From Pseudomonas sp. JM0905a (GTDB lineage Bacteria; Pseudomonadota; Gammaproteobacteria; Pseudomonadales; Pseudomonadaceae): a DNA stretch of 64,000 bases. Shown here piece by piece: positions 1 through 64,000 of this stretch (its first letter is position 1; every line of letters starts with the position of its first letter). The stretch covers positions 186,001 through 250,000 of the forward strand of contig NZ_JACXBU010000004.1 of the NCBI RefSeq assembly GCF_014700075.1, written 5' to 3'. The notes under the pieces are model-generated. The model searched no databases, was not told where the DNA came from, and saw nothing but the letters and a program-made list of their open reading frames with translations. Made by a program: the position numbers and the translations under genes.

Positions 1-195
1 GGCGGAAACGAACAGCTCGCCGAGCTTCTCGCGCGCCGCGCCCTCGATGCTGAGGAAACGCCATGGGCGCAGGTAGCCGTGGTCCGGCGCGCGCAGGGCG
101 GCACGGAACAGCACTTCGCGCTGGGCGGCGTCCGGCGCCGGCGCCTGCAGGCGGGCCAGGGATACGCGGTTGAGCAGAGCGTCGAGAGCCTCCAT
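1..195 (-). CDS. Nitroreductase family protein, YdjA-like (N-terminal part only)
   Basis: Only the first 65 codons are in the window; the gene runs off the left edge. The protein begins MEALDALLNRVS and continues with ARLQAPAPDAAQREVLFRAA and a DHGYLRPWRF segment, typical of the FMN-binding N-terminus of YdjA-type nitroreductases, which are small NAD(P)H-dependent flavoproteins. The ATG at 193-195 is preceded by a strong ribosome site (GGAGGTGG). It is divergent from trkH, with 237 bases between them. The substrate cannot be inferred, and the catalytic C-terminal half is not visible. Confidence 0.75.
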   Translation of the reverse strand, partial: MEALDALLNRVSLARLQAPAPDAAQREVLFRAALRAPDHGYLRPWRFLSIEGAAREKLGELFVSA

Positions 196-432
196 CGGCC
201 ACCTCCAGAAATCAGGGAGCCGGCATTCTAGCCGATAACGCGATTCAGTCTTGCGTCTGCTGCGATCAGGCGTCCCGCCTCGGCACCTAAGCCGGCTGCA
301 ACGAAGACTGACCAGCCCCCGGAAGCGGGTCCATCCAGCGACGAAAACCCGCCAAGCCCCTGCCTGCGGGCGTTTCCCGGCCTCCGAAGGGTCGGTAGAA
401 TGACGCGCCCTTCACCCCGACCAGAGGGTCCC

Positions 433-1887
433 ATGTCTCTACCGACCCTGCGCATCATCGGCTTCATCATCGGCATCTTCCTCATCACCCTGGCCGCGAG
501 CATGGTCATTCCCATGCTCACCCTGCTGGCTTTCGAGCGCACCGATGACATCTCCGCCTTCCTCTGGTCGAGCCTGATCACCTTCGCCACCGGCCTGGCC
601 CTGATCGCTCCCGGTCGCGCCGAGCACACCCACCTGCGCCCAAGGGACATGTATATGCTGACCACGGCCAGCTGGGTGGTGGTCTGCGGCTTCGCCGCCC
701 TGCCCATGGTGCTGATCCAGCACATCAGCTACACGGACTCCTTCTTCGAGACCATGTCCGGCATCACCACCACCGGTTCCACCGTGCTCACCGGCCTGGA
801 TCACGCCTCGCCCGGCCTGCTGATCTGGCGCTCGATGCTGCACTGGCTGGGCGGTATCGGCTTCATCGGCATGGCGGTGGCCATCCTGCCCCTGCTGCGG
901 GTTGGCGGCATGCGCCTGTTCCAGACCGAATCCTCCGACTGGGGCGAGAAGGTCATGCCGCGCTCGCACATGGTCGCCAAGTTCATCGTGCTGGTGTACG
1001 CCGGGCTGACCGTGCTCGGCACCCTGGCATTCTGGCTGGCGGGCATGACCCCCTTCGAATCGGTGAACCACTCCATGTCGCTGATCTCCACCGGCGGATT
1101 CTCCACTTCGGACGCTTCCCTGGCGAACTGGAAACAACCCGCGGTGCACTGGGTGGCGGTGGCGGTGATGATCTTCGGCAGCCTGCCCTTCACCCTCCTG
1201 GTGGCCACCTTCCGCGGCAATCGAACGGCCCTGCTGCGCGACCACCAGGTGCACGGTTTTCTCGGTTTCCTGGTGGTCACCTGGCTGCTCGTAGGCACCT
1301 GGCTCTGGGCCAACTCCGACAACCCATGGCTGGATGCCGTGCGCATCGTCGCGGTCAACATCACCTCGGTGGTCACCACCACCGGTGTGGCCCTCGGCGA
1401 CTACACCCTCTGGGGCAGCTTCTCGGTAATGCTGTTCTTCTACCTGACCTTCATCGGCGGCTGCTCCGGCTCCACCGCCGGCGGCCTGAAGATCTTCCGC
1501 TTCCAGGTGGCCTGGCAGTTGCTCAACGCCAACCTGAAACAGCTGGTGCACCCGCGCGCGGTGATCAAGCAGCAGTACAACGGGCACAATCTGGACGATG
1601 ACATCGTCCGCTCGCTGATCACCTTCTCTTTCTTCTTCACCACCACCATCGCGGTGATCGCATTCGGCCTCTGCCTGATCGGCCTGGACTGGGTCACCGC
1701 CCTTACCGGCGCCGCCACCGCCGTGTGCAATGTGGGGCCGGGCCTGGGCCCGATCATCGGGCCGGTGGGCAACTTCTCCACCTTGCCGGATTCGGCGAAG
1801 TGGCTGCTGACCATCGGCATGCTCCTGGGCCGTCTGGAAATCCTCACGGTTCTGGTACTGTTCACGCCGGCCTTCTGGAAGCACTGA
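433..1887 (+). CDS. trkH: TrkH-type potassium uptake protein, copy 1
   Basis: Membrane subunit of the Trk/Ktr potassium uptake system, expected to work with the cytosolic TrkA gating protein, which is not in this window. It has 484 residues, the normal TrkH length. Four pore-loop motifs with the selectivity-filter glycines are visible: SGITTTGS (about 109-116), ISTGGFS (218-224), VTTTGV (314-319) and CNVGPG (432-437). I chose the ATG at 433 rather than the upstream in-frame ATG at 400. It follows an AGAGGG ribosome site, and the resulting N-terminus MSLPTLRIIGF aligns with the downstream paralogue, giving the same length. A close paralogue follows after 67 bases. Confidence 0.93.
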   Translation: MSLPTLRIIGFIIGIFLITLAASMVIPMLTLLAFERTDDISAFLWSSLITFATGLALIAPGRAEHTHLRPRDMYMLTTASWVVVCGFAALPMVLIQHISYTDSFFETMSGITTTGSTVLTGLDHASPGLLIWRSMLHWLGGIGFIGMAVAILPLLRVGGMRLFQTESSDWGEKVMPRSHMVAKFIVLVYAGLTVLGTLAFWLAGMTPFESVNHSMSLISTGGFSTSDASLANWKQPAVHWVAVAVMIFGSLPFTLLVATFRGNRTALLRDHQVHGFLGFLVVTWLLVGTWLWANSDNPWLDAVRIVAVNITSVVTTTGVALGDYTLWGSFSVMLFFYLTFIGGCSGSTAGGLKIFRFQVAWQLLNANLKQLVHPRAVIKQQYNGHNLDDDIVRSLITFSFFFTTTIAVIAFGLCLIGLDWVTALTGAATAVCNVGPGLGPIIGPVGNFSTLPDSAKWLLTIGMLLGRLEILTVLVLFTPAFWKH

Positions 1888-1954
1888 GCAGGTTTACAGC
1901 GAGCGGGGCGCGGTTAGAATTGCGCCTTTCGCCAATCATCCAGAAAAAGAACCC

Positions 1955-3409
1955 ATGGCCCTGCCGACTCTCCGCATCATCGGCTTTCTCATCGGCATTT
2001 TCCTGATCACCCTCGCGGTCAGCATGGCCATTCCCGTACTGACCCTGGTGTTCTACGACCGCACCGACGACATCAATTCGTTCGTCTGGTCCAGCCTGAT
2101 CACCTTTGTCGCGGGCCTGGCGCTGATCATCCCCGGCCGTCCGGAACACGTGCACCTGCGTCCCCGAGACATGTACCTGCTGACGGTGTCGAGCTGGATC
2201 ATCGTGGGTACCTTCGCGGCCCTGCCCTTCCTGTTCACCCAGCACATCAGCTACACGGACGCCTACTTCGAGAGCATGTCCGGCATCACCGCCACCGGCG
2301 CCACCGTGCTGAGCGGCCTCGACACCATGTCTCCAGGCATCCTCATCTGGCGCTCGCTGCTGCACTGGCTGGGGGGCATCGGCTTCATCGGCATGGCGGT
2401 GGCGATCCTGCCGCTGCTGCGCATCGGTGGCATGCGCCTGTTCCAGACCGAATCCTCCGACCGCTCGGAAAAGGTCATGCCGCGCTCGCACATGGTGGCC
2501 AAATACATCGTCGCCATCTATGTGGGCTTCACCGTGCTCGGCAGCCTGGCCTTCTGGGCGGCGGGCATGGGGCTGTTCGATGCGGTCAACCACGCCATGT
2601 CGGCCATCTCCACCGGCGGTTTCTCCACCTCCGACCAGTCCCTGGCCAAGTGGGACCTGCCGGCAGTGCACTGGGTGGCCGTGGTGGTGATGATCCTCGG
2701 CAGCCTGCCGTTCATGCTCTATGTGTCGGTGCTGCGTGGCCATCGCATGGCACTGTTCAAGGATGAGCAGGTGCAAGGTTTCCTCGCGCTGCTGCTGGTC
2801 ATCTGGCTGGTGCTCGGCACCTGGTACTGGCTGACGACCAAGCTGCACTGGCTGGACGCGCTGCGCCACGTCGCGGTGAACACCACCTCGGTGCTCACCA
2901 CAACCGGCTTTGCCCTGGGCGACTACAGCCTATGGGGCAACTTCTCGCTGATGCTGTTCTTCTACCTGGGCTTCGTCGGCGGCTGCTCCGGCTCCACCGC
3001 CGGCGGAATCAAGATCTTCCGTTTCCAGGTGGCCTACATCCTGCTCAAAGCCAACCTCCAGCAACTGGTACACCCTCGGGCGGTGATCAAGCAGGTCTAC
3101 AACGGCCATCGCCTGGACGACGATATCGTCCGCTCGATCCTGACCTTCTCGTTCTTCTTCACCATCATCATCTGCGCCATCGCCCTGGGCCTGTCGCTGC
3201 TGGGGCTGGACTGGATCACCGCTCTGACTGGCGCGGCCGCGACCGTTTCGGGTGTCGGTCCGGGCCTGGGCGAGATCATTGGCCCGGCCGGCAATTTCTC
3301 CAGCCTGCCGGACGCCGCCAAATGGCTGCTGACCCTGGGCATGCTGCTGGGCCGTCTGGAAATCCTCACCGTGCTGGTGCTGATGACGCCCTATTTCTGG
3401 CGGCACTAA
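1955..3409 (+). CDS. trkH: TrkH-type potassium uptake protein, copy 2 (tandem paralogue)
   Basis: A second 484-residue TrkH, strongly similar to the gene just upstream along its whole length, so this is a tandem duplication. Pore motifs SGITATGA, ISTGGFS, LTTTGF and SGVGPG are all intact, so both copies look functional. Differences cluster in loops, for example around the second pore region and the cytosolic loop near residues 260-300. This suggests diverging kinetics or regulation rather than a recent copy. The ribosome site is weak (AAAAAGAA). The 67-base gap allows cotranscription with copy 1. Confidence 0.93.
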   Translation: MALPTLRIIGFLIGIFLITLAVSMAIPVLTLVFYDRTDDINSFVWSSLITFVAGLALIIPGRPEHVHLRPRDMYLLTVSSWIIVGTFAALPFLFTQHISYTDAYFESMSGITATGATVLSGLDTMSPGILIWRSLLHWLGGIGFIGMAVAILPLLRIGGMRLFQTESSDRSEKVMPRSHMVAKYIVAIYVGFTVLGSLAFWAAGMGLFDAVNHAMSAISTGGFSTSDQSLAKWDLPAVHWVAVVVMILGSLPFMLYVSVLRGHRMALFKDEQVQGFLALLLVIWLVLGTWYWLTTKLHWLDALRHVAVNTTSVLTTTGFALGDYSLWGNFSLMLFFYLGFVGGCSGSTAGGIKIFRFQVAYILLKANLQQLVHPRAVIKQVYNGHRLDDDIVRSILTFSFFFTIIICAIALGLSLLGLDWITALTGAAATVSGVGPGLGEIIGPAGNFSSLPDAAKWLLTLGMLLGRLEILTVLVLMTPYFWRH

Positions 3410-3444
3410 GGCCGAAAGGCCCGTTGCGCGGGACGCTTAACGGA

Positions 3445-3466
3445 GGGAGCGATTCCATTCGCTCCC
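3445..3466. terminator. Hairpin downstream of the trkH pair
   Basis: A perfect 8-base-pair stem (GGGAGCGA / TCGCTCCC) with a 6-base loop, 36 bases after the second trkH stop. There is no U-run, so it may be a transcription or mRNA-end signal, or a degenerate REP unit, whose core in this genome reads GGAGCGAATTCATTCGC. Confidence 0.4.
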
Positions 3467-3476
3467 GCTGGCTTTC

Positions 3477-3524
3477 GTAGGTTGGTGCGGGCGGCGCTCC
3501 GCTAGAGCGCAGCGAAACCCAACG
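3477..3524. repeat. Dispersed palindromic element, GTAGGTTGG...CCCAAC type
   Basis: Begins GTAGGTTGG and ends AGCGCAGCGAAACCCAAC. The same family recurs at 14654-14740 and in shorter form near 60764-60795. It lies between convergent genes (trkH and the AraC-type regulator), the usual place for such elements. Confidence 0.6.
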
Positions 3525-3608
3525 ATTCGGCGCCTGTAACTTGCCACGCTGGACCTCGTAGACTCGGACCAACCTGCGGGACCGCTAATCTCCCCCAACG
3601 GGAGCGAA

Positions 3609-4619
3609 TCAGATCTCTTCCAGCCGCGCGCGGTACTCGCCGGGGGTGCTGTCGAACCATCGACGGAAGGCACGGAAGAAGTTGCTCGGATCGGCGAACC
3701 CCAACAGATAGGCAGTTTCCAGCAGGGTCAGGTTGGGTTGCGCCAGATACTGCTCGGCCAGCTCGCGGCGGGTGTCGTCCAGCAACTGCTGGAAGCTGAC
3801 TCCCTCCTCCTGCAAGCGACGCTGCAAGGTGCGCTGCGACAGATGCATAAGGCTTGCCACCACTTCGCGCTTGGGCTCGCCCTGGGGCAGCAGGCGACAG
3901 AGCACCTGCCGCACCTGGTGGGTGACGCGGGTACCGGAGAAGCGCGCCAGGTAGTCACCGGCGAAACGGTCATGCAACTGGGCCAGGGATTCATTGGCGG
4001 TGGGCAGCGGCGTATCCATGTCGGCACGGCTGAACAGCAGGGCGCAGTGCTCGGCGTTGAAGCGCAGCGGTGCCTGGAACACCTGGCGATAGGGCTCCAG
4101 ATCTGCCGGCGCCGGCCCCTGGAAGCGAATCTCCAGCGGGTTGATCGGCCGCCCCGTCATCCAGCGACAGAATGCCAGGCAATAAGCCATGGAGGCCTCC
4201 ACGCTCTGGCGCGCCGGTGGCAGGCGGTCGCCGTGGATGGACAGGCGCAGTTCATAACCTTCGGCGGTGCCGCAGAAACTGAGGTCAGCCCCCTCGGCGA
4301 TGATCCGCTGGTAGCGCACCAGCCGGGCGAAGCCCTCCTTGAGGGTCCTGCTGGACATCAGCGCGTAACCCACAACGTGGAAGGATGCCGGGCGCACCAC
4401 CTTGGCCATGTTGAGGCCGATGGCAGGATTGCCGGACAGCTCGACCGCGCGGACCCAGAGACGGGTCATGCCGTCCTGGGGGAAACGGGCATCGGGATCG
4501 TTCAGTGCCTGGTAGTCGAGGCCGAGTTCGGGAAACAGGTTGCGGCAGTCCACTCCACCCATTTCCAGCGCCTGGACGATTCCCAGGGCCCAGCTCGAAG
4601 AAGTCGTGCGTTCGCTCAT
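3609..4619 (-). CDS. AraC-family transcriptional regulator (OruR/ArgR-like arrangement)
   Basis: 336 residues. The first ~200 form an AraC_binding_2/arabinose-binding-like sensor domain that contains LRLSIHGDRLPPARQSVEAS. The last ~100 form a double helix-turn-helix (LMHLSQRTLQRRLQEEGVSF then LLETAYLLGFADPSNFFRAF and a terminal TPGEYR). These are hallmarks of the AraC/XylS family, and the N-terminal type is common in Pseudomonas regulators of amino-acid or lipid catabolism. The start at 4617-4619 gives MSERTTSSSWALG. It is divergent from the DUF962 gene, with about 143 bases between them. No target operon is obvious, so the effector is unknown. Confidence 0.88.
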   Translation of the reverse strand: MSERTTSSSWALGIVQALEMGGVDCRNLFPELGLDYQALNDPDARFPQDGMTRLWVRAVELSGNPAIGLNMAKVVRPASFHVVGYALMSSRTLKEGFARLVRYQRIIAEGADLSFCGTAEGYELRLSIHGDRLPPARQSVEASMAYCLAFCRWMTGRPINPLEIRFQGPAPADLEPYRQVFQAPLRFNAEHCALLFSRADMDTPLPTANESLAQLHDRFAGDYLARFSGTRVTHQVRQVLCRLLPQGEPKREVVASLMHLSQRTLQRRLQEEGVSFQQLLDDTRRELAEQYLAQPNLTLLETAYLLGFADPSNFFRAFRRWFDSTPGEYRARLEEI

Positions 4620-4762
4620 GGCGCCTTCTTGTTCTGAAGTTCAAGGCCGCCGCCGGCAGGGCGACGTGCCGGCAAGGATACTAAAGTGGCGCCCATTGTC
4701 ACTGGCCCCCGGAGACACCCGTCCTAAACTGCTCCAGACAACAAGAACCTGGAGCCGCCGCC

Positions 4763-5080
4763 ATGCCCGCCGAGTCTGTCCAACGCTTCCAAAGCTTCGC
4801 CGAGTTCTACCCCTACTATCTGCAGGAGCACAGCAACGACACCTGCCGCCGCCTCCACTACGTGGGCAGCCTGCTGGTGCTCTGCATCCTCGGCTACACC
4901 CTGGCGACCCAGCAATGGCTCTGGCTGCTGGCCATCCCCTTCGCCGGCTACGGCTTCGCCTGGGTCGGGCACTTCGTCTTCGAAAAGAACAAGCCGGCCA
5001 CCTTCAAGTATCCGCTCTACAGCTTCATGGGCGACTGGGTGATGCTGAAGGATGCCCTGACCGGTCGCATCCGCTTCTGA
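4763..5080 (+). CDS. DUF962 / Mpo1-like membrane protein
   Basis: 105 residues with two hydrophobic segments (about 33-50 and 55-72). It carries the conserved histidine signature of DUF962: EHSNDTCRRLHYVG near residue 20 and GHFVFEKNKPATF near residue 74. The yeast relative Mpo1 is an iron-dependent 2-hydroxy fatty acid dioxygenase. A related lipid-oxidising role here is inference only. The ATG at 4763 follows GGAG with 8-base spacing. The stop codon coincides with the left end of a palindromic repeat (5077-5223). Confidence 0.85.
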   Translation: MPAESVQRFQSFAEFYPYYLQEHSNDTCRRLHYVGSLLVLCILGYTLATQQWLWLLAIPFAGYGFAWVGHFVFEKNKPATFKYPLYSFMGDWVMLKDALTGRIRF

Positions 5081-5223
5081 GAACCTGCTCACGCTCAGCT
5101 GCGCGTCGGCCCTGCTGCGTTAAACGCAGGCACGGAATGCTCATTTACAGCTGTAAACTCCGCTTCCTTGCCTGCCTTTGCCTTGCATGGCTCTAGCTCG
5201 CAAGACCGTGAACAGGTTCTGAG
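5077..5223. repeat. 147-base imperfect palindromic element (MITE-like)
   Basis: The outer 17 bases (CTGAGAACCTGCTCACG at 5077-5093) match the reverse complement of 5207-5223 at 15 of 17 positions. The centre is the perfect palindrome TTTACAGCTGTAAA (5144-5157). A second internal hairpin CTGCGTTAAACGCAG lies near 5115-5129. No reading frame is convincing. The shape (terminal inverted repeats, no coding capacity, sitting exactly at a stop codon) suits a miniature palindromic element. I recall similar sequences in several Pseudomonas genomes but cannot check copy number. Confidence 0.65.
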
Positions 5224-5366
5224 AACGAAGGGACTGGCGCCAACCTGGCCGCCCGTCCCTCGCTTGGTTATGATCCCGCACCAGCCGAAGTCATGGCCCA
5301 GGACTTGCAGCGTTTCCCCAACGCCGCAACCCGGCGTCAAGAAAGCACCAGGGACAGATCCAAGCC

Positions 5367-6740
5367 ATGAAGCCCACCTTGCTCGACCCTTCCACCGCGA
5401 CGCCCGTGCTGCGTGAGTACTACTCCCGCGTGTTGGCCTATATGGCCGTCGCCGCCAGCATCGCCGCCGGTACCTACGTCCAGCATTTCGGCTTCGACAT
5501 CCTCTGGATGGTCCCCTACGCCCTTCTCTATCCGCATCTGGCCCACCACCTGAGCCTGCGCTTCGCCGGGCAGCGCACCGACCGCATCCTCCTCGGCGTG
5601 GACACCTTCCATGCAGGCGCATCCGTCGTCCTGCTGGGATTCTCGGTGGTCCCCACGCTGATGGTGGTGCTGACCCTGTGTTTCAGCGCCATGATCCTCG
5701 GCGGCCTGCGCCAGATGACCCTGGTGCTGGGCGGGGCGCTGATCAGCATGACCGTCGTCGGCCTCGCCCTGCAGCCCGCATTCAGGGCGGGCACGCCGGC
5801 GCTGGTGGCCATCGTCAGCGTGCTCCTCACTACCTTCTACATCTGCATTACCGCCTTCTTCGTGCATCAGCAGGGCCTGCGTCTGGCCCAGGCCCGCAGC
5901 GAGATCAAGCGCGAGCAGGAAAAGGCCGCCCGACTGGCCCGCAACCTCGCCAAATATCTGTCGCCCCAGGTCTGGGAAATGATTTTCAGCGGCAAGAAGA
6001 GCGTGCGCCTGGAAACCCAGCGCAAGAAGCTCAGTGTGTTCTTCTCCGACATCAAGGGCTTTACCGAGCTGTCCGAGGAACTGGAAGCCGAAGCCCTGAC
6101 CGACCTGCTCAACAACTACCTCAACGACATGTCGAAGATCGCCCTGAAGTACGGCGGCACCATCGACAAGTTCGTCGGCGACAGCGTGATGGTGTTCTTC
6201 GGTGACCCCGCCACCCAGGGCGCCAAGAAGGACGCAGTGGCTGCCGTGTCCATGGCAGTGGCCATGCGTAAGCACATGAAGGTGTTGCGCCAGCAATGGC
6301 GCGCCCAGGGCATCACCAAGCCCCTGGAAATCCGCATGGGCATCAACACCGGCTACTGCACCGTGGGCAACTTCGGCGCCGACACGCGCATGGACTACAC
6401 CATCATCGGCCGCGAAGTGAACCTGGCCAGCCGCCTGGAAAGCGCTTCGGACGCCGGCGAAATCCTCATCTCCCACGAGACCTATTCGCTGGTGAAGGAC
6501 GTGATCATGTGCCGCGACAAGGGCCAGATAAACGTCAAGGGTTTCAGCCGGCCGGTGCAGATCTACCAGGTAGTGGACTTCCGCCGTGACCTGGGCGCCG
6601 CCTCCAGCTACGTCGAGCACGAACTGCCCGGCTTCTCCATGTACCTGGATACCAACAGCATCCAGAACTACGACAAGACCAAGGTCATCCAGGCCCTGCA
6701 ACAGGCCGCCGAGAAGCTGCGGGACAAGATCATTCCCTGA
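5367..6740 (+). CDS. cyaB: Class III adenylate cyclase CyaB
   Basis: Makes cAMP from ATP at the inner membrane. The 457 residues split into an N-terminal MASE2 membrane domain (about 20-170, several hydrophobic helices), a short linker helix and a class III cyclase domain (about 215-400). The two metal-binding aspartates are D228 in FFSDIKGFT and D272 in KFVGDSVMVFF. The transition-state asparagine and arginine lie in VNLASRLES. Length and architecture match P. aeruginosa CyaB, which supplies cAMP for Vfr-dependent virulence genes. The flanking AraC regulator and DUF962 gene fit that locus too. The palindromic element just upstream separates it from the DUF962 gene. Confidence 0.95.
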   Translation: MKPTLLDPSTATPVLREYYSRVLAYMAVAASIAAGTYVQHFGFDILWMVPYALLYPHLAHHLSLRFAGQRTDRILLGVDTFHAGASVVLLGFSVVPTLMVVLTLCFSAMILGGLRQMTLVLGGALISMTVVGLALQPAFRAGTPALVAIVSVLLTTFYICITAFFVHQQGLRLAQARSEIKREQEKAARLARNLAKYLSPQVWEMIFSGKKSVRLETQRKKLSVFFSDIKGFTELSEELEAEALTDLLNNYLNDMSKIALKYGGTIDKFVGDSVMVFFGDPATQGAKKDAVAAVSMAVAMRKHMKVLRQQWRAQGITKPLEIRMGINTGYCTVGNFGADTRMDYTIIGREVNLASRLESASDAGEILISHETYSLVKDVIMCRDKGQINVKGFSRPVQIYQVVDFRRDLGAASSYVEHELPGFSMYLDTNSIQNYDKTKVIQALQQAAEKLRDKIIP

Positions 6741-6760
6741 TCATTCACATGGGTGGAATC

Positions 6761-7798
6761 TCACCTGTAGGGGATCGCCGTCAGGGTCGACTCAAGACAG
6801 GGCTCCCCGTCCAGCAACGGCTGGCGCGCCAGGAACTCCAGCGCCGAAGCCCGCCAGGACAACCGCCCCGCCCGCTCGGCACAACGCTCACGGTCCAGCT
6901 CCAGCGCTGCCAGGCAGGCACGCTGCAGGTCGTCGTCCAGGCAACCGGTGACGCCCGACTCCAGCACATCCAGCGGGCCGGCCACGGGGAAGGCCGCCAC
7001 CGGCGTACCGCAGGCCAGGGCCTCTAGCATCACCAGGCCGTAGGTATCGGTCAGCGACGGGAACACCAGCACGCTGGCCTGCGCGTAGAAGCGCGCCAGT
7101 TCCTCGCCCTGGCGATAGCCGAAGAACTGCACAGCGGAATAGCGCGCCTCCAGCTCGGCACGGAGCGGACCATCGCCCACCACCCACTTGTCCCCCGGCA
7201 AGTCCAGGTCGAGGAAGGCTTCCAGGTTCTTCTCGGTGGCCAGGCGGCCGACACAGAGGAACACCGGCCGCTCAGGCCTGGGCAGCGCCAGCGGGCGGAA
7301 CAGCGCCGTGTCCACCCCCTTGCGCCACAGGTTGAGCCAGACCAGTCCGTGGCTGGCGAAGGTCTCGCGCATACGCTCGGTGGTCACCAGCACCGCCTGG
7401 CTGGGGCGGTGGAACAGGCGGAGGAAGGTATAGCCCCAGGACAGGGGCACCCAGGGCCAGCGACCATGTATGTATTCGGGGAAACGGGTGTGGATGGCGC
7501 TGGAGAAGGCCAGCCCACGCTTCACCAGCCAGCGCCGGGCGGCCCAACCGAGCGGACCTTCGGTCGCCAGGTGGACGCTGTCCGGCTGGAACGACTCGAT
7601 CATCGGACCGACCCGCCACAGGTCCCAGGCCAGCGGGATTTCCGGGTAGCTCGGGCAAGGCCGGCAGCGGAAGCCCTGGGGCGACAGCAGCATGACCTGG
7701 TGACCCAGGGCCTCGAGTTCGGTCATCAGCGCCTGCAGGCTGGTGACCACGCCATTTACCTGGGGCGACCAGGCATCGCTGACGATCAGTATCCTCAT
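6761..7798 (-). CDS. GT4-family glycosyltransferase (mannosyltransferase-like)
   Basis: 345 residues of GT-B fold. The N-terminus MRILIVSDAWSPQVNGVV is the nucleotide-sugar glycosyltransferase signature of GT4 enzymes that add hexose to membrane lipids. The C-terminal donor-site motif is SLTDTYGLVMLEALACGTP (an EX7E-like region). It starts at the ATG at 7796-7798, overlapping the stop of the upstream metallophosphatase gene as ATGA, so the two are translationally coupled. A glycolipid role is likely by family and by the partner; the exact sugar and acceptor are unknown. Confidence 0.88.
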   Translation of the reverse strand: MRILIVSDAWSPQVNGVVTSLQALMTELEALGHQVMLLSPQGFRCRPCPSYPEIPLAWDLWRVGPMIESFQPDSVHLATEGPLGWAARRWLVKRGLAFSSAIHTRFPEYIHGRWPWVPLSWGYTFLRLFHRPSQAVLVTTERMRETFASHGLVWLNLWRKGVDTALFRPLALPRPERPVFLCVGRLATEKNLEAFLDLDLPGDKWVVGDGPLRAELEARYSAVQFFGYRQGEELARFYAQASVLVFPSLTDTYGLVMLEALACGTPVAAFPVAGPLDVLESGVTGCLDDDLQRACLAALELDRERCAERAGRLSWRASALEFLARQPLLDGEPCLESTLTAIPYR

Positions 7799-8628
7799 GC
7801 CGCCGGCTCGACCAGCTCCACGGCCCGGGCTTCCAGCTCGCGCGCCTGGGCATCGGCCAGGCGATAGAGCTCGATGCTGCCATCCCAGTGCTCGATCAGG
7901 GCCGTGCAGGATTCCACCCAATCGCCGCAATTGAGATATTCCACGCCACCCACCTTGCGGATTTCCGCGTGGTGGATGTGGCCGCAGACCACGCCATCGA
8001 GGCCGCGCTTGACGCATTCGTGGGCGATTGCCTCCTCGAAGTCGCTGATGAAGTTCACCGCGCTCTTCACTTTGTGCTTGAGGTAGGCCGACAGCGACCA
8101 GTAGCCGTAGCCCCAGCGCTCACGCCAGTGGTTGAGCCAGCGGTTGAGGGTCAGGGTGAATTCGTAGGCGGAGTCGCCGAGGAAGGCCAGCCACTTGTGG
8201 TAGCGGGTGATCACGTCGAACTGGTCACCGTGGATGACCAGCATGCGGCGGCCGTCCGCCGTCTCGTGGACCGCCTCGTCCACCAGTTGGATATTGCCCA
8301 GCATCAGTGCCGAGTAGCGGCGCAGGAATTCGTCGTGGTTGCCGGTGACGTAGATCACCTCGGTGCCGCGTTTGCTCATGGTCAGCAGGCGGCGGATCAC
8401 GTTGGTGTGCGCCTGCGGCCAGTAAATGCCGCCGCGAAGCTTCCAGCCATCGATGATGTCGCCCACCAGGTAGATGCGGTCGGCATGGTACTGCTTGAGG
8501 AACCGCGCCAGATGCTCGGCCTGGCAGTCGCGGGTGCCCAGGTGGACGTCGGAAATCCACAGGGTGCGCACGCGCTGCTTGCGGGGCTTGGTCTTGGTGA
8601 CGGGTTCCAGGCGTTCGACGCTGCTCAT
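7795..8628 (-). CDS. UDP-2,3-diacylglucosamine diphosphatase-like metallophosphoesterase
   Basis: 277 residues with the complete calcineurin-like motif set: WISDVHLG (about 24-31), YLVGDIIDGW, VTGNHDEFL, a VIHGDQFD histidine block and the closing VCGHIHHAEIR. This is the LpxH-like branch, but longer than true LpxH (about 240). Such paralogues are often paired with lipid glycosyltransferases, as here. Presumably cytosolic or membrane-peripheral, cleaving a pyrophosphate or phosphate ester of a lipid precursor. The start ATG at 8626-8628 has GGAGGTCGCCC upstream. The stop overlaps the glycosyltransferase start. Confidence 0.87.
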   Translation of the reverse strand: MSSVERLEPVTKTKPRKQRVRTLWISDVHLGTRDCQAEHLARFLKQYHADRIYLVGDIIDGWKLRGGIYWPQAHTNVIRRLLTMSKRGTEVIYVTGNHDEFLRRYSALMLGNIQLVDEAVHETADGRRMLVIHGDQFDVITRYHKWLAFLGDSAYEFTLTLNRWLNHWRERWGYGYWSLSAYLKHKVKSAVNFISDFEEAIAHECVKRGLDGVVCGHIHHAEIRKVGGVEYLNCGDWVESCTALIEHWDGSIELYRLADAQARELEARAVELVEPAA

Positions 8629-8762
8629 GGGCGACCTCCGGCGGGGTTTATCCGATGGTGAGCCCTTGGGGTGAATCGAGAATGAACGCGAGGTTGCAGG
8701 CCTGTGACAACGCACGGCGCGTCGCTGGGAGTAGAATGGCCGCCTGCCCCGAGGTGAGCGCC

Positions 8763-9515
8763 ATGCATTCGATCCTGTCCCTGCGCCAGTACAACCACGA
8801 CCTGCTGGTCCACAGCCACAACCACGCCCAGCTGGTGTTCGGCCTGAGCGGCAGCCTGGACTTCGAAGTGGATGGCCGTGGCGCGCGGGTACAGCGTCAG
8901 ACCCTGGCGGTGGTGCCGCCTGAAGCACAGCACGCCTGCGGCAGCCCTGGCGGAAGCCTCTGCCTGGTAGTGGACGTACCCGACGACGACTGGTTGCGAC
9001 TCACCCTTGGCCGACATTTCGACGCCGGCCGGCGTCTGCTGGAACGCCCCGGCGCGCTGAACCTGAACCCGGCGCAAAGCCAGCTGGTGAGCTGGATCGC
9101 CGCCAGTCCCCTGGCCGATGAAGTGATTTCCGGGCAATCCGCCGGACTGTTGCTGGCCAGCCTGGCCGCCCCCGGCTCTCAGGTAGAGGACAACGGCGCC
9201 CTGCCCGTCGCGGCGCTCGACGCCCACATCGACCAGCACGCCGCCCGCCCCCTGCAGGTGGCCGACCTGGCACGCCTCAGCGGCCTCTCGGTGGCGCGTT
9301 TCCACGCCCGCTTCCTGGCCGAAACCGGGCAGACGCCCATGGACTACGTGCGCGCCCGGCGTCTGCACCTCGGCCGTCAGCTACTGCTGGAAAGCCGACT
9401 GGCCGTGGGCGAGATCGCCGCAAAGGTCGGCTACAGCTCCCAGAGCGCCTTCACCGCTGCCCTTTCCCGCGAGTTCGGGATCACCCCACGCGCCCTGCGC
9501 AATGGCCGCGAGTAA
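8763..9515 (+). CDS. AraC-family transcriptional regulator
   Basis: 250 residues. The N-terminal cupin-like sensor (HSHNHAQLVFGLSGSLDF, about 18-35) is followed by an AraC DNA-binding region (about 160-250) with LARLSGLSVARFHARFLAET and a second helix-turn-helix VGEIAAKVGYSSQSAFTAAL. I preferred the ATG at 8763 to the in-frame ATG at 8655. It has GAGGTGA 7 bases upstream, and the longer version would add 36 non-homologous-looking residues. It is divergent from the metallophosphatase gene. Its effector is unknown, and regulation of the downstream tRNA-binding-domain/DMT pair is possible but unproven. Confidence 0.87.
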   Translation: MHSILSLRQYNHDLLVHSHNHAQLVFGLSGSLDFEVDGRGARVQRQTLAVVPPEAQHACGSPGGSLCLVVDVPDDDWLRLTLGRHFDAGRRLLERPGALNLNPAQSQLVSWIAASPLADEVISGQSAGLLLASLAAPGSQVEDNGALPVAALDAHIDQHAARPLQVADLARLSGLSVARFHARFLAETGQTPMDYVRARRLHLGRQLLLESRLAVGEIAAKVGYSSQSAFTAALSREFGITPRALRNGRE

Positions 9516-9598
9516 CGCGACAAAGCCCGCGAGCCTGGCGACAGACAAGGCGGTTCGTCCTCACTAGACTGGTGGCGGTCGTTATCAGGGAGAACCTT

Positions 9599-9934
9599 AT
9601 GTCCACCATCGAATGGGGCGACTTCGAGCGCGTCGAACTGCGCGTCGGCACCATCCTTTCCGCCGCCCCCAATGCCAAGGCAATCAAACCGGCCTACGTG
9701 CTGGAAGTGGACCTGGGCGAACTCGGGGTGAAAACCTCCAGCGCACAGATCACCGCCCATTACCAGGCCGACGACCTGGTGGGCCGACAAGTGCTGTGCG
9801 TGTGCAACTTCGCCCCCAAGCGCATTGCCGGCATCCGCTCCGAAGTGCTGGTCACCGGCGTCCATGACGACGAGAACAAGGTAGTGCTGGCCAGCTTTGA
9901 CAAGCCTCTGCCCAATGGGGCACGCCTGGCATGA
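9599..9934 (+). CDS. CsaA/YgjH-like tRNA-binding domain protein
   Basis: 111 residues made up almost entirely of one EMAP-II/tRNA_bind OB fold: DFERVELRVGTILSA at the start, the HYQADDLVGRQVLCVCNF core, and KRIAGIRSEVLVTG. Family members such as CsaA bind tRNA and have been proposed as export chaperones. The ATG at 9599 has AGGGAGA upstream. The stop codon overlaps the start of the following transporter gene (ATGA), so the two are cotranslated. Confidence 0.87.
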   Translation: MSTIEWGDFERVELRVGTILSAAPNAKAIKPAYVLEVDLGELGVKTSSAQITAHYQADDLVGRQVLCVCNFAPKRIAGIRSEVLVTGVHDDENKVVLASFDKPLPNGARLA

Positions 9935-10815
9935 AGGAACGTAACGCGCTGCTCGCGATCCACCTGGGCGCCCTGCTGTTCGGGCTTTCGGGCATCTTCG
10001 GCAAGCTCGCCAATACCGCGCCGATGATCATCACCTTCGGTCGCGGGCTGTTCGCAGTCATCGCCCTGGCAATCTTCGCCCAGCTCATCGCCCGTGGCCG
10101 CAGCGCCAACCCCAACCTGCGCCAGCTGGCCATGCTGGGCCTCGGCGGCCTGCTGTTGGGGGCTCACTGGATCACCTTCTTCCACGCGGTGCAGGTGGCT
10201 GGCGTGGCCATCGCCACCCTCGGTTTCGCCAGCTTCCCGGCCTTCACCCTGCTGCTGGAGGGCCTGCTGTTCCGCGAACGCATCCGCGCCCAGGAAATCC
10301 TGATCGTCGGTCTGGTCAGCTTCGGCCTGGTGCTGGTGACGCCCAGCTTCGATTGGGGCAGCGAGGCCACCCAGGGCCTGCTGTCAGCCATCCTGTCGGG
10401 CCTTCTGTTTTCCCTGCTGTCGCTGCTCAACCGCGTCAGCGTGAAGGGCCTGGAACCGGTGAAGGCGGCGCTGTGCCAGAACCTCACCATCGTGCTCTGC
10501 CTGGCACCGTTCAGTTGGCCGCTGCTGCACGACGTGAAACCCATCGACTGGTTCTGGATCGCCCTGCTCGGGGTGTTCTGCACGGGCTTGGCCCACAGCC
10601 TGTTCGTGGCCAGCCTGAAGGTGCTGAAGGCCCGTACCACGGCGGTGATCTTCGCCCTGGAGCCGGTCTACGGCATCGCCTTCGCCTGGTGGCTGTTCGA
10701 CGAGCAACCCGGCCTGCGCATGCTGGCCGGCGGCGCGCTGATCATCTTCGCCATCGCCCTGTCGGCGCGCAAAGGCGCGCCGGCCGAAGCCAAGGCAGCC
10801 CCAGCGACGCCGTAA
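9931..10815 (+). CDS. DMT-superfamily transporter (two EamA domains)
   Basis: 294 residues with about ten hydrophobic helices arranged as two EamA repeats (about 5-140 and 150-285). The FGLSGIFGKLANTAPMIITF start and the EPVYGIAFAWWLFDEQPG segment in the second repeat are typical of drug/metabolite exporters of the RhaT/YdcZ/EamA type. The substrate is unknown. Its start overlaps the stop of the CsaA-like gene by 4 bases. A REP doublet follows directly after the stop. Confidence 0.88.
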   Translation: MKERNALLAIHLGALLFGLSGIFGKLANTAPMIITFGRGLFAVIALAIFAQLIARGRSANPNLRQLAMLGLGGLLLGAHWITFFHAVQVAGVAIATLGFASFPAFTLLLEGLLFRERIRAQEILIVGLVSFGLVLVTPSFDWGSEATQGLLSAILSGLLFSLLSLLNRVSVKGLEPVKAALCQNLTIVLCLAPFSWPLLHDVKPIDWFWIALLGVFCTGLAHSLFVASLKVLKARTTAVIFALEPVYGIAFAWWLFDEQPGLRMLAGGALIIFAIALSARKGAPAEAKAAPATP

Positions 10816-10819
10816 CGCT

Positions 10820-10891
10820 GTAGGAGCGAATTCATTCGCGAAACGGCAGAAAGGGCTGGCTCAGGAAGTTCGCGAGCAAGCTCGCTCCTAC
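10820..10891. repeat. REP doublet (REPIN) after the DMT transporter
   Basis: Two inverted REP units. GTAGGAGCGAATTCATTCGC starts at 10820, and the unit ending GAGCAAGCTCGCTCCTAC runs to 10891. The arms have different cores (GAATTCATTC versus GAGCAAGCTC), so they belong to related but distinct sequence variants. Located between convergent genes. Confidence 0.8.
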
Positions 10892-10988
10892 AAGGTCTGC
10901 CTCGGGATCGCGAAACGGGGCAAGCGAGCGGCGCCCTCTGCCTGCCTTCATCGGAATCACACTCCCTGCCCCGTTCCGCGAAACGCGC

Positions 10989-12017
10989 TCAGGCCGCCTG
11001 GCCCATCTCAGGCAGCCACCCACCCGCCTCCTGCTCCAGCAACCAGCGGCAGTAGCGTTCCACGCCCTGCTGCACATCCAGCAGAGGCTGGCGGTAACCG
11101 GCCTGACGCAGACGGCTGATGTCAGCCTGGGTGAAGCACTGATACTTGCCACGCAGGGCGTCGGGAAATTCGCTGTATTCCAGCAGGCCCTTCTCGCGCA
11201 TGGCCGGAAGACTCAGCGGCGGCAGGCCGTCGTGGGCGCGCAGGGCATTGACCATGCTCCACGCCACATCGTTGAACGGCTGGGCACGCCCCGTGCCGAG
11301 GTTGAAGATGCCGGAGCGCTGCGGCTGGTCGAGAAAATGCAGGTTGACCCGCGCCACGTCCTCCACCGAGACGAAATCCCGCAGGTGTTCACCGCCCGCG
11401 TAGCCGTCATAGCCGCCGAACAGGCTGACCTTGCCGTCTGCGCGGTACTGCCGGAAGCAATGAAACGCCACCGAGGCCATGCGAGCCTTGTGGCTCTCGC
11501 GCGGCCCATAGACGTTGAAATAGCGCAGCCCCACCACCTGGCTGCGCGTGCTCGGCAGCAGGCGGCGCACGCGCTGGTCGAAGAGGAACTTGGAGTAGCC
11601 GTAGACGTTCAGCGGGCGTTCCGCCTCGCGCTCCTCGCGAAACACCCGGTTGCCGCCATAGACCGCCGCCGATGACGCATAGATGAAGGGCACGCCCTGG
11701 GCCAGGCAGGCGTCCAGCAACTCGCAGCTGTAGCGGTAGTTGTTGTCCATCATGAAGCGCCCGTCGCCCTCCATGGTGCTGGAGCAGGCGCCCTGGTGAA
11801 ACACCGCGCGCGGCAGGCCGAAGCGGCCTTCGCGCAGCAGCGGGAGCAGGTCGCGCTTGTCCAGGTAGTCGGCGATTTCGCCATCGGCGAGGTTGCGGAA
11901 CTTGTCGCCTTCGGTCAGATCGTCCACGGCGATGATGTCGGTCTCGCCGCGGGCGTTGAGGGCCTGGACCAGGTTGCTGCCGATGAAGCCGGCGGCACCG
12001 GTGACGATGATGCTCAT
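10989..12017 (-). CDS. hldD: ADP-L-glycero-D-manno-heptose 6-epimerase
   Basis: Converts ADP-D-glycero- to ADP-L-glycero-manno-heptose for the LPS inner core, in the cytosol. The 342-residue extended SDR has the NADP-binding GAAGFIGSN motif at the N-terminus. The catalytic [10 protein letters not shown] (YxxxK) is near residue 144, and a [14 protein letters not shown] block follows. The ATG at 12015-12017 is preceded by GGAGGAAG. The gene order hldD / SelW-like / plpD matches what I recall of the P. aeruginosa chromosome. Confidence 0.95.
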
Positions 12018-12103
12018 GACGGACTTCCTCCAGAAGGTGGAAATGCCGTCAGGCTATGCCTCGCCCCCTGCTCGCCTGTTGATCTGTAGCAAAAGACGAC
12101 GGA

Positions 12104-12388
12104 TCAGGATCGATCGTTGTGGCCCAGGTCCCGCGCCGGATCGATCTGGTCGCGGACCCGCTGCTTGAGCACCTTGGCCTCGGGGAAACCGCCATCGGCC
12201 TTGCGCTCCCAGATCTGCACGCCATTGCAGGTGATGAGGAAAACCCCACCGGTCCCCGGCTCCAGGCTCACCTTGCCGAGGTCGTCGCTGAAGGTGCTGA
12301 GCAGCTCCTGGGCCAGCCAGGCGGCACGCAAAAGCCACTGGCACTGGGTGCAATAGGTGATGACGATTTCGGGCTTGCTGGCTGACAT
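12104..12388 (-). CDS. SelT/SelW/SelH-family (Rdx) selenoprotein-like protein
   Basis: 94 residues with the thioredoxin-like Rdx fold: the N-terminal strand EIVITYCTQCQWLLRAAW contains the CxxC redox motif (C-T-Q-C, residues about 13-16). The end reads GGFPEAKVLKQRVRDQIDP, the family's C-terminal signature. The selenocysteine of animal SelW is replaced by cysteine, as usual in Pseudomonas. The partner is unknown. It is divergent from plpD. Confidence 0.88.
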   Translation of the reverse strand: MSASKPEIVITYCTQCQWLLRAAWLAQELLSTFSDDLGKVSLEPGTGGVFLITCNGVQIWERKADGGFPEAKVLKQRVRDQIDPARDLGHNDRS

Positions 12389-12416
12389 GTTGGGCTCGGC
12401 GACAGGTTGGGGGCCC

Positions 12417-12422
12417 TATAAT
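12417..12422 (+). promoter_or_regulatory. Possible -10 box for plpD
   Basis: TATAAT, a perfect sigma-70 -10 hexamer, lies 38 bases before the plpD start codon. No good -35 hexamer is seen at 16-18 bases, so assignment is tentative. Confidence 0.35.
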
Positions 12423-12459
12423 AGCCGGCTTCGGATCTTCGCCTGACCAGGGATGCGTT

Positions 12460-14640
12460 ATGCGCCGCCTTCTGCTTTGCCTGCTGTTCCTCCCCCTCCT
12501 CTGTTTCGCACAACCCGAACCCCGCATCGGCCTGGTGCTGTCCGGCGGTGCCGCGCGCGGCCTGGCCCATATCGGTGTGCTCAAAGCGCTGGAGGAACAG
12601 GGCATCAAGGTCGACGCCATTGCCGGAACCAGCATGGGCGCGGTGATCGGCGGGCTCTACGCGGCGGGCTACAAGGTGGATGAACTGGAGAAGATCGCCA
12701 TCCACATGGACTGGCAGCAGGCGCTCTCCGACAACCCGCCGCGGCAGGAGGTCCCCTTCCGCCGCAAACAGGACGACCGTGATTTCCTGGTCAAACAGCG
12801 CCTGAGCTTTCGCGACGATGGCAGCCTCGGCCTGCCGCTGGGCGTGATCCAGGGGCAGAACCTCGCCCTGCTGCTGGAAAGCCTGTTGGTGCACACCAGC
12901 GACACCCGCGACTTCGACAAGCTGGCCATTCCCTTCCGCGCAGTAGCCACCGACATCGCCACCGGTGAAAAGGTCGTGTTCCGCAAAGGCCACTTGCCCC
13001 AGGCGATCCGCGCCAGCATGTCGATTCCCGCCGTGTTCGCGCCGGTGGAAGTGAACGGCCGCCTGCTGGTGGACGGCGGCATGGTGGACAACATCCCGGT
13101 GGACGTGGCGCGCGAGATGGGCGTCGACCGGGTGATCGTGGTCGACATCGGCACGCCCCTGCGCTCACGCAAGGAACTGGCCACCGTGGTTGACGTGCTC
13201 AACCAGTCGGTCACCCTGATGACCCGCACCAATTCCGAGGCCCAGTTGGCCACCCTCAAACCCACCGACGTGCTGATCCAGCCGCCCCTGGCCGGCTACA
13301 GCGCCACCGACTTCGGCCACTCCCGCGAGATGATCGACGCCGGTTATCGCGCCGCGCAGATACTCGCCCCTCGCCTGGCGGAACTGCGTCCGCTGTCCAG
13401 CAGCCGCGACCTGGCCCTGGACAGCGCGCGCCTGCCCAGCGAGCGCACGCCGGTGATCCGCAGCATCCTCATCGAGAACGATTCGAAGGTCAGCGACGCC
13501 GTCATCCGCCGCTACATCCGCCAGCCGCTGGGTGCCCCGCTGGACCTGGAGCGCCTGCAGAGCGACATGAGCACGCTCTACGGCCTGGACTACTTCGAAC
13601 AGGTGCATTACCGCGTGGTCCGCCGCAAGAATGGCAACGCCCTGGTGATCAACGCCCGAGGCAAGCGCGCCGGCACCGACTACCTGCGCCTGGGCCTGAA
13701 CCTGTCCGACGACATGCGCGGCGACAGCGCCTTCAACCTGGGCGCCAGCTACCGCAAGAACGGCATCAACGAACTGGGCGCCGAATGGCTGACCCGCCTG
13801 CAACTGGGCGATCACCAGGAGCTCTACAGCGAGTTCTACCAACCGCTGGATGCCGGTTCGCGCTACTTCGTCGCCCCCTACCTGTTCGGCGAAGCGCAGA
13901 ACATCGAGGCCATCCTCGACAACGATCCCATCGCCGAATACCGCCTGGAACGCTACGGCTATGGCCTCAACCTCGGCCGGCAGATCGCCAACAACGGCGA
14001 AATCCGCTTCGGCGTCGGCCAGGCCTGGGGCCAGGCGGATGTGCGGGTGGGCGAACGCGACCTGCCCAGCTTCGACTTCTCCGAAGGCTACTACGAGCTG
14101 AAGTACTCCTTCGACACCCTGGACAACGTCGACTACCCCCATGAAGGCGAGGACATCGGCCTCAGCCTGCGCCAGTACGATCCGGATCTTGGTTCGGACG
14201 ACCGCTACCGGCAGTGGCAGCTGAGCCTGGACAAGGCCTTGGGTTCGGGGCCGGACACTTTCGTCCTCGGCGGCCGCTATGGACGCACCATCGACGATGC
14301 CGAGGTGGTCACCTCGAGCTTCCTGCTGGGCGGCGCGCGCCAGCTCTCGGGCTTCCGCCAGGACTCCATCAGCGGCCAGAACATCAGCCTGGCGCGGGCG
14401 GTCTACTACCGCCGCCTGACCCGCCGTTCGTTCCTGCCGCTGGACTTCCCGGTGTACCTGGGCGGCAGCCTGGAACGCGGCCGCGCCTGGAACAACGACG
14501 ACAGCTTCGACAGCGGCTACATCAATGCCGCCAGCGTCTTCATCAGCTTCGATACGCCCCTGGGGCCGCTGGACTTCAGCTACGGCCTGAACGACGAAGC
14601 GGAGCGCGCGCTCTATCTCAACCTCGGTCGCGTCTTCTGA
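12460..14640 (+). CDS. plpD: Type Vd autotransporter patatin-like phospholipase PlpD
   Basis: 726 residues, essentially the length of P. aeruginosa PlpD. A signal peptide (MRRLLLCLLFLPLLCFA) precedes a patatin domain with oxyanion loop SGGAARG (28-34), nucleophile S58 in GTSMG and the second dyad residue D205 in DGG. A POTRA segment (about 345-400) and a C-terminal 16-strand barrel follow, ending in LNLGRVF, a typical outer-membrane C-terminus. The passenger lipase is exported through its own barrel to the cell surface, as in type Vd secretion. The ATG at 12460 follows an AGGGA site. Confidence 0.95.
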   Translation: MRRLLLCLLFLPLLCFAQPEPRIGLVLSGGAARGLAHIGVLKALEEQGIKVDAIAGTSMGAVIGGLYAAGYKVDELEKIAIHMDWQQALSDNPPRQEVPFRRKQDDRDFLVKQRLSFRDDGSLGLPLGVIQGQNLALLLESLLVHTSDTRDFDKLAIPFRAVATDIATGEKVVFRKGHLPQAIRASMSIPAVFAPVEVNGRLLVDGGMVDNIPVDVAREMGVDRVIVVDIGTPLRSRKELATVVDVLNQSVTLMTRTNSEAQLATLKPTDVLIQPPLAGYSATDFGHSREMIDAGYRAAQILAPRLAELRPLSSSRDLALDSARLPSERTPVIRSILIENDSKVSDAVIRRYIRQPLGAPLDLERLQSDMSTLYGLDYFEQVHYRVVRRKNGNALVINARGKRAGTDYLRLGLNLSDDMRGDSAFNLGASYRKNGINELGAEWLTRLQLGDHQELYSEFYQPLDAGSRYFVAPYLFGEAQNIEAILDNDPIAEYRLERYGYGLNLGRQIANNGEIRFGVGQAWGQADVRVGERDLPSFDFSEGYYELKYSFDTLDNVDYPHEGEDIGLSLRQYDPDLGSDDRYRQWQLSLDKALGSGPDTFVLGGRYGRTIDDAEVVTSSFLLGGARQLSGFRQDSISGQNISLARAVYYRRLTRRSFLPLDFPVYLGGSLERGRAWNNDDSFDSGYINAASVFISFDTPLGPLDFSYGLNDEAERALYLNLGRVF

Positions 14641-14653
14641 GCCTGTCTGCTTT

Positions 14654-14740
14654 TGTAGGTTGGGCCGGGCGGCGTTCCGCGAGCGCAGCGAAGCCCAACA
14701 TTTGCGTGTTGGGCTTCGCATAGCTCAGCCACAACCTACA
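14654..14740. repeat. 87-base nested palindrome between plpD and sbp
   Basis: Outer arms TGTAGGTTG / CAACCTACA enclose an inner perfect 13-base-pair hairpin (GCGAAGCCCAACA, 6-base loop, TGTTGGGCTTCGC). It is the same family as 3477-3524. It could fold at the 3' end of the plpD mRNA and act as a terminator or stabiliser. Confidence 0.65.
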
Positions 14741-14785
14741 GGAGCTGGCTGAGCAAAATGGGAATAATCAAATGAATTTTCAGTA

Positions 14786-14815
14786 TTAAAAGGACATATG
14801 CCGTTCCGTTATAGT
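14786..14815 (+). promoter_or_regulatory. Candidate sbp promoter
   Basis: TATAGT at 14810-14815 is paired with a poor -35 (TTAAAA) in an A/T-rich leader 33-60 bases before the GTG start. A weak -35 suits an activated promoter such as CysB control, known for sulfate-starvation genes, but I cannot define a CysB site. Confidence 0.35.
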
Positions 14816-14847
14816 CGCCCGCTAACACTGCCCAGAAGGAACGCCCT

Positions 14848-15846
14848 GTGAAACGACTGTTCTCCGCCTCCCTCCTCGCCGCCGGCCTAGCCCTGGCCAG
14901 CGCCGCCCAAGCCGCGCCCACGCTGCTCAACGTCTCCTACGACGTGATGCGCGACTTCTACAAGGACTACAACGCTGCCTTCCAGAAACACTGGAAAGCG
15001 GAGAAAGGCGAGAACATCACCCTGCAGATGTCCCACGGCGGTTCCAGCAAACAGGCCCGCGCAGTGATCGACGGCCTGCCCGCCGATGTCATCACCATGA
15101 ACCAGGCCACCGACATCAACGCCCTGGCCGACAACGGCGGCCTGGTGCCACAGGACTGGGCGGCCCGACTGCCGAACAACAGCGCTCCCTTCACCTCCGC
15201 CACCGTGTTCATCGTGCGCAAGGGCAACCCCAAGGGTCTGAAGGACTGGCCGGACCTGCTCAAGGACGGCGTGCAGGTGGTGGTACCGAACCCCAAGACT
15301 TCCGGTAACGGCCGCTACACCTATCTCTCCGCCTGGGGCTACGTACTGAAGAACGGCGGCGACGAGAACAAGGCCAAGGAATTCGTCGGCAAGCTGTTCA
15401 AGCAGGCACCGGTGCTGGATACCGGTGGCCGCGCCGCCACCACCACCTTCATCCAGAACCAGATCGGTGATGTGCTGGTGACCTTCGAGAACGAAGCCGA
15501 AATGATCGCCCGCGAATTCGGCCGTGGCGGTTTCGAAGTGGTCTACCCCAGCGTTTCCGCCGAGGCCGAGCCGCCGGTGGCCGTAGTCGACAAAGTGGTG
15601 GACAAGAAGGGCACCCGCGCTGCCGCCGAGGCTTACCTCAAGTACCTGTGGAGCGACGAAGGCCAGACCATCGCCGCCAACAACTACCTGCGCCCGCGCA
15701 ACCCGGAGATTCTCGCCAAGTTCGCCGACCGCTTCCCCAAGGTGGAATTCCTCTCTGTGGAAAAGACTTTCGGCAATTGGCGTGACGTGCAGAAGACCCA
15801 CTTCAACGATGGTGGCATCTTCGATCAGGTCTACACCGCGCAGTAA
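14848..15846 (+). CDS. sbp: Periplasmic sulfate-binding protein
   Basis: 332 residues. A Sec signal peptide (MKRLFSASLLAAGLALASAAQA) precedes the class II substrate-binding fold. Family motifs are LLNVSYDVMRDFYKDYN at the mature N-terminus, QMSHGGSSKQARAVIDG and VVVPNPKTSGNGRYTYL. It delivers sulfate or thiosulfate to a CysTWA ABC transporter, which is not adjacent here, so the gene stands alone as an orphan receptor. The start is GTG at 14848 with AAGGA 8 bases upstream; no in-frame ATG fits as well. Confidence 0.94.
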   Translation: MKRLFSASLLAAGLALASAAQAAPTLLNVSYDVMRDFYKDYNAAFQKHWKAEKGENITLQMSHGGSSKQARAVIDGLPADVITMNQATDINALADNGGLVPQDWAARLPNNSAPFTSATVFIVRKGNPKGLKDWPDLLKDGVQVVVPNPKTSGNGRYTYLSAWGYVLKNGGDENKAKEFVGKLFKQAPVLDTGGRAATTTFIQNQIGDVLVTFENEAEMIAREFGRGGFEVVYPSVSAEAEPPVAVVDKVVDKKGTRAAAEAYLKYLWSDEGQTIAANNYLRPRNPEILAKFADRFPKVEFLSVEKTFGNWRDVQKTHFNDGGIFDQVYTAQ

Positions 15847-15856
15847 TCGCCCCCTG

Positions 15857-15880
15857 ACCTGCCCGCATCAGCGGGCAGGT
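15857..15880. terminator. Bidirectional hairpin between sbp and dmpA-like gene
   Basis: A perfect 10-base-pair stem (ACCTGCCCGC / GCGGGCAGGT) with a 4-base loop, 11 bases past the sbp stop. The loop and the start of the right arm hold the TGA of the convergent peptidase gene (15868-15870). T-run short. Confidence 0.6.
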
Positions 15881-16968
15881 TTCCATCCCAGGCTTTTCAA
15901 TGCCTCCAGCAGCAGATCCCCGGTCATTGCCGGCACCTTTCGGCCATCGGCACAGGTCATCTCATACCCGGCCAGCAACGCATTGACGATGGCCTCCTCC
16001 ACCGCTTCCGCTGCCGCGGCGAACAACGGCGAGATGTGATCGTTGTTGACCATGGCGAGTGGCGCGCTGAAGGGCAGGTCCTTGCGTGCGTAGTCCACCG
16101 GCGGCAAATCCCGGTTGCCGGTGGCGAAGGCCAGGAAGATGTCGCCGCTGGAGTCCTCCGTGCCACCGCCGGTGCGGGCGATGCCGATGGAGGCGCGCTG
16201 GGCCAGGCGCTGGCACTGGTGCGGCAATAGCGGCGCATCGGTGGCGATGATCACCACGATGGAGCCCATGCCGGGGGTGTCGCGCTCGGTAAAGGGCGAT
16301 TCGATCTCCTGCAACTGCCGCCCCACCGGGTAGCCGTCCACCCGCAGTTCACGACGCACGCCGTGGTTAGCCTGGACCAGGGCGCCCACCGTCCAGCCGC
16401 CCTGCTCGGCCGCCAGACGCCGCGACGAGGTGCCGATACCGCCCTTGAACTCGTGGCAGATCATGCCGGTACCGCCGCCGACCGGTCCTTCGGCCACCTG
16501 GCCAGCGCGCGCTTCGGCCAGCGCCTCCCGCACCTGGGCCGCACCGACGTGCTGGCCCCAGATGTCATTCAACAGGCCGTCGAAGGTTTCCATCACCACC
16601 GGCATGCACCAGTAGACGGAATCCCCGGCGGCGTCCCTTTCGGTGGCCACCAGCGCATCGCGCACTACGCCGACGCTGTGGGTATTGGTGATGGCGATGG
16701 GCGTGGTCAACAAGCCTGCCTCGCGAATCCATTCCAGTCCGGTGGCATCACCATTTCCGTTGAGTACATGGCAGCCGGCGAAGCTGGGTTGCTCGCGCGC
16801 CGAGCCGCTCCGGGGCTGCACCACCGTCACGCCGGTGCGGACCGGCTTTCCGTCGCGCTCCTCGCAGATCGTGCTGTGCCCGACCCGAACCCCCGGTACA
16901 TCCGTGATGGCGTTGAACTCACCCGGCGTACCGAGACCGATGCTGATACCAAGTTGACGCGCGCGCAT
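15868..16968 (-). CDS. DmpA/P1-family (S58) self-processing aminopeptidase
   Basis: 366 residues, with family landmarks GEFNAITDVPGVRVGHSTI at the N-terminus and GFTGGTGM-like VGGGTGMICHEFKGGIGTSSR. The self-cleavage site is probably G235-S236, in GMGSIVVIIATDAPLLPHQ; the freed serine becomes the N-terminal nucleophile of the beta chain. Members release N-terminal D- or L-amino acids or beta-amino acids from short peptides. No signal peptide is seen. The ATG at 16966-16968 has AGGAG 6 bases upstream. It lies 15 bases downstream of an APC permease gene, so peptide hydrolysis and amino-acid uptake are probably one operon. Confidence 0.88.
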   Translation of the reverse strand: MRARQLGISIGLGTPGEFNAITDVPGVRVGHSTICEERDGKPVRTGVTVVQPRSGSAREQPSFAGCHVLNGNGDATGLEWIREAGLLTTPIAITNTHSVGVVRDALVATERDAAGDSVYWCMPVVMETFDGLLNDIWGQHVGAAQVREALAEARAGQVAEGPVGGGTGMICHEFKGGIGTSSRRLAAEQGGWTVGALVQANHGVRRELRVDGYPVGRQLQEIESPFTERDTPGMGSIVVIIATDAPLLPHQCQRLAQRASIGIARTGGGTEDSSGDIFLAFATGNRDLPPVDYARKDLPFSAPLAMVNNDHISPLFAAAAEAVEEAIVNALLAGYEMTCADGRKVPAMTGDLLLEALKSLGWKPAR

Positions 16969-16983
16969 GGCGACTCCTGTGAC

Positions 16984-18348
16984 TCAGAGTTTCTGGAAGG
17001 CGGGGCTGAGCTTGCCGTAGGTACCGTAAAGGAGGATCGATACGGCCAGCAGCCCGAAGATGATCGAAAGGTCCTGCAGGGAGGCTTCCAACACGAGGTT
17101 GAGCAGCAGATAACCCGCGCCGGTGACCGCGAGCACGGCGGGCAGCGGCCAGAGCGGCATGCGGTAGCTGTGCTCCACGTCGCGCCGCAGCGCGCGGCTG
17201 AACAGCGCGCAGAGTGCGATGATCAGGTAGACCATGAGAATCAGCAGCACGGTGAAGGACGTCATTTCCGCAAGGTTGGAGCTGAAGCTGAGCAGCGCCG
17301 AGGGGATCGCCAGGAACAGCGTGGCCAGCCAGGGCGACTCCCAGCGGGGGTGGATACGGGTGAAGGCACGGTTCAGGGCCGGCATCCACAGCTCGTCGCG
17401 ACCGCTGCTGAAGATCACGCGGCCGATCTGGATGACGATGGCGATGATGGCGTTGAACACCGAAAGGAAAATACCCGCGCTGACCAGCCGGGACAGCGTC
17501 TCGTTGCCGTGGCTCGACAGCAGGTAACCGATGGGGTCGGGGCTGGCGATCATCTCCTGCAGCGAGGGTGCGCCGATGAGGATGGCGGTCAGCGGGATCA
17601 GCTCGATGGCCACCACCAGCAGCAATGACCAGAGCACCGCCCGGGGTACGCCGCGCCCCCCGCACTTCATGTCTTCGGCCATGAGCACCGCGCCACCGAA
17701 ACCGTTGTAGGAAAACAGCGCCGTGCCGACCGCACCCAGCACCAGCGCCATCGGGGCAACCCCGATTACGCCGTTCTCCACGATCTGTGGATGAAAGAGC
17801 ACGCTGGCGGGCTGCGTGGCATTGCCAAATCCCAGCGCGACTATGACCAGCAAGGCCGCCACCTCCAGCAACAGGCAGGCACCGGTGACCCAGGCATTGA
17901 GCTTGATATTGAGGATGCCCAGCAGGTAGCTGGCCGCCACGACCAACAGCGCCACGAGCTGTGAGTCGAAGTCGGTTCCTAGGGCGACGTTCAGGTAGGT
18001 CGCCGCTCCCGTGGCCAGCACCGGCGGAATGAACAGCAGCATCGCCAGCACCATGAGGAAGGTCGCGTAGCCGGCCAAGCCGCCGAATACGCGCTTGGCA
18101 TAGACGTACTCGCCACCGGCGGACTTGTGGGCGCGCCCCAGTTCTGCGTAGCACCAGGCGAACATCAGGGCCAGCACGGCGGCCAGCACGAACGACAGGA
18201 ATGCGCCACTGCCGGCCTGCTGGATGGCAAAGGGGGCGATGACGAAAACCGAGCTGGCGGGGGTAACGCTGGAAACCGTGATGGCGACGACATCGGCGGT
18301 GCTCAGCCTGGGCTTGAGCACCCCGTTCTCCGGGGTGGACGTGGTCAT
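16984..18348 (-). CDS. APC-superfamily amino acid permease
   Basis: 454 residues with about 12 transmembrane helices. The first helix carries the substrate-site signature VVAITVSSVTPASSVFVIAP, and YAELGRAHKSAGGEYVYAKR is the conserved loop after helix 2. A proton-coupled amino-acid or amine importer by family. It is followed after 15 bases by the DmpA-like peptidase gene and is divergent from a LuxR-type regulator. This suggests that the regulator controls a small peptide or amino-acid use operon. The substrate is not predictable. Confidence 0.88.
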   Translation of the reverse strand: MTTSTPENGVLKPRLSTADVVAITVSSVTPASSVFVIAPFAIQQAGSGAFLSFVLAAVLALMFAWCYAELGRAHKSAGGEYVYAKRVFGGLAGYATFLMVLAMLLFIPPVLATGAATYLNVALGTDFDSQLVALLVVAASYLLGILNIKLNAWVTGACLLLEVAALLVIVALGFGNATQPASVLFHPQIVENGVIGVAPMALVLGAVGTALFSYNGFGGAVLMAEDMKCGGRGVPRAVLWSLLLVVAIELIPLTAILIGAPSLQEMIASPDPIGYLLSSHGNETLSRLVSAGIFLSVFNAIIAIVIQIGRVIFSSGRDELWMPALNRAFTRIHPRWESPWLATLFLAIPSALLSFSSNLAEMTSFTVLLILMVYLIIALCALFSRALRRDVEHSYRMPLWPLPAVLAVTGAGYLLLNLVLEASLQDLSIIFGLLAVSILLYGTYGKLSPAFQKL

Positions 18349-18555
18349 ATCCTGATCCTCTGATTGTTATTGGCAGTTGAGGCAGTAGGAATCGGCGACG
18401 TGTGTCGCCGCATGGGGACGCTGTAGTTGTGGGGCGATTCTCGACAGCGCGCCGCACAGCGCCAATCACCCTATTGGAGTACGCCACTTGACGATGGCCG
18501 CCCCGGATCAGCCAAGCTTGTGTACCCCTGCCCCACCACGAAATCGGAGAACCGG

Positions 18556-19359
18556 ATGGACAGTCTGTTCAGGGAAGCGGCCCTGCACGCCGGCCTGGGT
18601 CGCACCATCGAGCAGATCGGTGGCGACCGCTTCTGGAAGCAACTGATCCTGCTGCTTCACCATTGCCTGCCGTTCGACAATGCACTGGCCACCTTCTACC
18701 CCACCGGCGGCGCGCCACAGCCCCTGGAGGAGTACGACACCGAGCCCCAGGCCGGCCCGGCGTCCATGCCGATCTACCTGGATGGCCTCTACCTGCTCGA
18801 TCCCTTCTACCAGGCCTGCCGCGAAGGCCTGTCCAGCGGCTTCTACCGGCTGGAAGAGATCGCCCCGGATCACTTCCGACAGAGCGAGTACTACCTGAGC
18901 TACTTCCACGACAACGTGCTGGAGGACGAAGTGCAGTTCATCCTCCAGTTGCCGGGCCTGGGCAACCTGTCGCTCTCGCTGGGCATGCGCCGGCGCTTCG
19001 GCACCGAGGAGTGTGGGATGCTGGGAATACTGTCGAGCTGGGTGCTGGCGCTGATGGGGCAGCACTGGCAGCAGTGCATGCAGGTGACGCCATCACCAGG
19101 CCAGAGCGATATGGCCTCGCAGGTGCGTGATGCCCTGAGCCATTTCGGCGCGGGGGTGTTGTCGGAGCGGGAGCTGGAGATCGCCCGGCTGATCCTGCGG
19201 GGTTATTCCTCCAAGGCGATGGCCGAGCGGCTGGCCATTTCCCCGGAAACGGTGAAGGTCCATCGCCGCCATCTCTACGCCAAGCTGGACATCTCGTCCC
19301 AGCCGGAGCTGTTCTCGCTGTTCATCCAGGCCCTCGGCCACGATCCGCAGAATCCCTGA
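18556..19359 (+). CDS. LuxR-family transcriptional regulator
   Basis: 267 residues. The C-terminal region (about 200-262) is a GerE/LuxR helix-turn-helix: LSERELEIARLILRGYSSKA then ISPETVKVHRRHLYAKLDIS. The N-terminal ~170 residues are a sensor region with many aromatic residues and no recognised motif. I chose the ATG at 18556, which has GGAGA 7 bases upstream, over the in-frame ATG at 18427. It is divergent from the APC permease / DmpA pair across a 207-base gap, which makes it their likely regulator. This N-terminal type occurs in Pseudomonas regulators of amino-acid use. Confidence 0.85.
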   Translation: MDSLFREAALHAGLGRTIEQIGGDRFWKQLILLLHHCLPFDNALATFYPTGGAPQPLEEYDTEPQAGPASMPIYLDGLYLLDPFYQACREGLSSGFYRLEEIAPDHFRQSEYYLSYFHDNVLEDEVQFILQLPGLGNLSLSLGMRRRFGTEECGMLGILSSWVLALMGQHWQQCMQVTPSPGQSDMASQVRDALSHFGAGVLSERELEIARLILRGYSSKAMAERLAISPETVKVHRRHLYAKLDISSQPELFSLFIQALGHDPQNP

Positions 19360-19430
19360 TCCAATGGCACATTTCTCCACACGCCCCCCGGCCGCCACTC
19401 GCCCTCCCCCGCCAGCACAAATTGGGACGA

Positions 19431-19525
19431 GCGTCATCCTATATTCATTTGACGCTAATAATTATTTACAAATAACATCACCATACCTGCGGTAATGATT
19501 CTCGGTTATGCGCCCTACCTTCGCA
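19431..19525. promoter_or_regulatory. A/T-rich presumptive promoter region before the 19599 membrane protein
   Basis: About 60 bases of strikingly low GC (TAATAATTATTTACAAATAAC in the core) in an otherwise GC-rich window. They are followed by AATGATTCTCGGTTAT, which resembles half of a Fur box. The gene starts about 75-100 bases downstream. No unambiguous -35/-10 pair is assigned. Confidence 0.3.
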
Positions 19526-19598
19526 GACCACACCGCAGCACCCCGCGTCGTCCAGACGTGGGACGGGGATGGCGATTTCATAGAACAAGAGACAAAGC

Positions 19599-20249
19599 AT
19601 GGAATTCTTTCACCTGGTCACTGCTCTGCTGAAGCAGGAGGCCAACCTCGAACTGGTTCGCCTTGCGGTCGTCTACATGCACCTGATCGCCTGCTGCGTG
19701 GCCGTTGGCCTGGTGGTCACCAGCGACCTCGCCATGGCAAGGCAACTGCTGCGAGGCGACGACTCCGCACATTGCCAGCCGTCCCACCTGGAATCCCTGC
19801 AACGCACCATTTCCCTGTCCCTGCTGGCGCTCTGGGTGACGGGCGCCGCCATCATCCTGCTGGACATGTCCGTGAAGGACTGGACCTACCTGCTCAATCC
19901 CAAGCTGCAGGCCAAGGTCCTGATCGTTGCACTGCTGACCGTCAATGGCATGCTGCTGCATCGCGCCGTACTGCCCGCCCTGGCACGCGCCGGCTCACTG
20001 CTGGCTCTGCAACCCGCTGTACGCAGCCTGACGCTGTTCGCGGGCACGGTTTCGGCGGTGTCCTGGTTCTACGCGGCATTGCTCGGTGTGGGCCGGCCAC
20101 TGGCGTGGAAGTACAGCCTGGCCGAACTGATGGCGGCCTATCCGCTGCTGATCATCGCCGGCTACGGAGTCATGCGTTTGCTGGTCGCCCTGGCCCGCAA
20201 GCGCAGCCGGGCAGAAGTCATCACCACCTCCCTCCCCGACCGCCAGTAA
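19599..20249 (+). CDS. Predicted membrane protein of unknown function
   Basis: 216 residues with five or six hydrophobic helices: about 22-43 (VVYMHLIACCVAVGLVV), 70-92, 106-124, 145-165 and 180-200. Histidine-bearing helices (MHLIACC near the start, LLHRAVLP near the middle) resemble CopD/DUF2214-type integral membrane proteins, which are often linked to metal or haem handling, but I cannot name the family with confidence. It is preceded by an A/T-rich region and followed by a hairpin shared with the convergent DUF4124 gene. It appears to be a single-gene unit. Confidence 0.75.
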   Translation: MEFFHLVTALLKQEANLELVRLAVVYMHLIACCVAVGLVVTSDLAMARQLLRGDDSAHCQPSHLESLQRTISLSLLALWVTGAAIILLDMSVKDWTYLLNPKLQAKVLIVALLTVNGMLLHRAVLPALARAGSLLALQPAVRSLTLFAGTVSAVSWFYAALLGVGRPLAWKYSLAELMAAYPLLIIAGYGVMRLLVALARKRSRAEVITTSLPDRQ

Positions 20250-20260
20250 CTCTCCCGCCT

Positions 20261-20280
20261 CGGGGCGCTCATGCGCCCCG
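20261..20280. terminator. GC hairpin between convergent genes
   Basis: A perfect 8-base-pair stem CGGGGCGC / GCGCCCCG with a TCAT loop. It is placed 11 bases after one stop codon and 6 bases before the opposing one. No U-run on either side. Confidence 0.5.
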
Positions 20281-20285
20281 GCAGC

Positions 20286-20822
20286 CTATCGGAACGTCTC
20301 CGCCCACTCGGCAAACTGCATGCACTGGCCAAAGGTCAGCACATCGGGGGTGTCCGCCAGGCAGTCGATGGACGTCCGGCTCTTCTCACTGGCCACGTAG
20401 TCGTTCACGCACTCGCGCTCGTTACGCTTCAGGCCCTTGTAGAAGTCGTCCATCTTGTACATCGCGTTGTCGAGCTGGTTCTGGCTGATCTTCTGCTTGC
20501 GTACCGCATCGCGACCGAGCTTCTGCGTGTCGTTGATCAGCGTAGGCATGCGTGCGATGGCGGCGGAGCACTGCTGCGCGCCCTTGTCGTGGAGCTGGTT
20601 GGTATTGAACTCGGGCACTTGTGCGATGGCTTCGGGCTGCGCAAGCGGTAGAGCGTTCAGGCTCTCGACCCGTTGATGATCACTTTCCACCGCGTGGCTC
20701 TGCGGCGGTGGCGTGTCGGTGAAATGCACCTTCCCATCGGCATCGCGCCATTGGTAGACCTGGGCGGCAAGGGACTGGGACAACAGCAATGCAAGAGCGG
20801 CAAACGCGAAACGGGGCAGCAT
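20286..20822 (-). CDS. DUF4124-domain exported protein
   Basis: 178 residues. The signal peptide (MLPRFAFAALALLLSQSLAA) is followed by the short DUF4124 signature QVYQWRDADGKVHFTDTPPP, a beta-rich segment found in many Pseudomonas periplasmic proteins of unknown role. The rest is alpha-helical with four cysteines (about 84, 137, 154, 167) that could form disulfides. The ATG at 20820-20822 has GGAGGT 7 bases upstream. The neighbours give no functional hint. Confidence 0.82.
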   Translation of the reverse strand: MLPRFAFAALALLLSQSLAAQVYQWRDADGKVHFTDTPPPQSHAVESDHQRVESLNALPLAQPEAIAQVPEFNTNQLHDKGAQQCSAAIARMPTLINDTQKLGRDAVRKQKISQNQLDNAMYKMDDFYKGLKRNERECVNDYVASEKSRTSIDCLADTPDVLTFGQCMQFAEWAETFR

Positions 20823-20944
20823 CCGTGACCTCCGAGATAGCGGAATGCCATCACGTTACAGAAGCCGAATTCGTGGAGCAACAGCAGTAGTCAGGAGATA
20901 TGGAGGGTATCCCGCAAGCAACGACTTGCAGGAGTGCACAGACC

Positions 20945-20990
20945 CTGTGGAGCGAATTCATTCGCGAAGCGGGCCGCAGGCCCGCCCCGT
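20945..20990. repeat. Single REP-like unit
   Basis: Core GTGGAGCGAATTCATTCGCG plus the small hairpin GCGGGCCGCAGGCCCGC. It is located at the 3' end of the ccm-linked lipoprotein gene, where REP units often sit. Confidence 0.65.
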
Positions 20991-21000
20991 CATGGAAGGG

Positions 21001-21447
21001 TCAGCGGAAATGCCGTCCCAGGCCGGCTGGAACGCCGCTGGAATCGGTAGGCTGCCAGGGCCCCTGGGGACTGTTGGAGAAGCTCCAGCCGTTGTCCCAG
21101 CGATAGTAGACGCGCTCGCGGTAGAAGACGTTGCGCTGGCCTTCAAGCACGTAGACACCGAGGCCGGTATCCCAGTAGCAGTTGCCACCTGGCGGCGGCG
21201 CAAAGCGCGGGTGGGCCTTCATGCGCGGAGCCTGCTTCGGCGGTTGCGGCTCGGCCGGCGGCATCGGGCGATTCTGCGGCGGAGGGGTCTGGACCGCAGG
21301 CGGCTTGCGGGAAGGTTCCCAGTCGGGTTCGCCGGGTTCCTGGTACGGGCCCTGACCGGCGCAGCCGGCCAGGGTCAGGAGGAGGCAGATCAGGGGCAGG
21401 CCGAAGCGGGTGCTCGGCGCTGCCGGGAGTGCGGTGTGGGTGGTCAT
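21001..21447 (-). CDS. Small proline-rich lipoprotein at the end of the ccm operon
   Basis: 148 residues. The ATG at 21445-21447 overlaps the ccmI stop as ATGA, so it is cotranslated with the ccm genes. The N-terminus ends in a lipobox-like [10 protein letters not shown], predicting an acylated cysteine near residue 30. A proline-rich linker (about 35-75) and a C-terminal domain ([34 protein letters not shown]) follow. The function is unknown. The coupling suggests expression with cytochrome c maturation but does not prove a role in it. Confidence 0.75.
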
Positions 21448-22655
21448 TTCTTGTCCGGGCTGTCGATGGTCAGTCGTTGGGTATCCGACGAACCAGTAGA
21501 CAGCGGCGAACTGCTTCCTATCCATTCACCTGCGGTCGCATTGCCACTACGGGAGATCCGGGCGACCAACTGCACCTGCGGGAAGTTGGAAAGCTTGAGC
21601 TGCGGCATCATGGCGTCTGCGTCGCTCAGGCTGACTTCCACCGGCAGGTCGGCGACAGTCATGCGCTTGACCGCCAGCGGCATGGGCGGGCCCGCAGTGG
21701 CGCGGGCGAAGATGAACACGCTGTCGCCGGGCTGCACCTTGTCCTTCAGGTCGGCGGCCAGGTCCACGCGAACCTTGAGCTCCGCACCGGCCGGTGCAGG
21801 GGCGGCCTTGGGTTCTTCGACTGCGACGCCGCTTTCCTTCAGCTTCTCGCGGGCCTTGTCGATGCCACCCTGCAGCGCGCCACGGGAAGGATCGTCCACC
21901 GGCAGCTGACCGGTCAGGCGCTCCCAATAGGTGATCGCGTCCTGGTAGCGGCCTTCCTCGAAGCCGGCGATGCCCAGCAGGCCAAGGCTGGTGATCTCAT
22001 TGGGATCGGCCTTCAGCGCTTCCTCGGTCAGGGCCTTGACCTCAGGGGTCAGCTTCTTCTGGCTGGCGAAGTACAGCGCCTGGGCCCATTGCCCCAGCAG
22101 CTCGGGTTCGCGGCCGCCACGCTTGACCGCCTGCTCGTAGGCGCGGGCAGCATCAGCGGCGCGGTCCTGCGCCATGTAGGTACGTCCCAGGAAGTACCAG
22201 CCCTCGGCGGACTCCGGCTGCGCCTCGACCACACGCTCAAGGCGTGAGGTCATTTCTTCGATGCTGCGTGGTTGTTCACGCAGTTCGCGGGCCAGTTCCA
22301 CCTTGTCGCTGGCGCCCCAATGCAGGTACAGGCCGAAACCCAGCGCCGGCACGATGATGGCGGCCAGCAGCGGCAGGGCCTTGCCCAGGCGCGAGGTACG
22401 GCCATTGTCGGCGCCCTCGGTATCAGCCAGCAGTTCACGGGCCGCCTCGGCGCGGCCGGCATCGAACTGCTCGGCGGTGAGGGTGCCGGCCGCGCGCTGG
22501 GATTCCAGTTCGTCCAGGCGTTCCTGATACAGGGCAACGTTGAGGGAGGTGCGATCTTCCTCGGTCTGGGCCTTGCGACCGCGCAGCACGGGAATCAGCA
22601 GGAAGGCCAGGGCGACCAGCAGGAGCAGGCCGGCGGCGAGCCAGAAATCGATCAT
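21444..22655 (-). CDS. ccmI: Cytochrome c maturation protein CcmI
   Basis: 403 residues. Two transmembrane helices (about 4-24 and 95-115) flank a cytoplasmic loop with [20 protein letters not shown], the CcmI N-domain signature. The periplasmic part carries TPR-like repeats (about 140-270: [20 protein letters not shown]). It binds the C-terminus of apocytochrome c and presents it to the CcmF/H haem lyase. Its start overlaps the ccmH stop (ATGA). Confidence 0.93.
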
Positions 22656-23140
22656 GAGTCTTTCTTGTCCTGGTTCTCGGAATTCAGCAGAGCGTCGAGG
22701 CGCGCCTGCTCATCGGCGGAAAGCAGTACCTGGGCCGGGCTGTTCTCTACCCGGCGACGGCGCACGACGATAATGCCCAGCACCACCAGGCCGCCTACCA
22801 GCAGGCCGGCGGGACCGCACCAGAGCAGCAGCGTGCGGGTGTTGACCGGCGGCTTGTAGCGCACGAAATCGCCATAGCGGGCCACCAGGAAGTCGACGAT
22901 CTCGTCGTTGCTCTTGCCCTCTTCCAGCATGCGGAAAATTTCCCGGCGCAGGTCAGTGGCAATGGGCGCATTCGAGTCGGCGATGTTCTGGTTCTGGCAC
23001 TTCGGGCAGCGCAGTTCCTCGGTCAGGACACGGAAGCGCTCGCGCTCGGCCTCGTCCTTGAACTCGTAGGTATCGATGGCGGCCCGTGCGATGCCGGTCA
23101 GGGCCAGGCCCAGCAGCGCGGCGACGATCAGGCGCTTCAT
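22652..23140 (-). CDS. ccmH: Cytochrome c maturation thiol oxidoreductase CcmH
   Basis: 162 residues: signal sequence, then the conserved [19 protein letters not shown] with the CxxC redox pair (about 43-46), a [19 protein letters not shown] helix and a C-terminal membrane anchor (about 106-125). It reduces the haem-binding cysteines of apocytochrome c. Both ends overlap neighbours by 4 bases. Confidence 0.94.
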
Positions 23141-23673
23141 TTGCCGACCTCATCCACCAGGGACTGGTACAGCGGCGCCAGCTGCTCACGCCAGACCACT
23201 TCGTCGATCACGCCGACGAACTTGTGGCGAATGATGCCGTCCTTGTCGATCAGGAAAGTTTCCGGCGCGCCGTAGACGCCCAGGTTCAGGCCGAGGCTGC
23301 CCTGCTCGTCGCGGATGTCCAGCTGGTAGGGGTTGTGGAACTCCTTCAGCCATTTCAGCGCGGCAGCGTTGTCGTCCTTGTAGTTGACGCCGTAGATGGT
23401 CACGCCCATCTGCGACAGCTTGTTCAGCACCGGGTGCTCGACGCGGCAGGACACGCACCAGGTGCCCCAGACGTTGACCAGCGCCGGCTTGCCCTTGAGG
23501 TCGGCCTCGGTAAGGGTGCGTTCGCCAGTGACGCTGGGCAGCGAGAAGGCCGGGAACGGCTTGTCGATAAGCGCCGAGGGCAGCTCCGCCGGATCGAGAA
23601 ACAACCCGCGATAGAGAAACACCGCGATGGCGAGGAAGCCCACCAGGGGCAGGACGAGGATCAGACGCTTCAT
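23137..23673 (-). CDS. ccmG: Periplasmic thioredoxin CcmG/DsbE
   Basis: 178 residues: one N-terminal membrane anchor (LILVLPLVGFLAIAVFLY), then a thioredoxin fold with active site WGTWCVSCRVEH (about 80) and the family insert GVNYKDDNAAALKWL. It supplies electrons from DsbD/CcdA to CcmH and apocytochrome. The start and stop both overlap flanking ccm genes as ATGA. Confidence 0.95.
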   Translation of the reverse strand: MKRLILVLPLVGFLAIAVFLYRGLFLDPAELPSALIDKPFPAFSLPSVTGERTLTEADLKGKPALVNVWGTWCVSCRVEHPVLNKLSQMGVTIYGVNYKDDNAAALKWLKEFHNPYQLDIRDEQGSLGLNLGVYGAPETFLIDKDGIIRHKFVGVIDEVVWREQLAPLYQSLVDEVGK

Positions 23674-25643
23674 GCTTGGGCTCCAGCCATGCCCAGCGCC
23701 TCGCGGACGCGGGTCTTCACCTTCACCCGGTAGCGCCGGTCGAAGGCCGCCAGCAGGCCGCCAAGGCCCATCAGCAGGCCGCCCAGCCAGATCCAGCGGA
23801 CAAAGGGTTTCACATGCACTCGCACCGCCCAGGCGCCATCGCCCAGGGGTTCGCCGAGGGCGACGTAGAGATCGCGGGTGAAGCCGGCGTCGATGCCAGC
23901 CTCGGTCATGACCGATTGCTGCACGGTGTAGAGGCGCTTTTCCGGGTGCAGCACGGAAATCTGCTTGTCACCGTTGAAGACGATCACCGTTCCCTTGTCG
24001 GAGGTGAAGTTCGGGCCTTCGTGGTGCTCCGCGCCTTCGAAGAGGAAGCGGTAGCCCCCCAGTTCCACCGCCTCGCCCGGCGCCAGGCGCAGGTCACGCT
24101 CGGCGCTGTACTGGCTGGACAGCACGACACCCAGGGCGCAGACGGCGATACCGGCGTGGGCCAGCTGCATGCCCCAGTAGCTGCGGGTCAGGCCAGCGGC
24201 GCCCTTGAGCATGCCCTTGTGGCGGGTCTTGTCGATGAAGTCGCGGACACCGGCCAGCACCACCCAGGCAGACAGCGCGCCCACGGCCAGCACCGCCCAG
24301 TGGAAGTCACCGAAGAGGAAGGTGGCCAGACCGCCCAGCAACAGGCTGCCGATCAGGACCGGGCCGAGCATGCCCAACAGCCACTTGAGCGGGGTGTCTT
24401 TCCAGCGCACCAGCACGCCGACGGCCAGGGCTAGCATGAGCACGGCCATCAGCGGCAGGAACAGGGCGTTGAAATACGGCGGGCCGACCGACAGCTTGGC
24501 GCCGGACAGGGCATCCAGCACCAGCGGGTAGAGGGTGCCCAGCAGGATCATCGAGGCCGCTACCACCAGCACCAGGTTGTTCACCAGCAGCAGGGTTTCG
24601 CGGGACCAGAGAGCGAAGCCCACCTGGCTCTTGACCACCGGCGCACGCACGGCGAACAACGCCAGGGAACCACCCACCACCAGCAGCAGGAAGGCCAGGA
24701 TGAACACGCCGCGCTCCGGATCGGAAGCGAACGCGTGCACCGACGTCAGCACGCCGGAACGGACCAGGAAGGTACCCAACAGGCTCAGGGAGAAGGCCGC
24801 GATGGCCAGCAGCACGGTCCAGCTCTTGAACACGCCGCGCTTCTCGGTCACCGCCAGGGAGTGGATCAGTGCGGTGCCGACCAGCCAGGGCATGAAAGAC
24901 GCGTTTTCCACCGGGTCCCAGAACCACCAGCCGCCCCAGCCCAATTCGTAGTAGGCCCACCACGAGCCAAGCACGATGCCGACGCTGAGGAAGGCCCAGG
25001 CGATGATGGTCCACGGCCGAGACCAGCGCGCCCAGGCGGCGTCGAGCCGGCCGCCGAGCAGTGCGGCGATGGCAAAGGCGAAGGCTACCGAGAAGCCCAC
25101 GTAACCCATGTAGAGCATCGGCGGGTGAACGATCAGGCCGAAGTCCTGCAGCAGCGGGTTGAGGTCATTGCCGTCGGCCGGCATGTTCGGCAGCAGGCGG
25201 TTGAACGGGTTGGAGGTGATGATCAGGAACAGCAGGAAGCCGATGCTGATCATGCCCATCACGGCCAGCACGCGGGCCAGCATCACTTCCGGCAACTGCC
25301 GGGAGAAGATCGACACGGCGAAGGTCCAGCCGCCGAGGATCAGCGCCCAGAGCAGCAGCGAGCCCTCGTGGGCACCCCACACGGCGCTGAACTTGTAGTA
25401 CCAGGGCAGCGCACTGTTGGAGTTGCTGGCCACGTAGGCGACGGAGAAGTCGTCCGCCATGAAGGCGTAGGTCAGACAGCCGAAGGCGAAGGCCAGGAAG
25501 GCGAACTGCCCCCAGGCGGCCGGCTGGGCCAGGCTCATCCACTGGCGATCACCGCGCCAGGCGCCGATCAGCGGCAAGGTCGCCTGCACGACGGCCATGC
25601 ACAAAGCAAGAATCAGGGCCAGGTGGCCGAGTTCGGGAATCAT
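23670..25643 (-). CDS. ccmF: Haem lyase subunit CcmF
   Basis: 657 residues with about 15 transmembrane helices. The tryptophan-rich haem-handling WWD motif WGGWWFWDPVENASFMPWL is near residues 230-250. Conserved histidines flank it (GAHEGSLLLWALI, LIHSLAVTEKRG). CcmF takes haem from holo-CcmE and, with CcmH and CcmI, ligates it to the CXXCH of apocytochrome c on the periplasmic side. Length is normal for the family. The start lies 4 bases after the ccmE stop. Confidence 0.96.
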   Translation of the reverse strand: MIPELGHLALILALCMAVVQATLPLIGAWRGDRQWMSLAQPAAWGQFAFLAFAFGCLTYAFMADDFSVAYVASNSNSALPWYYKFSAVWGAHEGSLLLWALILGGWTFAVSIFSRQLPEVMLARVLAVMGMISIGFLLFLIITSNPFNRLLPNMPADGNDLNPLLQDFGLIVHPPMLYMGYVGFSVAFAFAIAALLGGRLDAAWARWSRPWTIIAWAFLSVGIVLGSWWAYYELGWGGWWFWDPVENASFMPWLVGTALIHSLAVTEKRGVFKSWTVLLAIAAFSLSLLGTFLVRSGVLTSVHAFASDPERGVFILAFLLLVVGGSLALFAVRAPVVKSQVGFALWSRETLLLVNNLVLVVAASMILLGTLYPLVLDALSGAKLSVGPPYFNALFLPLMAVLMLALAVGVLVRWKDTPLKWLLGMLGPVLIGSLLLGGLATFLFGDFHWAVLAVGALSAWVVLAGVRDFIDKTRHKGMLKGAAGLTRSYWGMQLAHAGIAVCALGVVLSSQYSAERDLRLAPGEAVELGGYRFLFEGAEHHEGPNFTSDKGTVIVFNGDKQISVLHPEKRLYTVQQSVMTEAGIDAGFTRDLYVALGEPLGDGAWAVRVHVKPFVRWIWLGGLLMGLGGLLAAFDRRYRVKVKTRVREALGMAGAQA

Positions 25644-25647
25644 CGAA

Positions 25648-26094
25648 TCAACCCTCTTTCTTGGGGAGCTGGCCGCTTTCCTTGAGGGCCTTGGTCACTT
25701 CCGGCGGCATGTAATTCTCGTCGTGCTTGGCCAGCACTTCGTCAGCCACCAGCACGCCATCGCCATTCAGCTTGCCGAGGGCGACGATGCCCTGCCCTTC
25801 ACGGAACAGGTCAGGAAGGATGCCGTGATAGCGAATGGTCACGCTCTTGGCGAAGTCGGTCACCACGAACTGCACGTCCAGGGAGTCACCACTTCGCTGC
25901 ACGGAGCCCTTTTCCACCATGCCACCGGCGCGGATGCGGGTGTCCTGGGGGGCCTCGCCGTTGGCAATCTGGGTGGGGGTGTAGAACAGGTTGATGTTCT
26001 GCTGCAGCGCAGACAACGCCAGCGCCACGGCGACTCCCACACCGGCCAGGATGGCCAGGATGATGTACAGGCGCTTCTTGCGAACCGGATTCAC
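25648..26094 (-). CDS. ccmE: Haem chaperone CcmE
   Basis: 148 residues: N-terminal membrane anchor ([20 protein letters not shown]) and a periplasmic OB fold. The covalent haem-binding histidine is in [14 protein letters not shown] (about 124), with the downstream tyrosine. The start is GTG (26092-26094), and its last bases overlap the ccmD stop as GTGA; no ATG lies in frame upstream. It carries haem from CcmC to CcmF. Confidence 0.95.
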
Positions 26095-26267
26095 TTCGAC
26101 TCCTCCCGGCGCAGACGGCGCGCCTCGTCTTGCAGGTAACGGCGCCGCGCGATCAGCGGCATGGCGACGTTTATGGCCAGAACCACCAGGCTGATGCCAT
26201 AGGCGGTCCAGACATACAGGCCATGGTTGCCCATGGCGAGAAAATCGGTGAAGGAAGAAAAACTCAT
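26091..26267 (-). CDS. ccmD: Small membrane protein CcmD
   Basis: 58 residues, read directly from the sequence: [20 protein letters not shown], one transmembrane helix (about 18-37, [20 protein letters not shown]), then a basic tail [18 protein letters not shown]. This is the CcmD pattern (FxxMGxHxxYVW before the helix, charged C-terminus). It sits between ccmC (start overlaps the ccmC stop by one base, TGATG) and ccmE (stop overlaps the GTG start). CcmD helps release holo-CcmE from CcmABC. Confidence 0.93.
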
Positions 26268-27019
26268 CAGACCTTACCCACTTGTGCCTGAATCTCGGCC
26301 TTGGCCCAGCTGGCGCGTGACTCGCGCTTGAGTACTTCCAGGCGCATGCGCATCAGCGTCACGGCACCGAAGAAGCAGTAGAAGCCGAGCACCATAATCA
26401 ACAGGGGCACCCACATCTCCGGCGGCATGGCCGGTTTCTCGGTGATCTTGAAAGTGGCTGGCTGGTGCAGGGTGTTCCACCACTCCACCGAGTACTTGAT
26501 GATCGGAATGTTGATCACGCCGACGATGGCCAGCACCGCACAGGCCTTGGCAGCGCTGTCACGATTGCTGATCGCCTGGCCGAGGGCAATCACACCGAAG
26601 TACAGGAAAAGGAGGATGAGCATCGACGTCAGTCGGGCATCCCACACCCACCAGGCGCCCCAGGTCGGCTTGCCCCAGATGGCGCCGGTGACCAGCGCCA
26701 CGAAGGTCATCCAGGCACCGATGGGCGCAGCGGCCTGCAAGGCGACGTCGGCGATTTTCATCTTCCAGACCAGGCCGACCACGCCGCACACCGCCAGCAT
26801 GATGTAGCAGGACTGGGCCAGGAAGGCCGCCGGTACGTGGATATAGATGATGCGGAAGCTGTTGCCCTGCTGGTAGTCCGGCGGCGCGAAGGCCAGGCCC
26901 CAGACCAGACCGACGGCGATCAGGATCACCGCGCCCCAGGCGAACCAGGGCAGCCAGCGGCCGCTGATCTCGTAGAACCATTTTGGCGAGCCAAGCTTAT
27001 GGAACCAGGTCCAGTTCAT
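26267..27019 (-). CDS. ccmC: Haem delivery protein CcmC
   Basis: 250 residues with six transmembrane helices and the WWD-domain haem site [16 protein letters not shown] (about 125-140), plus flanking histidines. It attaches haem to CcmE. I chose the ATG at 27017-27019 ([16 protein letters not shown]), the conserved Pseudomonas N-terminus. A longer version from TTG at 27082 would add 21 polar, non-conserved residues. Confidence 0.93.
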
Positions 27020-27091
27020 CGGGACCACCCGCTCGGCGCTTGAGCCTGTTCGGACATCGACAGCTTTCTCATGGTCAGGCAACTCTATTTC

Positions 27092-27763
27092 TTATTCACC
27101 GACGCTGATGGTCAGGCCGGCGGCAATGGCAAAGGGTGTCAGGGTCACCGCCAGGGCGGTGAGACTCGCCAGCCACAACAGGTGGCCGACGGTCGGCAGT
27201 CCTTGCAGGGCCGCCTGCAACGCCCCGCTGCCGAGAATCAGCACCGGGATGTACAGCGGCAGGATCAGCAGCGCCAGCAGCAGGCCACCACGCTTGAGCC
27301 CTACGGTCAGTGCGGCGCCGACGGCGCCCAGCAGGCTCAGCACCGGGGTACCGAGCAGCAGCGAGAGCAACAGCACCGGCAGGCAACGCGCAGGCAAACC
27401 GAGCATCAGCGCCAGCAGCGGCGCCAGCAGTACGAGGGCCAATCCGGAAAAAAGCCAGTGTGCCAGCACCTTGGCCAGGACCAGAAGCGGCAGGGGGTGC
27501 GGCGAAACGACCCACTGTTCGAGGGAGCCGTCCTCGAAATCACTGCGGAAAAGCCCGTCCAGCGAGAGCAGCACGGCCAGCAGGGCGGCTACCCAGACCA
27601 GGCCAGGAGAAAGGCTTTGCAACAATTGGGTCTCGGGACCAACGGCCAACGGGAACAATGCGACCACTATGGCGAAGAACACCAGCGGGTTGGCCAATTC
27701 CGCCGGACGGCGTACCAGCAGGCGAGCTTCGCGGGCGACCAGCAGGGTGAAGACGTTACTCAT
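27092..27763 (-). CDS. ccmB: Haem ABC transporter permease CcmB
   Basis: 223 residues, six hydrophobic helices. The family signature [20 protein letters not shown] near residue 55 is intact. It partners CcmA and CcmC in the complex that frees holo-CcmE by ATP hydrolysis. Its start overlaps the ccmA stop by 4 bases. 72 bases separate it from the chosen ccmC start. Confidence 0.94.
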
Positions 27764-28395
27764 GCGCGGCGCTGCCCCAGGTCGAGTTCGCGATAACCGG
27801 CGGGCACCTGACCCATGGTGTGGTGGGTGGTGAAGACCACCAGCCCGCCCTGCTCACAGTGCGCCGCAAGATGCGCCTCGAGCTGGGCGACGCCCTGCTT
27901 GTCGAGGGCGGTGAAGGGTTCGTCGAGAATCCACAGGGGCGGCGCATCCAGGTACAGACGTGCCAGGGCGACACGGCGCTGCTGGCCGGCAGACAAGGTG
28001 TGACAGGGCACGTCTTCGAAGCCGCGCAGGCCCACGGCCTCCAACGCCCGCCAGATGGCGTCGCGCTCGGCGGGCTGGTGCAGGGCGCAGAGCCAGCGGA
28101 GGTTTTCCTCCGGGGTCAGCAATCCCTTGATGCCGGCGGCATGGCCGATCCACAGGAGATTGCGCGCCAGTTCGCTGCGCTGGCTGGCCAGCGGCTTGCC
28201 GTTCAGGCGAACTTCCCCGGCGGTGGGCTGCATTAGGCCGCAAAGCAGGCGCAGCAGGCTGGTCTTGCCGCTGCCATTGGGCCCGGCGACCTGGAGCATC
28301 TCGCCCCGGGCCAATTGCAGGTCCAGCCGCTCGAACAGCAGACGCCAGTCCCGCTCGCAGGCGAGGGCCACGGTCTCGAGATAGGGACTGGTCAC
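27760..28395 (-). CDS. ccmA: Cytochrome c maturation ATPase CcmA
   Basis: 211 residues, first gene of the ccm operon. ABC ATPase motifs: Walker [12 protein letters not shown] (about 39-49), signature [14 protein letters not shown] and Walker [13 protein letters not shown], with a switch histidine in FTTHH. The start is GTG at 28393-28395, which gives [17 protein letters not shown]; the ribosome site is poor. It is divergent from the FliK-domain gene. Confidence 0.94.
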
Positions 28396-28487
28396 GGCAT
28401 GGGTACCCGGGATGTATTCAAGTCAGGGAGGTGCCGGCCGCTATACTGGAGAACTCCAAGGCTCGCAGCCGGCCCGGACGGGGCGGC

Positions 28488-28493
28488 ATTATA
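28488..28493 (-). promoter_or_regulatory. Possible -10 box for the ccm operon
   Basis: TATAAT on the minus strand, about 93 bases upstream of the ccmA start, preceded by TG. No clear -35 is visible. TATACT at 28442-28447 on the other strand could serve the divergent gene. Confidence 0.3.
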
Positions 28494-28547
28494 CATGCCA
28501 ACCCCCACCCCCGAAGCGAGCTTTTTCGACAGGTTGTAACCCCTTCT

Positions 28548-30086
28548 ATGACCGAAATCAGCGGCACGCGTCCTCTGCCTCCGACCCAGCCCGCCGTCCG
28601 CCCCGCGCAGAACCCCGTGGACATGGCGCTCAAGCTGCTGCAGCCGCTGGACGGCCTGCTCTCTGCCGGGGAAAGCGCCGACGCCGAAGTCATCGCACTG
28701 AAGGAAACGGCGCAGCGCTTCCAGGTCCTGCTCAAGCTGACCCTGGGCAACGGTAGCCAGACCACCCTGGAAGCCAGCAGCCCGCGCCCGCTGGTCCAGG
28801 GCAGCCTGCTCAACGTCACCGCCCTGTCCGATACCCGCCTGATCATGGCCCTCAAGGGTGGCGAACGCGCCCTTGGCAGCCTCGACCTCGACCTGTTGCC
28901 GGTGGGGACCCTGGTCCAGGGCAAGGTGGTGTCCAGTGAGCTCGCCGCCCAGGGCAAGGCCCAGGCGGCGGTCTACAAGGTGCTGGTCAATGTGCTCAAC
29001 ACCCCGCTGGCCGGTAGCCAGCTCAATATCGAGAGCCCCCGCCCGCTGGCCATCGGCAGCCTGCTCAGCGCCCAAGTGCAGGGCAGCCAGATGCTGCAGT
29101 TCCTGCCCCTGGCGACGCAGCTGGACCAGCTCGAACTCACCCAGCAACTGGCCGGACAACAGAACCGCCAGGGCTCCCTGGATGCCCTGCTGAGTGCATT
29201 GCAGTCCACCGGCCGCGAAAACCTGCCGGACAGCCTACGCGCGGCCATGGACAAGCTGCTCGGCGCCCTGCCCGACATCCGCCAGCTCGGCGATCCCAAG
29301 GCCCTGGCCGCCGCCCTGGAAAACAGCGGCGCGCTGCTGGAGTCGCGTCTGCTGGCGGGCCAGTCCGGCGCCCTGCCCCAGGACTTCAAGGCCAACCTGC
29401 TGCGCCTGATCGCCCAACTGCTACCCGCCCTGCCAACGCCCACCAGTCTGCCCACCATCGGCACCAGCAACGCCATGGCCCAGGCCCTGCCGGCCTTCAT
29501 CCGTAGCGCCCTGGGCGCCCTCGGCCAGGCCAACGCACGCCAGCAGGCACTCAGCTTCCCACTGCCCTCGCGCCTGGCGCAGACGGCCGAAGAAGAAGGC
29601 GACCTGGAAACCCTGCTCAAGCTGGCCGCTGCCGCCGTTTCCCGGCTGCAGACCCACCAGCTCTCCAGCCTCGCCCAGACCCAGGTGACGCCCGAAGGCA
29701 ACCTGCTGACCACCTGGCAGCTCGAAGTGCCGATGCGCAATCAACAGGAAATTGTGCCGCTGCAGATCAAGCTGCAGCAGGAGCAGGAAGGAAAGCAGGA
29801 CAAGAGCGAGCGCAAGGAAAGCCTTTGGCGCATCGAACTGGCCTTCGACCTGGAGCCGCTTGGGCCGCTGCAGGTCCAGGCGCAACTGGTCCAGGGCAGC
29901 CTGTCCAGCCAGCTCTGGGCGGAGCGCGCCGACACTGCCGGACTGATCGATCGCGAACTGCCGAACCTGCGCGATCGCCTGCTGGCGGCGGGCCTTACCG
30001 TCGGCGAGCTGGCCTGCAACCAGGGCAAGCCCCCTCGGGGACAGCGGACCCAACTGGAGCAACGCTGGGTGGACGAAACCGCATGA
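28548..30086 (+). CDS. FliK-like protein with flagellar hook-length control C-domain
   Basis: 512 residues. The N-terminal ~380 are glutamine-, leucine- and alanine-rich with low complexity. The C-terminal ~90 (LWRIELAFDLEPLGPLQVQA, then LWAERADTAGLIDRELPNLR and LRDRLLAAGLTVGELACN) match the Flg_hook domain of FliK. The canonical fliK of this cluster is at 56870-58138, so this is a second FliK-type protein. It is followed by a FlhB-C-domain protein, so the pair mirrors the FliK-FlhB substrate-switch partners. ATG at 28548, weak ribosome site; upstream in-frame starts lie in promoter-like sequence. Confidence 0.85.
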   Translation: MTEISGTRPLPPTQPAVRPAQNPVDMALKLLQPLDGLLSAGESADAEVIALKETAQRFQVLLKLTLGNGSQTTLEASSPRPLVQGSLLNVTALSDTRLIMALKGGERALGSLDLDLLPVGTLVQGKVVSSELAAQGKAQAAVYKVLVNVLNTPLAGSQLNIESPRPLAIGSLLSAQVQGSQMLQFLPLATQLDQLELTQQLAGQQNRQGSLDALLSALQSTGRENLPDSLRAAMDKLLGALPDIRQLGDPKALAAALENSGALLESRLLAGQSGALPQDFKANLLRLIAQLLPALPTPTSLPTIGTSNAMAQALPAFIRSALGALGQANARQQALSFPLPSRLAQTAEEEGDLETLLKLAAAAVSRLQTHQLSSLAQTQVTPEGNLLTTWQLEVPMRNQQEIVPLQIKLQQEQEGKQDKSERKESLWRIELAFDLEPLGPLQVQAQLVQGSLSSQLWAERADTAGLIDRELPNLRDRLLAAGLTVGELACNQGKPPRGQRTQLEQRWVDETA

Positions 30087-30207
30087 TTCCAACACCTTTG
30101 CATGCGTTCAGCTTTGTCGGCTGCGCTCCCAGCTCCTCACCGTACTGTTCGTACTGTCTCGTCGCGGCTCACTTGCCTTCGTGCTGCACATTTGCAAGGG
30201 GGGTGGA
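30087..30207. repeat. Non-coding spacer with short direct repeats, between FliK-like and FlhB-like genes
   Basis: About 121 bases containing a direct repeat GTACTGT-TC-GTACTGT and a pyrimidine-rich composition unlike flanking coding DNA. It resembles a dispersed palindromic Pseudomonas element that has landed between two otherwise close genes. The ribosome site of the next gene (AAGGGGGGTGG) is at its right edge. Confidence 0.45.
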
Positions 30208-30537
30208 ATGAGCAAGAAGCCCCGTCAGGCCATCGCCCTCTCCTACGACGGCGCCAGCGCCCCCAACCTGACCGCCAAGGGCGACGACGAACTGGCCGAA
30301 GCCATCCTCGCCATCGCCCGCGAGTACGAAGTGCCCATCTACGAAAACGCCGAACTGGTGCGCCTGCTGGCGCGCCTGGAACTGGGCGATGCCATTCCCG
30401 AGGCGCTCTACCGCACCATCGCGGAGATCATCGCCTTCGCCTGGTACCTCAAGGGCAAGTGCCCGGCCGGCTTCGACCAGAACGCAGAGCGCGACGTCTC
30501 CCCTGCCCCGCCGCTGCTCACGGGGCCGGGCGACTGA
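30208..30537 (+). CDS. Stand-alone FlhB C-terminal-domain protein
   Basis: 109 residues that correspond only to the cytoplasmic FlhB_C region: QAIALSYDGASAPNLTAKGD, LAEAILAIAREYEVPIYENA, LARLELGDAIPEALYRTIAE and IIAFAWYLKG. It has no membrane helices and no NPTH autocleavage motif, so it looks like the post-cleavage half expressed alone. In bacteria with such proteins (FhlP/YlqH type) it can substitute for, or modulate, FlhB in export specificity switching. The ATG at 30208 has AAGGGGGGTGG just upstream. It overlaps the convergent rhodanese gene by 20 bases. Confidence 0.87.
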   Translation: MSKKPRQAIALSYDGASAPNLTAKGDDELAEAILAIAREYEVPIYENAELVRLLARLELGDAIPEALYRTIAEIIAFAWYLKGKCPAGFDQNAERDVSPAPPLLTGPGD

Positions 30538-30955
30538 ACACCAAGCGCTCGCCCGCTAGGCCCTTGCCTTGCGGGAAGTCCAGCAACTGCCAGGCGAAAT
30601 AGCCTTCGCGGAAGTAGAAGACCTGCCGGTAACCCCAGCTCACGGCCATCTTCACCGCATGGGCGCCGTGAGGACAGACTTCGCTGTCGCAATAGATCAC
30701 CAGCGGCATCTGCCGCGGCCATTGCGGCTGTGCCAGGTCGTTGAAATGGTCGAGCAGGTCGAGGTGCAGGGCGCCGTGGATGTGGCCCCAGGTCCATTCC
30801 CGCGTGGGCCGCACGTCGATGAATATCGCCCCGCGCTCATACAGGTAACGTGCCTGCAGCACGTTCACCGTCATTGCGCCCTCTACTTCCATGGGGGCCT
30901 CCTGGGCTTGCAGATACGGCACCAGGCAAAAGAGCAGAATCGGAAGTAGACGCAT
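30518..30955 (-). CDS. Exported single-domain rhodanese-like protein
   Basis: 145 residues. The signal peptide (MRLLPILLFCLVPYLQAQ) is followed by a rhodanese fold: ARYLYERGAIFIDVRPTREW, GHIHGALHLDLLDHF, and an active-site loop IYCDSEVCPHGAHAVKMA whose cysteine is presumably the sulfur carrier. Periplasmic sulfurtransferase by prediction. I chose the ATG at 30953-30955 because it gives a clean signal peptide; the upstream start adds 34 residues without features. Confidence 0.83.
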   Translation of the reverse strand: MRLLPILLFCLVPYLQAQEAPMEVEGAMTVNVLQARYLYERGAIFIDVRPTREWTWGHIHGALHLDLLDHFNDLAQPQWPRQMPLVIYCDSEVCPHGAHAVKMAVSWGYRQVFYFREGYFAWQLLDFPQGKGLAGERLVFSRPAP

Positions 30956-31311
30956 CGCCGGACCTCCCCGGAGAGAAGCCCCGGAATTTAAGCTTAGGTC
31001 AGTCCGCCTGCCCGGGCCCGGTGCATCCAATACGGCCCGACGACGGGCTAAGAACACTCCGCGCTAACCCGCTTCCAGAAAACTCCGAATTAGCTGGAAC
31101 CCGCGTCCCAAGCGGCTTCCAGGCGATGAGTGGTGTTTTACAGGAGCCTCTGTGGACCCATAATTTTTGACGTCATGTGATTGTCGCCGTGCATGACCCA
31201 ACCTCATCGAAGGAGACAAATTCAAGGGCACCGTACCGGAAGTGCAGTCGCTCGCGTGCAAGCTGGATTCCACGGGCAGGGTGCGCCCCTTGTTGAATAG
31301 GAGTGTTCAAC
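30956..31311. other. Intergenic region upstream of the protease cassette (about 356 bases)
   Basis: No convincing gene. It holds the divergent control region of the rhodanese gene and the metalloprotease gene. Visible: TTGACG (31167-31172), which could be a -35, within the palindrome TGACGTCA (31168-31175), and an A/T-rich patch CATAATTTTTGACG. No matching -10 is clear. AGGAG at about 31299-31303 is the ribosome site of the next gene. Confidence 0.5.
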
Positions 31312-33423
31312 GTGTCCAACCTGCCAGAACAAAACAACGTTCCCCCCATGCCCGACCTGATTCTGCCGACCCAGGAAGACGGTCCAGCCCCCGCCGCGCT
31401 CAATCCCAACCTGCCGCTACCGGTGCCGGGACGCATCACCTTGCCGCCTATCCGCAGCGTGCGCGCCGGCTGCTGGCTGCTGAACTACAAGCCGAGCGGC
31501 GCACCGCTGGTGTCCTACGACGGGACCCTGCGCGTGGAAAGCCACAGCGACGGACGCACCGCCAGCGGCGACCTCTACCAGCGGCCGGTGATCTTCCTGC
31601 CGATCCCCATCCCCACGCCCTTCCCGGTGCTGCAGGGGCAGCCGGTGGTCACCCACGACCTGCCGCTCAAGCCGATCCTCCTCGCCGGGCCCAATCCGGC
31701 ATCGGGCATCCCCATCCTGGCGCGCTCGCGCTACCGCTATTACATCCGTGTGACCGCGCTGCCGGAGTACTTCTACCTCGGCAACAGCTTCGGACTGACC
31801 TTCCAGCTCTACCGCTTCACCGCGCCGAACAGCTGGGCGCTGGAGTCCACCCTCACCGCACAAATGACGCGCATGACCGCACCGGCCGGCTATCCCTCAC
31901 CATCCGACTACGCCGAAGGCGACGTGAAGAACGCCGCCAACACAGTGGTCGGACGCCTGACCATGGGCTGGCTGTCGAGCTACTTCCGCCGCTGCAGCAT
32001 CGAGATCGACACGGTGTCTGGTTCCGAACGGCCCACCAATAGCGGCATCGGCCACACCTGGGCGACGGTGATGGACGCCATCGGCTGGCAGACCGCAGTG
32101 AACCTCAGCGACACCAATGTCGCCGAACCCTCCGGCAACTCCTGGTCCGACGCCGAGATGCACGCGGCGATGCTGGCGCGCCGCGCGGTAGTGAACCTCG
32201 ACAGCGAATGGCGTTACCACATCCTCGCGGTGAAGAACATCGACTCCACGCCGCGCGGAATCATGTACGACGCCAGCGGCACCGACTCCAACAATGTGCC
32301 GCGCGAAGGGATCGGTATCGCCTCGCACTGGATAATCGACCCCGGTTGGGGCACGGTCAGCGGCCAGCGTTTCGGTACAGCGGCGGCGCCTTACTTCCGC
32401 ACCGCAGTGCATGAACTGGGGCATGCCATGGGGCTCTATCACAACTTCGCCGATCACGGCTTCATGTGCACCAGCGACGTGATCGCCAGCGCCGGCACAC
32501 CGGCCACCCCCTTCCCCAGCAACATCCAGTGGTCCTTCCACCCGGACAACCTCAAGCAACTGCGCCACTACCCCGACCCCTTCGTGCGTCCCGGTTCGGT
32601 GGCCTTCGGCGGTGCGTCCACCAGCACCCCGAACATCACCCCGACCGACCTCGAAGCCGAAGTCTTCGGCTTGGCGGTGGAGGTCACGCCGCTGCTCGGC
32701 GAGGTACCGCTGGGGGCCCCCGTGCGCGTCGGCGTGGCCCTGGTCAACCGAGGAGACCAACCCGTCCGGGTACCCGCGACCCTGAGCCTGAAGAGCGACT
32801 TCGTCAGCGGCAGCGTCGCAGACCCGGCAGGCAGCGTGCGCAGCTTCCGCACCATGGTGCACTGCATCGAAGACCGTCCGTTCCGCGTACTGCAATCCGG
32901 CGAGCGCCTGGAAGGCTCCATGACGCTCCTGCGCGGAGCCGAAGGCGCACTCTTCGGTGTGCCGGGCATCCACGACGTCCGGGTCGAAGTGCACTGGGAG
33001 ATCGACGGCATGGTCGCCCATGCGGCCGGCAGCACGACCGTGATGGTCACCGCTGCAGTAGACGCCCGCCACGCAGAAGCCGCGCACAAAGTACTCGCCA
33101 CGCCCGACCTGCACCTGGTGCTCGCTCTGGGCGGGGATCACCTCGACGAAGGCCTGGCAGCACTGGACGCGGCACTCGACTCGGCGGTGCTGAGACCCCA
33201 CTTTGCCGCCGTCGCCGCCAAGCGACTGGCGCGCCGCTTCCTCAAGCGCAAGCCCGACGCCAAGGCCGCCGCGGCACTGCTTGAACACGATGTTGTGATG
33301 AGCGATGCCGAGCGCGACAAGCTGGCCTCACTGATCGATGACGCGGGCGGCGCCGCCACCAAGGACCTGGCAAAAGCGCTCAAGGGCAAGGCCAAGCCAG
33401 CTGCACTGGCACGTGCCAAGTAA
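31312..33423 (+). CDS. Metzincin-type zinc metalloprotease without signal peptide
   Basis: 703 residues. The zinc-binding consensus is complete: HELGHAMGLYH (367-377; H367, E368, H371, H377), with a likely Met-turn at M385 in HGFMCT. This places it among matrixin-like metzincins. The N-terminal ~45 residues are proline-rich with no signal peptide. Residues about 45-190 look beta-rich, about 450-590 resemble a CARDB-like beta domain (VRVGVALVNRGDQPVRVPAT), and the last ~100 are helical and end in a lysine/alanine-rich tail. The start is GTG at 31312, 8 bases after AGGAG; a GTG at 31303 overlaps that site. First gene of a plus-strand cassette. Substrate and export route are unknown. Confidence 0.8.
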   Translation: MSNLPEQNNVPPMPDLILPTQEDGPAPAALNPNLPLPVPGRITLPPIRSVRAGCWLLNYKPSGAPLVSYDGTLRVESHSDGRTASGDLYQRPVIFLPIPIPTPFPVLQGQPVVTHDLPLKPILLAGPNPASGIPILARSRYRYYIRVTALPEYFYLGNSFGLTFQLYRFTAPNSWALESTLTAQMTRMTAPAGYPSPSDYAEGDVKNAANTVVGRLTMGWLSSYFRRCSIEIDTVSGSERPTNSGIGHTWATVMDAIGWQTAVNLSDTNVAEPSGNSWSDAEMHAAMLARRAVVNLDSEWRYHILAVKNIDSTPRGIMYDASGTDSNNVPREGIGIASHWIIDPGWGTVSGQRFGTAAAPYFRTAVHELGHAMGLYHNFADHGFMCTSDVIASAGTPATPFPSNIQWSFHPDNLKQLRHYPDPFVRPGSVAFGGASTSTPNITPTDLEAEVFGLAVEVTPLLGEVPLGAPVRVGVALVNRGDQPVRVPATLSLKSDFVSGSVADPAGSVRSFRTMVHCIEDRPFRVLQSGERLEGSMTLLRGAEGALFGVPGIHDVRVEVHWEIDGMVAHAAGSTTVMVTAAVDARHAEAAHKVLATPDLHLVLALGGDHLDEGLAALDAALDSAVLRPHFAAVAAKRLARRFLKRKPDAKAAAALLEHDVVMSDAERDKLASLIDDAGGAATKDLAKALKGKAKPAALARAK

Positions 33424-33437
33424 CACGTAGCGCAAAC

Positions 33438-33467
33438 CTGGCGCGTCGGCCTGGGCCGGCGCGCCAG
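33438..33467 (+). terminator. GC-rich hairpin after the metzincin gene
   Basis: Arms CTGGCGCG / CGCGCCAG with an inner GGCC pairing, followed by CCTTTACGG. It lies 15 bases after the stop and 20 before the next gene, so it may attenuate rather than end transcription. Confidence 0.4.
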
Positions 33468-33486
33468 CCTTTACGGAGTCACACGA

Positions 33487-33786
33487 ATGACAGAGCTGGA
33501 TACGCGACTGGTAGGCCAATGGCGAAGGCGCACGGAGGCCGCCGCTGCGAAACGCTATGCGGGCCACCTTCACTTCCAGGCCAACGGACTCTATTTCGGG
33601 CAGGCCTCCCCTCCCGACACCTTCACCTGGTGGGACGGCGGCACCTGGGCCATCCACGCACCGGGCAGGCTCGCGCTCTCCACCGCCAATGACGCCGTGG
33701 TCGTCTACCGCTACCAGCTGGACCACGACACCCTCACCATCACCGATGCCTCGGGTTGCCGCATCACCTATCACCGCGATGCCTGA
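33487..33786 (+). CDS. Small hypothetical protein of the protease cassette
   Basis: 99 residues, unrecognised. It is rich in aromatics and beta-strand pattern: LVGQWRRRTEAAAAKRYAGH, LYFGQASPPDTFTWWDGGTW, LALSTANDAVVVYRYQLDHD, TLTITDASGCRITYH. This looks like a small lipocalin-like or beta-barrel fold that binds a ligand or a partner. No signal peptide or membrane helix. CGGAG lies 9 bases before the ATG. It is placed between two protease genes in the same orientation, so a cofactor, inhibitor or immunity-like partner is conceivable, but nothing proves it. Confidence 0.65.
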   Translation: MTELDTRLVGQWRRRTEAAAAKRYAGHLHFQANGLYFGQASPPDTFTWWDGGTWAIHAPGRLALSTANDAVVVYRYQLDHDTLTITDASGCRITYHRDA

Positions 33787-33819
33787 GACGCCGGCCTGAA
33801 TCATTGCCAGGAGGGCGAT

Positions 33820-36588
33820 ATGCCAGGCCCCTATCCCACCACGATCTTCTTCGATCTGGGCGACACGCTGGTCACCACCGTGGGCGGCATGCGCCAGCTC
33901 TACGCCGACACCCTCGACTGCCTGCAGATCCTCAAGGCGCGCGGCTACCGCCTGGGCCTTTTGAGCAACCAGGCGGCCGGCACCACAGTCGCGGCCGTCC
34001 AGGCACAACTCGACCAATTGCACCTGAGCCGTTACATCGAACCCGGCCTCATCACCCTGTCCACCGAGATCCCCGGCAATGTCGGCAAACCGGCACAACC
34101 CGTCTTCGACCTGGCCCGGCAGAAGGCGAAGCATGATGCTGCCAGTGAGCGCGCGATCTTCATCAGTGAATCCGCGCCAGACGTGCTCGCCGCACGGGGT
34201 TATGGCTGGCGCGCGATACTCAAGCGCAATGGCAGCGCCTGTATTCCCGGCGACGGCGAATGTGCCACCGGCCTCGCCGGACTGCTGTACCTGCTGCCAT
34301 CCCTGACTGACAACTCAGGCAGCAACTTCGACCTGGCGCCACCGCCCCGTCTCGTCGATGGGCTCTGGGCCGTGCCGGTGGACATAGCCCGAATCGAGGC
34401 TGCACTCACTTTTGACGCGGCGACCCAACAGGCCAGTGGCGACGCCACCTTCGAGTTCCGCTTGGGCGTCAATGCCGGCTGCCCCATCTTCGACCTGCGC
34501 CAGACGCCCACAGGGGCCTGGCTGGACGGCGCCCCCATTCCACTCGCCGACGTGGCCGCACACGATTTCGGCGGAGGCGCCAACGCCAGCCTGCGCGTAC
34601 TCGCCCGCGTGCTGGAGGCCGGCAGCACCCACAGCCTGCGCCTGACCTACGCGGTCGGCATGCCGCAAGCGTCGACGGCCGGTTCCTATGCGCCGCAGAT
34701 TACCTGGAGCGCAGGTCCCCGGCTGGTGTTCAACTTCGGCTTCACCGACCTCGGCGCCGGCCGCTACCTCGAAGCATTCGTCCCGGCCAACCTGATCTAC
34801 GACCAGTTCGAATTGCTGCTCGATCTGCAGCTTCTGAACACGCCAGTCGCCCACACGCCCATCAGCAACGGTAGCGTCAGCGCCCTCGGCAGCAATCACT
34901 GGAGCATCGCCTTTCCGGCACGCAGCACGGCCTTCTCGCCATTACTGGAACTGCGCCCGAGCGACAGCCTGCAGAGCGCCACGGTCAATACCGTGCTGCC
35001 GGTCTCGGGCAGCGCCGTGGCGGTGACAGCCTGGAAACTCTCCAGCAGCGCGGTGAACGTCGCCACCCAGGCCAGCGCCATAGCCGGATTCCTCGCCGAC
35101 AACGAGAACAGCTCCGGGCGCTACGTCCATGGCGGGCGCTTCACCGCCTTCATTCACCAGGGCGGCATGGAGTACGACGGCGGCACCACCAGCGGCACCG
35201 GTCCGCTGCGCCACGAGGCGTTCCACAGCTGGTGGGCACGCGGCCTGAAGCCGGCAAGCCAGCCCGACGCCTGGTTCGACGAAGCCTGGACGGTCTACAA
35301 CGACAACGGCGCCGGGGGCGTGCAGCCTCTCGATTTCACAGCCCCTGCCCTCGCCCTGTGCCCACGCAACCCCTGGGTCAGGGTCACTCACCTCGACGCT
35401 TATGGCGCCGGCGAACGCCTCTGGAAAGGCATCGCCGCATTGACAGGAGCGGCCGCCTTGCGCGACCAGATGCGCGCCTTCTACCAGGCTCGCCACGCGC
35501 GCCCGGTCCGTAGCGAAGACATCGAATGCCACCTCCTGGCGCGCACCGGACAGCCGGACTGCGTGGACGCCTTTCACCGCTTCGTCTACGGCTTTGCCGA
35601 TCCAGCGCCGCTGCCCGATCTCTGGCTGCGCGATGATGCAGCCGATCCTGGCGCCAATGATTGGCCCGGCCGTTTCTGGGACTCGCCCGACCTCTGGGTG
35701 CGTAACCGGAATGATGACGGCCTGGAGCACCAGAACCCGGAGTACGGTCAGGACAACTGGATCCACGCACGCGTGCGCAATCGCAGCGCCATCGCCACTG
35801 CACGCCACCTGGTGGTCAGCTTCAACATCAAGCAATACGCCGGCAGCCAGTTCACCTATCCATCCGACTTCCTGCCCGCCGTAACGGCAGCCGCCGCCTT
35901 CGACCTCGGTCCCGGCGAAAGCCGCATCCTCAAGGCGCGCCTGCCACGCTCGGCGATTCCCCCCACCGGTAGCCATCCCTGCCTGCTGGCCAGCGTCTTC
36001 ACCCGCTTCGACCGCCCGCAGGCGGGGCGCCACGTCTGGGAACAGAACAACCTGGCGCAGAAGAACCTGACGGTGGTCGACCTGGCACCGAACGCCTGGA
36101 TCGTACTGCCCCTGTTGGCGATCAACCTGCGACCGCGACTCTCGCGCACCGTCCAGCTTGAGCTGGTGCGGCCGAAGGGACTCGAAGCACTGGCGGCGGG
36201 GCTGTTGCTGGAGAAACGCGCGCTGCCACCCTCAGTCCGGGGCAGTGCCCGTGTGCTGCCGGTAGCACCGCCGCACCAGGACGCCTCGCGGCTGGATTGC
36301 TCCTGCAGCCATCAGGACAGCGAGACGGCCTTCGCCGCGACGATGCTCACCAGCCACGCGCCGGAACGTCTCGCCGAACAGTTTCCGGGGGCACTGGAGC
36401 TCGCCTTCGCCCACGGAGAGCACACGCGGCTGCCGGTGCTCCTGCGACCATCGGAAGCGCTTCGGGTTGGATTGCGGATCCAGGTTCCGGGCAATGCCAA
36501 GCGCGGCTCGCGCTTCACCGTCGATCTGCTGCAGCGGGAACACGGCAGGATCGTCGGCGGCGTGGCGATGGAGGTGCGGGTGATCTAG
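33820..36588 (+). CDS. HAD hydrolase domain fused to an M61/M1-like metallopeptidase
   Basis: 922 residues, two enzymes in one chain. Residues about 1-160 are a HAD domain: motif I FFDLGDTLVTT (the usual acid/base Asp at +2 is Gly), motif II LLSNQ, motif III lysine in GNVGKPAQPVF, motif IV ISESAPDVLAARGYGW. Residues about 165-440 look like the beta-sandwich that precedes M1/M61 catalytic domains. The gluzincin core follows: GGMEY (448-452, compare GxMEN/GGLEH), HEAFHSWW (H465, E466, H469) and E488 in FDEAW, an exact HEXXH-X18-E. A C-terminal CARDB-like region (about 590-760: DLWVRNRNDDG, NPEYGQDNWIHARVRNRS) and a beta tail end the protein. AGGAGG precedes the ATG; no signal peptide. Confidence 0.78.
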   Translation: MPGPYPTTIFFDLGDTLVTTVGGMRQLYADTLDCLQILKARGYRLGLLSNQAAGTTVAAVQAQLDQLHLSRYIEPGLITLSTEIPGNVGKPAQPVFDLARQKAKHDAASERAIFISESAPDVLAARGYGWRAILKRNGSACIPGDGECATGLAGLLYLLPSLTDNSGSNFDLAPPPRLVDGLWAVPVDIARIEAALTFDAATQQASGDATFEFRLGVNAGCPIFDLRQTPTGAWLDGAPIPLADVAAHDFGGGANASLRVLARVLEAGSTHSLRLTYAVGMPQASTAGSYAPQITWSAGPRLVFNFGFTDLGAGRYLEAFVPANLIYDQFELLLDLQLLNTPVAHTPISNGSVSALGSNHWSIAFPARSTAFSPLLELRPSDSLQSATVNTVLPVSGSAVAVTAWKLSSSAVNVATQASAIAGFLADNENSSGRYVHGGRFTAFIHQGGMEYDGGTTSGTGPLRHEAFHSWWARGLKPASQPDAWFDEAWTVYNDNGAGGVQPLDFTAPALALCPRNPWVRVTHLDAYGAGERLWKGIAALTGAAALRDQMRAFYQARHARPVRSEDIECHLLARTGQPDCVDAFHRFVYGFADPAPLPDLWLRDDAADPGANDWPGRFWDSPDLWVRNRNDDGLEHQNPEYGQDNWIHARVRNRSAIATARHLVVSFNIKQYAGSQFTYPSDFLPAVTAAAAFDLGPGESRILKARLPRSAIPPTGSHPCLLASVFTRFDRPQAGRHVWEQNNLAQKNLTVVDLAPNAWIVLPLLAINLRPRLSRTVQLELVRPKGLEALAAGLLLEKRALPPSVRGSARVLPVAPPHQDASRLDCSCSHQDSETAFAATMLTSHAPERLAEQFPGALELAFAHGEHTRLPVLLRPSEALRVGLRIQVPGNAKRGSRFTVDLLQREHGRIVGGVAMEVRVI

Positions 36589-36596
36589 GCATCGAT

Positions 36597-36618
36597 GGCG
36601 CCCTGCGAACGGGGCGCC
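36597..36618. terminator. Hairpin between the fusion gene and the chemotaxis cluster
   Basis: Arms GGCGCCC / GGGCGCC with an 8-base loop, 9 bases after the fusion gene stop. A second possible stem (CCGGACG / CGTCCGG) follows to about 36644. It lies between convergent units, so it may stop both. Confidence 0.5.
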
Positions 36619-36652
36619 CGGACGAGACGAACGCAACCCGTCCGGGGATGGC

Positions 36653-37063
36653 TCAGTCGTAATCTTTCCGGGCCTGGTGCAGCTTGCTCACCAGTTCGGC
36701 TTCAGCCTTGGTCAGGCCGCAGGATTGGGTGAGGTCGTCGACGCTGGCGCCGAGCCCCACCAGACGCGCGGCCTGGGAGAAGGACAGGTTGCTGGGGTCG
36801 CGTTGTTCGAGCTGGCTCAGCTTGTCCGGCAGGGGCGCAACCACGCGACGCAGTTCGTGGAGCTCTTCGCCCATGCGCACGGTGCCTTCCAGATAGGTCT
36901 CCAGGCGACGCGTCAGCTCCTTGAACTTCTGGTCACGCACCGCATCGCGCGCGGCCTGCGCCTCGACCTCCTGGCGCAGGCGCTGGGCCAGCCGGTGGCA
37001 GGTCCAGCCCAGAACCACGCAGGCCAGGGCGAGGGCCAACGCGAGCAGTGCAATCCAGATCAA
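36653..37063 (-). CDS. DUF2802 membrane-anchored protein of the chemotaxis operon
   Basis: 136 residues: one N-terminal helix (MIWIALLALALALACVVLGW), a coiled-coil stretch (about 25-85), and a C-terminal DUF2802 region (SFSQAARLVGLGASVDDLTQ, CGLTKAEAELVSKLH) that looks like a small helix-turn-helix-type fold. Always seen next to cheW in Pseudomonas, as here, one base after the cheW stop. Function not established. Confidence 0.85.
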   Translation of the reverse strand: MIWIALLALALALACVVLGWTCHRLAQRLRQEVEAQAARDAVRDQKFKELTRRLETYLEGTVRMGEELHELRRVVAPLPDKLSQLEQRDPSNLSFSQAARLVGLGASVDDLTQSCGLTKAEAELVSKLHQARKDYD

Positions 37064-37064
37064 C

Positions 37065-37544
37065 TCAGATGCTCTCCAGCTCGGACCACTCTTCCTCGCT
37101 CATCATCTTGTCCAGTTCGACGAGGATCAGCAGTTCGCCGTTCTTGTTGCAGACGCCCTGGATGAACTTGGCGGACTCGTCGTTGCCGACGTTGGGCGCG
37201 GTCTCGATCTCGGACTGACGCAGGTAAACCACCTCGGCCACGCTGTCGACCAGGATGCCTACCACCTGCTTGTCCGCCTCGATGATGACGATGCGGGTGT
37301 TATCGGTCACCGGTGCCGGGCCGAGGCCGAAGCGCTGGCGGGTGTCGATCACGGTCACCACGTTGCCGCGCAGGTTGATGATGCCGAGCACGTAGCTCGG
37401 CGCCCCCGGCACCGGCGCGATTTCGGTGTAGCGCAGGACTTCCTGCACCTGCATCACGTTGATGCCGTAGGTTTCGTTGTCCAGGCGGAAAGTCACCCAT
37501 TGCAGGATGGGATCTTCGGCACCTTGAGCGGACGATTTCTTCAT
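37065..37544 (-). CDS. cheW: Chemotaxis coupling protein CheW
   Basis: 159 residues. It links chemoreceptors to CheA. The conserved core LQWVTFRLDNETYGINVMQV, VLGIINLRGNVVTVIDTRQR and the C-terminal LLILVELDKMM are all present. I preferred the ATG at 37542-37544 (MKKSSAQGAEDP), the usual Pseudomonas N-terminus, over an in-frame start 8 codons upstream. Upstream bases include AGGGAA. Confidence 0.94.
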   Translation of the reverse strand: MKKSSAQGAEDPILQWVTFRLDNETYGINVMQVQEVLRYTEIAPVPGAPSYVLGIINLRGNVVTVIDTRQRFGLGPAPVTDNTRIVIIEADKQVVGILVDSVAEVVYLRQSEIETAPNVGNDESAKFIQGVCNKNGELLILVELDKMMSEEEWSELESI

Positions 37545-37638
37545 GTTCCCTAGCCTCTCTTGAGCCACCCTGGGCGGCGTTCGCGGGTTGACCCGCTGTC
37601 TAATTCACAGGGTCCCGCAGCCTGCAGGACCTCTCCCC

Positions 37639-38496
37639 TCAATTCAGCGACATGCGCTTGATGGCGCCGCTGGCGATCAGCTCGGCAAGGGCCGAGACAT
37701 CCAGCAGCGCGCACATATGTTCGATCACGGTACCGGCCAGCCAGGGTCTCTGGCTACGCTGGCTGCGCCATTTGATTTCATTCGGGTCCAGGCGGATGGA
37801 GCGACTGACCTGATGCACCGCCAGGCCCCACTCGTAGCCCTGTACCGAAATGACGTACTGCAGGCCCTCGCGGAAGTCGTCGCGATAGCGCTCGGGCATC
37901 ACCCAACGCGCGGTATCCAGCACCTTCAGGTTGCCCGCCTGGCACGGCAGTATGCCGAGGAACCAGTCCGGCTGACCGAATAGCGGCGTCAGTTCCTGGC
38001 CAGCCAGGGCATAGATGGATCCGAGGGACACCAGGGGCACGGCCAGGGTCAGGCCGGCCACGTCGAACAGCAGGCACTCGAAGGGCTCCTCGCCCCAGGC
38101 CGGACGGCCCTCGGCTATGAGCAGCGGCACATCGGCCTGCGACGTATTGGAAACGCCGAGTTCCACCAGCGGTTCGACGCGCGCCTGTACCGGCAGCGCT
38201 TCGGGCTCGGCCACGACAGGCGCCAGGAGCTCGGGCTCCAACACCAGCAGCGGTTCCACTTCCGGCTCGACGGCCAGCGCCACCGGCGCGGCCAGCGGCT
38301 CGGGTGCCAGCAGAGGCGCCTCAGCCAGCACACGGGTCAGGCGAGCGTCACGAACCTGCTCTTCCAGCACCGCGGCTTCGAACTCGTCCCGGCTGATGCT
38401 TTCGGCCAACTCGACCGAGGCCTCGTGCAACAGCGCATCCAGGTAGGACTGCAAGGCCAGTTGCGGGCGGGTGGCGGTGGCGACGGGACGACTCAT
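37639..38496 (-). CDS. parP: ParP-like CheW-domain array protein
   Basis: 285 residues. The N-terminal ~120 are acidic and proline/alanine-rich (EPLAAPVALAVEPEVEPLLV). The C-terminal ~150 form a CheW-like AIF domain (ECLLFDVAGLTLAVPLVSLG, WFLGILPCQAGNLKVLDTAR). It is next to the ParA-like ATPase gene. This is the ParP/ParC pair that tethers chemosensory arrays to the old pole in Vibrio and Pseudomonas. ATG at 38494-38496. Confidence 0.87.
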   Translation of the reverse strand: MSRPVATATRPQLALQSYLDALLHEASVELAESISRDEFEAAVLEEQVRDARLTRVLAEAPLLAPEPLAAPVALAVEPEVEPLLVLEPELLAPVVAEPEALPVQARVEPLVELGVSNTSQADVPLLIAEGRPAWGEEPFECLLFDVAGLTLAVPLVSLGSIYALAGQELTPLFGQPDWFLGILPCQAGNLKVLDTARWVMPERYRDDFREGLQYVISVQGYEWGLAVHQVSRSIRLDPNEIKWRSQRSQRPWLAGTVIEHMCALLDVSALAELIASGAIKRMSLN

Positions 38497-38583
38497 GTTG
38501 GGAACCCACGGGATTGATCTGTAGAGCCTATCGGCAGGCGGCGCCCTTCACTTGAGCTCCGGCGATCGATGACACACGGCATC

Positions 38584-39372
38584 TCAGGCCACCTGGGCAG
38601 CCAGCTGCTGGCTGAGCAGGTGCTTGAGCAGGGCGCGGTAGGCAATCACGCCACGGCTGTTGGCATCGTACTGGGACGGCGTGACGCCGGCGCGACTGGC
38701 ATCCCGCAGGCGAGTGTCCACCGGGATGTAGGCCTGCCAGAGGTTCTCCGGGTAGTTGTTGCGCAGCACCTTGAGGGTGTTGAGCGACGCCTGGGTCCGG
38801 CGGTCGAACAGGGTCGGCACGATGGTGTAGGGCAGTGCCTGCTTGCGCGAGCGGTTGATCATGGCGAGGGTGCTGACCATGCGCTCCAGGCCCTTCACCG
38901 CGAGGAATTCGGTCTGTACCGGAATCACCAGCTGCTGGCTGGCCGCCAGGGCGTTGACCATGAGCACACCGAGAAGCGGCGGGCTGTCGATGATGGCGTG
39001 GTCGAACTGCTGCCAGAGCTGCGCCAGGCTCTTGGCAATCACCAGGCCGAGGCCATTCTGCCCCGGCGACTGACGTTCCAGGGTGGCCAGTGCGGTGCTG
39101 GACGGCAGCAGGGAAATGCGTTCGTGGCTGGTCTGCAGCAACAATTCGCGCGGCAGGCCGTCGGGCACGCCGCCCTGGTGCAGGAACAGGTCGAAGCAGC
39201 TGTGTTCCAGCGTGTCCGGGTCATGCCCGAAATAGCTGGTCATCGACCCATGGGGATCGAGGTCCACCACCACGACGCGCTTGCCGGCGTCCGCCAGCAG
39301 GCCCGCGAGGGCGATGGATGTGGTGGTCTTGCCGACTCCACCTTTTTGGTTGGCTACTGCCCAGACTCTCAT
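38584..39372 (-). CDS. parC: ParA-like polar-localisation ATPase ParC
   Basis: 262 residues. Deviant Walker A VANQKGGVGKTTTSIALAGL (about 5-24), Walker A' region VVVVDLDPHGSMTSYFG, and Walker B region HAIIDSPPLLGVLMVNAL are those of ParA/MinD ATPases. With ParP it positions chemosensory arrays at the pole. I chose the ATG at 39370-39372 because GGGAGG lies 9 bases upstream; the earlier ATG at 39381 touches that site. Confidence 0.9.
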   Translation of the reverse strand: MRVWAVANQKGGVGKTTTSIALAGLLADAGKRVVVVDLDPHGSMTSYFGHDPDTLEHSCFDLFLHQGGVPDGLPRELLLQTSHERISLLPSSTALATLERQSPGQNGLGLVIAKSLAQLWQQFDHAIIDSPPLLGVLMVNALAASQQLVIPVQTEFLAVKGLERMVSTLAMINRSRKQALPYTIVPTLFDRRTQASLNTLKVLRNNYPENLWQAYIPVDTRLRDASRAGVTPSQYDANSRGVIAYRALLKHLLSQQLAAQVA

Positions 39373-39419
39373 CTTCTTCATCCTCCCGGCTGCGCTGGCA
39401 CCGAGACTCTTCACCGGCC

Positions 39420-40307
39420 CTACGGGGCAGGCGACGGGGAATTGACGGCCCCCGTTTCAGGGGCCTGTGCTGGCGCTGCTGGTGCAGGTTGCGTGCCAGC
39501 CCGCTTCAACGCGGCATCCGGTTTCGCATTGGCACTGCCGACACCGCTCACGGCGCGGCGCACATCGAGGTTGCGGGAAATCACCAGCACCACGCGGCGG
39601 TTGCGCGAACGCCCTTCGGCGGTGGCATTGTCCGCCACCGGCTGGAATTCACCGTAGCCCACTGCCGCCAGGCGTCCCGGTGCCACACCATCCATCGCCA
39701 GCATCCGCACGATGCTGGCGGCCCGGGCCGTGGACAGCTCCCAGTTGGACGGGAACTGCGAAGTGGCGATGGGCATGTTGTCGGTGAAGCCTTCCACATG
39801 CACCGGGTTGTCGTAGGGTGCCAGAATCCTGGCGACCTTCTCGATCAGGCTGAACGCGGTGTCATTGGGGATGGCATCGCCGCTGGGAAACAGCAGGCTG
39901 GAGTTCATTTCGATCTCCACCCAGAGTTCATTGCCGCGCACGTTCACCTGGTTGGAATTGATCAGCTCGCCAAAGGCGTCGCGCATGCTCTGGGCGATCT
40001 CCTGCAACGGATCGGCGCCCGGATCGTCGATCGACGTCTGGGCGCGTTCGCTCTCCTCCACCATGGAACGATCCGGCTCGCTGGTGCGCGGCTTCTCCTC
40101 GCCCACGGGGATCGGCTTGATCGAACGGTCCGGCTGGTTGAACACGCCCACCAGGGTTTCGGAAAGGATCTTGTACTTGCCTTCGTTGATCGAGGAGATG
40201 GAGTACATCACCACGAAGAAAGCGAACAGCAGGGTGATGAAGTCCGCGTAGGACACCAGCCAGCGTTCGTGATTCTCGTGTTCTTCCTGATGCCGCCTGC
40301 GCGCCAT
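39420..40307 (-). CDS. motD: Flagellar stator protein MotD (MotB-like)
   Basis: 295 residues: one N-terminal transmembrane helix containing SYADFITLLFAFFVVMYSIS, whose aspartate is the proton-channel residue. A periplasmic linker and an OmpA-like peptidoglycan-binding domain follow (VEGFTDNMPIATSQFPSNWE, LSTARAASIVRML). The C-terminal tail is alanine/proline-rich. It forms the second stator set with MotC, used for swarming in viscous media in Pseudomonas. ATG at 40305-40307, GGAACGGAG upstream. Confidence 0.93.
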   Translation of the reverse strand: MARRRHQEEHENHERWLVSYADFITLLFAFFVVMYSISSINEGKYKILSETLVGVFNQPDRSIKPIPVGEEKPRTSEPDRSMVEESERAQTSIDDPGADPLQEIAQSMRDAFGELINSNQVNVRGNELWVEIEMNSSLLFPSGDAIPNDTAFSLIEKVARILAPYDNPVHVEGFTDNMPIATSQFPSNWELSTARAASIVRMLAMDGVAPGRLAAVGYGEFQPVADNATAEGRSRNRRVVLVISRNLDVRRAVSGVGSANAKPDAALKRAGTQPAPAAPAQAPETGAVNSPSPAP

Positions 40308-40317
40308 GCTCCGTTCC

Positions 40318-41058
40318 TCAATCCATGAAGCCTTGCAGCTTGAGTTCGATGGAGCGCGGGTTCTCGCCTTCGGCGATGGACAGGATGCCCTCCAGCAACA
40401 TCTCGCGATAACGCGACTGGCGTATGGCGATGGACTTGAGCTTGTTACCGATGGGCAGCAGCAGCAGGTTGGCGAAGCCGACACCGTAGATGGTGGCGAC
40501 GAAGGCGACGGCTATGCCGCCGCCGAGCTGACTGGGATCGGCCAGATTGCCCATGACGTGGATCAGCCCCATGACGGCGCCGATGATGCCGATGGTGGGC
40601 GCGTAGCCGCCCATGCTCTCGAATACCTTGGCGGCCTGCAGGTCGCGGCCTTCCTGGGTGAAGAGGTCGACTTCGAGGATGCTGCGGATGGATTCCGGCT
40701 CGGCGCCATCCACCAGCAGTTGCAGGCCTTTGCGCGCGAAGGGATCGGGTTCGCCGTCGGCCACCGGCTCCAGGCCCAACAGGCCTTCCTTGCGCGCGGT
40801 CATGCTCCAGTTCACCACGCGGGTGATGCCACCGGCGAGGTCCACCTGGGGCGGAAAGAGAATCCAGCGAATGATGGCCAGGGCGCGCTTGAAGATGCTC
40901 ATGGGCGTCTGCAGGAATGCCGCGCCCAGGGTGCCGCCCAGGACGATCAGCGCCGCCGGCCCGTTGAGCAGGGCCGCGGCGTGGCCGCCTTCGAGGTAAT
41001 TGCCGCCGATGATGGCGACGAAGGCCAGGATTACCCCGATGAGGCTCAGTACATCCAT
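40318..41058 (-). CDS. motC: Flagellar stator protein MotC (MotA-like)
   Basis: 246 residues, four transmembrane helices. The cytoplasmic loop carries charged residues for torque transfer (RKGLQLLVDGAEPESIRSIL). The last helices contain VFESMGGYAPTIGIIGAVMG and GIAVAFVATIYGVGFANLLL, the proton-channel side. The start ATG at 41056-41058 gives MDVLSLIGVILAFVAIIGG. Ten bases separate its stop end from motD. Confidence 0.94.
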   Translation of the reverse strand: MDVLSLIGVILAFVAIIGGNYLEGGHAAALLNGPAALIVLGGTLGAAFLQTPMSIFKRALAIIRWILFPPQVDLAGGITRVVNWSMTARKEGLLGLEPVADGEPDPFARKGLQLLVDGAEPESIRSILEVDLFTQEGRDLQAAKVFESMGGYAPTIGIIGAVMGLIHVMGNLADPSQLGGGIAVAFVATIYGVGFANLLLLPIGNKLKSIAIRQSRYREMLLEGILSIAEGENPRSIELKLQGFMD

Positions 41059-41074
41059 TACCTGGGTTTCTCCA

Positions 41075-42187
41075 TTACATGCAGGCCTCGACCAGGTGGC
41101 GACCGATATCGTCCAGGCCATAGACGGCGTCGGCCAGGTTGGCCTTCACCACCGCCATGGGCATGCCGTAGATCACGCAGCTGGCTTCGTCCTGGGCCCA
41201 GACCTGGCTGCCGCCCTGCTTCAGCAGGCGCGCGCCTTCACGTCCATCCGCGCCCATGCCGGTCAGCACCACGGCCAGGACCTTGTCATTGTAGGACTTG
41301 GCCGCCGAGCCGAAGGTGATGTCCACGCAGGGCTTGTAGTTGAGGCGCTCGTCACCCGGCAGGATGCGGACCACACCACGGGCGTCGACCATCATCTGCT
41401 TGCCACCGGGCGCCAGCAGGGCCAGGCCCGGGCGCAGCACGTCGCCATCCTCGGCTTCCTTGACGGAAATCCGGCAGAGCTTGTCCAGGCGCTCGGCGAA
41501 AGCCTTGGTGAAGGCCGCCGGCATGTGCTGGATCAGCACCAGGGGTGCCGGAAAATTGGCCGGCAGCTGGGTAAGTACGCGTTGCAGGGCAACCGGCCCG
41601 CCGGTGGAAGTGCCGATGGCGACCAGCCGGTAGGCCTTACGCTTTGGGGCGGCGGAGCTGGCCGGGGCAGCTGGCGCGGCGTGGCTCGGCTGTGCCGGGA
41701 CATGGGCCGGACGCGCCGGGACGCTGCTGGCCGGAGCCGGACTGGGATGGGCCGAGTGCGCCGGCGCGCTGAAACTGCTGTAGCGGCGGTTGCTGCGGGC
41801 AATGCTGTGCACCTTCTCGCAGAGCAGCTGCTTGACCTTCTCGGGGGTGCGCGAGATGTCCTCGAAGTTCTTCGGCAGGAAGTCCACCGCACCGGCATCC
41901 AGCGCGTCGAGGGTGACGCGGGCGCCTTCGTGGGTCAGCGAGGAGAACATCAGGACCGGCGTCGGGCAGCGCTGCATGATGTGCCGCACGGCGGTGATGC
42001 CGTCCATCATCGGCATCTCGTAGTCCATGGTGATGACGTCGGGCTTGAGCGCCAGCGCCTGATCAATGGCTTCGCGCCCGTTGGTAGCGGTACCCACCAC
42101 CTGGATATTGGAGTCGGAAGAAAGGATTTCCGAAACACGGCGGCGGAAGAACCCGGAGTCATCCACCACCAGAACCTTGACTGCCAT
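41075..42187 (-). CDS. cheB: Chemotaxis methylesterase CheB
   Basis: 370 residues. The receiver domain (about 1-120, [14 protein letters not shown] with the phospho-acceptor Asp) is joined by an alanine/proline/histidine-rich linker (about 140-190) to the methylesterase domain. Catalytic residues are visible in [10 protein letters not shown] (Ser), LIQHMPAAF (His) and [11 protein letters not shown] (Asp). It removes methyl groups or deamidates receptors for adaptation. ATG at 42185-42187. It follows cheA after about 45 bases. Confidence 0.95.
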
Positions 42188-42231
42188 AAGAAAAAAGCTC
42201 CTAGCGGGCGGCCAGTCCTGGCCGCCCCAGA

Positions 42232-44484
42232 TCAACCACGGCGTGCGTAATGCTTGAGCATGCTCGGCACGTCGAGGATCAGCGCGATACGGCCATCGCC
42301 GGTGATGGTGGCGCCGGACATGCCCGGCGTGCCCTGGAGCATCTTGCCCAGCGGCTTGATCACCACCTCCTCCTGGCCCACCAGTTGGTCGACCACGAAG
42401 CCGATACGCTGGGTGCCCACGGAGAGGATCACCACATGGCCCTCGCCCTGCTCTTCCACCGCTGCATCACGTACCAGCCAGCGTTTGAGGTAGAACAGCG
42501 GTAGCGCCTTATCGCGGACGATCACCACTTCCTGGCCGTCCACCACATTGGTGCGGGACAGGTCGAGGTGGAAGATCTCGTTGACGTTGACCAGCGGGAA
42601 GGCGAAGGCCTGGTTGCCCAGCATCACCATCAGGGTCGGCATGATCGCCAGGGTCAGCGGGACCTTGATGACGATCTTCGAGCCCGAGCCCTTCTGCGAG
42701 TAGACGTTCACCGTGCCGTTGAGCTGGGAGATCTTGGTCTTCACCACGTCCATGCCGACGCCACGGCCGGACACGTCGGAAATCTCGGTCTTGGTCGAGA
42801 AGCCCGGTGCGAAGATCAGGTTGTAGCACTCCAGCTCGGTCAGGCGCTCGGCGGCGTCCTTGTCCAGCAGCCCCTTCTCCACCGCCTTGGCACGCAGCAC
42901 GGCTGCATCCATGCCCTTGCCGTCGTCGGTGATCATCAGGAGGATGTGGTCGCCTTCCTGCTCGGCGGACAGCACCACGCGGCCGGTACGCGGCTTGCCG
43001 GCGGCCTCGCGTTCGTCCGGGGACTCGATGCCGTGGTCGACGGCGTTGCGCACCAGGTGCACCAGCGGGTCGGCCAGGGCCTCGACCAGGTTCTTGTCGA
43101 GGTCCGTGTCCTCGCCCACCAGCTCGAGGTTGATTTCCTTCTTCAGGTTGCGCGCCAGGTCGCGGACCAGACGCGGGAAACGACCGAAGACTTTCTTGAT
43201 CGGCTGCATCCGCGTCTTCATCACCGCGGTCTGCAGGTCGGCGGTGACCACGTCCAGGTTGGAGACGGCCTTGGCCATGGACTCATCGCCGCTGTTGGCG
43301 CCCAGGCGCACCAGGCGGTTACGCACCAGCACCAGCTCGCCGACCATGTTCATGATCTCGTCCAGGCGCGCGGTGTCCACCCGTACGGTGGTTTCCGCTT
43401 CGCTGGCCACGGCGGGGCCGGCGGTGCCATTGCCAGCGGCAGCAGGTGCTGCGGGCTGACGAGGGGTCGGTGCTGGTGCGGCCTTGGCAGCAGGCTTGGC
43501 GGCCTGCGCGGGTGCGGCAACGGGGGCCGGATGGCTCGCGACGGGAGCGGCGACCGCTTCTTCCGTTGCACCGTTGAACTTGCCCTTGCCATGTAACTGG
43601 TCGAGCAGCGCTTCGAATTCATCGTCGGTGATGTGTTCGCCACCGGCAGCGGGAGCGACCGGCGCGGCGGGAGCTGTGGGCGCAGCCGGGGTACTGGCGA
43701 CTGCTTCCACGGCACCGTTGAACTTGCCCTTGCCGTGTAGCTGGTCGAGCAGGTCTTCGAATTCGTCGTCGGAGATATTGTCGCCCGCACCGGCAGTGGC
43801 CAGTGCGGGCGCCGAGGCCGAGGCGTGGGCAGCGACAGCGGCTTCCGGCTCAGCGGCGCCGACGAACTTGCCTTTGCCGTGCAGCTGGTCGAGCAGCGCT
43901 TCGAACTCGTCGTCGGTGATTTCATCAGCGGCAGCGGCGACCGGTTCGGCGGCCTTGCCGGCGCTATCACCCAGCGCATCGAGCAGCTGCTCGAACTCGC
44001 TGTCGGTGATGTCGGCGTTAGCTTCGACGGGAGCAGGTGCTTCGACGGGCGCGGGTGCAGCCGGCGCGGCCGCTACGGGTGCAGGCTCGGCGCCGGCCGG
44101 TTCGGCCAGGCGCGACAGGGCAGCCAGCAGCTCCGGCGTGGCGGGCGTCGGTTCGCTGCGCTCACGCACCTCGCTGAACATCTCATTGACCGTATCCAGG
44201 GCCTGCAGCACCACGTCCATCAGTTCGGCATCCACGCGGCGTTCGCCCTTGCGCAGGATGTCGAAGACGTTCTCGGCGATGTGGCAGCACTCCACCAGCG
44301 CATTGAGCTGGAGGAAGCCGGCACCACCTTTCACGGTGTGGAAACCACGGAAAATCGCGTTGAGCAGGTCCATGTCGTCCGGGCGGCTTTCCAGCTCGAC
44401 CAGCTGCTCGGACAGTTGCTCCAGAATCTCGCCGGCCTCTACCAGGAAGTCCTGGAGGATTTCTTCATCGGCGTCGAAGCTCAT
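42232..44484 (-). CDS. cheA: Chemotaxis histidine kinase CheA
   Basis: 750 residues: P1 Hpt domain with phospho-acceptor H49 in [11 protein letters not shown]; a long alanine/proline linker (about 112-355) with four copies of a short acidic helix motif (see separate entry); P3 dimer domain with [21 protein letters not shown]4 ATPase ([28 protein letters not shown]); and P5 CheW-like domain at the C-terminus. It phosphorylates CheY and CheB. ATG at 44482-44484. It follows cheZ. Confidence 0.96.
43576..44010 (-). repeat. Four in-frame repeats in the CheA linker
   Basis: Residues 159-173, 189-207, 237-255 and 285-303 repeat the motif I-[TS]-D-[SD]-E-F-E-x-L-L-D; the last three continue QLHGKGKF. 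The last three copies are spaced exactly 48 residues (144 bases) apart, with variable Ala/Pro/Val-rich spacers. They look like tandem docking helices rather than a folded domain. Confidence 0.85.
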
Positions 44485-44495
44485 ATGAGCGCTCC

Positions 44496-45284
44496 CTAAA
44501 AGCCAAGGCTGGATAGCAGATCGTCGACGTCGTCCTGTCCGGACACCACGTCCTCACGTATATCGGCATGGATCTGCGGACCTTCACCCCTGGAAGGATT
44601 TTTTTGTTGTTCCAGCTCGGCGCGCAGTGCGTCGTGGTCGTGTTCGATGCCAGCGTAGCGATCGACCTGGCTGGCCATCATCACCAGCTTGACGAGGTTG
44701 CTTTCCACCTCGGTGACCAGTTGGGTCACGCGCTTGATGACCTGACCGGTGAGGTCCTGGTAGTCCTGGGCCAGCAGGATGTCGTTGAGCTTGCTCGACA
44801 GGGCGTCGGTATCGCGTTGGCTGCGGGCAAGGAACTGCTCGATGCGGCGAGCCAGGTCACGGAACCCGTCCGCGCCGATTTCCCGGCGCATGAAGCGGCC
44901 CCACTCCTCGCCCAGCTGCTGGGCTTCGTCACTCAGGCCGTTGAGCAGCGGCGCGCTTTCCTCCACCAGGTCCATGGTGCGGTTGGCGGCCTTCTCGGTC
45001 ATCTGCACCACGTAGGACAGGCGGTCGGTCGCGTCGGCGATCTGCGACATTTCCTGGGCGTGGGGCAGATGCGGGTCGATCTGGAAGTTGACGATGGCGT
45101 TGTGCAGCTCACGGGTGAGCTTGCCGACTTCCTGGTAGAGGCCGCGATCACGGACGTGATTGAGTTCGTGGATGAGTTGCACGGCGTCGGTGAAGTTGCC
45201 TTTCTCGAGGCTTTCCACCAGTTCCCGCGCACGGTCTTTCAGGGTCGACTCGAAGTCTCCCAGCAGGTGTTCATTCTGGTCCAT
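44496..45284 (-). CDS. cheZ: CheY-P phosphatase CheZ
   Basis: 262 residues, mainly a long helical hairpin. The catalytic-helix motif DILLAQDYQDLTGQVIKRVT (about 165-184, catalytic Gln in QDLTGQ) is intact. The C-terminal peptide DDVDDLLSSLGF is the CheY-binding amphipathic tail. ATG at 45282-45284. A run of seven A residues in the sense strand lies near codon 233 (QQKNPS). It follows cheY by about 20 bases. Confidence 0.94.
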   Translation of the reverse strand: MDQNEHLLGDFESTLKDRARELVESLEKGNFTDAVQLIHELNHVRDRGLYQEVGKLTRELHNAIVNFQIDPHLPHAQEMSQIADATDRLSYVVQMTEKAANRTMDLVEESAPLLNGLSDEAQQLGEEWGRFMRREIGADGFRDLARRIEQFLARSQRDTDALSSKLNDILLAQDYQDLTGQVIKRVTQLVTEVESNLVKLVMMASQVDRYAGIEHDHDALRAELEQQKNPSRGEGPQIHADIREDVVSGQDDVDDLLSSLGF

Positions 45285-45303
45285 GGTGCCCTCGCGGCTG
45301 ACA

Positions 45304-45678
45304 TCAGCCGTTGACCCGCTCGAAGATCTTCTCGATTTTTTCTTTCAGCACCTGAGCGGTGAAAGGCTTGACCACATAGCCGTTCACACCGGCCTGGGCG
45401 GCCTCGATGATCTGGTCGCGCTTGGCTTCGGCAGTCACCATCAGGACCGGCAGGTGCTTCAGGCGCTCGTCGGCACGCACGGCGCGCAGCAGGTCGATGC
45501 CGGTCATGCCGGGCATGTTCCAGTCGGTCACGAGGAAATCGAAGTTGCCGCTGTGCAGCATCGGCAGGGCCGTGGTGCCGTCGTCGGCTTCGGCGGTATT
45601 GGTGAAGCCCAAGTCGCGCAAGAGGTTCTTGATGATGCGTCTCATCGTCGAGAAATCGTCAACGATGAGGATTTTCAT
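45304..45678 (-). CDS. cheY: Chemotaxis response regulator CheY
   Basis: 124 residues of single-domain receiver: acidic pocket [11 protein letters not shown], phospho-acceptor Asp in [17 protein letters not shown], Thr in MVTAEAK, Lys in YVVKPFT. It binds FliM to switch rotation. The ATG at 45676-45678 gives the usual MKILIVDD start. An in-frame TTG at 45688-45690 (adding MDKN) has a better-placed GGAGG (5-base spacing), so the real start may be 4 codons longer. Confidence 0.94.
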
Positions 45679-45761
45679 GTTCTTGTCCAAGTCGACCTCC
45701 GTACAGTCTCAAACGCCCCTCTTGCCGGGTGCGCCATTCAAATCTGAAAGCGGTGTGCCGT

Positions 45762-46508
45762 TCAGCGCGCGCGCCATTCGCCGAGCCGTGCGCGCAAACG
45801 TGCCGCGCACTGGCTATGCAACTGGCTGACACGTGATTCGCTGACCCCCAGCACTTCACCGATTTCCTTCAAGTTCAGTTCTTCGTCGTAATACAGCGCC
45901 AGCACCAGGCGCTCGCGCTCGGGCAGGTTCGCGATGGCATCGGCCAGCGCAGCCTGGAAGCGTTCGTCTTCCAAATCATGGGAAGGTGAAAATTGGGTGA
46001 CACCGGCGTCCTCGCGCAGACCGCCGTGCTCGCCTTCCTGCAACAGGTCGTCAAAGCTGAACAGGCGGCTGCCCAAGGTGTCGCTCAGGATGCCGTAGTA
46101 GTCTTCGAGACTCAATCCAAGTTCGGCAGCAACTTCCTGATCTTTAGCGTCGCGCCCTGTTCTTGCCTCGATGGTGCGAATGGCGTCGCTCACCATGCGG
46201 GTATTGCGGTGCACCGAACGCGGTGCCCAGTCGCCCTTGCGGACCTCGTCGAGCATGGCTCCGCGAATGCGGATACCGGCGTAGGTTTCGAAGCTGGCGC
46301 CCTTGCTGCCGTCGTATTTCTTCGAGGCTTCGAGCAAGCCGATCATCCCGGACTGCATCAGGTCTTCCACCTGTACGCTGGCTGGCAGGCGCGCGAGCAG
46401 GTGATAGGCGATGCGCTTGACCAGGGGGGCATAGCGCTCGATCAACTGATGCTGTGAATCCCTTGCCTGAGCCTTGCCGTACATACGCAGTCCAGTGGCG
46501 GGTGTCAT
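45762..46508 (-). CDS. fliA: Flagellar sigma factor FliA (sigma-28)
   Basis: 248 residues. Regions 2 (RYAPLVKRIAYHLLARLPAS, EDLMQSGMIGLLEASKKYD), 3 (IRTIEARTGRDAKDQEVAAE) and 4 (LPERERLVLALYYDEELNLK, EIGEVLGVSESRVSQLHSQC) are complete. It directs RNA polymerase to late flagellar and chemotaxis genes and is held by FlgM. The ATG at 46506-46508 overlaps the fleN stop as ATGA. Confidence 0.95.
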   Translation of the reverse strand: MTPATGLRMYGKAQARDSQHQLIERYAPLVKRIAYHLLARLPASVQVEDLMQSGMIGLLEASKKYDGSKGASFETYAGIRIRGAMLDEVRKGDWAPRSVHRNTRMVSDAIRTIEARTGRDAKDQEVAAELGLSLEDYYGILSDTLGSRLFSFDDLLQEGEHGGLREDAGVTQFSPSHDLEDERFQAALADAIANLPERERLVLALYYDEELNLKEIGEVLGVSESRVSQLHSQCAARLRARLGEWRAR

Positions 46509-47338
46509 ACAGGCGTTTCCGCGGAGGGCTGCTTGACCAGCCGCTCGACGAAGAACTCCAGGTGGCCCCGCGGATTGGCCGGCAGCGGCCAGCTGTCGAC
46601 CTTCTGCGCGATGGCCTTGAAGGCCAGCGAGCACTTCGAGCGCGGGAAGGCTTCATAGACCGCGCGTTGCTTCTGCACGGCCTTGCGCACCGACTCGTCG
46701 TACGGAACGGCGCCCACGTACTGCAGCGCGACGTCGAGGAAACGGTCAGTGACCTTGGTCAATTTGGCGAACAGGTTGCGCCCTTCCTGCGGGCTGTGGG
46801 CCATGTTGGCCAGCACGCGGAATCGGCTCATGCCGTAGTCGCGGTTGAGCAGCTTGATCAGCGCGTAGGCGTCGGTGATGGAGGTCGGTTCGTCGCAAAC
46901 CACCACAATCACTTCCTGGGCCGCACGGACGAAGCTGACCACCGAATCGCCGATACCGGCGGCGGTGTCGATCACCAGTACGTCGAGGTTGTCGCTGATT
47001 TCGCTGAATGCCTGGATCAGGCCGGCGTGCTGCATGGGCGAAAGCTGCACCATGCTCTGGGTGCCGGAGGCGGCCGGGACGATGCGGATGCCCCCCGGCC
47101 CCTGCAACAGCACGTCGCGCAGGTCGCATTCGCCATTGATCACATCAGCCAGTGTGCGCTTGGCGGTGAGGCCGAGCAGGACGTCGACGTTGGCCAGACC
47201 GAGGTCGGCGTCCAACAACATGACGCGGCGGCCGAGATCGGCCAGTGCCAGCGAGAGGTTCACCGACACGTTGGTCTTGCCGACGCCACCCTTGCCGCCG
47301 GTCACCGCGATCACCTGTACGGGATGCATACTACCCAT
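46505..47338 (-). CDS. fleN: Flagellar number regulator FleN (FlhG)
   Basis: 277 residues, MinD-like ATPase: deviant Walker A AVTGGKGGVGKTNVSVNLSL, LLDADLGLANVDVLLGL, and Walker B VLVIDTAAGIGDSVVSFV. It antagonises FleQ to keep a single polar flagellum. It is downstream of flhF across about 75 bases that contain a small hairpin (CCGCCC/GGGCGG near 47386-47401). Its stop overlaps the fliA start. Confidence 0.95.
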   Translation of the reverse strand: MGSMHPVQVIAVTGGKGGVGKTNVSVNLSLALADLGRRVMLLDADLGLANVDVLLGLTAKRTLADVINGECDLRDVLLQGPGGIRIVPAASGTQSMVQLSPMQHAGLIQAFSEISDNLDVLVIDTAAGIGDSVVSFVRAAQEVIVVVCDEPTSITDAYALIKLLNRDYGMSRFRVLANMAHSPQEGRNLFAKLTKVTDRFLDVALQYVGAVPYDESVRKAVQKQRAVYEAFPRSKCSLAFKAIAQKVDSWPLPANPRGHLEFFVERLVKQPSAETPV

Positions 47339-47413
47339 TTCAAATACCTTGCCTTAGGTCGACTGGGCCATTTGGCTGTCCAGCACCGCCCCTCTGGGCG
47401 GCTTACACATTCT

Positions 47414-48763
47414 TCAACCGGCGCGCCGCGCCGGATTCTGATAAAGCCCGGCGAACAGGTCGGCCATGGCTTCTTCACTCGGGTCTTCCGGAGCCTGAAG
47501 GCTGACCGCGCGGCTCACCAGCTGGTGGCTACGGGGAACCTGCAGATCATCCGGAATTCGCGGGCCGTCGGCCAGATAGGCTACCGGGAGATGCTGGCCG
47601 ATAGCCAGTCCCAAAACCTCGCCCAGGCTGGCCGCTTCGTCCGCCTTGGTAATGATGCAACCGACCAGGCCGCAACGCTTGTAGCTGTGATAGGCAGCCT
47701 TGAGCACCTGGCTCTGGCTGGTAGCCGCCATCACCAGGTAATTCTTCGCGTTTATCGCCCGGCTGGCCAGCGCTTCGAGCTGCATGGTCAGGGCCGGATC
47801 GTTGGTTGGCAGACCAGCGGTATCGATCAGCACCACGCGCTTGCGCGCCAGCGGGGCCACAGCCTGGGTCAGGGACTGGCCCGGATCGACCAGGGTCACC
47901 GGCACATTGAGGATGCGGCCAAGGGTCTTGATCTGTTCCTGGGCGCCGATGCGGAAACTGTCCATGCTCACCAGGGCGACGTTCTGCGCGCCGTACTTAA
48001 GCACGTAGCGGGCAGCCAGCTTGGCCAGGGTGGTGGTCTTGCCCATGCCGGCCGGGCCGACCAGGGCGATCACGCCACCCTCTTCCATCGGCTCGACCTG
48101 CGGGGTGCGAATGGCGTGGGCGAGGTGCGCCAGGAGCATGCGCCAGGCCTGGCGCGGATCGCTGACCTTGGCGACCTTGTCCAGCAGGGCGCGGGCCAGT
48201 TCGGCCGGCAGGCCCATGCGCTGCAGGCGACGCCAGAGGCTGGCCTGCTGCGGACGGCGGCTCTGCATCTGGCTCCAGGCGATGGAGCCCAGCTGCACTT
48301 CGATCAGTTCACGCAGGCCGCTCAGCTCGAAACGCATGGCGTCCAGGGCGGCCTGGTCCACGCCGGCAGATTTCGGCGCGCTGACTGGTTCCACCGGACG
48401 CGGCGCGGCGCGCGGACGCTCGATGGCAGCGGCCAGGGCGGATTCCGGCAGTTCCGGCTCGATGGCGGTCAGCGGCTGGCCGGCGAACAATTGACGGTCC
48501 TTGCCGGCATCGGCAATCGCACGGGTCGTCAGTTCGGCCTGGGCCTGGGCGATGCGCGCCTGGGTCTTGCGCAGTTCGGCTTCGAGGGCCGGGTTCGGCT
48601 TGCTCGGGGCCGGCGCGGGCAGCGGGTAGTCCAGGGCCGCGGTCAGCTCGACACCGCCGGCAACCCGACGATTACCGATGATGGCAGCATCCGCGCCCAG
48701 TTCATCACGCACCAACTTCATGGCTTGACGCATATCGGCGGCGAAGAAACGTTTGACCTGCAT
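47414..48763 (-). CDS. flhF: Polar flagellum placement GTPase FlhF
   Basis: 449 residues: N-terminal basic region with KRFFAADMRQAMKLVRDELG, a variable middle, and an SRP-type NG GTPase domain (about 200-430). P-loop VALVGPAGMGKTTTLAKLAA, G3 region VVLIDTAGLPTND, G4 region CIITKADEAASLGEVLG. It sets the flagellar site at the pole and is counterbalanced by FleN. ATG at 48761-48763, AAGGA upstream. Confidence 0.94.
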   Translation of the reverse strand: MQVKRFFAADMRQAMKLVRDELGADAAIIGNRRVAGGVELTAALDYPLPAPAPSKPNPALEAELRKTQARIAQAQAELTTRAIADAGKDRQLFAGQPLTAIEPELPESALAAAIERPRAAPRPVEPVSAPKSAGVDQAALDAMRFELSGLRELIEVQLGSIAWSQMQSRRPQQASLWRRLQRMGLPAELARALLDKVAKVSDPRQAWRMLLAHLAHAIRTPQVEPMEEGGVIALVGPAGMGKTTTLAKLAARYVLKYGAQNVALVSMDSFRIGAQEQIKTLGRILNVPVTLVDPGQSLTQAVAPLARKRVVLIDTAGLPTNDPALTMQLEALASRAINAKNYLVMAATSQSQVLKAAYHSYKRCGLVGCIITKADEAASLGEVLGLAIGQHLPVAYLADGPRIPDDLQVPRSHQLVSRAVSLQAPEDPSEEAMADLFAGLYQNPARRAG

Positions 48764-48778
48764 GGTCCTTGACCTCGG

Positions 48779-50902
48779 TTAGTTCTGCCCCACAGTCGCG
48801 ACTATGGTGACCTGCTTGTTGTCCGGTATTTCCTGGTAGGCCAGTACGTGCATGGTTGGCACGGCGAGCCTTGCGAAGCGCGACATCATCGCCCGGATCG
48901 GCCCGGCCACCAGCAGGATCGCCTGCTTGCCGAGCATTTCCTGGCGCTGCGCCGCTTCCACCAGGGAACGTTGCAGCTTCTCGGCCATTCCGGGTTCGAG
49001 GAGAACGCCATCTTCCGAACCTTGTCCGGCCTTCTGCAGGCTATTGAGCAATATCTGTTCCAACCTGGGTTCCAGAGTGATCACAGGCAGCTCCGGCTCT
49101 AGTCCCACAATGCTTTGCACGATTGCGCGGGACAGCGAGACGCGAGCAGCCGCCACCAGCGCGGCGGGATCTTGACTCTTGGGTGCCACGTTGGCGATGG
49201 CTTCGGCGATGGTGCGGATGTCGCGTACCGGCACCTGCTCCTGCAGCAGCGCCTGGAGCACCTTGAGCAGCGTGGACAGCGACACCATGCCGGGCACCAA
49301 TTCTTCGGCGAGGCGCGGCGAGCTCTTGGCGAGGTTCTGCATCAGCTGCTGGACTTCTTCGTGGCCCAGCAGCTCATGGGCATGCTTGTGCAGCACCTGG
49401 TTGAGGTGGGTGGCGACCACGGTGCTGGCATCCACCACCGTGTAACCCAGCGATTGCGCCTGGTCGCGCTGGCTGGCGTCGATCCACACCGCTTCCAGGC
49501 CGAACGCCGGATCCTTGGCGGCGACGCCGTTGAGGGTGCCGAACACCTGGCCGGGATTGATCGCCAGTTCGCGGTCCGGGTAGACCTCCGCCTCGGCCAC
49601 GCTGACGCCCATCAGCGTCAGGCGGTAGGCGTTGGGCAGCAGGTCGAGGTTGTCGCGGATATGCACCGAGGGCATCAGGAAGCCCATCTCCTGGGACAGC
49701 TTCTTGCGCACGCCCTTGATCCGCGCCAGCAACTGGCCGCCCTGGTTGCGGTCCACCAGCGGGATCAGCCGGTAGCCCACTTCCAGACCGACGAGGTCTA
49801 CCGGGGTCACGTCGTCCCAACCCAGCTCCTTGGTTTCCTGGGCGCGCTGGGCCGGCAGCAGTTCCTGCTGGCGCTTCTCTTCCTGTACCGCCTCTTCCTT
49901 GACCTGCTTCTGGCGATGCCAGATGAACCAGGCACCGCCGGCGGCCACGAGGCCCAGGCCGATAAAGGAAACATGCGGCATGCCCGGCACCAGGCCCATG
50001 GCGATGAGGATGGCCGCCGATACCGCCAGCGCCTTGGGCGAGGCGAACATCTGGCGGTTGACCTGCTGGCCCATGTCTTCGGAGGAAGACACGCGGGTCA
50101 CCATGATCGCGGCGGCAGTGGACAGCAGCAGGGACGGGATCTGCGCCACCAGGCCGTCACCGATGGTCAGCAGCGAATAGATGCGACCGGCGTCGCCGAA
50201 GCTCAGGCCGTGCTGCAGCATGCCGATGGCCATGCCGCCGAGCAGGTTGATGAAGAGGATCAGCAGACCGGCGATGGCGTCGCCACGAACGAATTTGCTG
50301 GCACCGTCCATGGAGCCGTAGAAGTCGGCCTCCTGGGAGACCTCGGAGCGGCGCTTCTTGGCTTCGGCCTGATCGATCAGGCCGGCGTTGAGGTCGGCGT
50401 CGATCGCCATCTGCTTGCCGGGCATGGCGTCCAGGGTGAAACGCGCGCTCACCTCGGAGATACGGCCCGCACCCTTGGTGACCACCACGAAGTTGATGAT
50501 CATCAGGATCGCGAAGACCACGGCACCGACCACGTAGTTGCCACCGACCACCACGTCGCCGAAGGCCTGGATCACCTTGCCCGCGGCGTCATGGCCGTCC
50601 TGGCCGTGGAGCAGCACCACACGGGTGGAGGCGACGTTCAGTGCCAGGCGTAGCAGCGTGGCGACCAGCAGGATGGTCGGGAAGACGGCGAAGTCCAGCG
50701 GGCGCATGGCGTACACGCACACCAGCAGGACGACGATGGACAGGGCGATGTTGAAGGTGAAGAAGACGTCCAGCAGGAACGGCGGCACCGGCAGGGTCAT
50801 CATGCCCAGCATCACCAGCACCAGCAGCGGCACCCCGAGGTTGCCACGACCGATGCCCAGCAGGTTGTTGCGGACATTGCCGATCAGTTGCGTACGATCC
50901 AC
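48779..50902 (-). CDS. flhA: Flagellar export gate protein FlhA
   Basis: 707 residues: N-terminal half with about eight transmembrane helices (LLVLVMLGMMTLPVPPFLLD, then the FHIPEP-type LRLALNVASTRVVLL loop), C-terminal cytoplasmic domain (about 360-707) that binds chaperone-substrate complexes. Start GTG at 50900-50902 preceded by GGGGAG; a longer in-frame start at 51061 would run through the promoter and a REP repeat. It is separated from flhB by a REP doublet and its own sigma-54-type promoter. Confidence 0.95.
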   Translation of the reverse strand: MDRTQLIGNVRNNLLGIGRGNLGVPLLVLVMLGMMTLPVPPFLLDVFFTFNIALSIVVLLVCVYAMRPLDFAVFPTILLVATLLRLALNVASTRVVLLHGQDGHDAAGKVIQAFGDVVVGGNYVVGAVVFAILMIINFVVVTKGAGRISEVSARFTLDAMPGKQMAIDADLNAGLIDQAEAKKRRSEVSQEADFYGSMDGASKFVRGDAIAGLLILFINLLGGMAIGMLQHGLSFGDAGRIYSLLTIGDGLVAQIPSLLLSTAAAIMVTRVSSSEDMGQQVNRQMFASPKALAVSAAILIAMGLVPGMPHVSFIGLGLVAAGGAWFIWHRQKQVKEEAVQEEKRQQELLPAQRAQETKELGWDDVTPVDLVGLEVGYRLIPLVDRNQGGQLLARIKGVRKKLSQEMGFLMPSVHIRDNLDLLPNAYRLTLMGVSVAEAEVYPDRELAINPGQVFGTLNGVAAKDPAFGLEAVWIDASQRDQAQSLGYTVVDASTVVATHLNQVLHKHAHELLGHEEVQQLMQNLAKSSPRLAEELVPGMVSLSTLLKVLQALLQEQVPVRDIRTIAEAIANVAPKSQDPAALVAAARVSLSRAIVQSIVGLEPELPVITLEPRLEQILLNSLQKAGQGSEDGVLLEPGMAEKLQRSLVEAAQRQEMLGKQAILLVAGPIRAMMSRFARLAVPTMHVLAYQEIPDNKQVTIVATVGQN

Positions 50903-50983
50903 TGCTACTCCCCTACCCCTTTCGCGGAGCCCTGCTCCGCACATCCAATCTTTTGACGCGTCGATGCGTCCTGATCCCCCTTG

Positions 50984-50999
50984 TGCAAGAAGCTTTCCA
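50984..50999 (-). promoter_or_regulatory. Sigma-54-type promoter for flhA
   Basis: TGGAAAGCTTCTTGCA, with GG and GC exactly 10 bases apart (-24/-12 elements), about 82 bases before the flhA start. The -24 box TGGAAA departs from TGGCAC, but the -12 TTGCA is perfect. Consistent with FleQ/RpoN control of flhA. Confidence 0.7.
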
Positions 51000-51044
51000 A
51001 CTTCGTTAAGGGGTTGATCGAAAAGGATTAATTCGGGAAGGCCA

Positions 51045-51142
51045 TGTAGGGGCGAATTCATTCGCCAAGGGCGGCGAAGCTGCCCCCTATTGGGCTATAG
51101 GGCAGACCTGCGGCCTGCTTGGCGAATGAATTCGCCCCTACA
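51045..51142. repeat. REP doublet (REPIN) between flhB and flhA
   Basis: TGTAGGGGCGAATTCATTCG at the left and its inverse CGAATGAATTCGCCCCTACA at the right, 50 bases apart. The whole 98 bases can fold as a cruciform. It sits 25 bases after the flhB stop and upstream of the flhA promoter. Confidence 0.85.
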
Positions 51143-51166
51143 GAAAAGCATCGCCCCTGCGGTGAA

Positions 51167-52303
51167 TCACTCGTCGCGCCGCAAATCCGGCGGAATCGGC
51201 AGGTCTTGCAGTGGCGCCGGGCGTTTGCCGCGACCGGCGCGGAATTGTTTGAGCTGGTAGACGTAGGCCAGCACCTGGGCCACTGCCAGGTAGAGGCCGG
51301 CGGGGATTTCCTGGTCCAGTTCGGTGGAGTAGTACACCGCCCGCGCCAGCGCCGGGGATTCCATGACCGTCACCTTGTTGTCCTGGGCGATCTCGCGGAT
51401 CTTCAACGCGGTAAAGTCGTTGCCCTTGGCCAGCAGCACCGGCGCGCCGCCCTTCTCGGCGTCGTACTTCAGCGCCACGGCGAAGTGGGTCGGGTTGGTG
51501 ATGACCACGTCAGCCTGGGGCACGGCGGCCATCATGCGGCGCTCGGCCATTTCACGCTGCAGGCGACGGATGCGCGACTTGACCTCGGGCTTGCCCTCGG
51601 AGTCCTTGTATTCGTCGCGCACTTCCTGCTTGGTCATCATCAGCTTCTGCTTGTTGTCCCAGAGCTGGAAAGGCACGTCCACGGCGGCGATCAGGATCAG
51701 TCCACAGGCCAGCCAGACCGCACTCCAACCCACCACCTGGACGCTATGCAGGATGGCCATGTCCAGTGGCTCATGGGCAATCGCCAACAGGTCGTCACGG
51801 TCGGAGTTGAGCACCGCCAGCGCCACCAGCAGGATCAACGCGAACTTCGCCAAGGCCTTGAGCAGCTCCGCCAGAGCGTGCAGCGAGAACATCCGCTTGA
51901 GCCCGGATAACGGATTCATCCGGCTGAACTTGGGCATCAGGGCTTCGGTGGAAAACAGCCAGCCGCCGAGGGAGATCGGGCCGACAATCGACACCACCAG
52001 CAGGGTGATCAGCAGCGGCAGCAGCGCATCGAGCGCCATCTTGCCCGAAGCCAACAGGAACAGCCCCATGCTGCGCTCGTCCATCAGCACCGCCCGCGGC
52101 AGGTCGAAGTTGGACTGCATCATCTTCATCAGCATGTCCGCCATGCCGCCGCCGGTGGCCAGCACGCCGCCAGCGCCCGCCAGGGTCACGGCGAGGGTGT
52201 TGAGCTCCCGCGAACGGGCGATCTGGCCCTTCTCGCGGGCCTCCTGCAACCGTTTACCTGTGGGTTCCTCGCTCTTGTCCGCCCCACTGTCACTTTCTGC
52301 CAT
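51167..52303 (-). CDS. flhB: Flagellar export switch protein FlhB
   Basis: 378 residues: polar N-terminus with TGKRLQEAREKGQIARSREL, four transmembrane helices, and a cytoplasmic domain with the autocleavage site N270-P271 in VVITNPTHFAVALKYD. Cleavage lets the apparatus switch from rod/hook to filament export on a FliK signal. The last ~25 residues are basic and proline-rich. ATG at 52301-52303, GAGGTGAGCC upstream. Confidence 0.96.
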   Translation of the reverse strand: MAESDSGADKSEEPTGKRLQEAREKGQIARSRELNTLAVTLAGAGGVLATGGGMADMLMKMMQSNFDLPRAVLMDERSMGLFLLASGKMALDALLPLLITLLVVSIVGPISLGGWLFSTEALMPKFSRMNPLSGLKRMFSLHALAELLKALAKFALILLVALAVLNSDRDDLLAIAHEPLDMAILHSVQVVGWSAVWLACGLILIAAVDVPFQLWDNKQKLMMTKQEVRDEYKDSEGKPEVKSRIRRLQREMAERRMMAAVPQADVVITNPTHFAVALKYDAEKGGAPVLLAKGNDFTALKIREIAQDNKVTVMESPALARAVYYSTELDQEIPAGLYLAVAQVLAYVYQLKQFRAGRGKRPAPLQDLPIPPDLRRDE

Positions 52304-52355
52304 GGCTCACCTCAGCAGTAGGCCCGGGTAACCGCCGGGACGGATAAAGGGTTGT

Positions 52356-53132
52356 TCATCGCGCCTTCGCCAGCTCACGCATGAGCTGCAAGGCATCGCT
52401 GGCCAGCACCTGGTACTGGGCGAGGACGTCGGCCATGCCGATCCAGACGATCACCAGGCCAAGGGCCAGGGTCAGCGGGAAACCGATGGAGAAGATGTTC
52501 AGTTGCGGCGCGGCGCGGGTCATGACGCCGAAGGCCAGGTTGACCACCAGCAGCGCAGTGATCGCCGGCAGCGACAGCAGCAACCCCGCCCCCATCACCC
52601 AGCCGAGCTTGCCGGCCACTTCCCAGTAATGGTTGGTCAGCAGCCCGCCACCTACCGGCAGGGTGACGAAGCTTTCGGCGAGTATCTCGAACACCACCAG
52701 ATGCCCGTTCATGGCCAGGAACAGCAGGGTCACCAGCATCAGGTAGAACTGGCCGAGCACCGGCACCGAAACGCCGTTGGTGGGGTCGACCATGGACGCG
52801 AAGCCCAGGCCCATCTGCATCGAGATGATCTGCCCCGCCACCACGAAGGCATGGAAGAACAGTTGCAGCACGAAACCGAGCAAGGCGCCGACCAGTATCT
52901 GCTCGCCAATCAGCAGGATGTTGCCGACGTTGATCGCATCCACCTGCGGCATGGGCGGCAAGGTCGGCACCAGTACCACGGCAATCGCCAGCGCGAGGTA
53001 CAGGCGAACCCGCGTCGGCACGAGCTGCGTGCCGATGATCGGCATGGTCATCAGCATCGCGGCGATCCGGAACAACGGCAGCACGAAACTGCCGACCCAG
53101 CCGCCGATCTGCGCGTCGCTGAGCTCGAGCAT
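52356..53132 (-). CDS. fliR: Flagellar export apparatus protein FliR
   Basis: 258 residues with about six hydrophobic helices. Motifs IGGWVGSFVLPLFRIAAMLM at the start and FVLQLFFHAFVVAGQIISMQ in the middle are those of FliR, which caps the FliPQR export channel. Two bases separate its start from the fliQ stop. Confidence 0.94.
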   Translation of the reverse strand: MLELSDAQIGGWVGSFVLPLFRIAAMLMTMPIIGTQLVPTRVRLYLALAIAVVLVPTLPPMPQVDAINVGNILLIGEQILVGALLGFVLQLFFHAFVVAGQIISMQMGLGFASMVDPTNGVSVPVLGQFYLMLVTLLFLAMNGHLVVFEILAESFVTLPVGGGLLTNHYWEVAGKLGWVMGAGLLLSLPAITALLVVNLAFGVMTRAAPQLNIFSIGFPLTLALGLVIVWIGMADVLAQYQVLASDALQLMRELAKAR

Positions 53133-53134
53133 GG

Positions 53135-53404
53135 TCAGCCGATCAGCATCGGGATGTTCTGATAGAGCGTCTGGATGTACTCCATCAGTTGGCGGGTGAG
53201 CCAGGGGCCGGCCCAGATCAGGGTGAGCAGCATCACCAGCAGGCGCGGCAGGAAACTCAGGGTCTGTTCGTTGATCTGGGTGGCGGCCTGGAACATGGCG
53301 ACGATCAGGCCCACCACCAGGCTCGGCACCACCAGGATGCCAACGATCAGGCAGGTCAGCCAGAGCGCGTCACGGAACAGGTCGACAGCAACTTCCGGGG
53401 TCAT
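53135..53404 (-). CDS. fliQ: Flagellar export apparatus protein FliQ
   Basis: 89 residues, two transmembrane helices (DALWLTCLIVGILVVPSLVV and LPRLLVMLLTLIWAGPWL), with QAATQINEQTLSFLPRL between them, the signature of FliQ. Channel subunit of the FliPQR complex. The stop nearly touches the fliR start. Confidence 0.95.
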   Translation of the reverse strand: MTPEVAVDLFRDALWLTCLIVGILVVPSLVVGLIVAMFQAATQINEQTLSFLPRLLVMLLTLIWAGPWLTRQLMEYIQTLYQNIPMLIG

Positions 53405-53414
53405 CGCAAGCCTC

Positions 53415-54170
53415 CTAGACGCCGCCGAAGCTGCCGGCGAGCGTACCGATGATCAGCGCCCAACCATCCACCAGGACGAAGAGCATGATCTTGAACGGCA
53501 GGGAGATGATCAGCGGCGAGAGCATCATCATGCCCATCGCCATTAGCACGCTGGCTACCACCAGATCGATGATCAGGAAGGGGATGAAGATCATGAAGCC
53601 GATCTGGAACGCCGTCTTCAGCTCTGAGGTGACGAAGGCCGGGACAAGGATGGTCAGCGGCGCCGCATCCGGGCTGGGAATGTCGGTGCGCTTGGACAGG
53701 CGCATGAACAGGTCCAGGTCGCTGGATCGGGTCTGCGCCAGCATGAAGTTCTTGATCGGCACTTCGGCCTTGGTGATCGCATCCTGAGCTGTCATCTGCT
53801 CGTTGAGATAGGGCTGGAGGGCTTCGCGATTCACCTGGTCGAACACCGGCGCCATGATGAACAGAGTCAGGAACAGCGCCAGGCCGATGAGGATCTGGTT
53901 CGACGGCGTCTGCTGCAGGCCCAATGCCTGACGCAGGATGGAGAAGACGATGATGATCCGGGTGAAGCTGGTCATCAGCATGACGAACGCCGGGATGAAG
54001 CTCAGCGCCGTCATGATCAGCAGGATCTGCAGGCTTACCGAGTATTCCTGCTGGCCTTCCGGGTTGGTGGACAGGGTGATGGCGGGCACCGACAGCGGAT
54101 TGTCGGCGCCGAGAGCCAGGGGCGCGGCCAGCACCAGCAGCAGCGCGATGAGGAGGCGGTGCAGGGGCAT
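53415..54170 (-). CDS. fliP: Flagellar export apparatus protein FliP
   Basis: 251 residues: cleavable signal peptide ([20 protein letters not shown]), then four helices with [40 protein letters not shown] and [20 protein letters not shown]. Core channel protein. It stops with TAG. Its start overlaps the fliO stop by one base. Confidence 0.95.
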
Positions 54171-54616
54171 CAGTGCTTGTCCTTGCCGAGCAGTTCCATC
54201 AGGCGTTGGGCGAATTCCGGAGGCGCAACCTCGGTTCCGGCCTGATGCACGGGTTCCTTCAGTACATGCAGCGGCGTGATGCGCCCGGCACTGATGCCGA
54301 GCAGGATCTGTTCCCCACCCACCTGCACCAGCACCAGTCGTTCACGCGGGCCGAGGGCCTGGCTGGCCACCAGCCTGATCACCTGGCCACCGCGCGGACC
54401 GAGCTGTTGTACCCGGCGCAGCAGCCAGGCAAGCACGAATATCAGCCCCACCACCAGCAGCAGGCCGATGGCCAGTTGGCCGAGTTGCGCGGCCATACCG
54501 CTGCCGGCCTGCGTCACGGTGGCGGCCGCAGCAGGCGCCGGAACGGTCGCAGCGGGCTCGGCGGCGAAGCCGCTCAGGGGCAGCAGCGCCAGCCCCGCGG
54601 AGAAGAGTCGACGCAT
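54170..54616 (-). CDS. fliO: Flagellar assembly protein FliO
   Basis: 148 residues: signal sequence, one transmembrane helix (about 48-66, [19 protein letters not shown]), then a cytoplasmic domain with [20 protein letters not shown] typical of FliO. It assists FliP assembly. It lies between fliN (4-base gap) and fliP. Confidence 0.92.
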
Positions 54617-54620
54617 GGTG

Positions 54621-55085
54621 TCAGCGCAGCTTCTTGATGCGTTCGCTCGGGCTGATCACATCGGTCAGCCGGATACCGAACTTCTCGTTGACCACCACCA
54701 CCTCGCCGTGAGCGATCAGGGTGCCGTTGACCAGCACGTCCAGCGGCTCGCCGGCCAGGCGATCGAGTTCGATTACCGAACCCTGGTTGAGCTGCAGCAG
54801 GTTGCGGATGGTGATATCGGTGTTGCCCACTTCCATGGAAATGGACACCGGGATGTCCAGGATCACGTCCAGGTTAGGGCCGTCCAGGCTGACCGGACCG
54901 CTGGACTTCGGCACGCTGCCGAACTCTTCCATGGGCGCGCGCGGCGAACTGGGCGCGGCGGAGCCCTGATTCATCAGCGCATCGATATCGTCCTGGGATG
55001 CATCGCCGGCCTCGGCCAGGGCGGCGGCCCATTCATCAGCCAGTGCCTGCTCTTCGGGAGTGGGGGTATCCATATCGTTTGCCAT
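54621..55085 (-). CDS. fliN: Flagellar motor switch protein FliN
   Basis: 154 residues. An acidic, alanine-rich N-terminal extension (about 1-65) precedes the SpoA/FliN domain: LDVILDIPVSISMEVGNTDI, LLQLNQGSVIELDRLAGEPL, LIAHGEVVVVNEKFGIRLTD. It forms the base of the C-ring together with FliM. ATG at 55083-55085; a 42-base gap to fliM. Confidence 0.95.
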   Translation of the reverse strand: MANDMDTPTPEEQALADEWAAALAEAGDASQDDIDALMNQGSAAPSSPRAPMEEFGSVPKSSGPVSLDGPNLDVILDIPVSISMEVGNTDITIRNLLQLNQGSVIELDRLAGEPLDVLVNGTLIAHGEVVVVNEKFGIRLTDVISPSERIKKLR

Positions 55086-55127
55086 CGCTTGACCTCGGCT
55101 GGCTCTGAATTCGTGGGACGCGCGCGA

Positions 55128-56099
55128 TCAGCGCTGACGTTCGATCGGTTCGAGGATCTGCAGGGACAGGTTGCCCTTGTGCGACCCCAGCTTGGCCTTG
55201 AAGGCCGGCACGCCGTTGGCGCGCATGATCATGTGTTCGGGCAATTCCACCGGGATCACGTCGCCCGGCTGCATGTGCAGGATGTCCCGCAGCTTGAGTT
55301 GGCGACGCACCACGGTAGCGGCCACCGGGACGCTGACATCGAGAATGTCCTCGCGCAGCGCCTTGATCCAGCGCTCGTCCTGATCGTCGACGTCGGACTG
55401 GAAGCCGGCGTCGAGCATCTCGCGGATCGGCTCGATCATCGAATAGGGCATGGTGATGTGCAGGTCGCCGCCACCGCCGTCCAGTTCGATATGGAAGGTG
55501 GACACCACCACCACTTCGCTGGGGCTGACGATGTTAGCCAGCGCCGGGTTCACTTCCGAGTTGATGTACTCGAAGTTCACATCCATCACCGCGTGCCAGG
55601 CCTCGGCCAGGTCGACGAAGGCCTGGTCCAGCACCATGCGCACCACGCGCAGTTCGGTGGGGGTGAACTCGCGGCCTTCGATCTTGGCGTGACGACCGTC
55701 GCCACCGAAGAAGTTGTCCACCAGTTTGAACACCAGCTTGGCGTCGAGGATGAAGAGCGAGGTACCGCGCAGCGGCTTCATCTTCACCAGGTTGAGGCTG
55801 GTGGGCACGTATAGCGAATGCACGTATTCGCCGAACTTCATCACCTGCACACCGCCAACGGCTACGTCGGCAGAGCGACGCAGCAGGTTGAACATGCTGA
55901 TGCGGGTGTAGCGGGCGAAGCGCTCGTTGATCATTTCCAGGGTCGGCATGCGCCCCCGGACGATGCGGTCCTGGCTGGTCAGGTCATAGCTCTTGACGCT
56001 GGTCGGATCCGCATCGGTTTCGGTTTCAACCAGGCCGTCATCGACGCCGTGCAAAAGCGCGTCGATCTCATCCTGGGACAGCAGGTCTTGAACAGCCAT
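55128..56099 (-). CDS. fliM: Flagellar motor switch protein FliM
   Basis: 323 residues. The N-terminal CheY-P-binding peptide LLSQDEIDALLHG is intact. The middle domain contains RIVRGRMPTLEMINERFARY and GGVQVMKFGEYVHSL, and a C-terminal SpoA domain (about 250-320) contacts FliN. The switch receives CheY-P made by CheA in this cluster. ATG at 56097-56099. Confidence 0.96.
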   Translation of the reverse strand: MAVQDLLSQDEIDALLHGVDDGLVETETDADPTSVKSYDLTSQDRIVRGRMPTLEMINERFARYTRISMFNLLRRSADVAVGGVQVMKFGEYVHSLYVPTSLNLVKMKPLRGTSLFILDAKLVFKLVDNFFGGDGRHAKIEGREFTPTELRVVRMVLDQAFVDLAEAWHAVMDVNFEYINSEVNPALANIVSPSEVVVVSTFHIELDGGGGDLHITMPYSMIEPIREMLDAGFQSDVDDQDERWIKALREDILDVSVPVAATVVRRQLKLRDILHMQPGDVIPVELPEHMIMRANGVPAFKAKLGSHKGNLSLQILEPIERQR

Positions 56100-56112
56100 G
56101 GTCGTACCTTGC

Positions 56113-56637
56113 CTACTGCAATACGAAGTTGGTGAAGAGCACTTGTTCGACGGTCATTGCGCCGGTTTCCTGCTTGGCCAGCTCCTGCACGGTGGCGGTG
56201 GCCTGCTGACGCAGCATTTCCTTGCCGACGGGAGTGACCAGCGTGTCGAAATTCTGCCCGGAGAAGAGCATGACCAGCTTGTTGCGCAGCACCGGCATAT
56301 GCACCTTGAGCGCGTCCAGCTGCGCCTGGTCACGGGCCATCAGCGAAACGCTCACCTGCATGTAGCGCTGGCGACCGTTCTGGCTGAAGTTGACGACGAA
56401 GGCGGGTGCCAGGTCCTGGTAGATGGCCGGCTGCTTGGCAGGGGCAGCAGCGGCAGCGTCCTCCTTGGCGGGCTCGGCGGCCTTGTCGCCGCGACTGAGG
56501 AAGTACCAGGTGGCCCCCACCGAAAGGCCGATCGCCAGCAACAGCGCGACAACGCCCAGAATGATGAGCTTCAGCTTGCTCTTGCCGCCTGCTGCAGCGG
56601 CGCCCTCTGCCGGGGCCTTCGCTTCTTTCTTCGCCAT
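56113..56637 (-). CDS. fliL: Flagellar basal body-associated protein FliL
   Basis: 174 residues: basic cytoplasmic tail (AAGGKSKLKL), one transmembrane helix (IILGVVALLLAIGLSVGATWYF), an alanine-rich linker and the periplasmic FliL fold ending QETGAMTVEQVLFTNFVLQ. It helps stator function. First gene of fliLMNOPQR-flhB, with its own sigma-54-type promoter 50 bases upstream. 13 bases to fliM. Confidence 0.94.
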   Translation of the reverse strand: MAKKEAKAPAEGAAAAGGKSKLKLIILGVVALLLAIGLSVGATWYFLSRGDKAAEPAKEDAAAAAPAKQPAIYQDLAPAFVVNFSQNGRQRYMQVSVSLMARDQAQLDALKVHMPVLRNKLVMLFSGQNFDTLVTPVGKEMLRQQATATVQELAKQETGAMTVEQVLFTNFVLQ

Positions 56638-56687
56638 GCCAATAATCCGTCGCCGAGCGGGACAAACCCGCCTTTTCCTGGGGTATG

Positions 56688-56703
56688 AGCAAGTGTTATG
56701 CCA
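56688..56703 (-). promoter_or_regulatory. Sigma-54-type promoter for fliL
   Basis: TGGCATAACACTTGCT: TGGCAT (-24) and TTGCT (-12) with GG-N10-GC spacing, about 50 bases before the fliL ATG. A close consensus match. Confidence 0.85.
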
Positions 56704-56798
56704 GCTCGGCGGCCAGCCGGCGGCTCAGGCAATTGCTTCAGGGCTGCGGATATACCAGTGTCGGGGGGCAGCTGTCACGAGGGGTTGCGGGAAATCTT

Positions 56799-56849
56799 GG
56801 CGCGGGGGAATGCCCGCGCCCCCGCCCCTCTCACCTGAGCGCAGAGGGG
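56799..56849 (-). terminator. Two hairpins downstream of fliK
   Basis: Perfect stem GGCGCGGG / CCCGCGCC (56799-56820), followed in the transcribed (minus) sense by AAGATTTCC. A second stem CCCCTCT / AGAGGGG (56825-56849) is closer to the fliK stop. Together they probably end the fliK transcript before the fliL promoter. Confidence 0.55.
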
Positions 56850-56869
56850 TTGGGGAGAGGGAAGCGAAG

Positions 56870-58138
56870 TCAGGCGTAGAAATCCACCAGCCCGCGACCA
56901 CCCGCCGTCGAAGCCGGGCGGATTTCGCTGTGGCTCACACTGATCTCTTCGTCGCCACCACTACCGAAATCGGCGCGACCGCCAGCGGAACGACGCTCGC
57001 CATCACTGCCCTGCCCTTGCCAGCCACGGCTGAGGGACTGGTCGGAGACGTTCACGTCGAGCTGGTTCATGCCCTGCTGGGCGAACATGTCGCGCAGGCG
57101 GTGCATTTGCCCTTCGAGGGCGTCACGGACGTTGGCATTGGGGCTGGCGAAGGTCACCTGGGTCTGGTCCTGGGTCATGTGTACCCGGACTTCGAGCCGG
57201 CCAAGCTCCTGCGGATCGAGCTGGATCTCGGCGGACTTGAGGTTCTGGCTGGACAGCCACATCACCCTATCCACCACAGCTTCACTCCAACCGCCCTGCT
57301 GCATGTTCACCGGCTGCCCCGGTACCAGGGCCGGCGCGCGCTGGGTCTGCGCAGTCTGCTGGCTGATGGCCTGGCTCAGGGCGTTGAGACGATTCGCCAG
57401 CAGTTCGTTGCGCACCTCGCCCTTGTTCTCGCCCACACCCTCGGTCAGTTCCACCGAGAGCTCGGCGGACGACAGGGCCTTGTCCAGCTTGCCCTCACCC
57501 GCCTCCAGCGGCTTGTCGGACAGCGCGGCCATGGCATCGGCGAAGTCCTGGTCAGCCGTGGGCGCAGCGTGCGCCGCCTGGGTAGCGTTCTGCACCTGCT
57601 GGGCCGCCTGAGCCCCCTGGTCCAGTGCCATCTTCACCGCCGGCAAGCCGTTGAGCTGATCCAGATCCGGATCGAGGCTGGCTTCGGTCAGGGTCGCCGG
57701 AGCGCCGCTGTTCACCTGCGGCGTCTCGGGCAGGGCCGGCAAGGCGCCGTCCGCCTCGACTGGCGCATCGGCCGGCAATTGCCCGGTCATGGCCATGAGC
57801 AGCAGCGGGTCCATCACCGGCTCGTCGGAGGACTGCGTGGTATCGCCTTCTTCGGCCGGCAAGGGCTTGCCGCTTTCGGCAACGGCAGACTGGCCAGCGG
57901 CAGGACCGGCCGCCGGCTTGTCCTGGCTTGTCGCCTCATCCGCCTTGGCCCTGGCCTGTTTTGTAGTCGCTTCGCTACGCTCGGCAGCCTTGGCCTGACG
58001 TTCTTTCGCATACATCTGGGCGAAGCTGGAAGCCTCGCCCTTGCTGGTTTCCGCCGGTTTTTCCGGGGCTTTTGCGGCCGGTGCTTTCGGCTTCACATCA
58101 GGCCTGGCCTGAAGAAGCAGATCGGGGGCAACGGGCAT
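56870..58138 (-). CDS. fliK: Flagellar hook-length control protein FliK
   Basis: 422 residues. The N-terminal ~290 are low-complexity, rich in Ala, Pro, Lys and Gln, fitting the secreted molecular-ruler region. The C-terminal FliK switch domain (about 300-400) carries MWLSSQNLKSAEIQLDPQEL, RLEVRVHMTQDQTQVTFASP and ALEGQMHRLRDMFAQQGMN. It meets FlhB at hook completion. The ATG at 58136-58138 has GGAG 7 bases upstream; GTG at 58144 overlaps that site. Confidence 0.93.
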   Translation of the reverse strand: MPVAPDLLLQARPDVKPKAPAAKAPEKPAETSKGEASSFAQMYAKERQAKAAERSEATTKQARAKADEATSQDKPAAGPAAGQSAVAESGKPLPAEEGDTTQSSDEPVMDPLLLMAMTGQLPADAPVEADGALPALPETPQVNSGAPATLTEASLDPDLDQLNGLPAVKMALDQGAQAAQQVQNATQAAHAAPTADQDFADAMAALSDKPLEAGEGKLDKALSSAELSVELTEGVGENKGEVRNELLANRLNALSQAISQQTAQTQRAPALVPGQPVNMQQGGWSEAVVDRVMWLSSQNLKSAEIQLDPQELGRLEVRVHMTQDQTQVTFASPNANVRDALEGQMHRLRDMFAQQGMNQLDVNVSDQSLSRGWQGQGSDGERRSAGGRADFGSGGDEEISVSHSEIRPASTAGGRGLVDFYA

Positions 58139-58176
58139 GGGCACTCTCCGCTCGGGTTGGTTCGTGCCGGAAGGAC

Positions 58177-58192
58177 TGCAAGGGATGGGCCA
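58177..58192 (-). promoter_or_regulatory. Sigma-54-type promoter for fliK
   Basis: TGGCCCATCCCTTGCA: TGGCCC and TTGCA with exact GG-N10-GC spacing, about 39 bases before the fliK ATG. Strong match; places fliK in the RpoN-dependent class. Confidence 0.85.
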
Positions 58193-58221
58193 ACATTCTG
58201 GCGAAGAAGAAAAGACGTCGA

Positions 58222-58575
58222 TCAGTGCGCCAGGCCGCGACGCTCTTCCAGCAGCAGATCATGGACAATCAGGAATTCCTGCTCGATCTGCAGGATGATG
58301 CCGGGTGCATCGGCAAGCTGCTCGCGCCGGGCGATGTCCTCCAGTTGCTTGCATAGGCCAGCCAGCACGAGGGCCCCCATATTGCTGCAGCTGCCCTTGA
58401 AGCTGTGGGCGGCCAGGCGCAGGGCCTGGCAGTCGGACACTGCGATGGCCTGCTGGATCTGCCGCAAGCGTTCGGTCGAATCCGTCAGGAAGGTATCCAG
58501 AAGCACCGGAAACTCGTCCTCCATGACGTCCCGCAGGGCAGACAGCACAGAATGGTCGAGATGGATATCGGACAA
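58222..58575 (-). CDS. hptB: Histidine phosphotransfer protein HptB
   Basis: 117 residues, one Hpt four-helix domain with phospho-acceptor H57 in ALRLAAHSFKGSCSNMG. It passes phosphate from hybrid sensor kinases to the receiver of HsbR (next gene upstream), a route that controls biofilm and motility in P. aeruginosa. The start is TTG (58573-58575) with GGGAG 8 bases upstream; no ATG gives the conserved MSDIHLD N-terminus. Its placement in the fli cluster differs from P. aeruginosa as I recall it. Confidence 0.9.
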   Translation of the reverse strand: MSDIHLDHSVLSALRDVMEDEFPVLLDTFLTDSTERLRQIQQAIAVSDCQALRLAAHSFKGSCSNMGALVLAGLCKQLEDIARREQLADAPGIILQIEQEFLIVHDLLLEERRGLAH

Positions 58576-58607
58576 ACCCTTCGCTCCCTGTACTGAACCT
58601 CGGAAAA

Positions 58608-60302
58608 TTATGCCCTAACGGGCCAGTGGAATTCGACGTGGATTCCCTTGCCGTTTTCGGCGGGCTCACAGCGCGCCGTGAGTTGTTTCACCAGGCTCAG
58701 GCCGCGGCCACAGAAGCTTTCCATCGATGGTTGGCTGGCCAGCGCCGCGCCCAGGTCGAACCCCTCGCCGCTGTCCTCCACATGAATCAGCAACCGCCCT
58801 CCCCGACCCTCGGGGACCAGCTGCAGTTTGAAGCGCACGTATCCCACCTCCAGCTTGGCGAGGCGTTCGCTGCGCTCGCGGTAGTAGCGGGCGAACCCCT
58901 CGGCGTTGCTCTTGAGGGAGGAGTCCAGCCCCAGCACGCCGTGCTCCAGGGCATTGGAGTACAGCTCGGCCAGCACCGTATAGAGGGCGCCCCCCTGATC
59001 GCGCAGCCCCTGGACCTCCAGCAACAGCTGCAGGAGGAACGGCAGCGGATTAAAGCGTTTCAAGGTCTGCGCACGGAATTCGAAGGAGGCGGACCAGTCC
59101 AGCGGACTGGCCTGGCCGCTGTCGGTGAAGGCCAGTTTCGCGCGTTCGGTCGACTCATCGAGCATGCGAATCTCGATCATGCTCACGTCGTCCTGGGCAT
59201 GACCGCGGAAGGCACTCAGGGCCAACTGGATTTCGTCGAACAGCCGATTGCCGTCGCCATTGGCGTCGAACACGGCGCGCAGGCGTTCGTCGCCGAACGT
59301 CTCGTCGCTGTCGTTGCGCGTCTCCAGCACACCATCGGACACCAGCAGGATGCGGTCGCCGGTCTCGATGGGGTAGGACTCGAAGTGCGCGTTGAAACTG
59401 CCCTGGTCGAGCACCCCCAGCGGCAGGTGGCGCGACACCAGTGGCAGCAGCTCGCCGGTCTCGGCGCGACGCAGGTAGCCCTCGGGCAGGCCGCCGTTCC
59501 ACACCTCGACCATGCGCCGCTGGAAGCTCAGGTTGAGGAAGGTGGCGCAGCAGAACACCCCGACCGGCAAGATGCGTTTCAGCTTGGCATTCATCTCCCG
59601 CAGGATGTCCGCCATGGCATAGCCCTTGGCGGTCATGCCATAGAACACCTCGGCCAGGGGCATGGCACCGATGGCCGCCGGCAGACCGTGGCCGGTGAAA
59701 TCGCCCAGCAGCACGTGCATGCCGCCAGAGGGCTTGTAGGCAGCCAACAGCAGGTCGCCATTGAACAGCGCGTAGGGCGATTGAAGGTAGCGGATATTCG
59801 GGGCGCTCAGGCAGCCGGAGTGCGCCACCTTGTCGAACACAGCCTTGGCCACCCGCTGTTCAGTGACCAGGTGCTCGTTGTGCCGGGCGATCAGGTCGCG
59901 TTGTTGCAGCACGGTGTCCTGAAGGCGGCGCAGGCGGTCCAGGGCCTTGATCTTGGCTTCCAGGATGACCCGGTTGTAGGGCTTGGCGAGGAAATCGTCG
60001 CCGCCCGCTTCCAGGCAGCGCACCAGGGCTTCGTTTTCGGTCAGCGAGGTGAGGAAGATGATCGGCACCAGCGACTCGCCCGCCAGTTGCTTGATCCGGC
60101 GGGCGGCTTCGAAGCCGTCCATCTCAGGCATCAGGGCATCCATCAGCACCAGTTGCGGCTGTTCCTGCCGGAACAACGCCACGGCCTCGCGGCCATTGGC
60201 TGCGGTCAAGGCGCGGTGGCCCTGGCGGCTGACGATGGTGGACAGCAGCAGCCGATCCGCCGCGTTGTCCTCGGCAATCAGGATCGTCAGCGGCGACGGC
60301 AT
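58608..60302 (-). CDS. hsbR: HsbR-like response regulator with PP2C phosphatase and kinase domains
   Basis: 564 residues. Receiver domain (about 1-120, phospho-acceptor D55 in LVLMDALMPEMDG), a coiled linker, a SpoIIE/PP2C phosphatase domain (about 180-390, GDFTGHGLPAAIGAMPLAEV, DRILLVSDGVLETRNDSDET) and a C-terminal GHKL kinase domain (about 430-560, ELYSNALEHGVLG and IHVEDSGEGFD). HsbR both dephosphorylates and phosphorylates the anti-sigma antagonist HsbA, depending on HptB input. ATG at 60300-60302, 12 bases after the hsbA stop. Confidence 0.92.
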   Translation of the reverse strand: MPSPLTILIAEDNAADRLLLSTIVSRQGHRALTAANGREAVALFRQEQPQLVLMDALMPEMDGFEAARRIKQLAGESLVPIIFLTSLTENEALVRCLEAGGDDFLAKPYNRVILEAKIKALDRLRRLQDTVLQQRDLIARHNEHLVTEQRVAKAVFDKVAHSGCLSAPNIRYLQSPYALFNGDLLLAAYKPSGGMHVLLGDFTGHGLPAAIGAMPLAEVFYGMTAKGYAMADILREMNAKLKRILPVGVFCCATFLNLSFQRRMVEVWNGGLPEGYLRRAETGELLPLVSRHLPLGVLDQGSFNAHFESYPIETGDRILLVSDGVLETRNDSDETFGDERLRAVFDANGDGNRLFDEIQLALSAFRGHAQDDVSMIEIRMLDESTERAKLAFTDSGQASPLDWSASFEFRAQTLKRFNPLPFLLQLLLEVQGLRDQGGALYTVLAELYSNALEHGVLGLDSSLKSNAEGFARYYRERSERLAKLEVGYVRFKLQLVPEGRGGRLLIHVEDSGEGFDLGAALASQPSMESFCGRGLSLVKQLTARCEPAENGKGIHVEFHWPVRA

Positions 60303-60313
60303 GGCAACGGGCC

Positions 60314-60619
60314 TCAGGCGATCTGGAACAGTTGTTCGAAGTTGGAAATGGCGAGGATCTTGCGCACGTCGGGATTGCAGTTGGCGAGGCGGATCTGCGC
60401 ACGCTCGCCACCGGCGTGGTCGCGCAACAGCAGCAGCATGCCCAGGGCAGAGCTGTCGAGGTAGGTGGTGCCCTTGAGGTCCACGACATAGCGCTTGGGC
60501 GTGGTATTGACGCGCTCGTATGCGTCGCGGAATTCCTGATGGGCGCCGAAATCGAATCGTCCCTGGATGTAGATGGTCAGCTCCTGCCCATCATCGGAGG
60601 GCATCGAGGTGATGGCCAT
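60314..60619 (-). CDS. hsbA: Anti-sigma factor antagonist HsbA (STAS)
   Basis: 101 residues, single STAS domain: GRFDFGAHQEFRDAYERV, phosphorylatable serine S56 (or S57) in TYLDSSALGMLLLLRDHAGG, and VRKILAISNFEQLFQIA. In P. aeruginosa phosphorylated and free HsbA engage different partners (a diguanylate cyclase and FlgM), linking this module to FliA control. The ATG at 60617-60619 has AAGGAG 6 bases upstream; an in-frame TTG 6 codons earlier is less likely. Confidence 0.92.
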   Translation of the reverse strand: MAITSMPSDDGQELTIYIQGRFDFGAHQEFRDAYERVNTTPKRYVVDLKGTTYLDSSALGMLLLLRDHAGGERAQIRLANCNPDVRKILAISNFEQLFQIA

Positions 60620-60864
60620 GCAAAGCTCCTTGTTCAAGTTCGGAAAGCGCGTGGTGAAGATTTAGCACCCACCTTGAGGCAGGGCAACTGGAAAGCCGCG
60701 TCGCGGGAGAATTTATGGTTCTGAGATGACGCGCTGAAGAACAGCATGAAGGGAACGGTGTCTTAGGTTGGCGCTGAGCGAAGCGAAGCCCAACGAACGA
60801 GCACAGGGCCTGGCAAGCCTTCGACCTGCTTGGCGAATGAATTCGCCCCTGCAAGGTCAGGCCC
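60620..60864. repeat. Spacer between fliJ and hsbA with two repeat units
   Basis: 245 bases without a gene. 60764-60795 is a short form of the TAGGTTGG...AAGCCCAAC element; 60828-60855 is a single REP unit (GGCGAATGAATTCGCCCCTG). The promoter of the hsbA-hsbR-hptB operon must lie here; no consensus box is clear. Confidence 0.6.
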
Positions 60865-61314
60865 CTAGTCCTCGCGACCAACGGGCAGGCGCTGCACCAG
60901 TTCGTCCAGAAGCTTCTGCTCGCGCTTGTCGTCGGCGGCACGGGCTTCGTCGAGGTAGCGCTGCACCAGCTTGCGCAGGCCTTCCAGGCGGGCATAGCAC
61001 TGTTGCCAGGCGCTACGGGCCTTGTCGAGGTTATCGCGATGCCAGTTGACGCTCTGCATCTGCTGGCCGATGGCGGATTCCAGCTGGGACAGGAAGCGCT
61101 GGTAGTTCATCAGCCACTGGCCGGAAACGCCGCGCCGCCCCTCTTCGATCCATTGCTGCTGGTAGTCGGCGCGGTAGCGCTCGAGTTCACCGAGCTTCAT
61201 CTCCGCCTGGGTCAATTGGCCCTGGCAGCGACCAAGCATGCGCGCCGCTTCACGCTCGGCGCGCTCGGCCATTTCCACCACCGGCGCCAGGCGCGCCGCC
61301 CGATTGCGCGACAT
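60865..61314 (-). CDS. fliJ: Flagellar export chaperone FliJ
   Basis: 149 residues, almost entirely antiparallel coiled coil (RLAPVVEMAERAEREAARML, then ELERYRADYQQQWIEEGRRG and a C-terminal EARAADDKREQKLLDELVQR). It is the stalk-like partner of the FliI ATPase. ATG at 61312-61314; 6 bases after the fliI stop. Confidence 0.93.
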   Translation of the reverse strand: MSRNRAARLAPVVEMAERAEREAARMLGRCQGQLTQAEMKLGELERYRADYQQQWIEEGRRGVSGQWLMNYQRFLSQLESAIGQQMQSVNWHRDNLDKARSAWQQCYARLEGLRKLVQRYLDEARAADDKREQKLLDELVQRLPVGRED

Positions 61315-61320
61315 GCCCTA

Positions 61321-62673
61321 TCAGCCCTTGACGCCCAGGCTCGCGGCCAGGCGCTCGGCGCTCTGGGCCAGGCGCTCGCTTTCATCCAGGCCCTGGCGCA
61401 GGAAGGCGCTCATGGCCGGTTGGCGGGCGATGGCCAAGTCCGTATCAGGATCGCCACCGGCGACATAGGCACCGACACTGATCAGGTCGCGGCTCTGTTG
61501 GTAGCGCGACCAGAGCTGCTTGAAGCGCTGGGCCATCTTCATGTGCTCGGGGCTGACGACCTGGGGCATCACCCGGCTGATGGAAGCTTCGATGTCGATT
61601 GCCGGGTAATGGCCTTCCTCGGCCAGGCGACGGGACAGCACGAAGTGCCCGTCGAGCACGCCACGCGCGGAGTCAGCAATGGGGTCCTGCTGGTCGTCGC
61701 CTTCGGACAGCACGGTGTAGAAGGCCGTGATGGAACCGCCGCCCTGCTCGGCATTACCGGCCCGTTCCACCAGTTTCGGCAGCTTGGCGAACACCGACGG
61801 CGGATAACCCTTGGTGGCCGGCGGCTCGCCAATGGCCAGGGCGATCTCGCGCTGGGCCTGGGCGAAGCGGGTCAGGGAGTCCATCAGCAGCAGGACGTTC
61901 TTGCCTTTGTCGCGGAAGTACTCGGCGATGCGGGTGCAATACATGGCGGCGCGCAGGCGCATCAGCGGCGCATCGTCCGCCGGTGACGCCACCACCACCG
62001 AGCGCTTGAGGCCTTCCTCGCCGAGGATGTGCTCGATGAACTCCTTCACCTCGCGGCCCCGTTCGCCGATCAGGCCGACGACAATGATTTCGGCTTCGGT
62101 GAAGCGGGTCATCATTCCCAGCAGCACCGACTTACCCACACCGGTACCGGCGAACAGGCCCAGACGCTGGCCGCGGCCAACGGTCAGCAACGAGTTGATC
62201 GAGCGAATGCCGACATCGAGCGGTTCGCTGATGGGGTGGCGCTTGAGCGGGTTGATGGTGGGGCCATCCATCGGTACCCAGTCCTCGGCCTTCATACCGC
62301 CCTTGCCATCCAGCGCGCGACCGGCGCCATCGAGCACGCGGCCGAGCATGGACATGCCCATGGGCAGGCGACCGGTATCCGGCAGAGGTACGACGCGGGC
62401 GCCCGGGGCAATGCCGGAGAGGCTGCCCACCGGCATCAGGTAGATCTTGCTCCCGGAGAAGCCCATCACTTCGGCTTCCACCTGCACCGGGTGGTAGCTG
62501 TCGTCGTTGATCACCAGGCAACGGCTGCCCACCGGCGCGCGCAGCCCTTCGGCTTCCAGGGTGAGGCCTACCATGCGCAGCAGGCGGCCCTCCACCAAAG
62601 GTTGCGTGGGCAGATCGATGACGTCGTTGTATCCCGCCAGGCGCTTGGCGAAGCTGGCGCGCTCAATACGCAT
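61321..62673 (-). CDS. fliI: Flagellar export ATPase FliI
   Basis: 450 residues, F1-beta-like hexameric ATPase: Walker [18 protein letters not shown] (about 170-186), [16 protein letters not shown], Walker [18 protein letters not shown], and the SISRVMP-type [11 protein letters not shown] segment. It supplies energy to load substrates on the FlhA/FlhB gate. ATG at 62671-62673 overlaps the fliH end by 11 bases. Confidence 0.96.
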
Positions 62674-63460
62674 GGTCGAGGCTGTCCGGGGCGTCCAGGT
62701 CCAGCATCACGTCGGCCGACGGCGGGTGGACCTTCTGTTCGCGCTGTTGCTCGAAGAGCTGCTTCATAGCCTGGTTCAGGCGTGTCTCGATGCTGGCATC
62801 GATGCGCGAGTGCTCGGTCTCGACCCGGCAACCGCCCGGTTCCAGGGATTCGTCTTCGAGGATGCGCCAGGTTTCTTCATGGCGCTCCCGCAGGGCTTTC
62901 ACCTGTTCAAAATCCTGGGGGTTGATGTGGATGCGCACATTGCTGGCGCCCATGGGCAGCAGCTTCAGGGCCTCGCGCAGCACATGGCGAATCTGTCCGG
63001 AATCCATGCGCAGCTCGCGCTGGATCACCTGGCGGGTGATCAGGCTGGTGAGGTGCACCAGGGACTCCTCGATCTGCCGGTCCTGCTCGGCGATGGGGTC
63101 CAGCAAATGCCCCATCAGCGTGTCGAACTGGGCCAGGCGGGCGCTCAGCGCGATTTCCGCTTCCTGCTTGGCCTTGAGCTGACCGGCATGAAAACCGTCG
63201 CGCTCGCCAGTGGCGAAGCCTTCGTTGTAGGCGTCCTGGCGGATGGCCTCGAGTTCGTCCAGCGTCAGCGGCTTGACGTCCTCGACCGGTACCTCCTCGA
63301 TCTGCGGTTCAGACTCGAGCTCGGGCGACGCCTCGGCTTGCGGTTCTTCCGGTTCTTCGGGCTCCGGGGCGTCCGGGTCGAAACTGGGCAGCGACCAGCG
63401 GTCGAAGACGTTGACGTCCTTGGCGCGGATCAGTTCGCTTGCCGAATCCTTGTTGGCCAT
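62663..63460 (-). CDS. fliH: Flagellar export regulator FliH
   Basis: 265 residues. An acidic proline-rich N-terminal region (about 28-65) precedes a GxxxG-like helix ([20 protein letters not shown]) and a C-terminal domain that binds FliI ([40 protein letters not shown]). It holds FliI inactive until docking. The ATG at 63458-63460 has GAGG 8 bases upstream; the GTG 2 codons earlier is too close to it. Confidence 0.93.
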
Positions 63461-63470
63461 GGACACCGCC

Positions 63471-64000
63471 TCAGATCATTTCTTCGCCGCCCTTGCCACC
63501 GAGGACGATTTCCCCGGCTTCGGCCATGCGGCGGGCGATGGTGAGGATTTCCTTCTGCGCCGACTCCACGTCGCTGACGCGTACCGGCCCCTTGGCCTCC
63601 AGGTCGTCGCGCAGCAGTTCGGCGGCGCGCTTGGACATATTCTTGAAGACCTTTTCCTTGATGGCGTCGTCCGAGCCCTTGAGGGCCAGCACCAGCACAT
63701 CCGACGACACTTCGCGCAGCAGCGCCTGGATGCCACGGTCGTCGACGTCGGCCAGGTTGTCGAAGACGAACATGAGGTCTTCGATCTGGGTGGAGAGGTC
63801 TTCGTCCACCTCGCGGATGGAGTCCATGAGCTGGCCTTCGACCGAGCTGTCGAGGAAGTTCATGATGTCTGCCGCGCGCTTCACGCCGCCCATGGTGGTG
63901 CGGGTGGTGCTGGCGTTGCCGGCGAACTGCTTCTCGAGGATCAGGTTGAGTTCCTTGAGCGCGGACGGCTGTACGGTGTTGAGCGAGGACACGCGCAGGA
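63471..64000 (-). CDS. fliG: Flagellar motor switch protein FliG (C-terminal part)
   Basis: The reading frame is open to the right edge, so only about 176 C-terminal residues are visible of the normal ~338. They include the middle-domain end (GGVKRAADIMNFLDSS), the torque-generating helix region (IREVDEDLSTQIEDLMFVFD, LADVDDRGIQALLREVSSDV) and the charged stretch LRDDLEAKGPVRVSDVESAQ. This part touches MotA-type stators. The stop is 10 bases before the fliH start. Confidence 0.95.
   Translation of the reverse strand, partial: LRVSSLNTVQPSALKELNLILEKQFAGNASTTRTTMGGVKRAADIMNFLDSSVEGQLMDSIREVDEDLSTQIEDLMFVFDNLADVDDRGIQALLREVSSDVLVLALKGSDDAIKEKVFKNMSKRAAELLRDDLEAKGPVRVSDVESAQKEILTIARRMAEAGEIVLGGKGGEEMI

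Follow-up and report, generated by a model that had tools for sequence, protein, structure and literature searches.

How did two different metalloproteases and a small protein come to lie amid flagellar and chemotaxis genes, and what might they do together? The window analysed here (64,000 nucleotides of Pseudomonas sp. JM0905a, positions 186,001 to 250,000 of contig NZ_JACXBU010000004.1) contains three plus-strand open reading frames, g1, g2 and g3, flanked by a rhodanese-like and a DUF2802 gene. A first-pass annotation of the sequence had described them as a metzincin protease, a 99-residue protein and a HAD-peptidase fusion, forming a cassette that interrupts a flagellar, chemotaxis and ccm region. 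Reading frames and active-site motifs confirm the three genes, and so do the neighbours the setting: ccm, FliK-like, FlhB-C and rhodanese genes precede the three, and DUF2802, cheW, cheW-like, parA and mot genes follow them (names from reading the translations). The GTG start of g1 at 31312 is separated by 356 bases, as had been noted, from the start of the opposite-strand rhodanese-like gene at 30955, and the A/T patches described for this interval are reflected in a G+C content of 53% in the promoter and 57% in the leader, compared to a gene mean of 65%. The genes themselves are not low in G+C (z 0.4 to 1.0 among the 63 genes of the window), and their codon scores are slightly low (z -1.1 to -2.3 for 63 genes, with a model trained on the same window).

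Comparison of the interval across the genus, as the first-pass annotation had suggested, revealed that it is not constant. The DUF2802-cheW pair was found in all 18 genomes of the genus sample; seven carry the cassette there and 11 have no cassette at this che site, ten of which were compared (G008 was left out). All ten show colinear rhodanese and DUF2802 genes, with 79–186 bases separating the homologous ends. On the left, DNA homology to the cassette-free genomes stops at 30998–31008 in seven of the ten and at 30901–30966 in the other three (L095, L096 and L098, with resemblance by eye to about 31066), and on the right it restarts at 36640–36678. The cassette at the che site is an insertion. 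Inspection by eye of the stretches read revealed neither a target duplication nor an integrase, and a search of nine loci gave no tRNA gene. Of the hairpins thought to bound the unit, the right-hand one stands, a 7-bp plus-strand stem after g3 read in the sequence (GGCGCCC...GGGCGCC, 36597..36618) with no T-run terminator listed at it, whereas on the left the only hairpins found are those of the leader itself. Another plus-strand hairpin, between g1 and g2 (33438..33467), lies within a sub-threshold sX6 match of the Rfam scan (E 0.034, 19.4 bits against a gathering score of 40).

Are the three genes a unit? In the family sample (298 genomes of Pseudomonadaceae), g1 (13 matches, a weak partial one in G197 set aside), g2 and the leader (covariance model R1, built on its 3' part at 31214–31317; E ≤ 0.001, once per genome and abutting g1) each occur in 12 genomes, and the three sets are identical. 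At the same threshold, R1 detected no leader outside the cassette in the 298 genomes. Ten of the 12 fall within a single genus, and the g1 of G008 is split into two frames. Seven genomes have g3 (eight matches, a weak partial one in G123 set aside), all of them together with g1, g2 and the leader, leaving five of the 12 without it. The core of the cassette is the leader with g1 and g2, and g3 is an accessory add-on. Joint occurrence, as anticipated in the first-pass annotation, is hence true of g1, g2 and the leader, inseparable in the family sample, but not of g3, which occurs without them in other phyla. The latter, and the five genomes lacking g3, would suit three unrelated genes that happened to meet at a site tolerant of insertions. 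Such an assembly is nevertheless very improbable, and for leader, g1 and g2 already contradicted: these always travel together in the family sample, g1 accompanies g2 in the phylum samples, and g1-g2-g3 recur jointly at three or four different sites.

In the phylum samples, g1 is found over most of its length in two of 398 genomes and g2 in two of 369, the same two in each case: the genome of the window and G404. The six g1 matches among the 398 comprise these two and four short local ones, three of which are unrelated proteins in context, the remaining one being G395. G404 (L053) belongs to another class, probably the Alphaproteobacteria as we would guess; its g1 is ~30% identical and its g2 lies upstream, in reversed order. 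A scan of genome contigs with g3 recovered 14 loci, with g1-g2-g3 in order at ten and, at the four from other phyla, g3 relatives alone in the available DNA (in L018 this begins 485 bases upstream of the g3 match). Within the genus, the seven g3 copies among 18 genomes always lie beside DUF2802-cheW (contigs L008, L009, L013 and L017 are identical to G007, G016, G015 and G014, respectively). Besides the che site, the cassette occupies at least five settings: L010 and L014–L016, possibly a single region with, by eye, a common downstream neighbour; L011/L012; L037/L038/L041, lacking g3; L039/L040, beside flagellin and lacking g3; and, next to a prophage in the IMG/VR record L036, a copy that also lacks g3. 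In L036, an apparent ribosome site and the first codons of g3 persist after g2, and g3 was therefore probably lost. In a g1 tree built from 19 rows, with three distant ones omitted, g3 presence requires two changes, and a single origin of g3 in the cassette may be accommodated.

Plasmid and phage cargo were also considered, and both were rejected. Caballeronia insecticola p1 holds g1-g2 without the leader and is the one of five g1-matching plasmid records that covers 95% of the gene; g2 matches one plasmid record, and g3 matches one over 15%. Phage records gave no match to the g3 query, and the sole viral contig with g1-g2 reads by eye as a prophage with host flank. PADLOC models of anti-phage defence returned no family for g1, g2 or g3 at E ≤ 0.1, and no description of the cassette was found among the titles and abstract starts retrieved from the open-licence literature.

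What, then, are the products? By motif, alignment and PDB profile matches, g1 (31312..33423, plus strand, 703 residues) is predicted to be a matrixin-like metzincin. Its start is placed at GTG 31312 by alignment with relatives rather than at the mechanical 31303, from which the residue numbers used here (H370 and so on) are counted. The plus-strand motif HELGHAMGLYH (32410–32442) has the metzincin form HExxHxxGxxH and is followed by a Met-turn methionine, Met388 (32464), at a spacing that we take to be that of matrix metalloproteinases (MMPs). The zinc ligands, catalytic glutamate and methionine (H370, E371, H374, H380 and M388) are invariant in all 22 aligned rows, and the glycine of the motif is replaced by N in the four most distant. 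No curated Pfam cut-off of M10, M12 or M66 is passed (M10, 19.8 bits against 24; M66, 16.6 against 20.6), and PDB profile matches include MMP-12 (E 7e-4) and ulilysin (E 1.6e-3). Judged by motif and residues, g1 appears to work like a metzincin outside the existing Pfam families. Structure prediction, also proposed at first pass, served g2 (see below) but not g1, whose AlphaFold2 model is poor (mean pLDDT 48.3, below 50 over residues 309–452). An N-terminal cysteine (plus-strand codon at 31471) is invariant in all 19 rows that cover this part of the protein in the alignment, the other three having a gap. These 19 rows come from loci that have g2, and the available DNA of the three distant relatives without the N-terminal region holds no g2 match at E ≤ 0.5. 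The protease is probably latent by virtue of its N-terminal region; by analogy to matrix metalloproteases, the cysteine may cap the zinc in the manner of a cysteine switch.

The small gene g2 (33487..33786, plus strand) encodes 99 residues that AlphaFold2 models as an eight-stranded, calycin-type beta-barrel (pLDDT 82.0, pTM 0.74), and the window's copy matches no Pfam or NCBIfam family at E ≤ 1. In Foldseek, rank 1 is potempin E (E 0.012, 14% sequence identity in the structural alignment), rank 9 U-Omp19 and rank 11 the metallopeptidase inhibitor 6iy4, an I38 member (both E ~0.1). Three protease inhibitors thus stand among the top 11, with weak E-values and amid many lipocalin-like barrels, and TM scores of 0.55/0.58 against 6iy4 are equalled or exceeded by lipocalin-like chains. 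BFVD gave no match at E ≤ 0.001. In every examined locus that has g2, it adjoins g1. From fold, Foldseek ranks and co-occurrence, g2 resembles a metallopeptidase inhibitor, and we propose g1 and g2 as a probable protease-inhibitor pair. Of the effector pair with a small partner envisaged at first pass, a pair with an inhibitor-like partner is retained, made up of g1 and g2 and not of the two peptidases.

Such pairs have precedents. In Tannerella forsythia, metalloprotease genes of the KLIKK group lie beside small potempin inhibitor genes (karilysin-PotA, forsilysin-PotE), the potempins being described as lipoproteins (PMC7296668), and karilysin is MMP-like (PMC13340143). The cassette is alike in joining a protease gene to a small barrel gene, with the inhibitor-first order recurring in G404, and unlike in that the window's g1 and g2 carry no signal peptide, rather than being exported lipoproteins, and in having a conserved leader of its own and, frequently, g3. 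The second precedent is AprA with AprI/APRin (I38, Inh), described as a metzincin and an eight-stranded barrel whose N-terminal segment is short and whose barrel tryptophan is conserved (PMC9486555). Similarly, g2 has nine residues before strand 1 of its eight and a tryptophan, Trp12, in all 21 rows, a putative equivalent of that of AprI. In contrast to the Inh family, none of the 21 rows matches Pfam Inh at E ≤ 1, and the conserved disulfide of AprI is not shared. Of the 21 g2 rows, 16 have both Cys20 and Cys91; other residues take the place of Cys20 in the window, L002, L003, L004 and L005, and of Cys91 in L004 and L005, leaving the window's g2 with a single cysteine and therefore no internal disulfide. 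Unlike AprI, moreover, the window's g2 lacks a signal peptide in the hydropathy scan, and unlike the serralysin AprA, g1 has no RTX repeats recognised by eye.

A hydropathy scan (not SignalP) made no signal peptide visible in the window's g1, g2 or g3, bearing out what had been said of the two peptidases, nor is there a hydrophobic N-terminus in the 21 g2 rows as aligned. In Caballeronia, the g2 frame could start 27 codons further upstream, adding a signal-like stretch, and g1 as called has a hydrophobic N-terminus, with an upstream in-frame ATG at L043:9010 giving the usual proline-rich start. Signal-like N-termini are also seen in two distantly related g3 proteins, L020 and L021. The metzincin-barrel inhibitor pairs described in the cited papers are exported; the cassette differs from these known pairs in its lack of visible export signals in the window, its mobility between sites and its dedicated leader. 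The window's g1 and g2 bear no export tag, so the protease appears to be kept, under restraint, within the cell. We favour, at a probability of roughly 0.55, a self-contained, horizontally spread protease-inhibitor cassette without export signals. According to this explanation g2 would bind and block g1, as potempins and I38 inhibitors (Inh/APRin) do with neighbouring metzincins, and so, we propose, the producer survives. Both proteins would remain cytoplasmic or exit without a signal peptide, by lysis or a contractile injector, so that g2 would act as a cytoplasmic antidote.

Delivery could also be the very purpose of the pair. As an antibacterial effector-immunity system, g1 would be delivered by contractile injection or lysis and g2 would be its cytoplasmic immunity protein, an alternative which we regard as doubtful. 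A type VI secretion effector of Stenotrophomonas rhizophila, PAAR2-Tse2, is predicted to be MMP-like and has a PotempinA-like immunity protein, Tsi2 (PMC13340143), a likeness to g1 and g2 drawn from the description; patchy distribution and varied sites would also fit such cargo. However, that immunity protein has a signal peptide, unlike the window's g2, g1 carries no PAAR fusion by Pfam, and inspection by eye of the neighbours read revealed no VgrG, PAAR, Hcp or other T6SS gene. The inhibitor step is common to this alternative and to the favoured cassette, the two differing in delivery.

The fold of g2 leaves room for a further reading. Its closest VIA rows are lipocalin-like or sugar-binding proteins, and g2 might be a ligand sensor of lipocalin fold, or a specificity or folding partner, in a non-toxin module of intracellular proteolysis in which g1 and g3 process a cellular protein. 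The lack of export signals in the window's proteins and the g3 homologues of other phyla that stand without g1-g2 are congruent with this role. Yet a patchy presence in 12 of 298 genomes over different sites is unlike housekeeping, and a constant small partner would be more typical of a restrained enzyme; we consider the module distinctly unlikely.

How might a restrained protease be dosed? In the favoured protease-inhibitor cassette, its own promoter would yield an mRNA whose conserved leader sets the amount of protease translated. A candidate promoter, TTTACA-16 nt-CATAAT (31137..31164, plus strand), was identified by consensus match (one found against 0.6 by chance). CATAAT or CATACT occurs 4–9 nt, mostly 7, upstream of a hairpin in all 16 leaders examined, at different genomic sites, with no evident conservation of the -35 across leaders; a sigma-54 promoter was dismissed, being by eye inconsistent across loci. 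Transcription would start at about 31171, giving a plus-strand leader of ~141 nt (31171..31311) that aligns in 18 loci and in which Rfam covariance models find no match at E ≤ 5. Its most conserved part is a plus-strand 38-nt core with the Shine-Dalgarno sequence (31272..31309), ending 2 nt before the start codon. The core is the same as in the window in five of nine other loci (L008, L010, L012, L014 and L037), four of which lie at other genomic sites; L009 has one inserted C, and L042, L039 and L036 differ at 2, 5 and 8 positions. By comparison, four-fold sites of g1 are 50–66% identical over the nine loci, and 54–66% in the five with the identical core. The leader core is more conserved than the cassette genes.

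The structure of the leader is less apparent than its sequence. At the 5' end, a plus-strand hairpin (GTCATGTG...TGCATGAC, 31172..31197) has a stem of 5–11 bp in all 16 leaders, with arms that covary between groups (GTCATG/CATGAC, CTCATG/CATGAG, TCGTG/CACGA), a pairing that arises partly by construction because the arms were chosen by a best-hairpin search. Paired changes are confined to this hairpin, which lies outside the RNAalifold model. The long-range fold of that model shows compensatory changes in none of 24 pairs and does not rise above shuffles, and minimum energies are unremarkable in most of nine copies (z -2.75 to +0.99); we hence regard the leader as a conserved sequence of unproven structure, and a riboswitch-like fold was set aside on the same grounds. 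The GTTGAA/TTCAAC repeat was also considered as attC-like, a reading abandoned after manual comparison with the consensus. The last hairpin, GTTGAATAGGAGTGTTCAAC (31292..31311, plus strand; helix 4 of the consensus), is paired in 96.7% of cells with 0 compensatory changes, the unpaired cells being one row (L036 by reading). Its loop, immediately ahead of the start codon, contains GGAG, which might hint at Rsm/CsrA binding and control at this site. Taken further, the locus could represent a new kind of mobile protease-antidote module of the cytoplasm, in which a latent metzincin is paired with a calycin antidote and neither bears export signals. Its dedicated leader would be a new class of translational control element, and the module may be induced for killing or remodelling of the cell or its rivals. 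We advance this extension tentatively. The favoured protease-inhibitor cassette, if right, would itself be a protease-antidote system of the cytoplasm and offer a clean model of leader control over a dangerous protease.

The remaining gene, g3 (33820..36588, plus strand, 922 residues), was assigned as an accessory HAD-gluzincin fusion by Pfam, motif and distribution, and would supply an additional peptidase active in the same response. Residues ~1–140 match a Pfam HAD hydrolase family above cut-off, and residues ~173–600 form a predicted gluzincin peptidase, in which H465, E466, H469 and E488 of the HExxH-18-E motif, the gluzincin pattern of M1/M61, are invariant in all 17 rows. Pfam Peptidase_M1 matches three of the 17 rows (best E 5.3e-9) and not the window's copy at E ≤ 0.1, and a profile match links residues 432–593 to the zinc metalloprotease 6a8z (E 1.4e-4). 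While g3 resembles both 6a8z and HAD hydrolases, no PDB chain among the eight sequences listed at E ≤ 1 joins the two parts. The similar, CARDB-like C-terminal regions that the first-pass annotation had ascribed to g1 and g3 did not survive comparison at the sequence level: blastp gave no line at E ≤ 10, phmmer E ≥ 1 in a ten-sequence comparison, and the Pfam scan of both proteins no CARDB family at E ≤ 1. The C-terminal region of g3 (residues 625–922) is instead 27% identical to that of a Desulfurivibrio protein, which we take from its motif to be an M4-like peptidase, and resembles (31.5%) that of a Mesorhizobium protein with a sub-threshold FTP motif.

The C-terminal region of g3, the accessory HAD-gluzincin fusion, is on sequence grounds a module common to different peptidases. 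Regions resembling it are also carried by other peptidase types, namely a Desulfurivibrio protein (L019, 6366-12093), M4-like by motif, which adjoins the g3 homologue, and a protein encoded on a Mesorhizobium plasmid (L052, 6240-11593), in which an FTP motif is weakly recognizable and the gene of which lies close to that of an M28 peptidase. A phosphoglycerate-mutase-like gene is found directly 3' of a gene with a g3-type C-terminus on this plasmid, where it is annotated (L052, 8981-9517), and on a Gemmatimonadales contig, where it was identified by eye (L018, 2848-3375).

Companion genes also surround the pair of g1, the metzincin protease, and g2, its putative inhibitor, at other loci. On Caballeronia insecticola p1 (L043, 5227-8537), g1-g2 is adjoined by a gene for 140 residues and by that of a divergent protein assigned by Pfam to M14 carboxypeptidase-VWA, in which no signal peptide is visible; the latter is a different companion peptidase, in place of the g3 found at other loci. 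At another site (L039, 10521-11645), a second metzincin-like protein (HELGHTMGLHH) is encoded downstream of g1-g2 with one gene between, and it seems by eye to bear a ricin-type lectin domain. In two Pseudomonas groups, the cassette is flanked by genes for CAP-like secreted proteins, likewise recognized by eye, but the side differs between the groups (L010, 3879-4790, versus L014, 10792-11643).

Within g2 (window 33487-33786), Cys20 and Cys91 occur together in 16 of 21 alignment rows, singly in three, including the window, and not at all in two, a pattern that resembles the loss of a disulfide in steps. In G008 (L041, 6580-8677), g1 is broken into two overlapping frames, with leader and g2 present as usual.

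A fimbrial-like gene and the cassette lie at the end of an IMG/VR record (L036, 1-933; also L116). This end looks like host DNA, and the virus record L036 therefore seems over-extended. Elsewhere in the window (433-3409), two tandem membrane proteins of 484 residues each are very similar across the first 90 residues, the stretch compared.
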